From positions 1 to 51,213 of the forward strand of contig ONXP01000065.1 of the NCBI GenBank assembly GCA_900321865.1: a stretch of DNA of 51,213 nt, written 5' to 3'. The notes under the pieces were generated by a model that was given only the letters and a program-made list of their open reading frames with translations, did not search any database and had not been told where the DNA came from. Source of the DNA: an uncultured Elusimicrobia bacterium (GTDB lineage: Bacteria > RUG730). Shown one piece after another: positions 1 to 51,213 of this stretch (positions are counted from its first letter, which is position 1; each line of letters starts with the position of its first letter). The position numbers and the translations under genes were made by a program.

Positions 1-209
1 ATAAAATAAATAGATTAAAAAAAGAAGTTATTTCTATAGATATTCCATCTGGATTAAATTATACTGACAATTTTGGGATAATAATAAAATCTAGCTATAC
101 TCTATCAATTTTAGGAAATAAACAAATTTTTAAAAATAAAGAAATAGAAAATTTTTTAGGTGAAGTTGATATTGTAGATGTTGGAGTGAGCAAATTTAAT
201 ATCAAATAA
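1..209 (+). CDS. nnrE: NAD(P)H-hydrate epimerase, C-terminal fragment (cut by window edge)
   Basis: The reading frame is open from the left edge (codons start at base 3) to TAA at 207-209. It carries the motif ISIDIPSGLN followed about 35 residues later by GEVDIVDVGV. Both are typical of the C-terminal half of the YjeF N-terminal domain, which epimerises damaged NAD(P)H hydrates. The start lies outside the window, so it cannot be seen whether a kinase (NnrD) domain exists elsewhere. The protein stops right after the epimerase domain, so any NnrD would have to be a separate gene or an N-terminal fusion. The rplU promoter begins five bases after the stop codon. Confidence 0.7.
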   Translation, partial: KINRLKKEVISIDIPSGLNYTDNFGIIIKSSYTLSILGNKQIFKNKEIENFLGEVDIVDVGVSKFNIK

Positions 210-213
210 TTTA

Positions 214-241
214 TTGACAAAAAAATAGAAATATGTATAAA
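214..241 (+). promoter_or_regulatory. Sigma-70-type promoter of rplU-rpmA
   Basis: A perfect -35 box TTGACA (214-219) is followed by a 16-base spacer and TATAAA (236-241). Transcription would begin near 248. This rules out the ATG at 233 as the rplU start, since it lies inside the promoter, and leaves a leader of about 20 bases before the ATG at 269. Confidence 0.6.
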
Positions 242-268
242 TATAAAAAATTTAGGAGGATTCCTTAT

Positions 269-583
269 ATGTATGCAGTTATAGATTTATCCGGAAAGCA
301 GCAAAAAATCGAAAAAGATGAAATTGTTAGAATAGAAAAAATCAATAAGAATGTCGGTGATAAAATAAATTTTGATCGTGTTATGATGTTAAATAATGAT
401 TCTGATATAAAAATTGGCACTCCTTACATAGATGGTGTAAGAGTAGAAGCAGAAGTTATAAGACAAGATAGAGATAAAAAAATTAGAGTTTTTAAGAAAA
501 AAAGAAGGAAGAGTTACACAAAAACTATAGGACACAGGCAATATTATACAGAAATAAAAATAAAAGATATTGTTTTAGGTTAG
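269..583 (+). CDS. rplU: 50S ribosomal protein L21
   Basis: L21 binds 23S rRNA in the large ribosomal subunit. The 104-residue product begins MYAVIDLSGKQQKI and has the basic stretch KKKRRKSYTKTIGHRQ near residues 80-95, typical of the C-terminal RNA-binding part. An upstream in-frame ATG at 233 would add 12 residues absent from the family, and it overlaps the promoter. The ATG at 269 has a strong AGGAGG at 254-259 with a 9-base spacer and gives the family's usual length of about 103. It is followed 16 bases later by rpmA, the standard bacterial pairing. Confidence 0.95.
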   Translation: MYAVIDLSGKQQKIEKDEIVRIEKINKNVGDKINFDRVMMLNNDSDIKIGTPYIDGVRVEAEVIRQDRDKKIRVFKKKRRKSYTKTIGHRQYYTEIKIKDIVLG

Positions 584-599
584 TTTCTAGGAGAAAAAA

Positions 600-860
600 A
601 TGGCACATACCAAAAGTCAGGGAAGCAGTACAAATGGTAGAGATTCTGCAGGAAAAAGATTAGGAATTAAAATGTTTGATGGTCAGTTTGCAAAATCTGG
701 TAATATATTAGTTAGACAAAGAGGATTAAAAGTAAAACCTGGTATAAATGTAAAAAGAGGAAAAGATGATACTTTATTCTCTATATCAGATGGGATTGTA
801 AAATTTATAACTAAAGGTTCTAGAAGATTTAAATATGTTAATATTATAAAAAATAACTAA
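600..860 (+). CDS. rpmA: 50S ribosomal protein L27
   Basis: L27 lies near the peptidyl transferase centre, and its N-terminal tail reaches toward the tRNA acceptor ends. The 86-residue protein starts [24 protein letters not shown], close to the usual MAHKKGxGSxxNGRDSxxKRLGVK. The tail starts directly at MAH, so there is no cleavable extension as in Firmicutes and Fusobacteria. The RBS is AGGAG just before the ATG. It is the last gene of the rplU-rpmA unit and is followed by a hairpin terminator. Confidence 0.95.
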
Positions 861-890
861 TTATAGATTTTTATTTTTAATTAGTTTTTC

Positions 891-930
891 AAAAAAGCAT
901 AACATTGGATTATAAGTGTTATGTTTTTTT
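891..930 (+). terminator. Intrinsic terminator after rpmA
   Basis: CATAACA (898-904) pairs with TGTTATG (917-923). The stem is extended by an A-run (891-896) facing a T-run (925-930), with a G-T wobble between, and ends in an uninterrupted T tract (924-930). The A/T symmetry could make it work in both directions. An in-frame ATG of the following gene (921) lies inside the stem, which argues that carB starts downstream at 942. Confidence 0.6.
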
Positions 931-941
931 ATGGAGTTGTT

Positions 942-2651
942 ATGCCTAAAAGAACCGATATTAATAAAATTTTGCTTATAGGTTCTGGGCCTATTGTTAT
1001 TGGGCAGGCTTGTGAATTTGATTATTCTGGTACACAGGCTTGTCGCATTCTAATGAACGATGGATATGATGTCATATTAGTAAATTCTAACCCTGCTACC
1101 ATTATGACAGATCCAGAGTTATCTTATAGAACTTATATAGAACCTATCACTTTGGAAAGTTTAGAAAAAATTATTATAAAAGAAAAACCTGATGCTATTC
1201 TTCCAACATTAGGTGGACAAACCGCTCTAAATGTAGCAGTAGAATTATATGAAAAAGGGATTCTAGAAAAAAATAACATTGAGCTTATAGGTGCAAAATA
1301 TGATGTTATAAAAAAGGCGGAAAATAGAGATTCTTTTAGAAAATGTATTCAAGAAATAAATTTAAATGTCCCTATTAGTGGCTTTGTTCATAACATTAGT
1401 GAAGCAGAAGAAGTTTTTCGAAACATAAATAGATATCCTGTAATTATTAGGGCTAGTTTTACACTAGGTGGAACTGGCGGGGGAATAGCTTATAATAAAG
1501 AAGATTTCTTAGAAAAAGTGAGTTATGGTTTAAAATGTAGTCCTGTATCTGAAGTTTTGATAGAAGAATCTGTTCTTGGTTGGAAAGAATATGAACTGGA
1601 AATTATGAGAGATAAAAATGATAATACTCTTGTAGTGTGTTCTATAGAAAACATTGATCCTATGGGAGTTCACACTGGTGACAGTATTACTGTTGCTCCT
1701 ATCCAAACATTAACCGATAAAGAATATCAAACTATGAGAGATGCAGCAGTAAAAATTATAAGAAAAATAGGTGTAGAAACAGGTGGAGCAAATATTCAGT
1801 TTGCAATAAATCCGAATGATGGAAAAATGGTTGTAATAGAAATGAATCCTAGAGTATCTAGGAGTTCTGCTCTGGCATCTAAAGCTACTGGCTTCCCGAT
1901 AGCAAAAATTGCTGCAAAATTATCTGTAGGATACACTTTAGATGAAATACAAAATGATATAACCAAAACTACTCCGGCATCTTTTGAGCCAGTTATCGAT
2001 TATTGTGTAGTAAAAATTCCTAGATTTACTTTTGAAAAATTTAAAGGAACAGAAGATCTTTTAGGTATTTCTATGAAATCTGTTGGTGAAATTATGACTA
2101 TTGGGCGAACATTTAAAGAAGCTTTTCAAAAAGGTTTTAGATCGTTAGAAATTGGAGCTTCTGGTTTTACAGAATATAAAGGAAATGCCATTTTTATTAA
2201 AATTCAAGAAAAAGATAAAACAGATTCTGAAAGAATAAAATATGAAGAAAATTTATTAAATCTAGTTAAAAAACCTTCTTCAAAAAGATTTTTTTATATC
2301 AGGGAAGCCTTAGAATTAGACTGGAGTATAGAAAAAATATATGAACTCACTAAAATAGATAAATGGTTTTTGAATCAATTTAAAGAAATAATAGATTTTG
2401 AAAAATATTTAAAATCTATTCCAAAGCAAGACTTTTTTAATAACAAAAATTTATTTTTCTTAGCCAAGCAAAATGGTTTTTCGGATAAAGAATTAGCTAC
2501 TATTTTCAAAGTTGACGAATTAGAAGTGAGACATTTTAAAGAAAATTTAAATATAACTCCTTCATTTAAAATGGTTGATACTTGTGCTGGAGAATTTGAA
2601 GCTTTTACTCCTTATTTTTATTCAACTTTTGATGAAGAAGATGAAGGATGA
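942..2651 (+). CDS. carB: Carbamoyl-phosphate synthase large chain, N-terminal half only (split CarB)
   Basis: CarB makes carbamoyl phosphate for pyrimidine and arginine synthesis. This product (about 569 residues) covers only the first half of a normal CarB of about 1,070. It has the start [30 protein letters not shown], an ATP-grasp core ([28 protein letters not shown]) and the helical oligomerisation region, ending with [18 protein letters not shown] and a short acidic tail. That ending is exactly the junction before the second, carbamate-phosphorylating half, which is absent, as is the C-terminal allosteric domain. Split CarB halves are known in Aquifex and methanogens. Start chosen at 942 (GGAG at 933-936); the ATG at 921 lies in the terminator hairpin. 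The next gene is hisD, in the same frame but after a TGA. Confidence 0.85.
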
Positions 2652-2660
2652 ATTTTATTT

Positions 2661-3851
2661 ATGGAAAGTTTAGAAAATATTGTAAAAGAAATTTTAGATG
2701 ATGTTAAGTCTAATGGAGATTTAGCTTTAATAAAATATTCTAAAAAGTTTGATAATATTTTACTTGAAGAAAAAAATTTAGTTTTAAATAAAAAAGATCT
2801 TGAAAGTTCTATTAAAGAAATTCCTGATAAAGTTTTAGAATCTATAAATATTGCAAGAGATAATATTTTAGCCTATCACCAAAATCAGTATAAAAATATA
2901 ATGTCTAGTAAAGTAAACATTACTGGCAATGATTTTTTCATTAAAGAAAAAGTTACCCCCATTCATAGAGTAGGAGTTTATGTACCTGGTGGCAGGTTTT
3001 CTTATCCGTCAACTGTTCTTATGACTATTTTGCCGGCTGTTGCAAGTGGAGTAAAAAAAATAATTGTTGCAACTCCTTTAAAAAATCTCACTCCTTTAGT
3101 TAAGGCTACTATTTTTTTAGCTGGAGCAGATGAAGTTTTGTGTGTAGGTGGAGCACAGGCAATAGCTGCAATGGCTTTTGGAACCCAAAAAATAAAAAAA
3201 GTAAATATGATAGTAGGCCCTGGGAATGCTTTTGTTACAGAAGCAAAAAGACAAGTTTATGGAAAAGTTGGGATAGATATGCTGGCTGGACCTAGCAATT
3301 TATTAGTTTTTATCGATGAAACGACAGATTTAGATTTTATAGCGATGGATTTAATGGCACAGGCGGAACATGATAAAATGGCAAAAGGAATCTTAGTTGC
3401 AGAAGAAACAAATAAAAATTTAATATCAAAAGTAAAAAACAAAATTAAAAATGAATTTTACGATAGAATTGAATTTTATTTTAAACAAAATTTAACAGAA
3501 ATTATAAATTTTATCAACGATTTTGCTCCGGAGCATTTAGAGTTAGCTATACAAAATGAAGAAAAAATTGATGTTTTATTAAAAAATATTGAAAATGCTG
3601 GAGCTATATTTTTAGGAAATTATTCCCCGACGGCTTTTGGAGATTATTTTTTTGGTCCTAGCCATACTTTGCCAACTAATTCTTGTGCCAAATTCTCATC
3701 TGGGCTTTCGTGCAACACTTTTTTGAAAAGATCTAATATAATGTTTTCTAATAAAAATTATATCGAAAAAAATGCTAAATATGTTAGCACTATTGCAAAA
3801 GAAGAAGGATTAGAATTTCATTCAGAAAGTGTAAAAATTCGCATCAAATAG
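2661..3851 (+). CDS. hisD: Histidinol dehydrogenase
   Basis: HisD catalyses the last two NAD-dependent oxidations of histidine synthesis, histidinol to histidine, with a zinc ion. The expected active-site residues are visible: AQAEHD around residue 232 (Gln and His zinc ligands), the catalytic Glu-His in APEHLE near 290, an Asp in FGDYFFGPSHTLPT near 327, and the C-terminal His in EGLEFHSESV near 386. At 396 residues it is about 30 shorter at the N terminus than usual. The in-frame TGA of carB at 2649-2651 prevents any longer version except from an ATT codon. AAGGA at the end of carB may serve as RBS. No other his gene is nearby. Confidence 0.93.
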   Translation: MESLENIVKEILDDVKSNGDLALIKYSKKFDNILLEEKNLVLNKKDLESSIKEIPDKVLESINIARDNILAYHQNQYKNIMSSKVNITGNDFFIKEKVTPIHRVGVYVPGGRFSYPSTVLMTILPAVASGVKKIIVATPLKNLTPLVKATIFLAGADEVLCVGGAQAIAAMAFGTQKIKKVNMIVGPGNAFVTEAKRQVYGKVGIDMLAGPSNLLVFIDETTDLDFIAMDLMAQAEHDKMAKGILVAEETNKNLISKVKNKIKNEFYDRIEFYFKQNLTEIINFINDFAPEHLELAIQNEEKIDVLLKNIENAGAIFLGNYSPTAFGDYFFGPSHTLPTNSCAKFSSGLSCNTFLKRSNIMFSNKNYIEKNAKYVSTIAKEEGLEFHSESVKIRIK

Positions 3852-3853
3852 CT

Positions 3854-5386
3854 ATGAAAATTTTTTTGTTTTTTTTGTCTCTTACCTTTTTTTATCTCGC
3901 ATTTCCAGGAAAAATTAATCTAAATTTTTTAAATTCCATTTTTGGTTTTATATGCTTTGTTCCCATCTTTTTTTTGATTGATACTATAAAAAATAATTTT
4001 AATTTTAAACATTCTAAAAAATCTTATAAAGATTTATATCTTATTTTTTTTCTTTCTTTTTGCATTCATTTAATTTTATTCAGCTGGATTGTGCCAACTA
4101 TCACGATGTTTGGAATAAACTTTTTTTTAGCATTAAGTTTTTTAATTTTACTAGCTTTTTATTTATCTCTATTTTTGGATATATTTTTTTATATTTTTTA
4201 TATAAAACAAAAAACATCTTTTATTTTTATGAGTGCAATTTTTACAATACTAGAATTTTTAAAATCTTTTTTATTTACAGGATTTCCCTGGAATTTACTA
4301 GCTACGACAGAGTGGCAAAATATTTATTTTTTACAAATTTCAGATATTTTAGGAATATATGGCATTTCATTTTTTACGATCCTTATCAATTTCCTTATAT
4401 TTGACATAATAAAAACATTTTCAAAAAAAAGATTTTCATTTTTGTTTACTTTAATTATACTTATATATACTTATGGCATATTAAAAATATATTATTACAA
4501 AAGTATCTTAAATATTCAAGACAAAAATTTAGAAACAATAAAAATTTCTCTTTTGCATAACAATGTCAATCCTTATGAAAAATATAATATTAATTCTATA
4601 AAAGCATCTTATAATAATCTTATAAACCAAAATAAAAATGTAGATTTATTTATAATGTCCGAGACTTCTTTCCCTTATTATTTTAATTTATATAAACAAA
4701 ATTTATTTTCTAATTATTTAAAAAATTTTTTTGATAATTTTAGCAATAACTATATAATTGGGGATATTTCGATAGAAAAAAATAAAACTTTTAATTCCGC
4801 AATATTAATAGATAAAAATCTAAAATTTATTGATAAATATGACAAAATTCATTTGGTTCCTTTTGGCGAATTTTTCCCTTTTGAAAATATAATTTTTAAA
4901 TTTTTCCCCACACTTTCTAAAAATTTAGGAGGAATGGCTAGAGGAAAATCTTCTAAAAATATAACTTTAAATAATTTTAATATTGCGATAAACATATGCT
5001 ATGAAGCGATTTTTTCAAATTTAATAAAAAAAACTATTTTTCCTGATACAGATTTTATTGTAAATATATCAAATGATTCCTGGCAACAAAATACTGCTGC
5101 AATTTCTCAACATTTTGTAAATAATATTTTTAGAGCTATAGAAAATAGACGATATTTATTTAGAGTGTCAAATATGGGAATAAGTGCTATAATTAGTCCC
5201 ATAGGTGAAATAATAAAAAAAGTAGAACCAAATGAATACAAAAGATTAGACTATGAGATAAAAAAAATGGAAAAAAATCTGTATACTTTTTATACAAAAT
5301 TTGGAAATATGTTTTTGTATATTTTAATAGTTTATATTTTTATAACGATTTTTTATGAAAGAAAATTTAATAAATTTTATAATTAA
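3854..5386 (+). CDS. lnt: Apolipoprotein N-acyltransferase
   Basis: Lnt adds the third acyl chain to lipoproteins at the outer face of the inner membrane, a step typical of bacteria with an outer membrane. The 510-residue protein has a hydrophobic multi-span N-terminal half (about residues 1-225) and a nitrilase-like periplasmic domain. The catalytic triad is visible: Glu in MSETSFPYYF (about 270), Lys in YDKIHLVPFGEFFPFE (about 331) and Cys in INICYEAIF (about 380). A final membrane helix follows (about 485-505). It begins two bases after hisD and overlaps the next gene by 32 bases, so translational coupling is likely. Confidence 0.93.
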   Translation: MKIFLFFLSLTFFYLAFPGKINLNFLNSIFGFICFVPIFFLIDTIKNNFNFKHSKKSYKDLYLIFFLSFCIHLILFSWIVPTITMFGINFFLALSFLILLAFYLSLFLDIFFYIFYIKQKTSFIFMSAIFTILEFLKSFLFTGFPWNLLATTEWQNIYFLQISDILGIYGISFFTILINFLIFDIIKTFSKKRFSFLFTLIILIYTYGILKIYYYKSILNIQDKNLETIKISLLHNNVNPYEKYNINSIKASYNNLINQNKNVDLFIMSETSFPYYFNLYKQNLFSNYLKNFFDNFSNNYIIGDISIEKNKTFNSAILIDKNLKFIDKYDKIHLVPFGEFFPFENIIFKFFPTLSKNLGGMARGKSSKNITLNNFNIAINICYEAIFSNLIKKTIFPDTDFIVNISNDSWQQNTAAISQHFVNNIFRAIENRRYLFRVSNMGISAIISPIGEIIKKVEPNEYKRLDYEIKKMEKNLYTFYTKFGNMFLYILIVYIFITIFYERKFNKFYN

Positions 5387-5846
5387 TTTAAATATAAATA
5401 AAAGTTTTTTAACTTTTTTAATTTCTATGCTTCCAATTTTAGAAATTAGAGGAGCTTTGCCTATATCTATAATTTTTTTTAAACTTTCTGCTTTAAAATC
5501 TTTTGTGCTGTGTGCCTTGGGGAATATTTTCATTATTATTCCTTTTATGATATTTGTAGAAAAATTTTTAAATCTTGAAAAATACGATTTTTTAAAAAAT
5601 CTTTCTTTTTTCAGATGGTGGATTTCGAAAACTAAAAAAAATGAAACTTTAATAAAAAAATATGGAACTCTTGGACTTTTAATTTTCGTTGCTATTCCAC
5701 TGCCTAGTACTGGAGCATATACTGGAGCACTTTTAGCCTCTCTTTTAAAAATCAAAAAATTAAATGCCTTATACTTTATTGCTCTTGGAGTAATAATCGC
5801 CGGAATTATTACCTTGATTATTACAAAAGGAATCACTTTAATATAA
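5355..5846 (+). CDS. Small multidrug export-type membrane protein (COG2426-like)
   Basis: A 163-residue, strongly hydrophobic protein. The motif LPILEIRGALPISIIF (about residues 26-41) is the hallmark of the putative small multi-drug export family, and PLPSTGAYTGALLASLL near 115-131 is its second conserved block. Several membrane segments are visible. The substrate is unknown for most members, and the drug-export label comes from family naming only. The start overlaps the end of lnt by 32 bases with no clear RBS of its own, so it is probably translated by coupling. Confidence 0.75.
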   Translation: MKENLINFIINLNINKSFLTFLISMLPILEIRGALPISIIFFKLSALKSFVLCALGNIFIIIPFMIFVEKFLNLEKYDFLKNLSFFRWWISKTKKNETLIKKYGTLGLLIFVAIPLPSTGAYTGALLASLLKIKKLNALYFIALGVIIAGIITLIITKGITLI

Positions 5847-5857
5847 AAGAGGAAAAA

Positions 5858-6754
5858 ATGAAAACTTATTTAGATTGTTTACCTTGTATAATAAAATTAA
5901 TTTTTGAAACTATAAAAATTTTAAACCTAAACGATGAAGATGCTAAAAAAATATTTTATGAAATTTTAGAAGAAATAAAAAAGTTTGATTTAAAACTTTC
6001 CCCACCAGAAATTACAGGCGAATTATTTCAAAAATTAAAAATTTTTTCCAAAGCAAGTGATCCTTTTTATAAAATTAAAAATTTTAGCAATGATTTAATT
6101 TACAAAAATAAAAATTTATTTTTAGAAAAAATTAATAATTCCAGGGATAAACTTTTAACTGCTCTAAAAATTTCTATTTTAGGAAATATTATAGACTATG
6201 GGGTTAATCCAAACTTAATCATAGAAGATGAAATAAATAAACTTTTTACAAAAATAGACGAAAATACAAATAAAGAAGTCTTTGAATATGATTTATTTTT
6301 AAAAGATTTAAAAAATAGCAAAAGTTTACTATTTTTGACAGATAATGCTGGTGAAATAATTTTAGATTATATTTTATTGAAAACGATTAAAAATTTATAC
6401 CCAAAAATAAAAATATTTTTAGCTTTAAAATCCACTCCTATTTTAAACGATGTCTCTATTATAGATAAACTTCCTGTAAATTTAGGAGAGCTAGGCGAAG
6501 TTTTTGAAAGTGGATCTATCTATCCTGGAACTATTTTAGATAAAACTCAAGAAAAATTTTTAGAATATTTTAATAAATCTGATATCGTAATAAGCAAAGG
6601 TCAAGGAAATTTTGAAAGTCTTAGTAAAGATTACAAAAAAAATAGAAAAATATATTTTTTATTTTTAATAAAATGTAGAATAATAGTCAATGATATAAAA
6701 AATAATTTTTTTAAAAATTCTAATATTTATGATATAGTTTTAATGAAAAATTAA
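5858..6754 (+). CDS. DUF89 / ARMT1-like metal-dependent phosphatase
   Basis: The 298-residue protein starts MKTYLDCLPCII with the CxxC motif of the prokaryotic DUF89 subfamily. It has the expected metal-site motif LTDNAGEIILDY (about 167-178) and the later ISKGQGNFESL motif (about 247). DUF89 proteins are metal-dependent phosphatases proposed to remove damaged or surplus phosphometabolites; the substrate here cannot be told. RBS GAGG precedes the ATG. It lies 11 bases after the membrane protein and 17 before an exported repeat protein. Confidence 0.8.
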   Translation: MKTYLDCLPCIIKLIFETIKILNLNDEDAKKIFYEILEEIKKFDLKLSPPEITGELFQKLKIFSKASDPFYKIKNFSNDLIYKNKNLFLEKINNSRDKLLTALKISILGNIIDYGVNPNLIIEDEINKLFTKIDENTNKEVFEYDLFLKDLKNSKSLLFLTDNAGEIILDYILLKTIKNLYPKIKIFLALKSTPILNDVSIIDKLPVNLGELGEVFESGSIYPGTILDKTQEKFLEYFNKSDIVISKGQGNFESLSKDYKKNRKIYFLFLIKCRIIVNDIKNNFFKNSNIYDIVLMKN

Positions 6755-6771
6755 ATTTTTAGGAGATATGT

Positions 6772-7242
6772 ATGAAAAAAATTTTAGCATTTTTTAGTAT
6801 TTTTATTTTTTCTTTCTCTTTAGTTAGTGCATCTCATCCTATTAGTTTATCTTTATGGGAAAATATTTCATATCCAAAGGATTCTGAAATTTCTGGATTA
6901 GAGTTAGGGCTAGGATCTTTTTTGTCAAAGTTAAAAGGTATTCAATTAAACTTTTTTCTATCTGAATCAGAAGAAGGTGTGGGAGCAGAAATTGGATTAA
7001 TAAATGTTTCATCTAATTTTAAAGGTCTTCAGTTTGGATGCCTAAATATTGGACAAAATTTATATAAAGGATTTCAATTAGGATTTGTAAATATAGCAGA
7101 AAAAGAAATAAAAGGATTTCAATTAGGTTTTTTTAATTATGCACATACTGGGGAGCATTTTGTTTGTCAATTAGGATTAATAAATTGCTTAAAAAATTCT
7201 ATTATTTACGAGTGGTTTCCATTTGTAAATATTTTGTTTTAA
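6772..7242 (+). CDS. Exported LA_2272-like surface repeat protein
   Basis: A 156-residue protein with a clear signal peptide (MKKILAFFSIFIFSFSLVSA, likely cleaved after about residue 20). From about residue 60 to 140 it is built of imperfect units of about 18-21 residues with the core KGxQLGFxNIA (KGLQFGCLNIG, KGFQLGFVNIA, KGFQLGFFNYA, VCQLGLIN). Such glycine/asparagine-spaced beta-type repeats occur in the LA_2272 family of surface-exposed proteins of unknown function. There is no lipobox. RBS AGGAG lies 7 bases before the ATG. It probably sits in the periplasm or at the outer membrane. Confidence 0.65.
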   Translation: MKKILAFFSIFIFSFSLVSASHPISLSLWENISYPKDSEISGLELGLGSFLSKLKGIQLNFFLSESEEGVGAEIGLINVSSNFKGLQFGCLNIGQNLYKGFQLGFVNIAEKEIKGFQLGFFNYAHTGEHFVCQLGLINCLKNSIIYEWFPFVNILF

Positions 7243-7255
7243 ATTTTTATTTTAT

Positions 7256-7990
7256 ATGAAACTTAAAAAGAAGTTTTTTTTAATTGCAAAAAATTTTATA
7301 TATAAAACTATATTGTTATTTATAGGTTTTTTATTATTTATATTGGTTTTCAATCGATTTATTGGCTTTATAATACATATTAATAAAGAGGTAGCGGTTC
7401 CAAATTTAATAAATATAAAATATGATGATGCAAAGAATTTGTTAAAACCTCTAGGTTTACATATAGAAAAGAATTATGATGCATATAGTGACTTACCAAT
7501 TGGAACAATAATATCACAATTTCCAGAATCAGATGCAATAGTCAGAAAAAAAAGAACTATAAAAGTAGTGATAAGTAAAGGCTATAAAGATTCTATTGTT
7601 CCTGACTTATATAAAACAAATTTAGATGATTTAGAGCTGATTTTAAAAAATTGTGGATTAGAAAAAGGTCGAGTAGACTTTATTCCTTCTACAACAGTAG
7701 AAAAAAATAAAATAATAAACCAAAACCCTACTTATAAAACCGTTGTTCCTAGGGGCTCTGAAGTAAATGTAAAAGTATCAAGTGGGCTTCCAAAAAATAA
7801 AAAACTTATGCCAGATCTTTTAGGACTAAAAAAAGAAGTAGCGGATATTTTGTTAGATAATGCTAATATAAAATATGAAATTAAATATACACCTACTGAT
7901 AATGAAAAAGGTATTGTTTTATCTCAAATTCCCAATAAAGATGAAGAAATAAAATTTAACCACAAAGTTATTATAGAAATTGGAGAATAA
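7256..7990 (+). CDS. Membrane-anchored protein with three PASTA domains
   Basis: The 244-residue protein has a short basic N terminus, one membrane helix (about residues 15-42) and three consecutive PASTA domains (about 45-112, 113-178, 180-244). Each begins with a P-x-L/xLY-type strand (VAVPNLINIKY, SIVPDLYKT, KLMPDLLGL), and each of the first two ends in a VVIS/VKVSSG-type strand. PASTA domains bind muropeptides or peptidoglycan and usually belong to Ser/Thr kinases or PBPs. Here there is neither a kinase nor a transpeptidase domain. The topology puts the repeats in the periplasm. It lies four bases upstream of rpe, and its stop region holds the rpe RBS. Confidence 0.85.
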   Translation: MKLKKKFFLIAKNFIYKTILLFIGFLLFILVFNRFIGFIIHINKEVAVPNLINIKYDDAKNLLKPLGLHIEKNYDAYSDLPIGTIISQFPESDAIVRKKRTIKVVISKGYKDSIVPDLYKTNLDDLELILKNCGLEKGRVDFIPSTTVEKNKIINQNPTYKTVVPRGSEVNVKVSSGLPKNKKLMPDLLGLKKEVADILLDNANIKYEIKYTPTDNEKGIVLSQIPNKDEEIKFNHKVIIEIGE

Positions 7991-7994
7991 TTAA

Positions 7995-8666
7995 ATGCTA
8001 AAAAATCAAATATCTCCATCTATTTTGTCAGCGAATTTTTTAAACTTATCGCTCCAACTAGATTTATTAAAAACTGAAAAAATAAAAAATTTACATATAG
8101 ATGTTATGGATGGGCATTTTGTAAAAAATCTTACATTTGGAATTCCTATTATAAAGGCTATAAAAACACAATTTCCAAACTTTATTTTGGAAACACATTT
8201 AATGGTAAAAGAACCTGAAAAATTTTTGGATATGTTTATGCCTTTTAGCGATGTGATTATTTTTCACTATGAAGCGACTTCTTTTCAAGAAAATATTATA
8301 AAAAAACTAAAATCTTTTAATAAAAAAATAGGAATATCTATAAAGCCAAAAACCAGTTCAGATGAAATTTATCCTTTTTTAAATTTTATTGATATGATTT
8401 TAATTATGACCGTAGAACCTGGTTTCGCTGGTCAAACTTATATAAAAGAAATGAATGAAAAAATTTATAATTTAAAAAATTATATTTCTAGTAAAAATCT
8501 CAATCTTGATATATCAGTAGACGGCGGAATAGATGAAAAAACTATTTTTCTTGCTAAAGAAAATGGTGCAAATAGTTTTGTTATAGGATCAAAACTATTT
8601 AATAATGATTTAAAAATAATGCAAAAAAACATAAAAAACTTTAAAAATATTTTAGATATGGAGTAA
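7995..8666 (+). CDS. rpe: Ribulose-phosphate 3-epimerase
   Basis: Rpe interconverts ribulose 5-phosphate and xylulose 5-phosphate in the pentose phosphate pathway. The 223-residue TIM barrel shows the full set of family motifs: SPSILSANFLNL, HIDVMDGHFV (metal His and catalytic Asp), LETHLMV, VEPGFAGQ, SVDGGI with the second catalytic Asp, and ANSFVIGSKLF (phosphate binding). GGAG inside the end of the preceding PASTA gene serves as RBS (9-base spacing). yebC follows after three bases, so the two are co-transcribed. Confidence 0.96.
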   Translation: MLKNQISPSILSANFLNLSLQLDLLKTEKIKNLHIDVMDGHFVKNLTFGIPIIKAIKTQFPNFILETHLMVKEPEKFLDMFMPFSDVIIFHYEATSFQENIIKKLKSFNKKIGISIKPKTSSDEIYPFLNFIDMILIMTVEPGFAGQTYIKEMNEKIYNLKNYISSKNLNLDISVDGGIDEKTIFLAKENGANSFVIGSKLFNNDLKIMQKNIKNFKNILDME

Positions 8667-8669
8667 AAA

Positions 8670-9425
8670 ATGTCAGGACACAATAAATGGGCTAGTATAA
8701 AACATAAAAAAGCAGCAGTAGATGCAAAAAGGGGGAATATTTTTACAAAACTTGTAAAAGAAATAACAGTTGCTGCAAAAATAGGAGGGGGAGATCCTAA
8801 TACCAATGCGAGATTAAGAACTGCAATTGATGCTGCAAAAGCTAGTAATATGCCATTAGATAACATAAAAAAAGCTATTCAAAGAGGAACAGGCGAACTC
8901 CCAGGAGTATCATATGAAGAAATCGTATACGAAGGATATGGTCCTGGCGGAATAGCTATTATTTTAGAGGTTACAACAGATAATAAAAATAGAACTGTAT
9001 CTGAAATTAGGAAAATTTTCTCTCTTCATAATGGGAATTTAGGTGAAACTGGCTGTGTATCCTGGATGTTTGACACAAAAGGTTTAATAGAAATTGAAAA
9101 AGCATCTCTTAACGAAGATGAAGTTATGACACAAGCCTTAGAATTAGGTGCAGAAGATTTTATAGCGAATGATGAAACTTTTGAAGTTTATACAGATCCA
9201 AAAGATCTAAATACTATCAGAAAATCTTTAGAAGATTCTGGCTATAAAATCGTTTCAGAATCTATAATCAAACTTCCTCAAACTAAAATAAAATTGGAAG
9301 GCAAAGAAGCAGAACAAATGCTAAAATTAATGGACAAATTAGATTCTCATGACGATGTCCAAAATGTTTATGCAAATTTTGACATTGCTGACGAAATAAT
9401 AGAAAAATTTAATATTGAAGAATAA
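8670..9425 (+). CDS. yebC: YebC/PmpR family protein
   Basis: A 251-residue member of a family described both as transcription factors and as ribosome-associated factors that help translate proline-rich stretches. It begins [20 protein letters not shown], the strongly conserved N-terminal signature, followed by [22 protein letters not shown] and the acidic C-terminal domain. RBS GGAG is within the last codons of rpe. ruvC follows after two bases, a classical yebC-ruvC neighbourhood. Confidence 0.95.
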
Positions 9426-9427
9426 TA

Positions 9428-9940
9428 ATGAAAATATTAGGAATAGATCCTGGGACTAATATTATAGGTTATGGAATTGTAGAAAAAAATAAAAATTCTA
9501 TTAGTCCAGTTTCTTTTTCTAGTATAATAATAGGTCAAAATTTTACATTGTCTAAAAAATTGGAAATTATATTTGACGGCATTTCCTCTATAATCTCAAA
9601 ATTTGTGCCAGATGAAATAGCAATAGAAGAATTATTTTTTAGCAAAAACATAAAAACAGCCATCAGTGTCAGTCATGCAAGAGGAGTGATTATGCTGGCT
9701 GCAGAAAAATCTAATATTCCGATTTTTGAATACAAACCTAACGAAATAAAACAGGCTATAACAGGCTATGGAAAAGCAGAAAAAATTCAGATCCAAAATA
9801 TGGTCAGAAATATTTTGCATTTAGAGGAAATTCCAAAACCTGACGATACGGCTGATGCTTTGGCTATAGCTTTGTGCCATATAAATAAACAAAAATGGAA
9901 CAATTTATTAAAGAATTATGAAAAAAAACATTCAAATTAA
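9428..9940 (+). CDS. ruvC: Crossover junction endodeoxyribonuclease RuvC
   Basis: RuvC cuts Holliday junctions. The 170-residue protein begins MKILGIDPGTNIIGYGIV with the catalytic Asp7. It has the catalytic Glu in IAIEELFF (about residue 67) and the C-terminal acidic pair in PDDTADALAIALCH (about 138-151). The start lies two bases after yebC. The last 23 bases overlap ftsK. ruvA and ruvB, which often follow, are not here and would have to be elsewhere. Confidence 0.95.
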   Translation: MKILGIDPGTNIIGYGIVEKNKNSISPVSFSSIIIGQNFTLSKKLEIIFDGISSIISKFVPDEIAIEELFFSKNIKTAISVSHARGVIMLAAEKSNIPIFEYKPNEIKQAITGYGKAEKIQIQNMVRNILHLEEIPKPDDTADALAIALCHINKQKWNNLLKNYEKKHSN

Positions 9941-12080
9941 AGAACAATATTCTAATAATATTTCTTCTGTCAATTATAAATTTAGAATTATTATTAATTT
10001 TATACTTTCTTTTTTTAGTGCAATTTTTTTAGCATATTTTTTATATTTTCCAAAAAATTCTGGGGGAATTGGCCTATACATTTTTGAAAATTTAAATAAT
10101 ATTTTTGGAGATTCCGCAAGAATTTTCCCTTTTTTTATCCTCTTATTTTCAATCAATTTACTTTTTAAAAATAAAAATTTTAAAGGTAAATTTTTCTCTT
10201 TTTTGAATTTTATTTTGATACTTTTATTATGTTCTTTTACTTCTGGAATTTATGAAATTATTTTTTCTGACGAAAAAGGCGGAATAATAGGTGTTTTTTT
10301 ATACGATATACTAAAAAGCTTTTTAGGCGAATTTGGAAGCATTTTGCTAATTATTTTATTTTTGATATTAATTATACTAATTTTATATTACGATATTTTT
10401 TCATATTTATTTTTTAAACATAAAAATGAAAATACACAAAAAAATGAAAATTCTAATAATTCTGAAAAAAAACCTTTAAAATTTCTAAATATTTTTAATA
10501 TTGTTAAAAAATCGCATAAAAAAGAACATAAAAAATTAAATCTACTCAAAGAATTTGAAAATTTTGAAAAAGAAAATTTTGAAAATACTGATAAAAATAA
10601 TGAGACTAAAAATTTAGACTATCAAGACTTAAAAAATAATGAAACAAAAGAAAATAAACCTAATCAATATTTTTTGCCAAGCGTAGAATTATTAGACAAA
10701 CCTAAATTTTTGAATCTAAAAAACTTTGAAAAAGAATTAAATAATACTGGGAATATTTTAGTAAAAGCATTAGAAAGTTTTGGAGTAAATACTAAAATCG
10801 TCGGGATAGTAAAAGGGCCATGCATCACTATGTACGAGCTGGAGCTGGCAGAAGGAATAAAAGTTAGTACGATAATATCTCTAAAAAACGATATTTGTCT
10901 AGCAACGAAATCTCCGAATGTCAGGATAATCGCCCCAATTCCAGGGAAATCCGCCATAGGAATAGAAATTCCTAATCCAATAAAAGAGCCAGTTCTTTTC
11001 CGTGAATTCGTTGAAAATTCAGAATTTAAAAATAGTAAGATGATTCTTCCTTTTGCCCTTGGGAAAACTGTTGATGGAAAAATTTTTATAACAGATATTG
11101 CCAAAACTCCACATTTATTGATTGCAGGAGCTACGGGATCTGGAAAAAGTGTCTGTGTAAATTCTCTTATTATGAGCATTTTATATTCCAAAACTCCGGA
11201 TGAAGTAAAATTTATTTTAGTAGATCCAAAAGTTGTAGAATTATCGTACTATAAAGATATCCCACACCTCTACCATCCTGTAATCACCAATCCCAAAGAA
11301 GCTAGCAAAGTTTTAAGCCAAGTAGTATTAGAAATGGAAGACAGATATTTAAAATTTGCCGATGAAGGTGTCCGAAATATAGAATCTTATAACGAAAAAA
11401 TGCGAAACGAAAAAAAAGAAGAGGAATTTTATTTAATCGTTGTAATAGATGAACTGGCAGATTTAATGCTAGTTGCATCAAAAGATGTCGAAGAATCTAT
11501 AGTCAGACTTACCCAAAAGGCCAGAGCTGTCGGAATACATGTCGTTTTGGCAACCCAGAGGCCTTCTGTAAATGTCATAACCGGAATAATAAAGGCTAAT
11601 CTCCCGTCTAGAATAGCTTTCCAGGTAATTTCAAAAATTGACTCTAGGGTAATTTTAGATACAAACGGTGCGGAAGATTTATTAGGAAAGGGTGATATGT
11701 TATTTTTGGAAAATGGAGCTTCAAAACCTATTAGGCTCCAGGGAGCTTTTTTATCTGAAAAAGAAGTGTCAAAAGTTATAAATTTCATTAAAAACCAAAT
11801 GTCCCCAGATTTTACCAAATTCAATCAAAAAATAAAATCTATCGAAGAAGAACAAATTGACGAAAAAATGTCTATTGATTTGAAAAAAGCCTTAAACTTT
11901 GTACTAGAAAGAAAAAAAGTTTCTTATGATCTTTTGAGAGCAAACGGTTTTTCTGGGCCAAAAGCCACAAATGTAATTAGCCTTATGGAAATCCAAGGCT
12001 TTATCAATAAACCTCAAGGAACTCAAAAATGGGAAATAGATTTGGAAAAAATAGAAGAATATTTGAAAAAAAATAATTAA
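9918..12080 (+). CDS. ftsK: DNA translocase FtsK/SpoIIIE
   Basis: FtsK pumps chromosomal DNA through the closing septum and activates dimer resolution. The 720-residue protein has several N-terminal membrane spans (about residues 22-175), an Asn/Lys/Glu-rich linker (about 180-250), then the motor. The motor has Walker A GATGSGKSVCVN (about 405) and Walker B LIVVIDELADLM (about 506), followed by the conserved VLATQRPSVNVITGIIKANL. A winged-helix gamma domain ends the protein (last 65 residues, SYDLLRANGFSG). The linker is short compared with E. coli FtsK, giving the size usual for SpoIIIE-like proteins. It overlaps ruvC, so translation is probably coupled. Confidence 0.95.
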   Translation: MKKNIQIKEQYSNNISSVNYKFRIIINFILSFFSAIFLAYFLYFPKNSGGIGLYIFENLNNIFGDSARIFPFFILLFSINLLFKNKNFKGKFFSFLNFILILLLCSFTSGIYEIIFSDEKGGIIGVFLYDILKSFLGEFGSILLIILFLILIILILYYDIFSYLFFKHKNENTQKNENSNNSEKKPLKFLNIFNIVKKSHKKEHKKLNLLKEFENFEKENFENTDKNNETKNLDYQDLKNNETKENKPNQYFLPSVELLDKPKFLNLKNFEKELNNTGNILVKALESFGVNTKIVGIVKGPCITMYELELAEGIKVSTIISLKNDICLATKSPNVRIIAPIPGKSAIGIEIPNPIKEPVLFREFVENSEFKNSKMILPFALGKTVDGKIFITDIAKTPHLLIAGATGSGKSVCVNSLIMSILYSKTPDEVKFILVDPKVVELSYYKDIPHLYHPVITNPKEASKVLSQVVLEMEDRYLKFADEGVRNIESYNEKMRNEKKEEEFYLIVVIDELADLMLVASKDVEESIVRLTQKARAVGIHVVLATQRPSVNVITGIIKANLPSRIAFQVISKIDSRVILDTNGAEDLLGKGDMLFLENGASKPIRLQGAFLSEKEVSKVINFIKNQMSPDFTKFNQKIKSIEEEQIDEKMSIDLKKALNFVLERKKVSYDLLRANGFSGPKATNVISLMEIQGFINKPQGTQKWEIDLEKIEEYLKKNN

Positions 12081-12124
12081 AAACATTCACAAAATCTAAA
12101 ATTATACGAAATTTTTTAATTATA

Positions 12125-12749
12125 TTATAAAAAGTTATTCTGATCTAAAAATTCTAATATTTTTTCAGCAAAAATTTTATGTCCCTCTTCGTCGTAATGC
12201 AATCCATCTATTTTTGATGGCGAAATATATTCATTTATATCAAAAAGCTTTACTTTTTCTTTAGATTTTATAACTTTTTCAAAAATAATTTTCATATTTT
12301 TTGATTTTTCTATGCTTTTTTTATTAAATTGACAAGAAAAAAAAACTACGTAAAATATCGTTATTTAAAACAATTGGAAGAATAATTATGATATTTTTTG
12401 AATAATTTTTAGAAATTTCTAATAAAGAAATCAAGCCTTTTTCTATATCTCATCAGAAATATTATATTGAAATTGCAAATCATTAGTGCCAACAGCAAAA
12501 ATAATTATGCCAGAAAAATTCAACTTTTTTAAAAGTTTTGGAAGATAGTTTAAGCTCGAAAATTTTTCGCCTTTTGGGTTAAACACAAATCCTGTTCTGT
12601 CGCACATTCCATCTTCTATAACTTCAAAATTATTTTCCAATTTTTCTTTTACAATCAAAGGGCCATCTGGAAGTTTTTTGAAATCATTTCCCAGTGCCCG
12701 GCATATACCCAAAAGTATTAGAATCTCCAAAAATTAAAATTTTTTTCAT
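12125..12749 (-). pseudogene. SGNH/GDSL hydrolase pseudogene (at least three frameshifts)
   Basis: On the minus strand an AAGGA RBS (12760-12764) precedes ATG at 12749. The first frame reads MKKILIFGDSNTFGYMPGTG, the block I signature of SGNH hydrolases with the nucleophile Ser in GDSN, then hits a stop near 12685. A second frame continues with NDFKKLPDGP, IEDGMCDRTG and FAVGTNDLQ (oxyanion Gly and Asn), ending at 12443. A third frame continues from about 12450 to an A/T run near 12340. A fourth carries INEYISPSKIDGLHYDEEGH, holding the Asp and His of the triad, and stops at 12125-12127. All catalytic blocks survive in order but in different frames, so decay is recent. Sequencing error is the alternative. 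Confidence 0.75.
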
Positions 12750-12820
12750 ATTTTCAAAATCCTTAAAAATAAAAGTAAAAATTTTTTATATTAAATTTTT
12801 CAAAAAACTTGAATTTAAAT

Positions 12821-13492
12821 TTAAAGATTTCCCCAATCAATTTTAGTTTTATTTTGATTTTCTAAATATTCATTAGCCTTAGAAAAATGACGGCAACCAA
12901 AAAATCCCTTTCTAGCAGAAAGAGGAGACGGATGAGGAGCTTCCAAAATTAAATGTTTTTCTTCATCTATAAAATTTTTTTTACTTCTAGCTCCATTCCC
13001 CCACAAAATAAAAACAGTGTTTTTAGTTAAATCAGAAATTTTTTTTATAACAGAATCTGTAAAAATTTCCCAGCCTTTATTTTTATGAGAATAAGGCTTG
13101 TTTTTTTCGACGGTCAAAACTTCATTTAACAAAAAAACTCCACTTTTAGCCCAATTTGTCAAATCACCTTTTTTATCTTTCATGCTTATTTTTAGATCGT
13201 CTTCTATTTCTTTAAAAATATTTTTCAAAGATGGAGGAAGTATGGAATTCTTTGGAACAGAAAAGCTAAGCCCCATAGCTAGACCTGGCGAATGATATGG
13301 ATCCTGGCCTAAGATGACCACTTTTATTTTTTCAATCTCAGTGAAATGAAAAGCATTAAAAATATCGTTTTTAAAGGGATAAATAATTTTAGATTTATAT
13401 TCGTTTATCAAAAATTTTCTCAAAACTTGGTAAGAATTTTTCACAAAATCTTCTTTTAAAATTTCTTCCCACGAATTATTAAAATGTATCAA
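12821..13492 (-). CDS. ung: Uracil-DNA glycosylase, family 1
   Basis: Ung removes uracil from DNA to start base-excision repair. The 223-residue protein has the water-activating Asp64 in VVILGQDPYHSPGLAMGLSF (from about residue 58), the uracil-binding FILWGNGARSKK segment (about 160), and the DNA-intercalation loop HPSPLSARKGFFGCRHFSKAN near the C terminus. Length is normal. It begins eight bases after the end of uvrA on the same strand, so two excision-repair genes are probably co-transcribed. Confidence 0.96.
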   Translation of the reverse strand: MIHFNNSWEEILKEDFVKNSYQVLRKFLINEYKSKIIYPFKNDIFNAFHFTEIEKIKVVILGQDPYHSPGLAMGLSFSVPKNSILPPSLKNIFKEIEDDLKISMKDKKGDLTNWAKSGVFLLNEVLTVEKNKPYSHKNKGWEIFTDSVIKKISDLTKNTVFILWGNGARSKKNFIDEEKHLILEAPHPSPLSARKGFFGCRHFSKANEYLENQNKTKIDWGNL

Positions 13493-13500
13493 TTTTACCT

Positions 13501-16317
13501 CTAAGATAAATAATTTTTTAAAAATTGTCCTGTGTAAGATTTTTCAATTTTTACTATTTCTTCCGGAGTTCCGCATCCTACTATTTTTCCTCCTCCATTT
13601 CCACCTTCTGGCCCTAAATCGATTATATAATCAGAAATTTTTAAAATATCTAGATTATGTTCTATTACCAAAACAGTATTCCCTTTTTCCACTAATTTTT
13701 CCAAAACTTCGACTAATTTATAAATATCATGAAAATGCAACCCCGTTGTAGGCTCATCTAAAATATAAATAGTTTTTCCAGTAGATCTTTTAAAAAGTTC
13801 ACTAGCTAACTTTATTCTCTGAGCTTCTCCGCCTGATAATGTAGTAGAACTCTGCCCCAGTTTCATATATCCTAAACCCACATCCAGTAATAATTTTAAC
13901 CCCCGTTCAAGTCTCGGAATTTTTTCAAAAAATTTATATCCTTCATCAATGGTCATTTCCAAAATGTCAGATATATTTTTCCCTTTATATTTTACATCCA
14001 AAGTTTCTCTTTCAAATCTTTTTCCTTGGCAAACATCACATTCTACATAAACATCAGGCAAAAAATGCATTTCTACCTTTTTTACTCCATCGCCCTGGCA
14101 TGCTTCGCATCTTCCACCTTTTACATTAAAGCTAAATCTTCCAGGCTTATAGCCTTTTATTCTTGCTTCATTTGTCATTGCAAAAAGCTCTCTCACATCC
14201 GTCCAAAGTCCGGTGTATGTGATAGGATTAGATCTAGGAGTTTTGCCAATGGGAGCCTGATCTATATTTATTACTTTATCCACAAGATCTAAATTTTTTA
14301 TTTCTCTGCAATTCCCAGGATTTTTATTAGAATTATAAATTTTATTCATTAGATTTTTATACAAAATTTCTTCAACCAAAGTCGACTTCCCGCTCCCAGA
14401 TACCCCAGACACACTAACCAAAACCCCTAAAGGAATATCTACATCAATATTTTTCAAATTATTTTCTCTGGCTCCCAAAATTTTAATCACCCCTTTTGGC
14501 TTTCTTCTAATTTTTGGAGCAGGAATAAAAAGTTCTTTTTTTAAATATTTCCCGGTAAGAGATTTTTCTGATGAAATAATATCATCCAAAGTGCCTATTC
14601 CCACTATTTCCCCACCATTAACTCCAGCATAAGGGCCAATATCGACAATAAAATCTGCTTCTTTTATGGTATCTTCATCATGTTCCACAACAATTACAGT
14701 ATTTCCTAAATCTTTTAATTTTTTTATAGTATTTAATAATCTTTTGTTATCCCTCTGATGAAGACCAATAGAAGGCTCGTCTAAAACATATAAGACTCCG
14801 CTTAATCCTTGCCCAATCTCAGAAGCAAGATGAATTCTCTGAGATTCTCCTCCAGATAAAGTATTTGATTTTCTGTCTAGTGTCAGATAGCCTAGGCCTA
14901 CTTCTATCAAAAAATCAAGCCTTGTATTAATTTCCTTAATCAAAGGAAGGCTAATATGTTTTTCTTCATTTTTTAAAACATTTTCATCTAAAAGTTTATC
15001 AAAAAAAATTTTTATTTTATTTATTTCAAGACCAGAAATATCCATTATATTTTTGTCTAAAATTTTTACAGCCAATGCTTCTTTTTTCAATCTTTTTCCA
15101 TGACACAATGGACAAGGCGAAACTTTCATATATTTTTCGTACCAAAATTTCATTTCGCTAGAAGTTGTTTGTTTATACCGTCGCCACAAAATATTTATAA
15201 TTCCTTCAAAAGTCCGATAAAATTCATGTTTATTAATGTTGTCCCCGTACATAAATTTTATTTTTAATTTATTTCCATAAAGCAAAATATTTTTATATTT
15301 TTCGTCCAAATTTTCATACGGTTCATCTAAAGAAAATTTAAAATAATTAGCAAGACTTTCTAAAATATCAAAAGAAAAACTATTTTCACCAAATCCAAAA
15401 ATTTTTATTGCTCCACCTCTAATAGATTTTGTCTTGTCAGGAATAATTAAGTCTATGTCAAAATCCATTTTTACTCCAAGTCCAGAGCATTCAGGACACG
15501 AGCCATATGGATTATTAAAAGAAAAGTTGCGAGGATGAAGGCTCTCAAAACTTATTCCGCAATCAGGACAAGAAAGTCCTTCGCTAAAAAATATTTCTTC
15601 CTCACCTTTAATCACAATGACTTCTCTACTATTATTTTGTTTCATAGCAGTTTCAATCGAATCTGAAAGCCTAGATCTAGATTCTTTATTTATCCTCAAT
15701 CTATCGATTACCAAATAAATTTTATGTTTTTTGTTTTTATCCAGAGAAATTTCTTCTTCTAAATTATAAATTTCTCCATCCACCCAAACTTTATTAAACC
15801 CTAAATTTTGCATTCTTGTAAATAATTCTTTATATTCGCCTTTTTTGCCTTTTACAAATGGAGCGGTTATAATTATTTTTTCGCCATCTCCCATCGCCAA
15901 AATATTATCTACTATTTCCTGAATGCTTTGAGATGAGACCTTTTTACCGCAATTATAACAATACTGTGTCCCAATTTTTGAAAAAAGAACCCTCATATAA
16001 TCGTATATTTCCGTCATAGTTCCAACTGTAGATCTGGGATTATAGCTTTTTCCTTTTTGTTCTATTGCAATGGCTGGCGAAAGACCTATTATTTTGTCGA
16101 CATCTGGTTTTTCCATCTGCCCCAAAAATTGCCTAACATAACTAGAAACTGATTCCATATATCTTCTTTGCCCTTCTCTAAAAATCGTATCAAATGCCAG
16201 GCTACTTTTACCAGATCCGCTCATTCCGGTTATAACGATAAATTTATTTTTAGGAATTTCCAGACTAATATTTTTCAAATTATGAGTTCTAGCACCTTTT
16301 ATTATGATTTTATCCAT
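13501..16317 (-). CDS. uvrA: Excinuclease ABC subunit A
   Basis: UvrA finds bulky DNA damage and loads UvrB in nucleotide excision repair. The 938-residue protein has two ABC ATPase modules: Walker A GMSGSGKSSLAFDTIF near residue 31 and GVSGSGKSTLVEEIL near 640, with signature motifs LSGGESQRIHLAS and LSGGEAQRIKLAS. Zinc-binding cysteine pairs are visible (CPDCG with CPECSGLG, and CEACQGDG with CDVCQGKRF). Size and domain order are normal. uvrB and uvrC are not in the window. Confidence 0.97.
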   Translation of the reverse strand: MDKIIIKGARTHNLKNISLEIPKNKFIVITGMSGSGKSSLAFDTIFREGQRRYMESVSSYVRQFLGQMEKPDVDKIIGLSPAIAIEQKGKSYNPRSTVGTMTEIYDYMRVLFSKIGTQYCYNCGKKVSSQSIQEIVDNILAMGDGEKIIITAPFVKGKKGEYKELFTRMQNLGFNKVWVDGEIYNLEEEISLDKNKKHKIYLVIDRLRINKESRSRLSDSIETAMKQNNSREVIVIKGEEEIFFSEGLSCPDCGISFESLHPRNFSFNNPYGSCPECSGLGVKMDFDIDLIIPDKTKSIRGGAIKIFGFGENSFSFDILESLANYFKFSLDEPYENLDEKYKNILLYGNKLKIKFMYGDNINKHEFYRTFEGIINILWRRYKQTTSSEMKFWYEKYMKVSPCPLCHGKRLKKEALAVKILDKNIMDISGLEINKIKIFFDKLLDENVLKNEEKHISLPLIKEINTRLDFLIEVGLGYLTLDRKSNTLSGGESQRIHLASEIGQGLSGVLYVLDEPSIGLHQRDNKRLLNTIKKLKDLGNTVIVVEHDEDTIKEADFIVDIGPYAGVNGGEIVGIGTLDDIISSEKSLTGKYLKKELFIPAPKIRRKPKGVIKILGARENNLKNIDVDIPLGVLVSVSGVSGSGKSTLVEEILYKNLMNKIYNSNKNPGNCREIKNLDLVDKVINIDQAPIGKTPRSNPITYTGLWTDVRELFAMTNEARIKGYKPGRFSFNVKGGRCEACQGDGVKKVEMHFLPDVYVECDVCQGKRFERETLDVKYKGKNISDILEMTIDEGYKFFEKIPRLERGLKLLLDVGLGYMKLGQSSTTLSGGEAQRIKLASELFKRSTGKTIYILDEPTTGLHFHDIYKLVEVLEKLVEKGNTVLVIEHNLDILKISDYIIDLGPEGGNGGGKIVGCGTPEEIVKIEKSYTGQFLKNYLS

Positions 16318-16372
16318 AAAAAGCCTCTTTTATCATCCTTCAAAACTATAATAAAAATTCTGTTTTAATTTT

Positions 16373-17035
16373 TTAATTTTTAAGTCTAAAAATATAATTT
16401 TTTATTTTTTTTAAAAATGAATTTTTAGATAAATTATTAGAAATTTTAGTAATTTTTTTATTTTCTTCTATAAAATCAAAATCGGTCTGATTTTTTATAA
16501 AAAAATCAAAAAATTTTTTATGGCTTTTTCTATTTTCCAAAAATCTACTTTCTAAAATCGAATTATTTGCCTTAATAATCAAAATTTTATCAAAATATTT
16601 TTGATCCAGCTCCATTTCAAAAAACAAAGGAATTTCAAAAATCAATAAACACTTATTTTTACAAAAACTTTTTCTATAACTTCGATTTTTTTTAAAATTG
16701 TTTATAATCTCATAAATTTTTGGGACAATAAAATTTTTCGTGATTTTATTCATTTTTAAATATAAATCTTCGTTAACAATTATATTTTCTAAAATTTTTA
16801 ATTTATCTATTTTCTCTTTAGAAAAAATGTTTATATCTTCATTTTTAAAAAGCTTAATAATTTCGTTTCTAAAATTAGATTTTTCGTTTAAATATTCTTT
16901 TTTTACGATTTCGTCTGCACTAAATGTAAAAAATCCGTATTCTTTAAAAATTTTAACAGCAAAACTTTTCCCGCTACAAATATTCCCCAAGGTTGCTATA
17001 ACTTTTATTTTTTTAGATTTAGATTTTTTTTTCAT
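16373..17035 (-). CDS. coaE: Dephospho-CoA kinase, divergent
   Basis: CoaE phosphorylates dephospho-CoA, the last step of coenzyme A synthesis. The 220-residue protein starts with lysines, then IKVIATLGNICSGKSFAVKIF. This is a P-loop (residues 17-24) in which one glycine of the usual GxxGSGKS is replaced by Cys20 while GxxxxGKS is kept. FFTFSADEIVKKEY (about 35-48) matches the family's xxxDADxIxxxL region with Ser in place of the first Asp. IFEIPLFFE corresponds to the VPLLFE motif. It is diverged and lysine/asparagine rich but the motif order is right. A minor alternative is another P-loop nucleoside kinase. Confidence 0.75.
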   Translation of the reverse strand: MKKKSKSKKIKVIATLGNICSGKSFAVKIFKEYGFFTFSADEIVKKEYLNEKSNFRNEIIKLFKNEDINIFSKEKIDKLKILENIIVNEDLYLKMNKITKNFIVPKIYEIINNFKKNRSYRKSFCKNKCLLIFEIPLFFEMELDQKYFDKILIIKANNSILESRFLENRKSHKKFFDFFIKNQTDFDFIEENKKITKISNNLSKNSFLKKIKNYIFRLKN

Positions 17036-17127
17036 AATTATTTCTAATTCTAATAAAACTGAATTGTTTAAATTTTAAATCGATATTTTAAATTTAAATT
17101 TTACATATTTAAATTATTTTGCAAAAA

Positions 17128-18684
17128 TTATTGATTATAAAGATTTTTTACTAATTCTTTTGCTTCTTTTTTATTGTTAATTTCTTTTAATGCCACTTTT
17201 TCGTCTAAAATATCTAAAATTTCGCCAACTTTTTTCCCGCTTGGAATATTTAAAATTTCCATAATTTCATATCCATCTAAAAATTTTTTTGATTTTTTAG
17301 CTTTAAAACTAAACAAAAACCAGTCTAAAACTTTTCTAACAAAAGTTATATAACTATTAAAATCTTCGTACAAAAAAATTTCGTTTAATTCGATATTTTG
17401 TAAATATGTTAAGCCTATTCTTCCTCTAATTGAAGCTAAAATATCCGCCGCACTAAAAAGTAAAAGATTTATAGCTATATTTTCATCTATTCTTTTAAAA
17501 AATCTGTAAATTGCTCTAGATGTAAGATCTTTCAATTTTGACAAATTGCTAGCTTGCATATGAAAAATTATAGATTGACTCAAAAAATGTAATTCTTTAT
17601 TGCTAAACTTTAAATTTTTAAAAATTTCCAAAGTTTTTTTTGCTCCAACTTCTTCATGATTTAAAAAATGAATTTTATCGTTTATAAAAGATTTACATTC
17701 AGGTTTTCCAATGTCGTGAAAAAGGCAAACCAGTCTAGAGAAAGCTAAATTATTTTTTAAAGATTTTCGAAAAATAGTAATAATTTTTTTATCCAAAACA
17801 TCTTTATTTGTGAAGATTTTATTTAAGTTTTTTACCAAAAAATCAAAACAGAATAATGTTTCTAATAAATGCCCAAAAAGTCCATCTTTGTGATAATAAA
17901 AATCTGTTTTATTTTTTAAAGAAATAAAATCAGATCCAAAAATATTTTCCAAAATTTTAGTTTCGTCTAAAAATAAAATGGAATTAAATAAATATTTTTT
18001 AGAAAAAATTTTAATAATTTCATCATGAATTCTTTCTTTTGCAGATAAGTTTATTAAATTTGCATTTTCTAAAATTTGAGTTTTTGTTTTTTTCTCTATA
18101 TTAATTTTTTTTTGATCAAAAATTCTAATTGCTCTCAAAATTCTCAAAGGATCTTCCGTAAAAATGCTCTTATTATTCATTCTGATAATTTTATGTTTTA
18201 GGTCAAAAACGGCTTCTTTAGGATACAAAAAAAATTTATAATCAATATTATAAATTTCATTTAAATTATTTTCTTTTAAATTTTCTAAAATTTTTGAAAA
18301 TTTTTCTAAATTTATAGCAAAGGAATTTACAGTAAAATCTCTTTTTTGAAGATCTAAATTTATATTTTTACCTCTAAAATTTGTAAAATCCAATTGAATT
18401 GATACTTTCTTATTGATTTTTTTGACTATTCTATAACTTTTATTTTCTTCATCTAATTCTATGAAAGCACCTTTTATATTTTTAGAAAAATTATAGGAAA
18501 AATTTTCAGTTTTTTTATTGACAGCAAAGTCTAAATCTAAAGAAATCTTTTTTAAAAATAAATCCCTTAAAAATCCACCTACAACAAAAATCTCTATATC
18601 AGGGAAATTATAATTTTTAAAAATAATTAGTTTTTGTAAAAAAGTTTTAATAATATTTAGTCTTTTTTTATGCTCATTTTTCAT
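17128..18684 (-). CDS. cca: CCA-adding enzyme / tRNA nucleotidyltransferase with HD domain
   Basis: This class II polymerase-beta-fold nucleotidyltransferase most likely adds or repairs the 3' CCA of tRNAs. The 518-residue protein has FVVGGFLRDLFLKKISLDLDF (split: GGFLRD and DLDFAV, metal Asp pair) near residues 31-53. It also has QKRDFTVNSFAINL (about 110) and EDPLRILRAIRIF (about 177), all hallmark motifs. An HD domain follows with LVCLFHDIGKPE and NHEEVG (about 325-355). A poly(A) polymerase role is possible, but the one tRNA in this window has no encoded CCA, which would require such an enzyme. It overlaps the nitroreductase gene by four bases. Confidence 0.88.
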   Translation of the reverse strand: MKNEHKKRLNIIKTFLQKLIIFKNYNFPDIEIFVVGGFLRDLFLKKISLDLDFAVNKKTENFSYNFSKNIKGAFIELDEENKSYRIVKKINKKVSIQLDFTNFRGKNINLDLQKRDFTVNSFAINLEKFSKILENLKENNLNEIYNIDYKFFLYPKEAVFDLKHKIIRMNNKSIFTEDPLRILRAIRIFDQKKINIEKKTKTQILENANLINLSAKERIHDEIIKIFSKKYLFNSILFLDETKILENIFGSDFISLKNKTDFYYHKDGLFGHLLETLFCFDFLVKNLNKIFTNKDVLDKKIITIFRKSLKNNLAFSRLVCLFHDIGKPECKSFINDKIHFLNHEEVGAKKTLEIFKNLKFSNKELHFLSQSIIFHMQASNLSKLKDLTSRAIYRFFKRIDENIAINLLLFSAADILASIRGRIGLTYLQNIELNEIFLYEDFNSYITFVRKVLDWFLFSFKAKKSKKFLDGYEIMEILNIPSGKKVGEILDILDEKVALKEINNKKEAKELVKNLYNQ

Positions 18685-19205
18685 AAATAATAAACATAAT
18701 TTTCTTTTATTTTTTTAGTTTTTTTTGCTTCATCATTTTTATAACCTATAGCGAGATGTCCTATTCCCTCATAATTTCCAATTATTCCCAATTTATCTAA
18801 AATCTTTTTCCCAAAATCTGTTTCAAATTCTTCTTTGGCTCTATGTATCCAAATATTTCCAAGCCCCAAGGCTTCTGCAGCCAGCATCATATTGCCAAGA
18901 ACTAAAGTGCCATCATACAAATATGTAAAAACACTTTTATCTGCTAAAACTACTAAAATTATAGGAGCATTGTAAAATGGATCAAAGCCTTTTTGATAAT
19001 TTCCAATTTTTCTATTTTCCTCAGAAAATTTATCTCTTAAATTTTTATCTTTTATAACCAAAATTATAGGCGATTGCTTTCCCATGCCACTTGCTGCATA
19101 TGTTCCAGCTTTTACGATTTTTTCAATATCTTCGCCATCCACCATATCAGATTTAAAATTTCTAGTGCTAGATCGCCTTTCTATAATTTTAAAGATGTTT
19201 TCCAT
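18681..19205 (-). CDS. Nitroreductase-family flavoprotein
   Basis: A 174-residue FMN-dependent oxidoreductase of the nitroreductase superfamily. The N-terminal RRSSTRNFKSDMV (about 9-21) is the typical FMN-phosphate contact, AAEALGLGNIWIH (about 109-121) is the conserved helix-strand core, and IGYKNDEAKKTKK the C-terminal GYP-like region. Small size is normal for single-domain members. The physiological substrate is unknown; candidates are quinones, nitro compounds or flavins. It overlaps the following cca gene (ATGA) and is preceded 59 bases upstream by another flavoprotein gene on the same strand. Confidence 0.88.
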   Translation of the reverse strand: MENIFKIIERRSSTRNFKSDMVDGEDIEKIVKAGTYAASGMGKQSPIILVIKDKNLRDKFSEENRKIGNYQKGFDPFYNAPIILVVLADKSVFTYLYDGTLVLGNMMLAAEALGLGNIWIHRAKEEFETDFGKKILDKLGIIGNYEGIGHLAIGYKNDEAKKTKKIKENYVYYL

Positions 19206-19264
19206 AAAAAACCTTCTAAAATTTTATATTAATTTCTATTTATCAATAAAAAATTTAAAATTTT

Positions 19265-19804
19265 TTAAATATTTTTTCCCATATCATAAGCTTTGTCTAA
19301 TAAATCTTTGTGCTTTTCAGCATCTTTTGCATCTCCCAACCCTTTTCCTAAAACAGTTCCTTTTAAACTTGATTTTTCAAAACAAGAAGCAAAGCCCTCT
19401 ATATCTTTTATTGCTACATTAAATGCTTCGTCATTTGAATCAAAAGCTGATGCTATAAAATAAATATCTCTAAAAGAATAATCCGTGTTATAAAGTGGAT
19501 TCATTCTATCCAAAAAAGTTTTTAGTTGCCCTGAAACAGAATAATAATATATAGGAGTTGCAAAAACTATTACATCAGATTCTTTTATTTTTTCTAATAA
19601 ATCATTAATATCATCATTTATTATACATCTATGCAATTTTTGACAAGCAAGGCAACCTTTACAAAACTCCATTTTTAAATCTTTAATCGATATAAAAGAA
19701 ACCTTATTTCCTGCATCCAATGCCCCATCTCTAAACTTTTTTGCCAAAATATCTGAATTCCCGCCAATTCTTTTAGTAGACGAAATTATAAAGGCTTTTT
19801 TCAT
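19265..19804 (-). CDS. Flavodoxin-fold NAD(P)H:FMN reductase with a four-cysteine motif
   Basis: A 179-residue flavodoxin-like protein. The N-terminal IISSTKRIGGNSDILAKKF is the FMN-phosphate loop, and FATPIYYYSVSGQLKTFLDR (about 89-108) is the family's flavin-contacting segment. Between them, FCKGCLACQKLHRC (about 48-61) spaces four cysteines as CX2CX2CX5C. This matches the compact motif that binds a 4Fe-4S cluster in iron-sulfur flavoproteins (Isf), though many homologues keep the cysteines with no proven cluster. It is likely a redox enzyme of anaerobic metabolism acting with the adjacent nitroreductase. RBS GAGG precedes the ATG. Confidence 0.85.
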   Translation of the reverse strand: MKKAFIISSTKRIGGNSDILAKKFRDGALDAGNKVSFISIKDLKMEFCKGCLACQKLHRCIINDDINDLLEKIKESDVIVFATPIYYYSVSGQLKTFLDRMNPLYNTDYSFRDIYFIASAFDSNDEAFNVAIKDIEGFASCFEKSSLKGTVLGKGLGDAKDAEKHKDLLDKAYDMGKNI

Positions 19805-20060
19805 TTTTATTTCCTCTCATATTTTTTAAAATACAAAATTAAAATTTTTTACATTTATTACAAAAATATTTAAAAAAATTAACCAACTAAAATTTAAATT
19901 TTATTTTTTTAATTAATTAATTTTTCTGTAAAAATTTAAATAAAAAATTTACTAAAAATTTTGTAAAAATAACAAAAAACTATAGAAAAATTAAATAAAT
20001 TCTGATTTTAAAAAAGAAAAATTAGTTATTTTTGTTATAAATATCTTAATCATAAAAAAA

Positions 20061-21089
20061 TTATTTGCTAATATCTATTAAATAGTAATTTCTTTTCCCA
20101 AGACCATTTTTTTCTGCACTTTCTAAGGTATGCAAGCCATTTTTATTTTTTATCCTCTCTAAAAGAGATTTACTCCCTTTAGCGAGACTTATAATATCTA
20201 TACAAGCCTGATCTAGTGCAACAGGATCATTTGAGGCCAAAACCCCTATATCGAGAATATCAGGCTCTGTTGGATTACCATTACAATCACAATCTACAGA
20301 AAGTCTATTCATAACATTTATATATGTAATATTTTTCCCATTATTCATATAATCACTCACAGCCTTGCCAGCATCTGCCATCGCTTCACAAAATTCATTT
20401 TGATCTCCACCCATCCAAGTAGTCCTACTTTTTCCACCAGTATGAATAAATTTTTTCCCCATCGATGAAGCAAAACCTATAGAAATATTTTTTATAGCTC
20501 CACCAAATCCTGACATTTTATCCCCTTTAAAATGAGAAACAACTACATAACTGCTATAATTTTTAAAATGTGTCCCAATAAAATTTTCTTTTAAAATTAT
20601 ACCTTTTCTGACTGGAATAGATATATCACCTTCGCTATCTAAAATATCAACATTAGTTACATCTGCAAAACCGTGTTCTTTAGCAACTTCCAGGTGCATT
20701 GTAGTATTCATTCTCCTACCGGGATATATAACATTACACTCTACGATATTTGCATTTAACTCTGAAATCAAAGATTTTAATAATTCTGGCCTTAAATAAT
20801 TACTTTTTGGAGGTTCCCCAATAGAAATCTTTAAACCAACTTTCCCAGCTGGTTTAAAATCTAATTTTTTATAAATATTTAAAATAGACTCCGCTGTTAT
20901 ATCTTTGGTAAAATAAACTAAGGGAATATCTTTTTCTTTTTTTAAATATTTTAAATTTTTAAATTTTATAGTTTGACCCGAATTTGTTAGAATAAAATCT
21001 TTATTTTTTGAATTTGACTTTGCATCAGATATAGAGATAAAAAAAATAAAACAAAAAGAAAAAAATAGAAGCAATTTAAAATATTTCAT
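20061..21089 (-). CDS. Exported DUF362-domain protein
   Basis: A 342-residue protein with a signal peptide (MKYFKLLLFFSFCFIFFISI, likely cut after SDA). Its main domain matches DUF362: GLKISIGEPPKSNYLRPELLK, a central VVSHFKGDKMSGFGGAIKN block, ARG/LYS-rich MGKKFIHTGG and the C-terminal GVLASNDPVALDQACIDII. DUF362 function is poorly known, and members are often linked to iron-sulfur proteins. The ferredoxin module seen in some is missing here; only CDCNGNP remains. The start at 21089 has GGGAG five bases upstream. The ATG at 21101 would contain that RBS. It lies 66 bases downstream of the exported cupin gene, so an operon is likely. Confidence 0.78.
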   Translation of the reverse strand: MKYFKLLLFFSFCFIFFISISDAKSNSKNKDFILTNSGQTIKFKNLKYLKKEKDIPLVYFTKDITAESILNIYKKLDFKPAGKVGLKISIGEPPKSNYLRPELLKSLISELNANIVECNVIYPGRRMNTTMHLEVAKEHGFADVTNVDILDSEGDISIPVRKGIILKENFIGTHFKNYSSYVVVSHFKGDKMSGFGGAIKNISIGFASSMGKKFIHTGGKSRTTWMGGDQNEFCEAMADAGKAVSDYMNNGKNITYINVMNRLSVDCDCNGNPTEPDILDIGVLASNDPVALDQACIDIISLAKGSKSLLERIKNKNGLHTLESAEKNGLGKRNYYLIDISK

Positions 21090-21155
21090 AAATACTCCCA
21101 TAAATATTTAATAATATTTTATATTACTTTATTTTCACTTTTTTAGATACTTTTT

Positions 21156-21614
21156 TTATTGTTTATCCACAACTAACGAAAAAAAGTTAAACCAAGATTT
21201 TTCATTTGCCCCTAACCAAAATTTTTCTCCTGGCTCTATAAAAATAATATCTCCAAAATTTATTTGTTTTACTTTCTCATTTTCTTTTTGATATTCCCCA
21301 ATACCTCCAACCGAAATCAAAATTTCATATTTATCATCATTCTTTCTCCATAAAGTTTTACATTTGGGTTCAAGTGTAATATTACTCATTCCTTTTTGTA
21401 TATTTTCTAAATTTGAAACCCAAGCTCTTCCAGTAAAAAAACCTTTATTCTTCTCTACTTCTTCTCCAATATTAAAAATGGAAATTTTCTTAAAATCTTT
21501 GATATCACCAACTTTTATAGCATGTTTTAATTTTTTATTTTTAAAATTTGTTGCAAGTGATGATATCATAATACATAGAGCCAAAACATTAACATTTAAA
21601 TTATCTTTCATCAT
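21156..21614 (-). CDS. Exported cupin-fold protein lacking metal-binding histidines
   Basis: A 152-residue protein with an N-terminal hydrophobic segment (VNVLALCIMISSLA, about 8-21) that looks like a signal peptide or anchor. The rest follows a small cupin_2 pattern: FTGRAWVSNL, NITLEPKCKTLWRKNDDKYE, VGGIGEYQKE, INFGDIIFIEPGEKFWLGAN. In relatives of this pattern the first box reads about TxWHTHxxxQ and the second GxxHWHGA. Here both boxes have lost their histidines (LWRKND and EKFWLGA), so it probably does not bind a metal in the usual way. AGGAG lies seven bases before the ATG. It is first gene of a probable two-gene unit with DUF362. Confidence 0.65.
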   Translation of the reverse strand: MMKDNLNVNVLALCIMISSLATNFKNKKLKHAIKVGDIKDFKKISIFNIGEEVEKNKGFFTGRAWVSNLENIQKGMSNITLEPKCKTLWRKNDDKYEILISVGGIGEYQKENEKVKQINFGDIIFIEPGEKFWLGANEKSWFNFFSLVVDKQ

Positions 21615-21852
21615 TTTCTTGCTCCTAAATTTTTATTCTAAAAATAAAAATAATCTCTTTTTTAAATTTATAGTCGCGAATTTATAACGAATTTATGGCG
21701 AATAAGGTCATTTTTTATAAACTATTTATATAATATTTATATTATAATAGTATTTTAATGTAAAAATATAAACAGATTTATTTTATTGATTCTATGAATA
21801 TGATTAGAAAAAAATAAAAAATTTATCTAAAAAATTTGAATTTTATGAGAAT

Positions 21853-21889
21853 TTTGTTATAAATTTAAAATTTTTAAATTTATAACAAA
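21853..21889. repeat. 37-base perfect palindrome, AT-only arms
   Basis: TTTGTTATAAATTTAAAA, one central T, then its exact reverse complement. Each arm is 18 bases. In RNA from either strand it would form a long hairpin with almost no loop, so on DNA it is better read as a cruciform or protein-binding palindrome. It could also be a degenerate bidirectional terminator, though it lacks a GC-rich stem. It lies between the upstream region of the cupin gene and a degraded gene fragment. Confidence 0.7.
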
Positions 21890-21908
21890 GCTTTTGAAAA
21901 ATGATTTC

Positions 21909-21925
21909 TAACTTTTGAAAAGTTA
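21909..21925. repeat. Small palindrome TAACTTTT-G-AAAAGTTA
   Basis: Eight-base perfect arms around one G, 19 bases to the right of the 37-base palindrome. It could be an operator half-site pair or chance in AT-rich DNA; on its own it is weak, but its closeness to the larger palindrome makes it worth noting. Confidence 0.4.
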
Positions 21926-21980
21926 AAATTTAATAGAAATTTTAAATTCATTACAGATTATTTCTAAATTTTACAAAAAA

Positions 21981-22290
21981 TTACTGCTGATTTATAAAAT
22001 CTTTCATTATTTTTAGTTCATTTACTTCAAGCATAGGAAAATATAAATTATTTTTTAAATCATCTTTTTTTACATCTAGCATAATACTTCCCGTAGCCAA
22101 TGCTTCCATCTGCACTTTATATTCTTTTGAAAACAAAAATTTAACAAGTTCAATCCTTCTAGCTTCTTCCGTAAATGTATAATATCATCCTTTGCCTTTT
22201 CTTCAATATTTATTTGACCTCTTACTGGACAAAATAACTTCATAACATTACCACAAAAAAATATCTTTTTATTATCTATTCTTCCAATTT
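21981..22290 (-). pseudogene. Degraded fragment resembling a type I specificity subunit (HsdS) C terminus
   Basis: Minus strand, ending at TAA 21981-21983. The last open stretch (about 65 codons) reads TEEARRIELVKFLFSKEY, KVQMEALATGSIMLDVKKDD, then LKNNLYFPMLEVNELKIMKD. The pattern '...L.S..Y..Q...LATGS....+KKDDL...FP.L...E' is that of the segment after a target-recognition domain in HsdS or HsdS-like methylases. Upstream, in another frame, GNVMKLFCPVRGQINIEEKA probably belongs to the same ancestor. A frameshift separates them near 22180. No start codon or N-terminal part exists before leuS ends at 22340. The assignment is by pattern only. Confidence 0.4.
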
Positions 22291-22339
22291 TTTAAATCTA
22301 AATAAACAAAAATAAAATAAATTTTTTAAATTTAGCTTT

Positions 22340-24790
22340 TTAATTTTTTATAACTAGATTTAACAATTTATTTTTGACAAAAACTTTTTTCAATATTTCC
22401 TTTCCTGCCAGATATGGTTTTAATTTTTCGTCTTGTAAAACTATTTTCAAAACTTTTTCTTCCGCCATATCCCTAGAAATATTATATTTTTGCCGCAATT
22501 TCCCATTTATCTGTATAACAAAAATCACTTCATCTTTTTCTACTTTTGACTCGTCAAACTGTGGCAAAGTCTCAAAACTTAAAACCGTTGTTTCTCCCAG
22601 CATTTGCCAAATTTCTTCTGTTACATGTGGGATTATCGGATTAAGCAAAATACATAAATCTTTTATGAATTTTAATAAAGATTCTCTTGAAGTATTAAAT
22701 TTTTCTTTATATAAAAAATTAACTGCTTCCATACTAGTAGCAATAATTGTATTATAACTAAAATCTTTATAGTCTGATAAAATTTTTTTAATTGTAAAAT
22801 TGTGCATTTGCTCTAAATTTTTACTAGAATTTTCTTTAAAAATATTTTGATTATTAATAATTTCGTCGCATAATCTAAAAAATCTATTCAAAAATCTATT
22901 ACAACCTTCTATTCCTTCCTCGTTCCATTCCAAATCTTTTGAAACTGGTGCAGCAAATAAAATAAAAAGCCTCATACTATCCGCACCGTATTTATCTATC
23001 ATTTCATTTGGATCGACGATATTACCTTTGGACTTTGACATTTTACTGCCATCTTTTATAACCATTCCCTGATTTAAAAGCCTGATAAAAGGTTCATTAG
23101 CTTTTTTATCAACCAAACCTAAATCTACTAAAACTTTTTCAAAAAATCTGGAATAAAGTAAATGCATACATGCATGTTCAGCTCCGCCTACATATTGGTC
23201 AACCGGCATCCAATAATTAGTTTTTTCTAAAGAAAAAGGCAAATCTACATTTTTAGGATCGCAATATCTCAAAAAATACCAGGAAGAATCCACAAAAGTA
23301 TCCATTGTATCAGTATCACGCAGAGCATCGCCATTGCATTTAGGGCATTTTGTATGCATAAAACTTTTGGAATATTTTAAAGGTGAATCTCCCTTCCCAG
23401 TAAAATTAACATCGTCTGGCAATAAAAGAGGTAAATCTTCATATTTTACTGGATTTATTCCACATTTTTCACAATAAACCATAGGAATAGGAGTCCCCCA
23501 ATATCTTTGTCTAGATAAAAGCCAATCTTTTAGCCTAAAAGTTTTCATAAAATTCCCTTTTTTTAAGGCTATTAATTTTTCTGTTATTTTTTTTCTAGCA
23601 AATTCCGATGAAATCCCAGAAAATTCTCCAGAATTTATTAAATATCCATCTTCTGTAAAAGCTTTGTGTTTATCAAGACTAAAATTATCTTTTTCATTAG
23701 ATATGACAAATTTTATTTCTAATTTATTTTTTATTGCAAAATCAAAATCTCTCTCGTCATGTGCGGGCACAGCCATGACAGCTCCAGTTCCATAAGTAGC
23801 CAAGACATAATTCCCCAGCCATACTGGCACTTTCTCAGAAGTTAATGGATGTTTTGCAAAAAATCCTGTAAAGCATCCCTCTTTTTCTTTTGAACTTCTG
23901 TCTAACTCTGACTGCTTTTTTATTTTTTCTCTAAATTCTATAATATTTTTAACTAAATCTTTTGAATGATGATTTTCTATCATTTTATCAACTATTTTTA
24001 ATTCCGGTGCAATGACTAAATATGTCACCCCCATTATCGTATCTACTCTGGTTGTAAAAATTTCTATTTTTTCATTTAACTCTTCTATTTCAAATTCTGC
24101 AATAGTTCCTTCACTTTCCCCTATCCAATTTTTTTGCATATCAATAATTCTTTTTGGCCAAGTATCCTTTATCATTTCATGACCTAATAAAAGTTCTTTT
24201 TCATATTTTGTAATTCTAAAAAACCATTGCTCTAAATCTTTTTGAATAACATCAGTGTCGCATCTCCAACATTTTCCATTTTCTACCTGTTCATTGGCTA
24301 AAACCGTTTCACAATTGTCGCACCAATTGACAACTGATTTTTTTCTATAAACTAAGCCTTTTTCGTACATCTTTATAAAAAGCCATTGATTCCATTTATA
24401 ATAATTCTCGTGGCATGTCATGATTTCTCTATCCCAATCATAGCTAAAACCCATAGCTTTTAACTGAGACTTCATAGTTTCTATATTTGACAAGGTCCAG
24501 CTTCTAGGATGTTTCTTGTATTTTATAGCTGCATTTTCTGCAGGCAGACCAAAAGCATCCCAACCGATAGGATGCATAACATTATAACCTTCCAGTCTTT
24601 TATATCTAGAAATAACATCGGATATGGTGTAATTTCTAACATGCCCCATATGAAGCCTGCCAGAAGGATAAGGGAACATCTCAAGAACGTAATATTTTTT
24701 CTTTTTATCTCCATCTATTCCTTTAAAAAGTTTTTTTTCAAACCAATTATCTTGCCATTTTTTTTCTATTTTTTTAAAATTATATTCCAT
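22340..24790 (-). CDS. leuS: Leucyl-tRNA synthetase
   Basis: LeuRS charges tRNA-Leu and edits mischarged tRNA. The 816-residue protein begins MEYNFKKIEKKWQDNWF and has the class I signature PSGRLHMGHVRNYTISDV (HMGH in the HIGH position, about 47). It also has the zinc-ribbon cysteines (CEKC, CPKC), an editing domain with GTGAVMAVPAHDERDFDFA, the KMSKS loop in GSKMSKSKGNIVDP (about 575), and the WYFLRYCDP segment. Length and domain order are normal for bacterial LeuRS. It is transcribed away from xseB. Confidence 0.97.
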   Translation of the reverse strand: MEYNFKKIEKKWQDNWFEKKLFKGIDGDKKKKYYVLEMFPYPSGRLHMGHVRNYTISDVISRYKRLEGYNVMHPIGWDAFGLPAENAAIKYKKHPRSWTLSNIETMKSQLKAMGFSYDWDREIMTCHENYYKWNQWLFIKMYEKGLVYRKKSVVNWCDNCETVLANEQVENGKCWRCDTDVIQKDLEQWFFRITKYEKELLLGHEMIKDTWPKRIIDMQKNWIGESEGTIAEFEIEELNEKIEIFTTRVDTIMGVTYLVIAPELKIVDKMIENHHSKDLVKNIIEFREKIKKQSELDRSSKEKEGCFTGFFAKHPLTSEKVPVWLGNYVLATYGTGAVMAVPAHDERDFDFAIKNKLEIKFVISNEKDNFSLDKHKAFTEDGYLINSGEFSGISSEFARKKITEKLIALKKGNFMKTFRLKDWLLSRQRYWGTPIPMVYCEKCGINPVKYEDLPLLLPDDVNFTGKGDSPLKYSKSFMHTKCPKCNGDALRDTDTMDTFVDSSWYFLRYCDPKNVDLPFSLEKTNYWMPVDQYVGGAEHACMHLLYSRFFEKVLVDLGLVDKKANEPFIRLLNQGMVIKDGSKMSKSKGNIVDPNEMIDKYGADSMRLFILFAAPVSKDLEWNEEGIEGCNRFLNRFFRLCDEIINNQNIFKENSSKNLEQMHNFTIKKILSDYKDFSYNTIIATSMEAVNFLYKEKFNTSRESLLKFIKDLCILLNPIIPHVTEEIWQMLGETTVLSFETLPQFDESKVEKDEVIFVIQINGKLRQKYNISRDMAEEKVLKIVLQDEKLKPYLAGKEILKKVFVKNKLLNLVIKN

Positions 24791-24907
24791 CTAAACCCTC
24801 TTTAAAGTATTATTTTTTGATTATAACAATTATTTTATTGTAATTAAAATAATTTTTTTATATTTTAAAGAGTAATTAAAATTATTTTCCTTTTTCTGGA
24901 TTATATT
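24791..24907. promoter_or_regulatory. Divergent promoter region between leuS and xseB
   Basis: This 117-base spacer must carry start signals for both directions. For xseB, TTGTAA (24838-24843), a 17-base spacer and TATTTT (24861-24866) is the best candidate. An inverted repeat, ATTATTTTA (24829-24837) and TAAAATAAT (24845-24853), overlaps its -35 box and could be an operator. GAGGG at 24797-24801 on the minus strand is the leuS RBS. Confidence 0.35.
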
Positions 24908-25132
24908 ATGAAGAAAACTAATTTAAAATTTGAAGAAGCTATGCAAAAATTAGAAACTATAGTCTCAAACTTAGAAAATGAAAATATAGGACTAGATGAA
25001 GCTTTAAAATTATTCGAAGAAGGCAAAATTTTATCTGATTTTTGCAAAGAAACTTTAGATAAAGCAAAGAAAAAAATTGAAATAATTAAAATGAATGATA
25101 AAAATTCTTTTAATTTAGAAGATTTTAAGTAA
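24908..25132 (+). CDS. xseB: Exodeoxyribonuclease VII small subunit
   Basis: XseB partners XseA in the single-strand-specific exonuclease VII. The 74-residue helical protein reads FEEAMQKLETIVSNLENENI then GLDEALKLFEEGKILSDFC, the full conserved core of the family. Length is typical. xseA is not adjacent and must be elsewhere if the enzyme works. The next gene follows after nine bases. Confidence 0.93.
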   Translation: MKKTNLKFEEAMQKLETIVSNLENENIGLDEALKLFEEGKILSDFCKETLDKAKKKIEIIKMNDKNSFNLEDFK

Positions 25133-25141
25133 GAGTAAAAA

Positions 25142-25660
25142 ATGAGTTCCCAGAATATAATTCTTATTGTAATATTAATTTTATCTATATGCTACGGAGC
25201 ATATTATGGGTTTTTTAAAATTTTAAGATTTTTTTTAGCCATTATTTTTGCGATATCTCTTTCTAGTAAATTTTCCCCTTTTTTATCAAAGGTGTTTCCT
25301 TTTAAAACTTTTTCAGATCAACTTGCTTTTTCTGCTATTTTTTTTATTTCAACATTTTTTATAAAAATGATATTAAAGTTTTTACTTAATCCTTTAGAAA
25401 ATTTTCAAAAATTAAAAGCATATAATAGATTTTTTGGAGCTATTTCTATGACTTTTATTTTTATCTTAATTTTAGGTTTACTTTATAATTTTCAAAATGT
25501 TTTCAAACAAAAAAACATTTATTTTAAAGATTCAAAAATTTTATATGCGATATACAAATTTGATCAAAATTTTTACAACATTTTACCTAAAAATTTAAAA
25601 CAAAATATAAATAATTTATCTGATCTTATTTTTAGAGATTGGAAAAAAGTTATAAAATAA
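25142..25660 (+). CDS. CvpA-like membrane protein
   Basis: A 172-residue protein with four likely membrane spans (about residues 4-24, 27-45, 62-82, 97-117) and a hydrophilic C-terminal tail. The first part has the GAYYGFFKILRFFLAIIFAI pattern of the CvpA family (GxxxGxxR/KxxxxxxG), and SAIFFISTFFIKMILKFL matches its third helix. CvpA homologues are linked to colicin V production in E. coli and otherwise have no settled function. It lies between xseB and argA on the same strand, nine bases after xseB. Confidence 0.65.
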   Translation: MSSQNIILIVILILSICYGAYYGFFKILRFFLAIIFAISLSSKFSPFLSKVFPFKTFSDQLAFSAIFFISTFFIKMILKFLLNPLENFQKLKAYNRFFGAISMTFIFILILGLLYNFQNVFKQKNIYFKDSKILYAIYKFDQNFYNILPKNLKQNINNLSDLIFRDWKKVIK

Positions 25661-25682
25661 TTTTTTAAAATTTAGGATTTTT

Positions 25683-26135
25683 ATGATAAGAAAAGCTTTG
25701 TTAAAAGATGCAAAATTGATGCAAAGATTAATAAATAATTATTCAGATGATAAGGTTATGCTTCCTAGATCATTGGGCTATATATACGAAACTATTAGGG
25801 AGTTTAATGTATTTGTTGATGATGATAATAATCTTTTAGGGTGCATTGCTTCGCACATTGTCTGGGATGATTTAGCTGAAATAAAGGCCTTGGCCGTAAG
25901 TAAACAGCATTTAAAAAAAGGCATAGGCAAATCATTAGTAGAAAAAGCTATTCTAGATGCCAAACTCTTAGGTGCAAAAAGAATTTTTGCTCTGACTTAT
26001 GTAAACAAATTTTTTGAAAAATTAGGATTTAAGGTTATAAACAGAAATTCATTGCCACAGAAAATTTGGACAGAATGTATAAATTGTCCAAAGTTTCCAG
26101 AATGCGACGAAATAGCAGTAGAAAAATATATTTAA
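25683..26135 (+). CDS. argA: GNAT N-acetyltransferase, short ArgA type
   Basis: The 150-residue GNAT protein has the acetyl-CoA-binding segment KKGIGKSLVEKAI (about 78-90) preceded by AEIKALAVSKQHL. Its C-terminal LPQKIWTECINCPKFPECDE (about 119-138) is the cysteine-containing ending typical of the short, kinase-free amino-acid N-acetyltransferases. These make N-acetylglutamate for arginine synthesis. RBS AGGA lies 5-8 bases upstream. No other arg gene is in the window. It converges on and overlaps tsaB by four bases. A generic GNAT is the alternative, but the C-terminal motif makes ArgA likely. Confidence 0.8.
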   Translation: MIRKALLKDAKLMQRLINNYSDDKVMLPRSLGYIYETIREFNVFVDDDNNLLGCIASHIVWDDLAEIKALAVSKQHLKKGIGKSLVEKAILDAKLLGAKRIFALTYVNKFFEKLGFKVINRNSLPQKIWTECINCPKFPECDEIAVEKYI

Positions 26136-26839
26136 AAATTATTTTTTTCTTTTTCCCTTCTTTCTTCTGCGAAAGATTTTCTGATATATAGAGGCTTAAT
26201 ATTATAATATTCCGTAAAATTATTTTTTATAGAAGCAAATTCTAGAAAAAAACTTTTTTCTTGTAAAATTTCCATCGATACATCAAAAATATCACAATTT
26301 ATACCAGGTTTTAAATCAATTTTTTGAATATCATAATTTTTTACTATAGTAGCATTATCATAAATATTTAATTCTGATAATTTTTTCATTAAATCTTCTA
26401 AATTAAAAATTTGATTTTCTACTAAAGTTTTTTGATTTTTGAGATCATAGATCCTAGTATAAAACTCTCCTCTCATAGCATCCATTACTGTTATAATAAA
26501 ATCTATTTTTTTATCAAGTTTATCAGAATAATTTAAAAAAATATATTCTAGTAATTCTAGATAATTTACTCCCATAATAGGAATCTTTAGAACCTGAGAC
26601 ATAACTCTCGCCATCGAAAGCCCCACTCTAATCCCAGTAAATGAACCTGGCCCAACACCTACAGCCAATTTATCTAAAGTTTTAGGCAAAATCCCATTTT
26701 GCTTAAATAAATCCTTTATCCAAAATATCAAATTTTCGCTACTTCTAAGTTCTATATGTTTTTGAAAAAATATATTTCCATCAATGAAAAGGCTAACTTC
26801 ACAAAGTTTAGAGGCAGTATCTATTCCTAAAACTATCAT
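26132..26839 (-). CDS. tsaB: tRNA t6A modification protein TsaB
   Basis: TsaB is the scaffold partner of TsaD in making threonylcarbamoyladenosine at position 37 of ANN-decoding tRNAs. The 235-residue protein begins MIVLGIDTASKLCEVSLF and has AVGVGPGSFTGIRVGLSMAR (about 60-79), the family's signature. The ASKHA fold continues with VMDAMRGEFYTRIYD. It follows tsaE by three bases on the same strand. TsaD and TsaC are not in the window. Confidence 0.95.
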   Translation of the reverse strand: MIVLGIDTASKLCEVSLFIDGNIFFQKHIELRSSENLIFWIKDLFKQNGILPKTLDKLAVGVGPGSFTGIRVGLSMARVMSQVLKIPIMGVNYLELLEYIFLNYSDKLDKKIDFIITVMDAMRGEFYTRIYDLKNQKTLVENQIFNLEDLMKKLSELNIYDNATIVKNYDIQKIDLKPGINCDIFDVSMEILQEKSFFLEFASIKNNFTEYYNIKPLYIRKSFAEERREKEKNNF

Positions 26840-26842
26840 TTT

Positions 26843-27334
26843 TTATAATTTCCTTATAGTTATAATTCTTTTTTGAAAATTTATTTTTTCTATATCCAAA
26901 GTCTTATTCATTTTTATATCATTAAAATCATATTCTATATCTATTCTGTAAGAATTGTTAAATTTTTTATTCTCCCACAAAATTTTAGCTCTATCAGCCC
27001 ATTCTATAATAGATATATTCTCAGAATTTATAATTTCTTCAATTCCTAATTCTACAATTTCATCAAGACTTTCTAATCTGTATAAATCAATATGATAAAA
27101 CTTTATACTTTGTGAGTTTAAAAAAATATTATATTCGTTAATTAATTTAAACGATGGGCTATTCGTTTTATTTTTGATTCCAAAAAAATCTAAAATACTT
27201 TTAGTAAAAACTGTCTTTCCTGCACCCAAATCGCCCACTAAAAAAACATTCGAGCCTATAGTTAATTTTTTTGAAAAATTTTTAGCTAAGATTGCAGTAT
27301 CATCATTAGAAAAAGAATTTAGTTTAGAATTCAC
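26843..27334 (-). CDS. tsaE: tRNA t6A modification ATPase TsaE
   Basis: TsaE is the ATPase that regulates the TsaB-TsaD complex. The 163-residue protein has a P-loop FLVGDLGAGKTVFTKSIL (GDLGAGKT at 34-41), SPSFKLINEY (about 59-68) and HIDLYRLES (about 80-88), then IIEWADRAK. All are hallmark motifs and lengths. It is preceded by the XRE regulator gene with a four-base gap and followed by tsaB. Confidence 0.95.
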   Translation of the reverse strand: MNSKLNSFSNDDTAILAKNFSKKLTIGSNVFLVGDLGAGKTVFTKSILDFFGIKNKTNSPSFKLINEYNIFLNSQSIKFYHIDLYRLESLDEIVELGIEEIINSENISIIEWADRAKILWENKKFNNSYRIDIEYDFNDIKMNKTLDIEKINFQKRIITIRKL

Positions 27335-27338
27335 AAAA

Positions 27339-27557
27339 CTAATCCGATTGTTTATTTTTTATATTTCTCTCAAGGAGTTCGTCTATTGATATTTCAAATG
27401 CATCAGCAAGTTTACTAACCGTTTGAACTGTAGGATGTTGAGCAATGTTTTGTTCTAGCTTAGTTATCGCATTATAAGACAATCCTGTTTTTTCCGCTAA
27501 CTTTTGCTGGGACCAATTTTTTTCTTTTCTTAGTTTTTTAATTTGTTTATAAAGCAT
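27339..27557 (-). CDS. XRE-family helix-turn-helix regulator
   Basis: A 72-residue single-domain DNA-binding protein reading MLYKQIKKLRKEKNWSQQKL, AEKTGLSYNAITKLEQ, then VSKLADAFEISIDELLER, a complete five-helix XRE/Cro domain with no effector domain. The start at 27557 has GGGGGTG a few bases upstream. The longer frame starting at 27593 would add residues that do not fit. It is four bases upstream of tsaE, so it heads a probable XRE-tsaE-tsaB transcript. Likely autoregulated through the palindrome at 27599-27610 (inference). Confidence 0.88.
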   Translation of the reverse strand: MLYKQIKKLRKEKNWSQQKLAEKTGLSYNAITKLEQNIAQHPTVQTVSKLADAFEISIDELLERNIKNKQSD

Positions 27558-27598
27558 AACACCCCCAAAAAATTTCAATACACAAAACATCAAAAATA

Positions 27599-27644
27599 TA
27601 TATTAATATATGTTAATAGTATAATACATTTTCTTTTTTATCAA
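27599..27644 (-). promoter_or_regulatory. Candidate promoter and operator of the XRE-tsaE-tsaB unit
   Basis: On the minus strand TTGATA (27644-27639), a 15-base spacer and TATACT (27623-27618) form a possible promoter, short-spaced but with a TG upstream of the -10 box. Immediately downstream, over the expected start of transcription, lies the palindrome TATATTAATATA (27599-27610). A small XRE protein binding there would block its own transcription. In AT-rich DNA such a palindrome may be chance. Confidence 0.35.
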
Positions 27645-27649
27645 GTTTT

Positions 27650-27678
27650 TTGACTTTAAAGCAACTAAATTATATTAT
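27650..27678 (+). promoter_or_regulatory. Promoter of the ileS transcript
   Basis: TTGACT (27650-27655), a 17-base spacer and TATTAT (27673-27678). This leaves an untranslated leader of about 110 bases before ileS. I looked for a T-box (conserved TGGNACCGCG) in the leader and saw none. Confidence 0.5.
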
Positions 27679-27795
27679 ATTAATAATTTATATTTTATAA
27701 ATAAAGTAGTAATACGACATTTATTATAAGAATATATTTTTCTTTATAATCAAACTTTGTGAATTTTTAACATTCCAAAAAATTTGGAGTAAAAG

Positions 27796-30642
27796 ATGGT
27801 TGATAAAATAAACTTACCTAATACTAAATTTTCAATGAAAGCTAACCTTTCAAAAAATGAACCAGAAATTTGTAAAAAATGGGAAGAAAATGATATTTAC
27901 AAAAAAATTTTAGACAAAAACTCAAAAGCTGAAAAATATATTTTGCATGACGGCCCACCTTATGCCAATGGTGAAATTCATCTAGGACATGCTTTAAACA
28001 AAGTGTTAAAAGATATTATCGTGAAATATGAATTAATGAACGGAAAGTCTGTTCCATTTGTTCCAGGTTGGGATTGCCACGGACTGCCTATAGAATATCA
28101 ATTATTAAAGGAAATGAATTTAGACAAAAACCATGTCGATCAATTAAAATTTCGAAAAAAAGCTGCAAAATTTGCTGAAAAATTTATAAAAATTCAAAAA
28201 GAAGGTTTCAAAAGATTAGGAATCTTTGGAGACTGGGAAAATCCTTATCTCACATTACTCCCTCGATATGAAGGGATTATTATAAAAGTTTTTAGAAAGC
28301 TTGTTAAAAAGGGCTATATTTACAGAGGTTTAAAACCAGTTTATTGGTGCAGTAATTGTGAAACAGCTCTAGCGGAAGCAGAAATAGAATACAAAGATGT
28401 TGTTTCTACATCAATCTTTGTAAAGTTTCCTATGGTTCGTGATTTTTTAGGTGAAAAAGATCTAAATATTTTGATATGGACCACTACTCCCTGGACTCTT
28501 CCTTCAAATACTGGTGTTGCATTCCACCCAGATTATGAATATAGTATTATAAAAATTAAAAATTCTAATAATAAAAATCTTAAAAATGATGAAAAAATAA
28601 TAATTTGTAAAGATTTAATTAATAAACTAAAAGAAAAGCTAGGAATTATTGATTTTGAAATTATAAAAACTTTTTTAGGAAAAGAAATAGAAAATTATGA
28701 ATGCATATCTCCTTATAGAAAAGATTTTTCTAAATGCATTTTAGCTACATATGTAACAATTGACGATGGAACAGGAATAGTTCATATTGCTCCAGGTCAT
28801 GGAACTGATGACTATATAGCTGGTAAAAAATACAATTTACCAATAATTGCTCCTCTTGATACTAAAGGAAATTTTAATGATGAAGTTGAGGATAAAAGAT
28901 TCTTAAATATGAATATCTGGGATGCTAATCCTTTTGTAGTGAATGATTTAGACTCTAGAGGGCTTTTAGTAAAATCAGAAGATATAAATCATAGTTATCC
29001 ACACTGCTGGCGATGTAAAAAACCTGTTATTTTTAGAGCGACTAATCAATGGTTTCTGAATATGGAACACAATAATTTGAGAAAAAGATTAATAGATATT
29101 TGTAAAAATGTAAACTGGATTCCTGAATACGGTTATAATAGAATTACAGCGATGTTAGAAAATAGGCCTGATTGGTGTTTATCAAGACAAAGACTTTGGG
29201 GAACTCCTATCCCAGCTTTTTATTGCAAAGATTGTAATGAATTAATTTTGACTGATGAGACTATTAAAAAAGTCGAAGATTTGTTTAAAGAAAAAGGTAG
29301 CGATACTTGGTTTTATATGACTACTAATGAAATTTTGGGAGAAAATTTTGAATGTCCTAAATGTCATAGCAAAAATATAAAAAAAGAGACTGACATCTTT
29401 GATGTGTGGTTTGATTCTGGGGTGAGTAGCGAAGCAGTTTTAAAAGAAAGAGAAAATTTATCGTATCCAGCAGATTTGTATTTAGAAGGATCAGATCAAC
29501 ACAGAGGTTGGTTCCAGGCATCTTTAATTTTAGCTGTTGCAGTAAATGACGAGATCCCTTTTAAAAACATTTTAACTCATGGTTTTACAGTAGATGCAGA
29601 AGGTAAAAAAATGAGTAAATCTTTGAATAACGGGATTTCTCCTAAAGAAATAGTGGATAAATTTGGGGCAGACATTTTAAGGCTTTGGATTTCCAGTATA
29701 AATTATCAAGAAGATATGCGAATTTCTGACAATATAATTGCCCAAATGGTAGATGCCTATAGAAAAATTAGAAATACTTTTAAATATATTTTAGGGAATT
29801 TGTCTGATTTTGATTACGAAAAAGAAAAAATAAATTATGATGATATGAAAGAATTAGATAAATGGGTTTTGTTAAAATTATCGCTTTTGGTAAAAGCTAT
29901 CAAAAAATATTACGACGACAGAAGTTTTTATTTAGTTTACAAAGAATTTTATAATTTTTGTAATACGACTTTAAGTTCTATTTATTTTGACATAATTAAA
30001 GACAGGCTTTATGTTATGCCTAAAAAAAATATAGAGAGAAAATCTGCAACTAATGTTCTTTATCATTTAGCTAATATTTTACCTAGATTAATTGCGCCTA
30101 TTTTACCTTTTACAGCTAATGAATTTTGGGAACATTTTGTAAACAATCATTTTAGAAAAGAAATTATTTTTCTTGAAGATTTTGTAGGTATTTTAGATAA
30201 TGAAAATAAATTAATTTCTTCTTGGGAAAATAAAAATATAGATTTATCTAAATGGGATACTATTTTTGAGTTTAGAAAAGTTTTATTAAAAAAAATAGAA
30301 GAAATAAGATTAAAAAAAATTATAGGTAATTCATTAGAGGCAAAAATAAATATTTTTTTAGAAAAAGAGAATGATTTTGTTCATCTTACTAAAAGTTTAA
30401 ACGATAAATTATTTTGGGCTGAAATAGCAATTGTGTCAAAAGTGGAAATAGAACTTTCAAACAATATAAAAGAAAATGATTTTCCATATTTAGAAAACAA
30501 TAAAATTTCTATAAAAGTTGAAAAAATGAGCGGAGAAAAATGCCCTAGGTGTTGGAATTGGACAGAAAAATTAGTTGATGTACCAGATTACAAAGAAAAA
30601 GTATGTAATAGATGTGAAAAATTTTTAAAAAATTGGGAATAA
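27796..30642 (+). CDS. ileS: Isoleucyl-tRNA synthetase
   Basis: IleRS charges tRNA-Ile and edits valine. The 948-residue protein has the class I motif GPPYANGEIHLGHALNKVL (HLGH near 63), PGWDCHGLPIE, the CP1 editing domain with WTTTPWTLPSNTGVAFHP and GIVHIAPGHGTDDY, SGVSSEAVL, GSDQHRGWFQ, and the KMSKS loop EGKKMSKSLNNGISP (about 607). A C-terminal zinc finger (CPRCWNW ... CNRC) marks the bacterial, non-mupirocin-resistant class. RBS GGAG is eight bases before the ATG. It heads the ileS-rpmE-purM-purN-gatC-gatA-purQ series. Confidence 0.97.
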   Translation: MVDKINLPNTKFSMKANLSKNEPEICKKWEENDIYKKILDKNSKAEKYILHDGPPYANGEIHLGHALNKVLKDIIVKYELMNGKSVPFVPGWDCHGLPIEYQLLKEMNLDKNHVDQLKFRKKAAKFAEKFIKIQKEGFKRLGIFGDWENPYLTLLPRYEGIIIKVFRKLVKKGYIYRGLKPVYWCSNCETALAEAEIEYKDVVSTSIFVKFPMVRDFLGEKDLNILIWTTTPWTLPSNTGVAFHPDYEYSIIKIKNSNNKNLKNDEKIIICKDLINKLKEKLGIIDFEIIKTFLGKEIENYECISPYRKDFSKCILATYVTIDDGTGIVHIAPGHGTDDYIAGKKYNLPIIAPLDTKGNFNDEVEDKRFLNMNIWDANPFVVNDLDSRGLLVKSEDINHSYPHCWRCKKPVIFRATNQWFLNMEHNNLRKRLIDICKNVNWIPEYGYNRITAMLENRPDWCLSRQRLWGTPIPAFYCKDCNELILTDETIKKVEDLFKEKGSDTWFYMTTNEILGENFECPKCHSKNIKKETDIFDVWFDSGVSSEAVLKERENLSYPADLYLEGSDQHRGWFQASLILAVAVNDEIPFKNILTHGFTVDAEGKKMSKSLNNGISPKEIVDKFGADILRLWISSINYQEDMRISDNIIAQMVDAYRKIRNTFKYILGNLSDFDYEKEKINYDDMKELDKWVLLKLSLLVKAIKKYYDDRSFYLVYKEFYNFCNTTLSSIYFDIIKDRLYVMPKKNIERKSATNVLYHLANILPRLIAPILPFTANEFWEHFVNNHFRKEIIFLEDFVGILDNENKLISSWENKNIDLSKWDTIFEFRKVLLKKIEEIRLKKIIGNSLEAKINIFLEKENDFVHLTKSLNDKLFWAEIAIVSKVEIELSNNIKENDFPYLENNKISIKVEKMSGEKCPRCWNWTEKLVDVPDYKEKVCNRCEKFLKNWE

Positions 30643-30666
30643 AAAATAAAAGAGAGGTTTTTTTAA

Positions 30667-30894
30667 ATGAAAAAAGATATTCATCCAAAATATGCAAAAA
30701 CAACATATACATGTGTTTGTGGGAATAAAATAGAAGTTGGCTCTACAAAATCTGATGTAAAAATCGAAATTTGTTCAGCTTGTCATCCTTTTTTTACAGG
30801 AGAACAAAGATTTGTAGATACTGCTGGTAGAGTTGATAAGTTCTTAAAAAAATACGGAAATTACAAGAAAAAAGATAATAAACAAGGAAAATAA
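30667..30894 (+). CDS. rpmE: 50S ribosomal protein L31, zinc-binding form
   Basis: L31 bridges the two ribosomal subunits. The 75-residue protein starts [20 protein letters not shown] and keeps the zinc cysteines CVC and [10 protein letters not shown], the C+ form that stores zinc. [20 protein letters not shown] is the conserved core. RBS GAGAGG precedes. The stop is directly followed by the purM start. Confidence 0.95.
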
Positions 30895-31893
30895 ATGACA
30901 CAAGAAAAAAAATCGACTTATCTAGATGCTGGAGTAGATATTGAAAAAGGGGATAGTTTAGTCGATAAAATTAAAAATCTTACTAAAAATTTACCTAAAA
31001 ATGGGATGCTAGGAGCTATTGGCAATTTTGGGGGATTAGTTGAAATTTCTGGCTATAAAAATCCTATTTTAGTTTCTGGAACTGACGGAGTTGGAACGAA
31101 ATTAAAATTAGCATCTTTGTTAAATAAACATGACACAATAGGAATAGATTTAGTAGCTATGTGTGTGAATGACGTCATAACTAGTGGTGCGAAACCTTTA
31201 TATTTTTTGGATTATTTTGCTACTGGGAAATTGTCTATAGAAACAGCAGAGAATGTTATAAAAGGGATAGTAAAAGGCTGTGAAGAAGCAGAATGTCCTT
31301 TAATAGGCGGAGAAACAGCAGAAATGCCAGGATTTTATGAAAAAGCTGATTACGACCTGGCAGGATTTTCTGTTGGGATAGTAGAAAAAGAAAATCTTTT
31401 GGACGGTTCTAAAATAAATATAAACGATCTTTTAATAGCACTTCCATCTAGTGGAGTGCATAGCAATGGTTTTTCTTTAGTTAGGAATGTTTTAGAAGAA
31501 AAAGATTTAATCAAATATGGAGATATTTTGCTTACTCCAACAAAAATTTATTGGAAAGAAATAAAACCATTACTACAAAAAAATATTATTCACGGAATTT
31601 CGCATATAACAGGTGGCGGGATAATTGGAAATGCTTCCAGAATGCTTCCTAATAATTCAAATTTGTCTCTTCTTGTAAATAAAAAATCTATCAAAATAAA
31701 TGAAATTTTTAAAATAATTCAAAAAAATGGAAATATTGATGAAGATGAAATGTATAAAGTTTTTAATATGGGAGTTGGTATGGTAATTGCTATTAACTCA
31801 AATGATTTAGATTATGTCTTGTCTCATATTAAAGGTAGCTACCTCATAGGGAAAGTAATAACTGGTAAAAAAGAGGTAGTCTTTGAACAATAA
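30895..31893 (+). CDS. purM: Phosphoribosylformylglycinamidine cyclo-ligase
   Basis: PurM (AIR synthetase) closes the imidazole ring in purine synthesis. The 332-residue protein begins with TYLDAGVDIEKGD and has VSGTDGVGTKLKLA, GIDLVAMCVNDVITSGAKPL, ECPLIGGETAEMPGFY and SSGVHSNGFSLVR, all family motifs for nucleotide and substrate binding. HISHITGGGIIGNASRMLP is the C-terminal signature. It starts immediately after rpmE, and its end overlaps purN by 11 bases. Confidence 0.97.
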   Translation: MTQEKKSTYLDAGVDIEKGDSLVDKIKNLTKNLPKNGMLGAIGNFGGLVEISGYKNPILVSGTDGVGTKLKLASLLNKHDTIGIDLVAMCVNDVITSGAKPLYFLDYFATGKLSIETAENVIKGIVKGCEEAECPLIGGETAEMPGFYEKADYDLAGFSVGIVEKENLLDGSKININDLLIALPSSGVHSNGFSLVRNVLEEKDLIKYGDILLTPTKIYWKEIKPLLQKNIIHGISHITGGGIIGNASRMLPNNSNLSLLVNKKSIKINEIFKIIQKNGNIDEDEMYKVFNMGVGMVIAINSNDLDYVLSHIKGSYLIGKVITGKKEVVFEQ

Positions 31894-32470
31894 AAAAATT
31901 ATTATTTTGGTTAGTGGCTCTGGCTCTAATATGCTGGAAATAATAAAAGCTACTAAGGATAATTATTTAGAAAATGTAGAAATTTCTTTGATTATTAGCA
32001 ATAATTCTAATGCTTTGGCTATTGAAAAAGCGAAAGATTATAATATAGAAACTCTCATTTTACCTAGCAAAAATAAAGATAGAAAAGAGTATACTTTGGA
32101 GTTAATGAAAATATTTGATAAATACAACCCAGATTTAATATGCCTTGCAGGGTTTTTAGTGATTTTAGATAAAATTATTTTTAAAAAATATGCAAATAAA
32201 ATTATAAACATACATCCGTCGCTTTTACCTAAATTTGGTGGAATTGGGATGTATGGAATAAAAGTTCATGAGGCGGTTTTAAAAGCCAAAAAAAAATTTT
32301 CTGGGGCGACAGTTCATTTTGTTACGGAGGAGCCTGATAGTGGTGAAATCATATTACAAGAAAAAATAGATATTAGTGATTGTAAAACCTCTAATGAAAT
32401 TGCAAAAAAAGTTTTAAATATTGAACATAAAATATATAAAGAAGCTATTAAAAAAGTATTATATTCGTAG
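31883..32470 (+). CDS. purN: Phosphoribosylglycinamide formyltransferase
   Basis: PurN transfers a formyl group from 10-formyl-THF to GAR in purine synthesis. The 195-residue protein has SGSGSNMLEII (phosphate loop, about 9-19), the catalytic triad in NIHPSLLPKFGG (Asn and His, about 107) and the Asp in VTEEPDSGEII (about 145). It starts at TTG (31883) inside the end of purM, with GAGG at 31873-31876. No ATG is in a suitable place, so a non-ATG start and translational coupling are likely. Confidence 0.95.
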   Translation: MNNKKIIILVSGSGSNMLEIIKATKDNYLENVEISLIISNNSNALAIEKAKDYNIETLILPSKNKDRKEYTLELMKIFDKYNPDLICLAGFLVILDKIIFKKYANKIINIHPSLLPKFGGIGMYGIKVHEAVLKAKKKFSGATVHFVTEEPDSGEIILQEKIDISDCKTSNEIAKKVLNIEHKIYKEAIKKVLYS

Positions 32471-32482
32471 GAGTTTGTTTAT

Positions 32483-32770
32483 ATGTTGACCATAAAAGAT
32501 GTTGAAAAAGTTGCAAGTTTGGCTAGGCTGAAATTGACAGATAAAGAAAAAGAAATGTTTTTAACTCAATTAGACAATATTTTGTCATACATAGAAAAAC
32601 TAAACGAGATAAAAACTGATGATGTTTTAGAATTTAAAATGGAAGGCTTTGATAATCAAAATTTTATGCGCCCTGATGAAGTAAAAAATTATAATTTTCA
32701 CGAAGATTTAATGAAAAATGCACCTAGCACAGATGGTAAGTTTTTAAAAGTTAAGAAGGTGATAGAATGA
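32483..32770 (+). CDS. gatC: Asp/Glu-tRNA amidotransferase subunit C
   Basis: GatC holds GatA and GatB together in the enzyme that converts Glu-tRNA-Gln (and Asp-tRNA-Asn) to the amide form. The 95-residue protein has KDVEKVASLARLKLTDKEKE, QLDNILSYIEKLNEI and a C-terminal FMRPDEVKN plus GKFLKVKKVIE, the complete family pattern. RBS AGGAG at 32468-32472. It overlaps gatA by four bases (ATGA). gatB is not in the window. Confidence 0.95.
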   Translation: MLTIKDVEKVASLARLKLTDKEKEMFLTQLDNILSYIEKLNEIKTDDVLEFKMEGFDNQNFMRPDEVKNYNFHEDLMKNAPSTDGKFLKVKKVIE

Positions 32771-34191
32771 AAACAATAGATTCTATTAAAAATTTAATTT
32801 TAAACAAAAAAATTACTGTAGAAAATTTAATCAAAAAAATTTTTGAAGATATAGAAACTAGAGATAAAGAAATTAATTCTTTCATAACTTTATCTAAAAC
32901 TAAAGCTTTAGAAAAAGCTGCTTTTTTAGATAAAAAATTGTCAAATGGGGAACCAGTGGGTGAGCTTTTTGGTATTCCTATTGCAATAAAAGATAATATT
33001 AATGTAAAAAATGAAAGAATGACCTGTGCTTCAAAAATTTTAGAAAATTTTAGAAGTCCATATAATGCCACTGTAATAGAAAAATTAGAAAAAGAAGATG
33101 CTATCATAATAGGAAAAACCAATATGGATGAATTTGCTATGGGTTCTTCCACAGAAACATCTTATTTTGGGATTACTAAAAATCCTTTAGATTTATCAAG
33201 AGTTCCAGGCGGATCGTCAGGTGGCAGCGCAGCATCAGTTTCAGCAGATTTTGTTCCTTTGGCTCTAGGGTCTGATACTGGAGGTTCAATAAGACAGCCA
33301 GCATCTTTTTGTGGAGTTTATGGATTAAAACCTACTTATGGAACGGTATCTAGATATGGATTAGTAGCCTTTGCATCTAGTCTGGATCAAATAGGTCCTT
33401 TTACCAATTCTATAGATGATATGGCTAAAATATTAAATATAATTTCCGGATACGACGAAAAAGATTCTACTTCTATCAATATAAAAGTTCCAAACTTTAT
33501 AGAAGAATTAAAAAATATAGATATAAAAAATAAAACGATTGGAATTCCTGATGAATTTTTTAAAGAAGGCTTAGATAACGAAATAAAAAATATAATTTTT
33601 GAAAAAATTGAATTTTTAGAAAAAAATGGAGCAATTATAAAAAAAATATCTCTTCCCCATACTGAATATTCTGTCAGCACATATTATATAGTTGCATCTA
33701 GTGAAGCTAGTGCAAATCTTGCTAGATTTGATGGTGTAAAATATGGGTTTAGAGAAAAAAATATTAAAAACTTATTAGAAGAATATACTAAAACTAGAAG
33801 TATTGGCTTTGGCAACGAAGTAAAAAGAAGAATTATGCTGGGAACTTTTTCACTATCCAGTGGATACTATGATGCATATTATAAAAAAGCTCAAAAAGTA
33901 AGAAATTTAATTAAACAAGACTTTGTAAATGCATTTAAAGAAGTTGATTTTATTATAACTCCGACTTCGCCTAGTATAGCATTTAAAATTGGAGAAAAAA
34001 TTTCCGATCCTTTATCTATGTATTTGTCTGATATTTACACTATATCTGTTAATTTAGCCGGCATTCCTGCCATATCTATTCCAGTAGGTAAGAATTCAAA
34101 TTCTATGCCTATAGGTATGCAAATTATTGGAAATTATTTTAAAGAAGCAGAAATTCTAAACATTTCAAAATTTTTAGAATTTAATAAATAA
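32767..34191 (+). CDS. gatA: Asp/Glu-tRNA amidotransferase subunit A
   Basis: GatA releases ammonia from glutamine for the tRNA amidation reaction. The 474-residue amidase-signature protein has the catalytic Lys in PIAIKDNI (about 77), the cis-Ser and nucleophile Ser in VPGGSSGGSAASV (about 148-160) and SDTGGSIRQPASFCG (about 172-186). MTCASKILENF and GLKPTYGTVSRYGLVAFASS are standard too. It is coupled to gatC by an ATGA overlap. Presence of GatCA implies no direct glutaminyl-tRNA and/or asparaginyl-tRNA route. Confidence 0.97.
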   Translation: MKTIDSIKNLILNKKITVENLIKKIFEDIETRDKEINSFITLSKTKALEKAAFLDKKLSNGEPVGELFGIPIAIKDNINVKNERMTCASKILENFRSPYNATVIEKLEKEDAIIIGKTNMDEFAMGSSTETSYFGITKNPLDLSRVPGGSSGGSAASVSADFVPLALGSDTGGSIRQPASFCGVYGLKPTYGTVSRYGLVAFASSLDQIGPFTNSIDDMAKILNIISGYDEKDSTSINIKVPNFIEELKNIDIKNKTIGIPDEFFKEGLDNEIKNIIFEKIEFLEKNGAIIKKISLPHTEYSVSTYYIVASSEASANLARFDGVKYGFREKNIKNLLEEYTKTRSIGFGNEVKRRIMLGTFSLSSGYYDAYYKKAQKVRNLIKQDFVNAFKEVDFIITPTSPSIAFKIGEKISDPLSMYLSDIYTISVNLAGIPAISIPVGKNSNSMPIGMQIIGNYFKEAEILNISKFLEFNK

Positions 34192-34203
34192 TTAGGGTTT
34201 ATA

Positions 34204-35025
34204 ATGGAAAATAAAGATATAAAAGTATTAATCATAAAAGCTCCTGGCACCAATTGCGACGAAGAAACAGCTAGAAGTTTTTTAGACTTTGGTTCAAAAG
34301 TCGATAAAATTAATATAAAAAAATTAGTTTCAAATAAAATAGATTTAGCCTCCTATCAAATTCTAGTTTTTCCGGGAGGATTTTCTTTTGGCGATGATAT
34401 TTCTGCTGGAAAAGTTTTGGCTAATGAAATTATTTACAAAATAAAAGATTCTCTTTATGATTTTGTTAATTCTAAAAAATTAATTTTAGGAATTTGTAAT
34501 GGATTTCAAGTTTTAGTAAAAACTGGACTTTTACCTGGAATTGACGGAATTTTTGATAAAGTTCAATATACTAGTTTAATCAATAACGATTCTGGAAAAT
34601 TTGAATGTTCCTGGGGATATTTGAAAAAAAATGATAAAAATAAATCTCCATTTTTAAAATATTTACCAAAAGTTATTTCTATTCCGTGGGCTCATGGAGA
34701 AGGAAAATTTATAACAAATCCGGAAATTTTAAAAAAAATCGAAGATTTAAACCTAGTAGCTTTTAGCTATTCGGATGAATTTGGAAATATTTCAGATAAA
34801 TATCCGATTTGTCCTAATGGAGCTACTAATGCAATTGCTGGAATAACGAATAAACTAGGCAATGTTTTAGGTTTGATGCCACATCCAGAAAGAGCTTTTA
34901 AAAAATATCAGACTAAAAATTGGACTCTTTCTAAATCAAAAAACAAAGATTTTAACTATCTAGACTATGCGGATGGTTATTTTATTTTTAAAGGTGCTAT
35001 AGAATATATTAAGGAAAATTTTTAA
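34204..35025 (+). CDS. purQ: Phosphoribosylformylglycinamidine synthase subunit PurQ, long form
   Basis: PurQ is the glutaminase that feeds ammonia to FGAM synthase. The 273-residue protein has KAPGTNCDEETARSFLDFGS, VFPGGFSFGDDISAGKVLAN, the nucleophile Cys in LGICNGFQVLVK (about 99) and MPHPERAFKK with the catalytic His (about 230). It is longer than the PurQ of about 225 residues in Bacillus and resembles the glutaminase domain of large PurL more closely. No purS or purL is beside it. It ends four bases before the convergent macB. Confidence 0.93.
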   Translation: MENKDIKVLIIKAPGTNCDEETARSFLDFGSKVDKINIKKLVSNKIDLASYQILVFPGGFSFGDDISAGKVLANEIIYKIKDSLYDFVNSKKLILGICNGFQVLVKTGLLPGIDGIFDKVQYTSLINNDSGKFECSWGYLKKNDKNKSPFLKYLPKVISIPWAHGEGKFITNPEILKKIEDLNLVAFSYSDEFGNISDKYPICPNGATNAIAGITNKLGNVLGLMPHPERAFKKYQTKNWTLSKSKNKDFNYLDYADGYFIFKGAIEYIKENF

Positions 35026-35029
35026 TTTT

Positions 35030-37009
35030 TTATTCGTATCTCAAAGCTTCTATAGGATCTAATTTAGAAGCTATTTTTGCTGGCCAAAGTCCGAAACATA
35101 TTCCGACAAATATAGAAAAACCGCTGGATAATATTATAGATTTTAGAGTAATTTTTATTGCCCACTTTGAGATTAATCCCAAAACATAAGCTGACATCCC
35201 GCCAAATATTATTCCTATAACTCCGCCACAAAACGATAAAATTATAGATTCTATTAAAAATTGAAGCATTATATCTTCATTATTTGCACCTATTGCTTTT
35301 CTTAGACCTATTTCTTTCGTTCTTTCTGTGACAGATACTAGCATTATATTCATTATCCCAATTCCGCCAACTAATAAAGATAACGCAGAAATAAAACCTA
35401 ATAGCATTGTCATCGTATTCGTTATTTTTGACATCGTTTCTCTAATTTCTTGCATATTTTGAACCCTAATAGCATCAGGTTCTGTCTCTTTTATTTTATG
35501 ATTTTTATATAAAATACTTCTTACTTTTTGTTCAACTTTTTCGTATTTGTCCTGACTTTCAATTTCTAATTCTATAGTATTAAAATATTTATTCCCCAAA
35601 AGTCTATACATAGCTGTAGTTATTGGAATATAAACAGTATCATCCTGATCTCTAAAACCTGTTGACCCTTTTGTCGGGGAAATTCCTATTATTTTAAAAT
35701 TTATTCTGTTAATTTTTAAAGTTTTTCCTATTGGATTAGTATCTGAAAATAAATTTTTTAAAACTGTTGTTCCTATTACAGCAACTTTTTCTCTATTTTT
35801 GACTTCTTCTCCATTAAAAAATCTTCCAATTTTAGGAATAAGAGAGTGCATAGAAGCATAATCTTTTCCTACTCCTTCTATCCTGGTATTAGAATTATTA
35901 TTTTCATAAACTATTTGACAATTTCCATTAATTGTCGGAGAAATATTTTTAATTCCAGAAATTTTCCTCAAAGAACTAACATCTCTAAAATCAAATCTAG
36001 AAACCGATCCTATAGCAAGGCTCGCTCCCGTAGTTTTCCTAGGCCCTGGCCTGACAATAACTAAGTTTGACCCTAGGCCTTTTAAATTTTCTTTCATAGA
36101 AATTTTGGCACCTTCTCCTAAGGCTAACATTGCAATTACAGCTGCAACTCCTATTAAAATCCCAAGCATTGACAAAAAAGATCGAATTTTATTTTGGAAC
36201 AAAGTCATTATAGCTTGAAAATTATAATTTAAAAATTTTTCAAAAACAGATTGAAGTTTATTCTTTTCTTTTTTAGTATTTCTAGATTCTATTATTTCTG
36301 AAATTTTTTTATAAGGTTTTTGAAAAAGAATAGATTCCTTTTTGATATTTTTATCCATAACTATTAATCCGTCTTGAACCTTTATCAATCTATCTGCTCT
36401 ATCAGCAATTTCTTTTTCGTGTGTTATGACAACCAATGTATTTCCATTTTTATGCAATTTTTCCAAAAGATTCATTATCTCTACTTTATTTTTTGAATCC
36501 AAATTTCCTGTTGGTTCATCCGCCAAAATAATTTCTGGATTATTGATTAAAGATCTAGCTATTGCCATTCTCTGTTGCTCTCCACCAGAGACTTCATTAG
36601 GTCTATTATAAATTTTGGTTCCTAGTGAAACATCAAAAAGCCTATCTTTTGCAGTAATTTTATTTTCTAAATGCCCTGAATACATCAAAGGAAGTGCCAC
36701 ATTTTCATAAGCTGATAATTTTGGTAAAAGATGAAATTGCTGAAACACAAAGCCTATCAAACTGGTTCTAATCAAAGCTAAATCTTTATCAGAAAAACCC
36801 TTTATATTTTCTCCATTTAAAAAATAATCTCCAAAACTCGGTTTATGTAAAAGTCCCATAACATGTAAAAGGGTTGATTTTCCAGATCCTGATGGACCTA
36901 TAATCGCAACATATTCTCCATCTTCTATAATTAAATTTATGCCTTTTAGAGCCTCATAAGACATTTTTCCCATTTTATATGTCTTTGTAATATTTTTAAA
37001 TTCTATCAT
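35030..37009 (-). CDS. macB: MacB-type ABC transporter (ATPase-permease fusion)
   Basis: A 659-residue fusion. Residues 1 to about 225 are the ATPase, with Walker A GPSGSGKSTLLHVMG (about 38), Q-loop VFQQFHLLP, signature VSGGEQQRMAIARSL and Walker B ILADEPTGNLDSKN. After a linker come a first membrane helix (about 275-295), a large periplasmic MacB core domain (LGEGAKISMKENLKGLGSNL) and three C-terminal membrane helices of the FtsX type with VTERTKEIGLRKAIGA. MacB moves peptides, lipoproteins or macrolides through a MacA-TolC partner. No macA is adjacent, so the substrate is open. AGGA precedes the start. Confidence 0.9.
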   Translation of the reverse strand: MIEFKNITKTYKMGKMSYEALKGINLIIEDGEYVAIIGPSGSGKSTLLHVMGLLHKPSFGDYFLNGENIKGFSDKDLALIRTSLIGFVFQQFHLLPKLSAYENVALPLMYSGHLENKITAKDRLFDVSLGTKIYNRPNEVSGGEQQRMAIARSLINNPEIILADEPTGNLDSKNKVEIMNLLEKLHKNGNTLVVITHEKEIADRADRLIKVQDGLIVMDKNIKKESILFQKPYKKISEIIESRNTKKEKNKLQSVFEKFLNYNFQAIMTLFQNKIRSFLSMLGILIGVAAVIAMLALGEGAKISMKENLKGLGSNLVIVRPGPRKTTGASLAIGSVSRFDFRDVSSLRKISGIKNISPTINGNCQIVYENNNSNTRIEGVGKDYASMHSLIPKIGRFFNGEEVKNREKVAVIGTTVLKNLFSDTNPIGKTLKINRINFKIIGISPTKGSTGFRDQDDTVYIPITTAMYRLLGNKYFNTIELEIESQDKYEKVEQKVRSILYKNHKIKETEPDAIRVQNMQEIRETMSKITNTMTMLLGFISALSLLVGGIGIMNIMLVSVTERTKEIGLRKAIGANNEDIMLQFLIESIILSFCGGVIGIIFGGMSAYVLGLISKWAIKITLKSIILSSGFSIFVGICFGLWPAKIASKLDPIEALRYE

Positions 37010-37027
37010 AGATTTTCCTAAAAATAT

Positions 37028-37056
37028 TTGACAAAATGTTTTTATTATGGTATTTT
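37028..37056 (+). promoter_or_regulatory. Promoter of the tRNA-Glu gene
   Basis: A perfect TTGACA (37028-37033), a 17-base spacer and TATTTT (37051-37056) lie 11 bases upstream of the first tRNA base. This is the right distance for a transcript starting near the tRNA 5' end. It also lies upstream of the divergent macB gene. Confidence 0.6.
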
Positions 37057-37067
37057 TTAAAAAATTT

Positions 37068-37141
37068 GGCGCGTTGGTCCATCTGGTTAAGACGCCACCC
37101 TCTCAAGGTGGAGACAACGGGTTCGAGCCCCGTACGCGCTA
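37068..37141 (+). tRNA. tRNA-Glu (anticodon CUC)
   Basis: The 74-base sequence folds as a tRNA. The acceptor GGCGCGT pairs with ACGCGCT (first pair a G-U wobble), discriminator A. D arm GTCC...AAGAC contains GG in the loop. The anticodon stem CCACC/GGTGG has a loop CTCTCAA, which puts CTC at 34-36. The variable region is AGACA. The T stem ACGGG/CCCGT has loop TTCGAGC. Anticodon CUC reads GAG (Glu). No CCA is encoded after the discriminator base, which fits the CCA-adding enzyme at 17-18.7 kb. The final three bases double as the complement of the panC stop codon on the other strand. Confidence 0.88.
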
Positions 37142-38029
37142 GTTTATTTTTACACTTACAATCTCGTTATCTATCAGTCTAGTATTCCCTATATATACAG
37201 CTATCGCTATTAAAACATTTATACTATTCTTTTTTTCCAAGTCTTTTTTAGTAATTTCTTCTAACAATGAAGCATTGCATATAGATATATAATCAATTTT
37301 TAAAAGTTTTGAACTATTTATCAAGTTTTCTATTTCTTCTTTAGCTAATTTTATGTTATCTAATAAATCTTGACTAGATGTTAAAATTTTTTCTCCCAAT
37401 TTTAGTGCTTTATAAAGTATAGTTGCTTCCTGCCTTTCTTTATCCTTTAAATAGATATTTCGTGAACTTTTAGCCAAACCATCTTCTTCTCTAATTATAG
37501 GGCACATTTGGATATTTACATCCATATTCAGCTCTTTTACCATATTTTTTATAAGAAGAAATTGTTGATAATCTTTCTGACCAAAATATGCAACATTAGG
37601 CTTAATTATGTTGAATAATTTAGTTACTATTGTCGCAACACCCTTAAAATGATTCTTTCTGGTATTAGCACAAAGCCTACTGGTAAACATTATGCTATCA
37701 CTAGATACAAAAAAAGTTTGTTTTTGTGGATACAATTCATTTTCATCAGTATAAAAAACTATGTCTATTCCCAATTTTTCAGCCAAAAAAATATCTTTTT
37801 CTATAGTCCTAGGATATTTATCAAAATCTTCATTTTCACCAAATTGGATAGGGTTTACAAAAATACTCATTATCGCAACATCGTTATTTTCCTTAGCTTT
37901 TTTTAATAAAGATAAATGCCCCTCATGAAGTGCTCCCATAGTTGGAACAAAGCCTATTTTTTTATTATATAAAAAATCCTTGTAAAAATTTTTATAATCT
38001 TCTATTTTTTTTATAATTTTTAATCCCAT
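37139..38029 (-). CDS. panC: Pantothenate synthetase
   Basis: PanC joins pantoate and beta-alanine with ATP. The 296-residue protein has the core GFVPTMGALHEGHLSLLKKA (HxGH-type nucleotide motif, about 26-45), IFVNPIQFGENEDFDKYPR, VATIVTKLFNIIKPNVAYFG and QKDYQQFLLIKNMV, all family motifs. SSRNIYLK near 195 corresponds to the KMSKS-equivalent loop. Its TAG stop overlaps the 3' end of the opposite-strand tRNA-Glu gene by three bases. No panB or panD is nearby. Confidence 0.95.
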   Translation of the reverse strand: MGLKIIKKIEDYKNFYKDFLYNKKIGFVPTMGALHEGHLSLLKKAKENNDVAIMSIFVNPIQFGENEDFDKYPRTIEKDIFLAEKLGIDIVFYTDENELYPQKQTFFVSSDSIMFTSRLCANTRKNHFKGVATIVTKLFNIIKPNVAYFGQKDYQQFLLIKNMVKELNMDVNIQMCPIIREEDGLAKSSRNIYLKDKERQEATILYKALKLGEKILTSSQDLLDNIKLAKEEIENLINSSKLLKIDYISICNASLLEEITKKDLEKKNSINVLIAIAVYIGNTRLIDNEIVSVKIN

Positions 38030-38049
38030 AAAAAAACCTTATCCAAAAG

Positions 38050-39045
38050 CTACTTTCTATTGTAAAATAAATCTAAAATTTTATTTTTTGATCTAAACAA
38101 AAATATTAAACCTAAAGAACTTATTAAAATAATTTGTAAAAAATGCAAAATTATTGCAAAAGCCATTCCTTTTTCTTTATCTACAAAAAATCTCTCTAAT
38201 GCAAGTATCGCCCCACCTTCAAAAGTTCCTAAAAAAAATGGCCCTGACGGAATCATACTAAAAAAACAAACAACAGTCATAACAAAAATAAATTTTAAAA
38301 TACTTATTTCTAAATGCACTGCTCTCCCAATAAAAAAATATGATATTCCTTCTAAAAACCAAATAAATAAAGAAAATATATAAAATTTTATAAATTCTGT
38401 TTTTTTATCGAGAGAAGAAAAACCGTTTAAGACAGCATTAAATGTAAAATTTATTTTTTTAAAAAATTTGAGTTTACAAAAAAAATTCATTTTTCTAAAA
38501 AGAATAACTTTATATTTTTTAAAAAATAACAAAACAAAAAAAATAATTCCGACGATAACTAAACCTATTTGATTAAAAATTTTTAAACTATTGGGAATAT
38601 CTACGTGAGTAATTATAAAAAATAACATAAAAAAGCTAAAAATACTCAAAATATCAAACAACCTTTCTAAAATCGTTGCTCCTATAATATGAGATTTATT
38701 TGTATCATAAATCTTTGATAAAGAAACCGCCCTAAAAATATCTCCAGTTCTAAATGGTAAAAAATTGTTTAACATAAATCCTATCAACAAATTTTTCATA
38801 AACACAAAAATAGTTTTTAGCTTTTTTTCTTTTATATCTAAATTTAGATAAAGAAATCTAACACTTTTCAAAAAATATATAAAAACCGAAATAAAAACAA
38901 AAATTATTATCCAAAAAATACTCGCATTTTTTATATAATAAAAAACTTCTTTTACATTAATTTTTCTCAAAACTAAATATAAAAAAAAATAACTTATTAA
39001 AAACCCTGACAAAACTTTTATAAATATCTTCAATATTTTTTTCAT
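38050..39045 (-). CDS. Flippase-like / lysylphosphatidylglycerol synthase-type membrane protein (UPF0104)
   Basis: A 331-residue protein with about eight hydrophobic spans. NNFLPFRTGDIFRAVSLSK (about 92-110) is the conserved block of the LPG synthase transmembrane / AglD-like family. ATILERLFDILSIF and the C-terminal SMIPSGPFFLGTFEGGAIL also match it. The catalytic C-terminal domain of MprF is missing. Members include lipid flippases and proteins of unknown role. It lies between aroF and panC on the same strand, with an 18-base gap after aroF. Confidence 0.75.
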   Translation of the reverse strand: MKKILKIFIKVLSGFLISYFFLYLVLRKINVKEVFYYIKNASIFWIIIFVFISVFIYFLKSVRFLYLNLDIKEKKLKTIFVFMKNLLIGFMLNNFLPFRTGDIFRAVSLSKIYDTNKSHIIGATILERLFDILSIFSFFMLFFIITHVDIPNSLKIFNQIGLVIVGIIFFVLLFFKKYKVILFRKMNFFCKLKFFKKINFTFNAVLNGFSSLDKKTEFIKFYIFSLFIWFLEGISYFFIGRAVHLEISILKFIFVMTVVCFFSMIPSGPFFLGTFEGGAILALERFFVDKEKGMAFAIILHFLQIILISSLGLIFLFRSKNKILDLFYNRK

Positions 39046-39063
39046 AAATATAAAAATAAAAAC

Positions 39064-40080
39064 TTAAATTTCTCTATCCATAGCCAAAGCTATTTTTTTT
39101 ACCTCGCTCATATATTCATTAAACTTATCTGCATATAAAGTCTGAGAGCCGTCAGATAAAGCACATTCAGGCTTTGGGTGAACCTCTACTATAAGGCCAT
39201 CTGCACCGGCAGCAATAGATGCCCTAGACATCGGCATAACATATGATCTCACTCCGGTTCCGTGGCTAGGATCAACTATAACTGGAAGATTCGTCAGAGA
39301 ATTTAAAACTGGAACTGCATTTAAATCTAATGTAAACCTGGTGGATGTCTCAAATGTTCTAATTCCTCTTTCACACAAAATTATGTTATAATTACCCTTT
39401 GATGCTATATATTCTGCAGACATCAAAAATTCTGATATAGTCATAGCTATACCTCTTTTTAATAAAACCGGTCTACCTATCTTCCCTAATTCTTTTAAAA
39501 GGTCAAAGTTTTGAGAATTTCTAGCTCCTACCTGAATTATATCAGCATAATCTGCTATAAGTTTTGCTTGTTCCAAATTCATAGCCTCAGTTACTATCGG
39601 CATTTTACAATCATCGCCAACTTTCTTTAACATTTTTAAGCCTTCAAGCCCCAGCCCTTGAAACGAATAAGGTGAAGTTCTAGGCTTAAAAGCTCCTCCT
39701 CTAAGAAGGGTAGCTCCACATTGTTTTACCGAAGAAGCTGTTTCATATAAATAATCAATATTATCTATAGAACAAGGGCCTGCTATTACAGCAATTTTTT
39801 TATTACCAATTTCTACATTATGAGATAATTTTATCACGACTTTTTTATCATTAAATTCTTTTGAAACCAATTTATAAGGCTTTGAAATAGGAGTACAAGA
39901 CTCCACCATAAACATAGATTCAAATATATCCTTAGTCTTTAAAACATTTTCCCCTATAATTCCTATGATGGTAGAATTTGCTCCTCTAGACAAATGTGCC
40001 TCAAATCCTAATTCTTTTATTTTATCTATTATATGTTTTATTCCCTCTTCGGTAGTTCCTTTTTTTAATTTTAAAAACAT
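39064..40080 (-). CDS. aroF: 3-deoxy-7-phosphoheptulonate (DAHP) synthase, ferredoxin-like-domain type
   Basis: DAHP synthase condenses PEP and erythrose 4-phosphate, the first step of aromatic amino acid synthesis. The 338-residue protein has an N-terminal ferredoxin-like regulatory domain (about 1-75, IIGENVLKTKDIFESMFMVE) of the Thermotoga maritima type, followed by the catalytic barrel. The barrel has VIAGPCSIDNIDYL, GGAFKPRTSPYSFQGLG, VGARNSQNFDLLKE, CERGIRTFE and DPSHGTGVRSYVMP, which include the PEP and metal ligands. AAGGAGC lies just before the ATG. It follows the OadA-like gene after nine bases, so they are probably co-transcribed. Confidence 0.95.
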   Translation of the reverse strand: MFLKLKKGTTEEGIKHIIDKIKELGFEAHLSRGANSTIIGIIGENVLKTKDIFESMFMVESCTPISKPYKLVSKEFNDKKVVIKLSHNVEIGNKKIAVIAGPCSIDNIDYLYETASSVKQCGATLLRGGAFKPRTSPYSFQGLGLEGLKMLKKVGDDCKMPIVTEAMNLEQAKLIADYADIIQVGARNSQNFDLLKELGKIGRPVLLKRGIAMTISEFLMSAEYIASKGNYNIILCERGIRTFETSTRFTLDLNAVPVLNSLTNLPVIVDPSHGTGVRSYVMPMSRASIAAGADGLIVEVHPKPECALSDGSQTLYADKFNEYMSEVKKIALAMDREI

Positions 40081-40089
40081 TTTTGCTCC

Positions 40090-41946
40090 TTATATCTTTT
40101 CTATTACAAATAAATCCTGATTTTGATCTATGGCGGATTTATCTTTTACTAAAATTTGTTTAATTTTGCATTTGCAATGCGACTTTATTTCATTCATAAC
40201 CTTCATAGATTCTATTATGCAAATCGTAGTCCCTTCGTCTATAATATCGTCAATCCCTACAAAAGGAATAGAATCAGGACTAGGCTTGCAATAAAAGACT
40301 CCTTGAATTGGAGATTTTATTGTGTCCTTTGGAGTTTCATCTATTTTTTTATCCAAAGGCTTTTTATTATTTTTATTTTCTAAAAAAACTTTTTGTGAAA
40401 ATGTATTTTGATTTCTTGCTTCTAGTAAAAAATCATCATCTGAAGAAATTTTTATAAATATATGAGTATTTCCCTCTTGCAATTCAAATTCTGAGATATT
40501 TTTTTCTTCCATAAGTTTGTTAATTATAGATATATCTTCCTCGGGAGTAGAAACTCTATTTTTATTTATATTTTCGTTTTTAAATTTTTCAGGATCCTTT
40601 CTATACTTAAATAAATTTATAGCAAGCTCTGGAAAAATAGCATATGTCAAATAATCTGTTTCATCCATTATCAAATCATCTGGAACTATTTGTTTAATTT
40701 TCTCAAAAGTCAAATCGTCAAAATTAGTTTTTCTAAAATTATCATTAATAATAGTCTTTTCTTTTGAAATAATTTCTAATAATTTTTGACTGATAGGATT
40801 AACTGTTTTTCCATATCTGCCTTTTATAAAATCTTTTATTTCTTTTGGAATTAATTTATACCTTTCTCCTAATATCACATTATAGATAGCCTGGGCAATA
40901 ATTAATTGACTAATAGGAGTAATCATTGGAGGAAATCCTAAATCCTCTCTAACTTTATAAACCTCTTCTAAAACTTCTTGCAAAGAATCTAACATATTTT
41001 TTATTCTTAATTGATCGTATAAAAAATTGAAAGAACCTCTGGTAAGTTGATACTTAAAACTATCTTGTAAATTTAGTGGAAACGATAATTTTTCCATATT
41101 TTGCTTTGAACAAATATTCATTACTTTTTTTGACAAGACTAAAACATTGGGAATGTTTATATCAAAACTAAACTTTTCTTCTTTTAAATCATTTTCAAAA
41201 ATTTTTATCATATTTTCTATAGCAGGCTGAGATGCAGGAAATGACATAGGATAAAAAGTGCAATCTAGTCCATCTATATCATTTTTTATAGCTTCAGAAT
41301 ATGTAAGACTAGCAATATTATTTGTGATGTGTGAATGAAGTTTTATAGGAAGTTTTATATTTTCTTTAAAACTTTTTATCAAATCTACTAAAACATTTGG
41401 CAATAAAATTCCAGCTGGATCTTTTATGGTTATACCGTCTACACCCTCCATTGCCAATTTTTTTACATATTCTAAATAAAAATTCAGATCATAACCCTTA
41501 GCAATGGTATAACACACTACTCCCTGAACCAAAATATTATTAGCCTTTGCAATTTTTATGATTGATTTCAAATTATCTATATCGTTCAAAGGATCAAAAA
41601 CTTTTAATGAAGAAATTCCAAAATCAAAAGAAGTCTTTAAAAATCGTTCTATAATTTCATCAGAAAAAGGTCTATAACCAACTAAATTTTTCCCTCTAAT
41701 ACTCATCTGAAGCGGAGTTTTTTTTATATTTTTTTTGATAAAAGAAAGTCTTTTCCAAGGATTCTCGTTCCAAAACTTTAAATCTCCCTCAAAAGTTGCC
41801 CCACCAAAAACTTCTAAAAATTCAAAATTGCACTGATCTAAATCATCTAAAAAAGAAGCAATTTCATCTATATCAAAATGCCTACTAAAACTAGATTGTT
41901 GTGCATCTCTTAGAGATGTATCTGTAATTTTTATGATTTTTTTCAT
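40090..41946 (-). CDS. oadA: Biotin-dependent carboxyltransferase (oxaloacetate decarboxylase alpha / pyruvate carboxylase B)
   Basis: The 618-residue protein has a carboxyltransferase barrel (about 1-300: TDTSLRDAQQSSFSRHF, LEVFGGATFEGD, TPLQMSIRGKNLVGYR, ITIKDPAG with the Lys, and KLHSHIT with the metal histidines), a conserved helical domain (about 300-460), and a C-terminal biotinyl domain with IESMKVMNEI (biotin Lys about 583). It either makes oxaloacetate with a separate biotin carboxylase or decarboxylates it in a sodium pump; neither partner is here. The segment normally GGTSQP reads SFPASQP, losing a conserved Thr. Start taken at ATG 41946 (AGGAG, 10-base spacing) rather than TTG 41952. 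Confidence 0.88.
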   Translation of the reverse strand: MKKIIKITDTSLRDAQQSSFSRHFDIDEIASFLDDLDQCNFEFLEVFGGATFEGDLKFWNENPWKRLSFIKKNIKKTPLQMSIRGKNLVGYRPFSDEIIERFLKTSFDFGISSLKVFDPLNDIDNLKSIIKIAKANNILVQGVVCYTIAKGYDLNFYLEYVKKLAMEGVDGITIKDPAGILLPNVLVDLIKSFKENIKLPIKLHSHITNNIASLTYSEAIKNDIDGLDCTFYPMSFPASQPAIENMIKIFENDLKEEKFSFDINIPNVLVLSKKVMNICSKQNMEKLSFPLNLQDSFKYQLTRGSFNFLYDQLRIKNMLDSLQEVLEEVYKVREDLGFPPMITPISQLIIAQAIYNVILGERYKLIPKEIKDFIKGRYGKTVNPISQKLLEIISKEKTIINDNFRKTNFDDLTFEKIKQIVPDDLIMDETDYLTYAIFPELAINLFKYRKDPEKFKNENINKNRVSTPEEDISIINKLMEEKNISEFELQEGNTHIFIKISSDDDFLLEARNQNTFSQKVFLENKNNKKPLDKKIDETPKDTIKSPIQGVFYCKPSPDSIPFVGIDDIIDEGTTICIIESMKVMNEIKSHCKCKIKQILVKDKSAIDQNQDLFVIEKI

Positions 41947-41959
41947 AAACAAAAAACTC

Positions 41960-42463
41960 CTAAGATTTAGGGAATATATCTAAGCCAATTATATTTTTCA
42001 TAATATCTACAGTCTCAGAATCAGGCAAAGGCTTTCCCAATAATGATATGTTTTTTTTATTAATTAAATTCAAATACATGCAGTCAGACTTATCAACAGA
42101 TAAAAATTCAAAAATTTGCTCTTTTCCATCTTTGTAATGCATCCCACCGACATTGACATACTCTGGCACAATATTATTTTCTATCAAAGAATATGCATCT
42201 TTTGGCGATGCGACTAATATTAAAGTATCACTGGTAATATTGATTTTGCCAGCTTTAAACTTTGAAATTATATTGTCTACTTTGTCAATTATAATATCAA
42301 AATCATTAGGCAAGGTCATTTTCATAAGATTTTGCCACATAAAATCCTCTGCTATTTCGTCATTTGGTAAAATTATGTGCTGTATATGAAATTTATTAAC
42401 CCAACCCTCTAAAACCTGTCCATGAAGAAGCCTATCGTCAATCCTAAAAAATTTTGCCAACAT
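41960..42463 (-). CDS. PTS mannose/sorbose-family enzyme IIB
   Basis: The 167-residue protein begins MLAKFFRIDDRLLHGQVLEGW. His14 is the phosphorylation site of mannose-family IIB proteins. ADTLILVASPKDAYSLIE-like and VNVGGMHYKDGKEQI segments (about 78-115) are the other conserved blocks. Length is normal for a stand-alone IIB. It receives phosphate from IIA, encoded three bases upstream. No membrane component (IIC/IID) is in the cluster, so a regulatory function is likely. RBS GAGG precedes the ATG. Confidence 0.93.
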   Translation of the reverse strand: MLAKFFRIDDRLLHGQVLEGWVNKFHIQHIILPNDEIAEDFMWQNLMKMTLPNDFDIIIDKVDNIISKFKAGKINITSDTLILVASPKDAYSLIENNIVPEYVNVGGMHYKDGKEQIFEFLSVDKSDCMYLNLINKKNISLLGKPLPDSETVDIMKNIIGLDIFPKS

Positions 42464-42465
42464 TT

Positions 42466-42876
42466 TTACCTCTTAAAAATGTTTAAATTCTTTAAATTTA
42501 TAATAGATTTCGTAGAAACTTTTAAGACATTTTCGACAAGACTAGAGACTGTTTTATATTTTTCATTATTAGATAAAGCAAAAAGAATCATAGGTAAATT
42601 TACCCCAGTAATAATATCTATATTTTCATATTCTTTTAATAAATCTAATGAAGCATTGCACGGAGTCCCACCAAAAAGATCAACAAAAATCAAAACTCCA
42701 TCCAAATTTTCCCAGGCTTTCACAATATTTTTGATTTTTATAGAAACTGCTTCTTTTGTATCATTAGAAAGAACTTCTATAGCCTCAAAATAATCCTTTT
42801 TACCAAGAATACTACAAGAAGCAAGTTTAATAGATAAAGCTAAATCTTTATGACAAACAATTATTATTCCTAACAT
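42466..42876 (-). CDS. PTS mannose-family enzyme IIA
   Basis: The 136-residue protein begins MLGIIIVCHKDLALSIKLA, with His9 at the place of the phosphorylated His of IIA-Man (usual HG, here HK). VLIFVDLFGGTPCNASLDLL (about 63-82) is the family's strand-loop-helix signature, and ITGVNLPMILFAL follows. It takes phosphate from HPr and passes it to IIB. The gene is 72 bases downstream of yvcK and 2 bases upstream of the IIB gene. Confidence 0.93.
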   Translation of the reverse strand: MLGIIIVCHKDLALSIKLASCSILGKKDYFEAIEVLSNDTKEAVSIKIKNIVKAWENLDGVLIFVDLFGGTPCNASLDLLKEYENIDIITGVNLPMILFALSNNEKYKTVSSLVENVLKVSTKSIINLKNLNIFKR

Positions 42877-42948
42877 TTTTTTCCCTATAAAAACAGTATT
42901 TTATAATATTTAAAAAAAAATGTCTATTCATTAGAATAATATAAAATA

Positions 42949-44016
42949 TTAGATGTTTTTTTTCAAATAAAATACTTCTTTTATAACTTTTGCTAAAAGT
43001 ATAGGATCATGTCTAAGGTATAAATCTTTTTTATTTTTCAAAAATTTTACAGAAATTTTCTTAATTTTTTTTTGTTTACATATTTCTTCTGTCAAATTAT
43101 CCATAACCGGTTTTTGTTTAAAAGAAAAATATTTTTTCAATAAATTTTTTGGCAATGAAGAATTATCACTGACTAATATAAAATCTAAAATTCCTTTCCC
43201 TAAATATTTTTCTAATATATTCAAATAATCTAAAACTTTTAAATTATTAGTTTCTCCATTTTGCTCCATTATATTACAAACAAAAATTTTTATAGCTTTT
43301 TTATTTTTTTTTATACTATCTGTAATATCTTTAATCAAAAGATTAGAAATGATGCTACTATAAAAACTCCCAGGCCCTATTATAATAATATCTGCATCTA
43401 GAATGGATTTTATGGCAATTCTAGATGCTTTAGGACTACTAGGTTCAAGCCAAATATCAGAAATTTCACCTAATGTAGAGACAATATTAGATTCTCCTTT
43501 TATTATTCCAGTTTTTTCTCCATTAAAAATTTTCCTAGCTAAAAGTTTTATTTTCTCAAAACTAGATGGAATAACCTTCCCTCTGGTTAATAAAATTTTA
43601 TTCGCTTCTATAATACCCTTTTCAAAACTGCCGAAAACTTCTGATAAAGCTAAAATAAACAAATTTCCAAAACTATGACCATTAAATTTTGAACTTTTAT
43701 TAGGAATATTAAATCTGTAATCAAATAATTTAGCTAGCAAAAAATCTTTATCTGCCATCGCTACTAAACAATTTCTAATGTCCCCTGGCGGAATGATATC
43801 AAATTCCTCTCTAAGTTTCCCAGAACTTCCGCCATCATCTGAAACAGCGACTATTGCAGACAAATTTTTGTTATATTTTTTTAAGCCTAAAATAGCATTA
43901 GAAAGTCCCGTTCCTCCACCAATAAGAGCAATTTTTATATCTTTAAAATTTAAATTTTTCTTCTTTTTAAATTTCAACTTAAATTTAAGTTTAGAAAATA
44001 AAGGCTTTAAAATCAT
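42949..44016 (-). CDS. yvcK: YvcK/CofD-like protein (gluconeogenesis and cell-shape factor)
   Basis: The 355-residue protein has IALIGGGTGLSNAILGLKKY (about 29-48), AVSDDGGSSGKLREEF (about 56-71), PPGDIRNCLVAMAD and GHSFGNLFILALSEV, the full YvcK signature. YvcK is needed in Bacillus for growth on gluconeogenic carbon and for normal cell shape, and binds UDP-sugars. An N-terminal lysine/phenylalanine-rich extension of about 25 residues is present. It overlaps rapZ by four bases (ATGA), the usual RapZ-YvcK pairing. Confidence 0.95.
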   Translation of the reverse strand: MILKPLFSKLKFKLKFKKKKNLNFKDIKIALIGGGTGLSNAILGLKKYNKNLSAIVAVSDDGGSSGKLREEFDIIPPGDIRNCLVAMADKDFLLAKLFDYRFNIPNKSSKFNGHSFGNLFILALSEVFGSFEKGIIEANKILLTRGKVIPSSFEKIKLLARKIFNGEKTGIIKGESNIVSTLGEISDIWLEPSSPKASRIAIKSILDADIIIIGPGSFYSSIISNLLIKDITDSIKKNKKAIKIFVCNIMEQNGETNNLKVLDYLNILEKYLGKGILDFILVSDNSSLPKNLLKKYFSFKQKPVMDNLTEEICKQKKIKKISVKFLKNKKDLYLRHDPILLAKVIKEVFYLKKNI

Positions 44017-44909
44017 TTATTTATGTCTCTATGAATAATATTTGTATTATGTAAAAATTTATTTTTTATTTCCCTAGCTAAAAGATTAGTAATAACAACC
44101 GAGCGATGCTTTCCACCAGTACATCCCACTCCAAAACTAATATAATTTTTACCCTCTTTTATAAAAAGTGGAATAAGATAAAAGATAAAATCTAAAAGTT
44201 TTTCAACAAATTTTTTAGTTTCTAAATTATTTAATACAAAATCTACAATTTTTTCATCATTCCCAGTTAAATTTTTTAGCTCATCAACATAATATGGATT
44301 AGGAAGAAATCTAACATCAAACATCATAGACACATCATATGGCAAACCATATTTGAAACCAAAAGATATAATATTTATAATTATTTTTTCAGAATCATAA
44401 TTAAAATAATTTTTTATTATTGTTTTTAGTCTAATAACTGATAAATCAGAAGTATCTATTATTTTATCAGCATGTTTTATTACTCCCATTAAAATATCTC
44501 GTTCTTTCTTAATATTTTGTTCTAAAAAAGAATCGTTTTGAATGTTTAATGGATGCTTTCTTCTAGTTTCCTGAAATCTTCTACATAAAATTTTATCACT
44601 CGCATCAATAAATAAAATTTTATAATCTAAAAGGGTTTTTTTTTCTTTTTTTTTGATAGACAAATAATCTTTTAATTTTTCAAACTTTTCTAAAAAATTT
44701 ATTTCCCTAGAATCTATTCCAAATGCTATTTTTTTTATATTAGATTTTTCTGCATCAAAAAAATTTTCCAAAATATTAGGAATAAATTTTATAGGAAGAT
44801 TATCAATAGAATAAAAATCTATATCTTCTAATGTTTTAATAACATTAGTTTTTCCAGAACCAGAAATGCCAATAACTATAGCTACAATATCAAAAATTTT
44901 ATTTTTCAT
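44013..44909 (-). CDS. rapZ: RapZ/YvcJ family nucleotide-binding protein
   Basis: The 298-residue protein has a P-loop IVIGISGSGKTNVIKTLED (about 11-29) and DNLPIKFIPNI. The C-terminal domain has DVRFLPNPYYVDELK and YISFGVGCTGGKHRSVVIT (about 258-276), both hallmarks. In E. coli RapZ binds glucosamine-6-phosphate and small RNAs controlling GlmS; in other bacteria YvcJ is a nucleotidase of less clear role. It is first gene of the rapZ-yvcK-IIA-IIB-oadA-aroF series and is followed by an ATGA overlap. Confidence 0.95.
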   Translation of the reverse strand: MKNKIFDIVAIVIGISGSGKTNVIKTLEDIDFYSIDNLPIKFIPNILENFFDAEKSNIKKIAFGIDSREINFLEKFEKLKDYLSIKKKEKKTLLDYKILFIDASDKILCRRFQETRRKHPLNIQNDSFLEQNIKKERDILMGVIKHADKIIDTSDLSVIRLKTIIKNYFNYDSEKIIINIISFGFKYGLPYDVSMMFDVRFLPNPYYVDELKNLTGNDEKIVDFVLNNLETKKFVEKLLDFIFYLIPLFIKEGKNYISFGVGCTGGKHRSVVITNLLAREIKNKFLHNTNIIHRDINK

Positions 44910-45190
44910 TTTTTCCTTATAAAAAAATCAAAAATCTATAATTATAAAAATTAACAATAAAAATAAAAATATTTTCTGCCACATCTAATGATGTTAAAAA
45001 TTAACTAATATTCTACACAAAAAACAATAAAAATTTACAATTTTTATCACTATTTTAATTATTTATATATTTAAATTAAGTATTTTAATACAATATTGAA
45101 TTTTATTTAATTTTTAATCTAATCTTTAATATTTTTAAAAATTTTATTCTATTTTAAAAAATAAATTGTTTAACTCTAATAAAAATTGAT
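44910..45190. other. Non-coding AT-rich spacer between the alkD-like gene and rapZ
   Basis: No coding region is supported. The only structure I can name is a small hairpin GTTAA-AAA-TTAAC at about 44994. The rapZ promoter should lie near its left end; a TATAAT on the minus strand at 44946-44941 is a possible -10 box without a good -35 partner. Confidence 0.4.
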
Positions 45191-45835
45191 TTACATTTTC
45201 TTCATATCTTTTATTAAAATTTTTATTTCATTCTTTACTCTAAAAGATTCTTTTATCTTTTGAAGTGTTTTGTTAAAAGTTATTTTATCTAGATTACAAT
45301 TTTTTGATTTCAAAAATTCTAAACATTTTTCTGGAAATTTCGCTGCAATAATTGCAATAGCCCAAGCTACACCCATCATTGAATAATATTTATCAGTATT
45401 TAAATTATTTAAAATACTTATAACTTTATCAATATATTCATCATTTAAAAAATGTGTCAATAGTGATACTGAAACTATTCTACTTTCAAATTCTTTTTTT
45501 GTATCTTTATATTTCATTAAAAAATCAAAAAATATTTTAGGATATTTTCTAGCGATTTTAAAATTTTGACATAAAAGGTCATTAATATCCCAAGTATCTA
45601 CATACTTTATAAAATTATCAAAATATTTCATTAAAAAATTTATATCATAGTCTAAATATCCTATAAATAAAGCATATAATAATTTTAATTCATGAGATGA
45701 AAAATCTTGGAGGTTTATAAATGATTTTTGATTTTTAGCTAAATCTTTAGCAAAAATCCTTAAAGAAGGAATGCTTATACCAAATTTTGTTCTTTTTATA
45801 TTTTTTAATATTTCTTTAATATTTTCTAAATCCAT
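45191..45835 (-). CDS. AlkD-like DNA alkylation repair protein
   Basis: A 214-residue all-helical HEAT-repeat-like protein. KFGISIPSLRIFAKDLAK (about 17-34), IKYVDTWDINDLLC (about 90-103, matching the TWDxxDxxC stretch of AlkD) and MMGVAWAIAIIAAKFPE (about 152-168) are the family pattern. AlkD removes alkylated bases from DNA without base flipping. The key Asp/Trp residues of the TWD segment are present. The gene stands alone, 281 bases upstream of rapZ on the same strand, with 565 bases of non-coding DNA on its other side. Confidence 0.8.
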   Translation of the reverse strand: MDLENIKEILKNIKRTKFGISIPSLRIFAKDLAKNQKSFINLQDFSSHELKLLYALFIGYLDYDINFLMKYFDNFIKYVDTWDINDLLCQNFKIARKYPKIFFDFLMKYKDTKKEFESRIVSVSLLTHFLNDEYIDKVISILNNLNTDKYYSMMGVAWAIAIIAAKFPEKCLEFLKSKNCNLDKITFNKTLQKIKESFRVKNEIKILIKDMKKM

Positions 45836-45979
45836 AGATTAATTTTCTTATTTTCCATAAAATTTTTAACCTATTTTATTTTTTTAATTAAAAGATAAAA
45901 CATTAAATTATAAATTTTGATAATAATGTTAATGTTAAAAATAAAAATAGTTTTATAATTTTTATAACATTTAAAAAGT

Positions 45980-46023
45980 CTTTAAAAGATTAAAGTAATT
46001 TTAATTTAATTTAATCTTTAAAG
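45980..46023. repeat. Inverted repeat, about 14-base arms
   Basis: CTTTAAAAGATTAAA (45980-45994) faces TTTAATCTTTAAAG (46010-46023). Pairing is perfect except for one extra A in the left arm, with a loop of 15 bases. It may be a weak terminator for readthrough or a binding site; in AT-rich DNA chance is possible but a match of 14 is long. Confidence 0.5.
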
Positions 46024-46305
46024 TTTATACTTTTATAAATTTTAGAAGTTTCTTTCAAAATTTAAAACAAAAATCCTAAAAATTATTATTATTTAACAAA
46101 TAAAATATAAATATATTAAATATAAAAATAACAGATTAAAGATGAAATTAAATTTATTACAAAAACAAATTTTCTAACTAAAAATATCTAAATATAAAAT
46201 TTCATTTTTATTAATTCTCTAAAAATTTAAAATCTTTAAAGTTTAGTAGCCAAAAGAATAATTTTTTATAAATTTTTATAAAAATTAGATTAAAAAAAGC
46301 TAAAA

Positions 46306-46343
46306 AAAATTTAAAATTAATAATATAAAATTTAAAATTAATA
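46306..46343. repeat. Tandem 17-mer, two copies at 21-base period
   Basis: AAAATTTAAAATTAATA occurs at 46306-46322 and again at 46327-46343, so each starts 21 bases after the last, two helical turns apart. It lies 58 bases upstream of hsdR, inside AGCTAAA/TTTAGCT arms. The spacing suits side-by-side binding of a protein to one DNA face (inference). Confidence 0.45.
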
Positions 46344-46400
46344 AAAAATTTAGCTTAAAAAAAATAAAAATAATTATAGTTAAAAATATTTAATAAAGAA

Positions 46401-51213
<4,813 letters not shown>

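Follow-up and report, generated by a model that had tools for sequence, protein, structure and literature searches.

The cupin and DUF362 genes described here are best explained, with a probability of roughly one half, as a reduced, fast-evolving piece, gained by lateral transfer, of the CMD-cupin/DUF362/flavoprotein redox neighbourhood of gut Bacteroidales and Selenomonas, with the cupin as a metal-free pseudoenzyme. Judged from alignment with its homologues, the cupin has lost five histidines and a metal-binding glutamine, and most other conserved residues of its barrel are kept. In the adjoining DUF362 protein the anchor-like lysine and histidine are intact, and the histidine at the putative acid/base position is replaced by an aspartate. 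The loss of histidines in the cupin thus has a counterpart in the adjacent protein, in what would be a variant of known families.

If true, this offers a clear example from nature of a metalloenzyme-type cupin that has become a metal-free partner, and the paralogue that keeps its histidines in the same genome serves as a control. DUF362, with its predicted LarA fold and the putative LarA anchor lysine and histidine, occurs in sampled genomes that are mostly without detectable LarC, which makes the ligand of DUF362 directly testable.

Gene layout, coding status and export signals

The window, i.e. the whole stretch of 51,213 nucleotides that was analysed, has a GC content of 26% and belongs to an AT-rich host assembly of 1.09 Mb in 88 contigs that is 82% complete. 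The host phylum is tiny and little known, and is represented in the searched set by three genomes including the host. The Lnt-type gene in the window suggests a two-membrane cell. The original prediction had placed two open reading frames in tandem at 20061-21614, and their positions, minus strand and order were confirmed; the cupin lies upstream of DUF362 at a spacing of 54 bp (Table 1). Neither a terminator-like nor a promoter-like excess was found around the two genes. When the pieces of the remnant upstream of the cupin were searched apart, no convincing Pfam family was found, and the one match, to a fungal PH-like domain, was below threshold.

Table 1. Coordinates of the features discussed; positions refer to the window except in the last row.
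Feature	Position	Strand	Length	Description
Cupin, stand-alone	21156-21614	−	152 aa	Probable Sec signal at the N-terminus (residues ~1-22); barrel at ~50-150
DUF362 protein, exported-type	20061-21101	−	346 aa	Met5 (21089) is the likely true start; PF04015
NADPH-dependent FMN reductase / flavodoxin-like protein	19265-19804	−	179 aa	Downstream of DUF362, gap 256 bp
Nitroreductase family protein	18681-19205	−	174 aa	Next gene downstream of the FMN reductase
Lnt-type gene (apolipoprotein N-acyltransferase)	3854-5386			
Gene-like remnant, 2 frames	21981-22291	−		Between leucyl-tRNA synthetase and cupin, immediately upstream of the cupin
CofD-family (2-phospho-L-lactate transferase) protein	42949-44016	−		PF01933, 283 bits
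Restriction-enzyme-like helicase protein (ResIII, HSDR_N)	46401-49091	+		
CMD-CMD-cupin fusion, paralogue of the window cupin	718-1959 (L002, contig C7, same genome)			PF02627 in two stretches and PF07883; hydrophobic leader

The cupin is a real coding gene. Its in-frame codon score is 0.333, compared with 0.23-0.37 for the seven other scored genes, and the shifted frames on the same strand score -0.62 and -0.80. In the flanking intergenic stretch each of the six frames scores between -0.48 and -0.66. One antisense frame of the cupin scores 0.02, and the same register is nearest to zero in the other scored genes too (-0.09 to -0.23). A Shine-Dalgarno sequence, AGGAG, stands 7 bases ahead of the start, and together with the codon score this rules out the cupin as a chance open reading frame.

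N-terminal export signals had been predicted for both proteins. For DUF362 this stands, since its leader (LLLFFSFCFIFFISISDA/KS), read by eye, is plainly that of an exported protein; the start at Met5 (21089) is possibly the better one, being preceded by GGGAG in the same reading by eye. The leader of the cupin is weaker and its export is only likely, with a core, VNVLALCIMI, of mean hydropathy 2.77 compared with 2.88 in DUF362 and up to 2.25, further in, in a cytoplasmic-type neighbour, and with an n-region of almost no net charge. A loose lipobox pattern fits 42 of the 82 relatives of the DUF362 protein, and four relatives from Bacillota start without a leader. Those of Parabacteroides and Selenomonas (L118, L120) open with MSRRNF and MTRRNF, which we take to be twin-arginine-like leaders; such leaders would fit the export of a folded, cofactor-loaded protein. 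In the host, the cupin and the DUF362 protein would both act outside the cytoplasm.

The cupin and its metal-site positions

The profile scores of the cupin are low: the Cupin_2 model of Pfam gives 16.6 bits, below the cut-off of 27.2, and the best NCBIfam model, (R)-mandelonitrile lyase NF049940 (E=2.5e-13), gives 50 bits, below the cut-off of 140. Its PDB neighbours by sequence (phmmer) are GtHNL (8oz8, 4bif), AcHNL (4uxa) and TM1010 (2f4p). An AlphaFold model built on a 13-row alignment is a cupin barrel with a mean pLDDT of 73.8 and a block pLDDT of 85-94 across residues 61-150, and chains of 2f4p, 8oz8, 4bif and 4uxa fill ranks 1-6 of a Foldseek search with this model (E 5.7e-10 to 6.6e-9). 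The barrel and these ranks bear out the earlier claim that the cupin keeps the fold pattern. The protein is a member of the Mn-hydroxynitrile-lyase-like cupins. A Pfam search of its 152 aa gave no match to a CMD domain, so that it is a cupin alone and no CMD-cupin fusion.

Residues R90, N92, E97, F132, L134 and F144 stand where the family has H, H, Q, H, H and H. In the phmmer alignment, counted along, H53, H55, Q59, H94 and residue 96 of GtHNL fall on R90, N92, E97, F132 and L134 (8oz8 is the H96A variant of GtHNL), and the further family histidine falls on F144 in the alignment of homologues. H53, H55, Q59 and H94 of GtHNL are presumably the Mn ligands. All five family histidines are present in 51 of 51 distinct aligned homologues, a collection that leans to histidine-bearing members since it was made with the window cupin and then with a 17-row profile in which 16 rows had the histidines. 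The window cupin has none of the five, its metal-binding glutamine has become a glutamate, and its sole histidine is residue 31, outside the barrel, which holds a single cysteine, C85. When the comparison is limited to columns that the window cupin covers and that reach at least 90% conservation, 0 of 6 metal-site columns are kept versus 18 of 25 in the rest of the core (Fisher p=0.002, to be read with the mutual relatedness of the homologue rows in mind). The C-terminal tail of the family, WLEPV..Y, is also missing.

The 51 homologues (52 before identical sequences were merged) come from several sources: 12 from the 80 DUF362 loci described below, 31 from 30 loci of one phylum, inferred to be Bacillota, which were the best 30 of the matches in 50 of 398 genomes, five from plasmids (L115, L116, L117, L120 and L121; the search for cupins on plasmids matched 98 records and drew on four of them), two from other genomes, and the paralogue from the host itself. 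Three cupins were also seen on viral contigs; two have all histidines and the third ends after the first two. No histidine-less cupin was detected elsewhere in the 80 DUF362 loci or among the 51 aligned homologues, and because no other such member was found, the conservation of the histidine-less state is beyond the reach of one genome.

These alignments agree with the original prediction that the histidines are replaced in both cupin motifs. A branch of cupins that never had them, which had been named as the finding that would speak against this, is rejected by the 51 of 51 aligned homologues with all five, and the histidines were therefore lost in the window cupin. The paralogue in the same genome retains all five family histidines in its cupin domain, whose core shares on average 67% of its residues with those of the other homologues, versus 35% for the window cupin, and this intact copy disfavours genome-wide degeneration as the sole cause of the loss. 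Since both the homologues and the paralogue keep the histidines, the loss cannot be put down to this branch of cupins or to the whole genome.

Cupins without a metal centre are already known as such, and the superfamily includes catalytically inactive storage proteins as well as metal-independent members (PMC3765361, excerpt); here the loss of histidines is rather extreme for the aligned family. A binding or sensing subunit had been proposed in preference to an enzyme; as the fold is kept and the histidines are lost, a role in binding or as a partner is a better reading than the metal chemistry of the family. The metal-free barrel may bind a small organic ligand, or it may pack on the DUF362 protein as a non-catalytic partner.

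The DUF362 protein and its relatives

Over its full length (1-200) the PF04015 profile matches the DUF362 protein, with 142.9 bits against a gathering score of 24. The cysteine-rich, iron-sulphur-type insert is absent from the window protein and present in 15 of 16 distant homologues, the sixteenth being a fragment that ends before the insert. Nearer relatives, of which a scan of named genomes gave 177, were taken from the best 80 loci, with 39-47% identity in the best segment and 82 DUF362 open reading frames; these 80 loci are mostly from rumen and gut Bacteroidales, with a few from Bacillota. No functional study of DUF362 was found among the papers of one open library.

The predicted structure of the window protein (mean pLDDT 83.2) resembles lactate racemase. 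In Foldseek, 18 of ranks 1-19 carry the title of lactate/malate racemase or LarA-like protein, and the other is 4nar, an uncharacterised Thermotoga protein. With VIA-align, 19 chains have Z>=8, and 12 entries, namely 11 of LarA/racemase and 4nar, have Z 13.3-15.2, with the next row at Z 4.6. The structural alignments mostly end near LarA residue 261-286, and four reach 419-422. On the strength of this model, the DUF362 protein has the predicted fold of the N-domain of LarA. DUF362 and DUF2088/LarA are placed in one Pfam clan, CL0471 (PMC11770544, excerpt).

Individual residues were compared through a search of the DUF362 profile against the PDB, which gave five weak matches (E 0.11-0.14), with LarA-Sp (9q2u) second at E=0.12; the remaining four are SbtB/PII-like proteins, which have a different fold. 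In this weak LarA-Sp alignment K204 falls on Lys195 and H220 on His211, which in LarA-Sp are the NPN-linked lysine and the fourth Ni ligand (PMC12393405, excerpt) and which correspond to K184 and H200 of LarA1 (PMC11770544, excerpt). By the same weak alignment and by spacing, D194 aligns with LarA-Sp residue 185, an asparagine at the position of the second catalytic histidine (H174) of other LarAs; this residue, 185 as counted here, is printed as Asn195 in the excerpt of PMC12393405. Because the LarA profile match is weak and the second of five, the mapping rests on fold, motif and spacing and not on residue-level superposition.

Within the family the same positions are highly conserved. Equivalents of K204 and H220 are kept in all 101 relatives (82/82 near, 16/16 distant and 3/3 plasmid-borne), usually with a spacing of +16 from lysine to histidine, which is 17 in Selenomonas and longer in L021. 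The Cys-Asp-Cys motif (C271-D-C273 in the window) is present in 100 of the 101, the exception being a fragment. Position 194, the histidine of the SHFKGH motif, is histidine in 101/101 relatives and aspartate in the window only; this histidine is invariant in the aligned relatives, yet it is no formal requirement of PF04015. With the truncated row L104 left out, 85 columns are invariant in 81 relatives, and the window protein keeps 71 of them. Other striking changes are S183 for aspartate and R266 for asparagine, with aspartate at position 183 in only 11 of the 16 distant homologues. With D194 in place of the histidine, the window protein would no longer perform the chemistry with two bases that may take place in its relatives.

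LarC (PF01969) was not found in the host genome (82% complete). Of 40 genomes that carry a related DUF362, sampled from the 80 loci, 37 likewise gave no LarC and three have it. The nickel-pincer nucleotide is therefore disfavoured as the cofactor of the window DUF362 protein.

Origin, alternative explanations and known systems

Neither the cupin nor DUF362 was found, at E<=0.001, in the two remaining genomes of the phylum, of which one is 76% and the other 97% complete. In the full DUF362 tree the window protein joins Parabacteroides (99/82), next to other Bacteroidota, on a branch of 4.67 versus a median of 0.083, and in a tree without Parabacteroides it is sister to the Bacteroidota rows (96/91); in both, long rows are possibly misplaced, and the full tree was made without L104 (truncated) and L073_367. 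A lateral gain from a Bacteroidota-like donor fits these observations.

Adjacency of the pair outside this strain, which the original prediction had proposed to look for, was found. A CMD-cupin lies within 100 bp of DUF362 on the same strand in 7 of the 80 loci, with the cupin upstream in five of the seven as in the window, and within 1 kb in 9/80, 3 kb in 11/80 and 8 kb in 13/80, where both 8 kb flanks are present in only 34 of the loci and L053 and L055 are near-copies. In these loci each cupin forms the C-terminal part of a CMD-cupin fusion and keeps every histidine, and no genome but this one showed the histidine-less pair, with the proviso that the searched set may be without the nearest records to the window. 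In 10 of the 80 loci a close relative of the FMN reductase of the window occurs no more than 8 kb from DUF362, in one of them within 100 bp, and any relative of this reductase within 300 bp in 11. The link of the nitroreductase to the pair is weak, because a relative near DUF362 was seen in only 1/80 loci. Genes of the flavodoxin, aldo/keto reductase, acetyltransferase, AraC regulator, flavin reductase and alpha/beta hydrolase families, one example of each being named by Pfam, are seen repeatedly near DUF362; their counts are lower bounds since DUF362 itself was missed in 7/80 loci. On the Selenomonas ruminantium plasmid pSRC1, aldo/keto reductase, SDR, YciI, CMD, flavodoxin and DUF362 stand in a row, and the CMD protein has a histidine-bearing cupin domain. 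Two annotated DUF362 genes sit among unrelated genes. The idea of a self-contained, unrecognised two-protein unit proved too narrow, as the relatives lie in larger redox clusters with histidine-bearing CMD-cupin fusions. What the window holds is thus a pared-down form of a redox neighbourhood that recurs elsewhere, and not a new unit of two.

The main rival to this explanation is decay, by which the cupin, and perhaps the DUF362 protein, would be a redundant copy under relaxed selection, open as a reading frame and functionless. Although we consider it unlikely on balance, it is serious because the altered pair is from one genome only, the cupin is without its C-terminal tail and the remnant of a gene adjoins. 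The cupin has lost its entire active site along with this tail, the DUF362 branch is very long (4.67 versus 0.083), the two-frame remnant is immediately upstream, and the intact paralogue could cover the function of the cupin. The pattern of change nevertheless speaks against decay, since the loss in the cupin is focused on the metal site (0/6 versus 18/25), its codon usage is normal with reading frame and Shine-Dalgarno sequence intact, and 71 of the 85 invariant columns are kept in DUF362. It is decidedly less probable that the cupin has remained an enzyme, working without metal in the manner of RmlC-type epimerases or holding a metal by other side chains, next to an active exported DUF362 enzyme with aspartate as its acid/base. 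Aspartate is able to act as an acid/base, and D194 could have this role in DUF362. Metal-independent sugar epimerases exist in the cupin superfamily (PMC3765361, excerpt), and LarA relatives with the second histidine changed to asparagine have been proposed to act on one enantiomer (PMC12393405, excerpt). However, R, N, E, F, L and F would make an improbable set of metal ligands, and inside the barrel there is no histidine and one cysteine, C85.

A smaller probability still attaches to the genes being chance neighbours that arrived with the redox cluster and work independently, with no two-protein unit between them. A cupin is lacking in the available flank of 67/80 DUF362 loci (34/80 with both 8 kb flanks), DUF362 also adjoins unrelated genes, and the cupin-only survey found cupins in 50/398 genomes of one phylum; the adjacency on the same strand within 100 bp in 7/80 loci, with the cupin upstream in five, and the loss of conserved histidines by both proteins in one genome point the other way. 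The least probable of the readings weighed is a two-subunit envelope complex of the exported DUF362 protein and the metal-free cupin, in which the DUF362 family would have a lysine-tethered cofactor other than the nickel-pincer nucleotide made by LarBCE, and the change from histidine to aspartate together with the cupin as a ligand-binding subunit would, in the lineage of the host, have made a sensor or carrier from a redox enzyme pair. Another cofactor is invoked there because the lysine and histidine are kept in 101/101 relatives while 37/40 hosts are without LarC.

Both proteins have relatives in known systems. With the Mn-dependent hydroxynitrile lyase-like cupins, the window cupin shares the barrel fold, the family motifs (which read TFEP, W, G.G.YQ, G, K.W.GA, SWF in the family) and the best PDB matches, and it differs in being without the five histidines, the glutamine and the C-terminal tail, in having a probable leader and in scoring below the NF049940 cut-off. 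The CMD-cupin fusions (PF02627 and PF07883) of gut anaerobes have a homologous cupin domain, N-terminal leaders and, in several loci, a position adjacent to DUF362, whereas the window cupin has neither a CMD domain nor any of the family histidines. The DUF362 proteins of Bacteroidales and Selenomonas without the iron-sulphur insert are similar to that of the window in sequence (~39-47% identity), in K204, H220 and the CDC motif, and in having leaders in most cases, and are distinguished from it by the histidine at D194, the aspartate at S183 and the asparagine at R266 as well as by the Sec-type leader of the window protein. Finally, the LarA superfamily shares with the window DUF362 protein the predicted N-domain fold and, by the weak alignment (E=0.12), a lysine and a histidine at the NPN-anchor positions; the window protein departs from it by the aspartate at the position of LarA His174, in a comparison in which most alignments cover the N-domain of LarA only.
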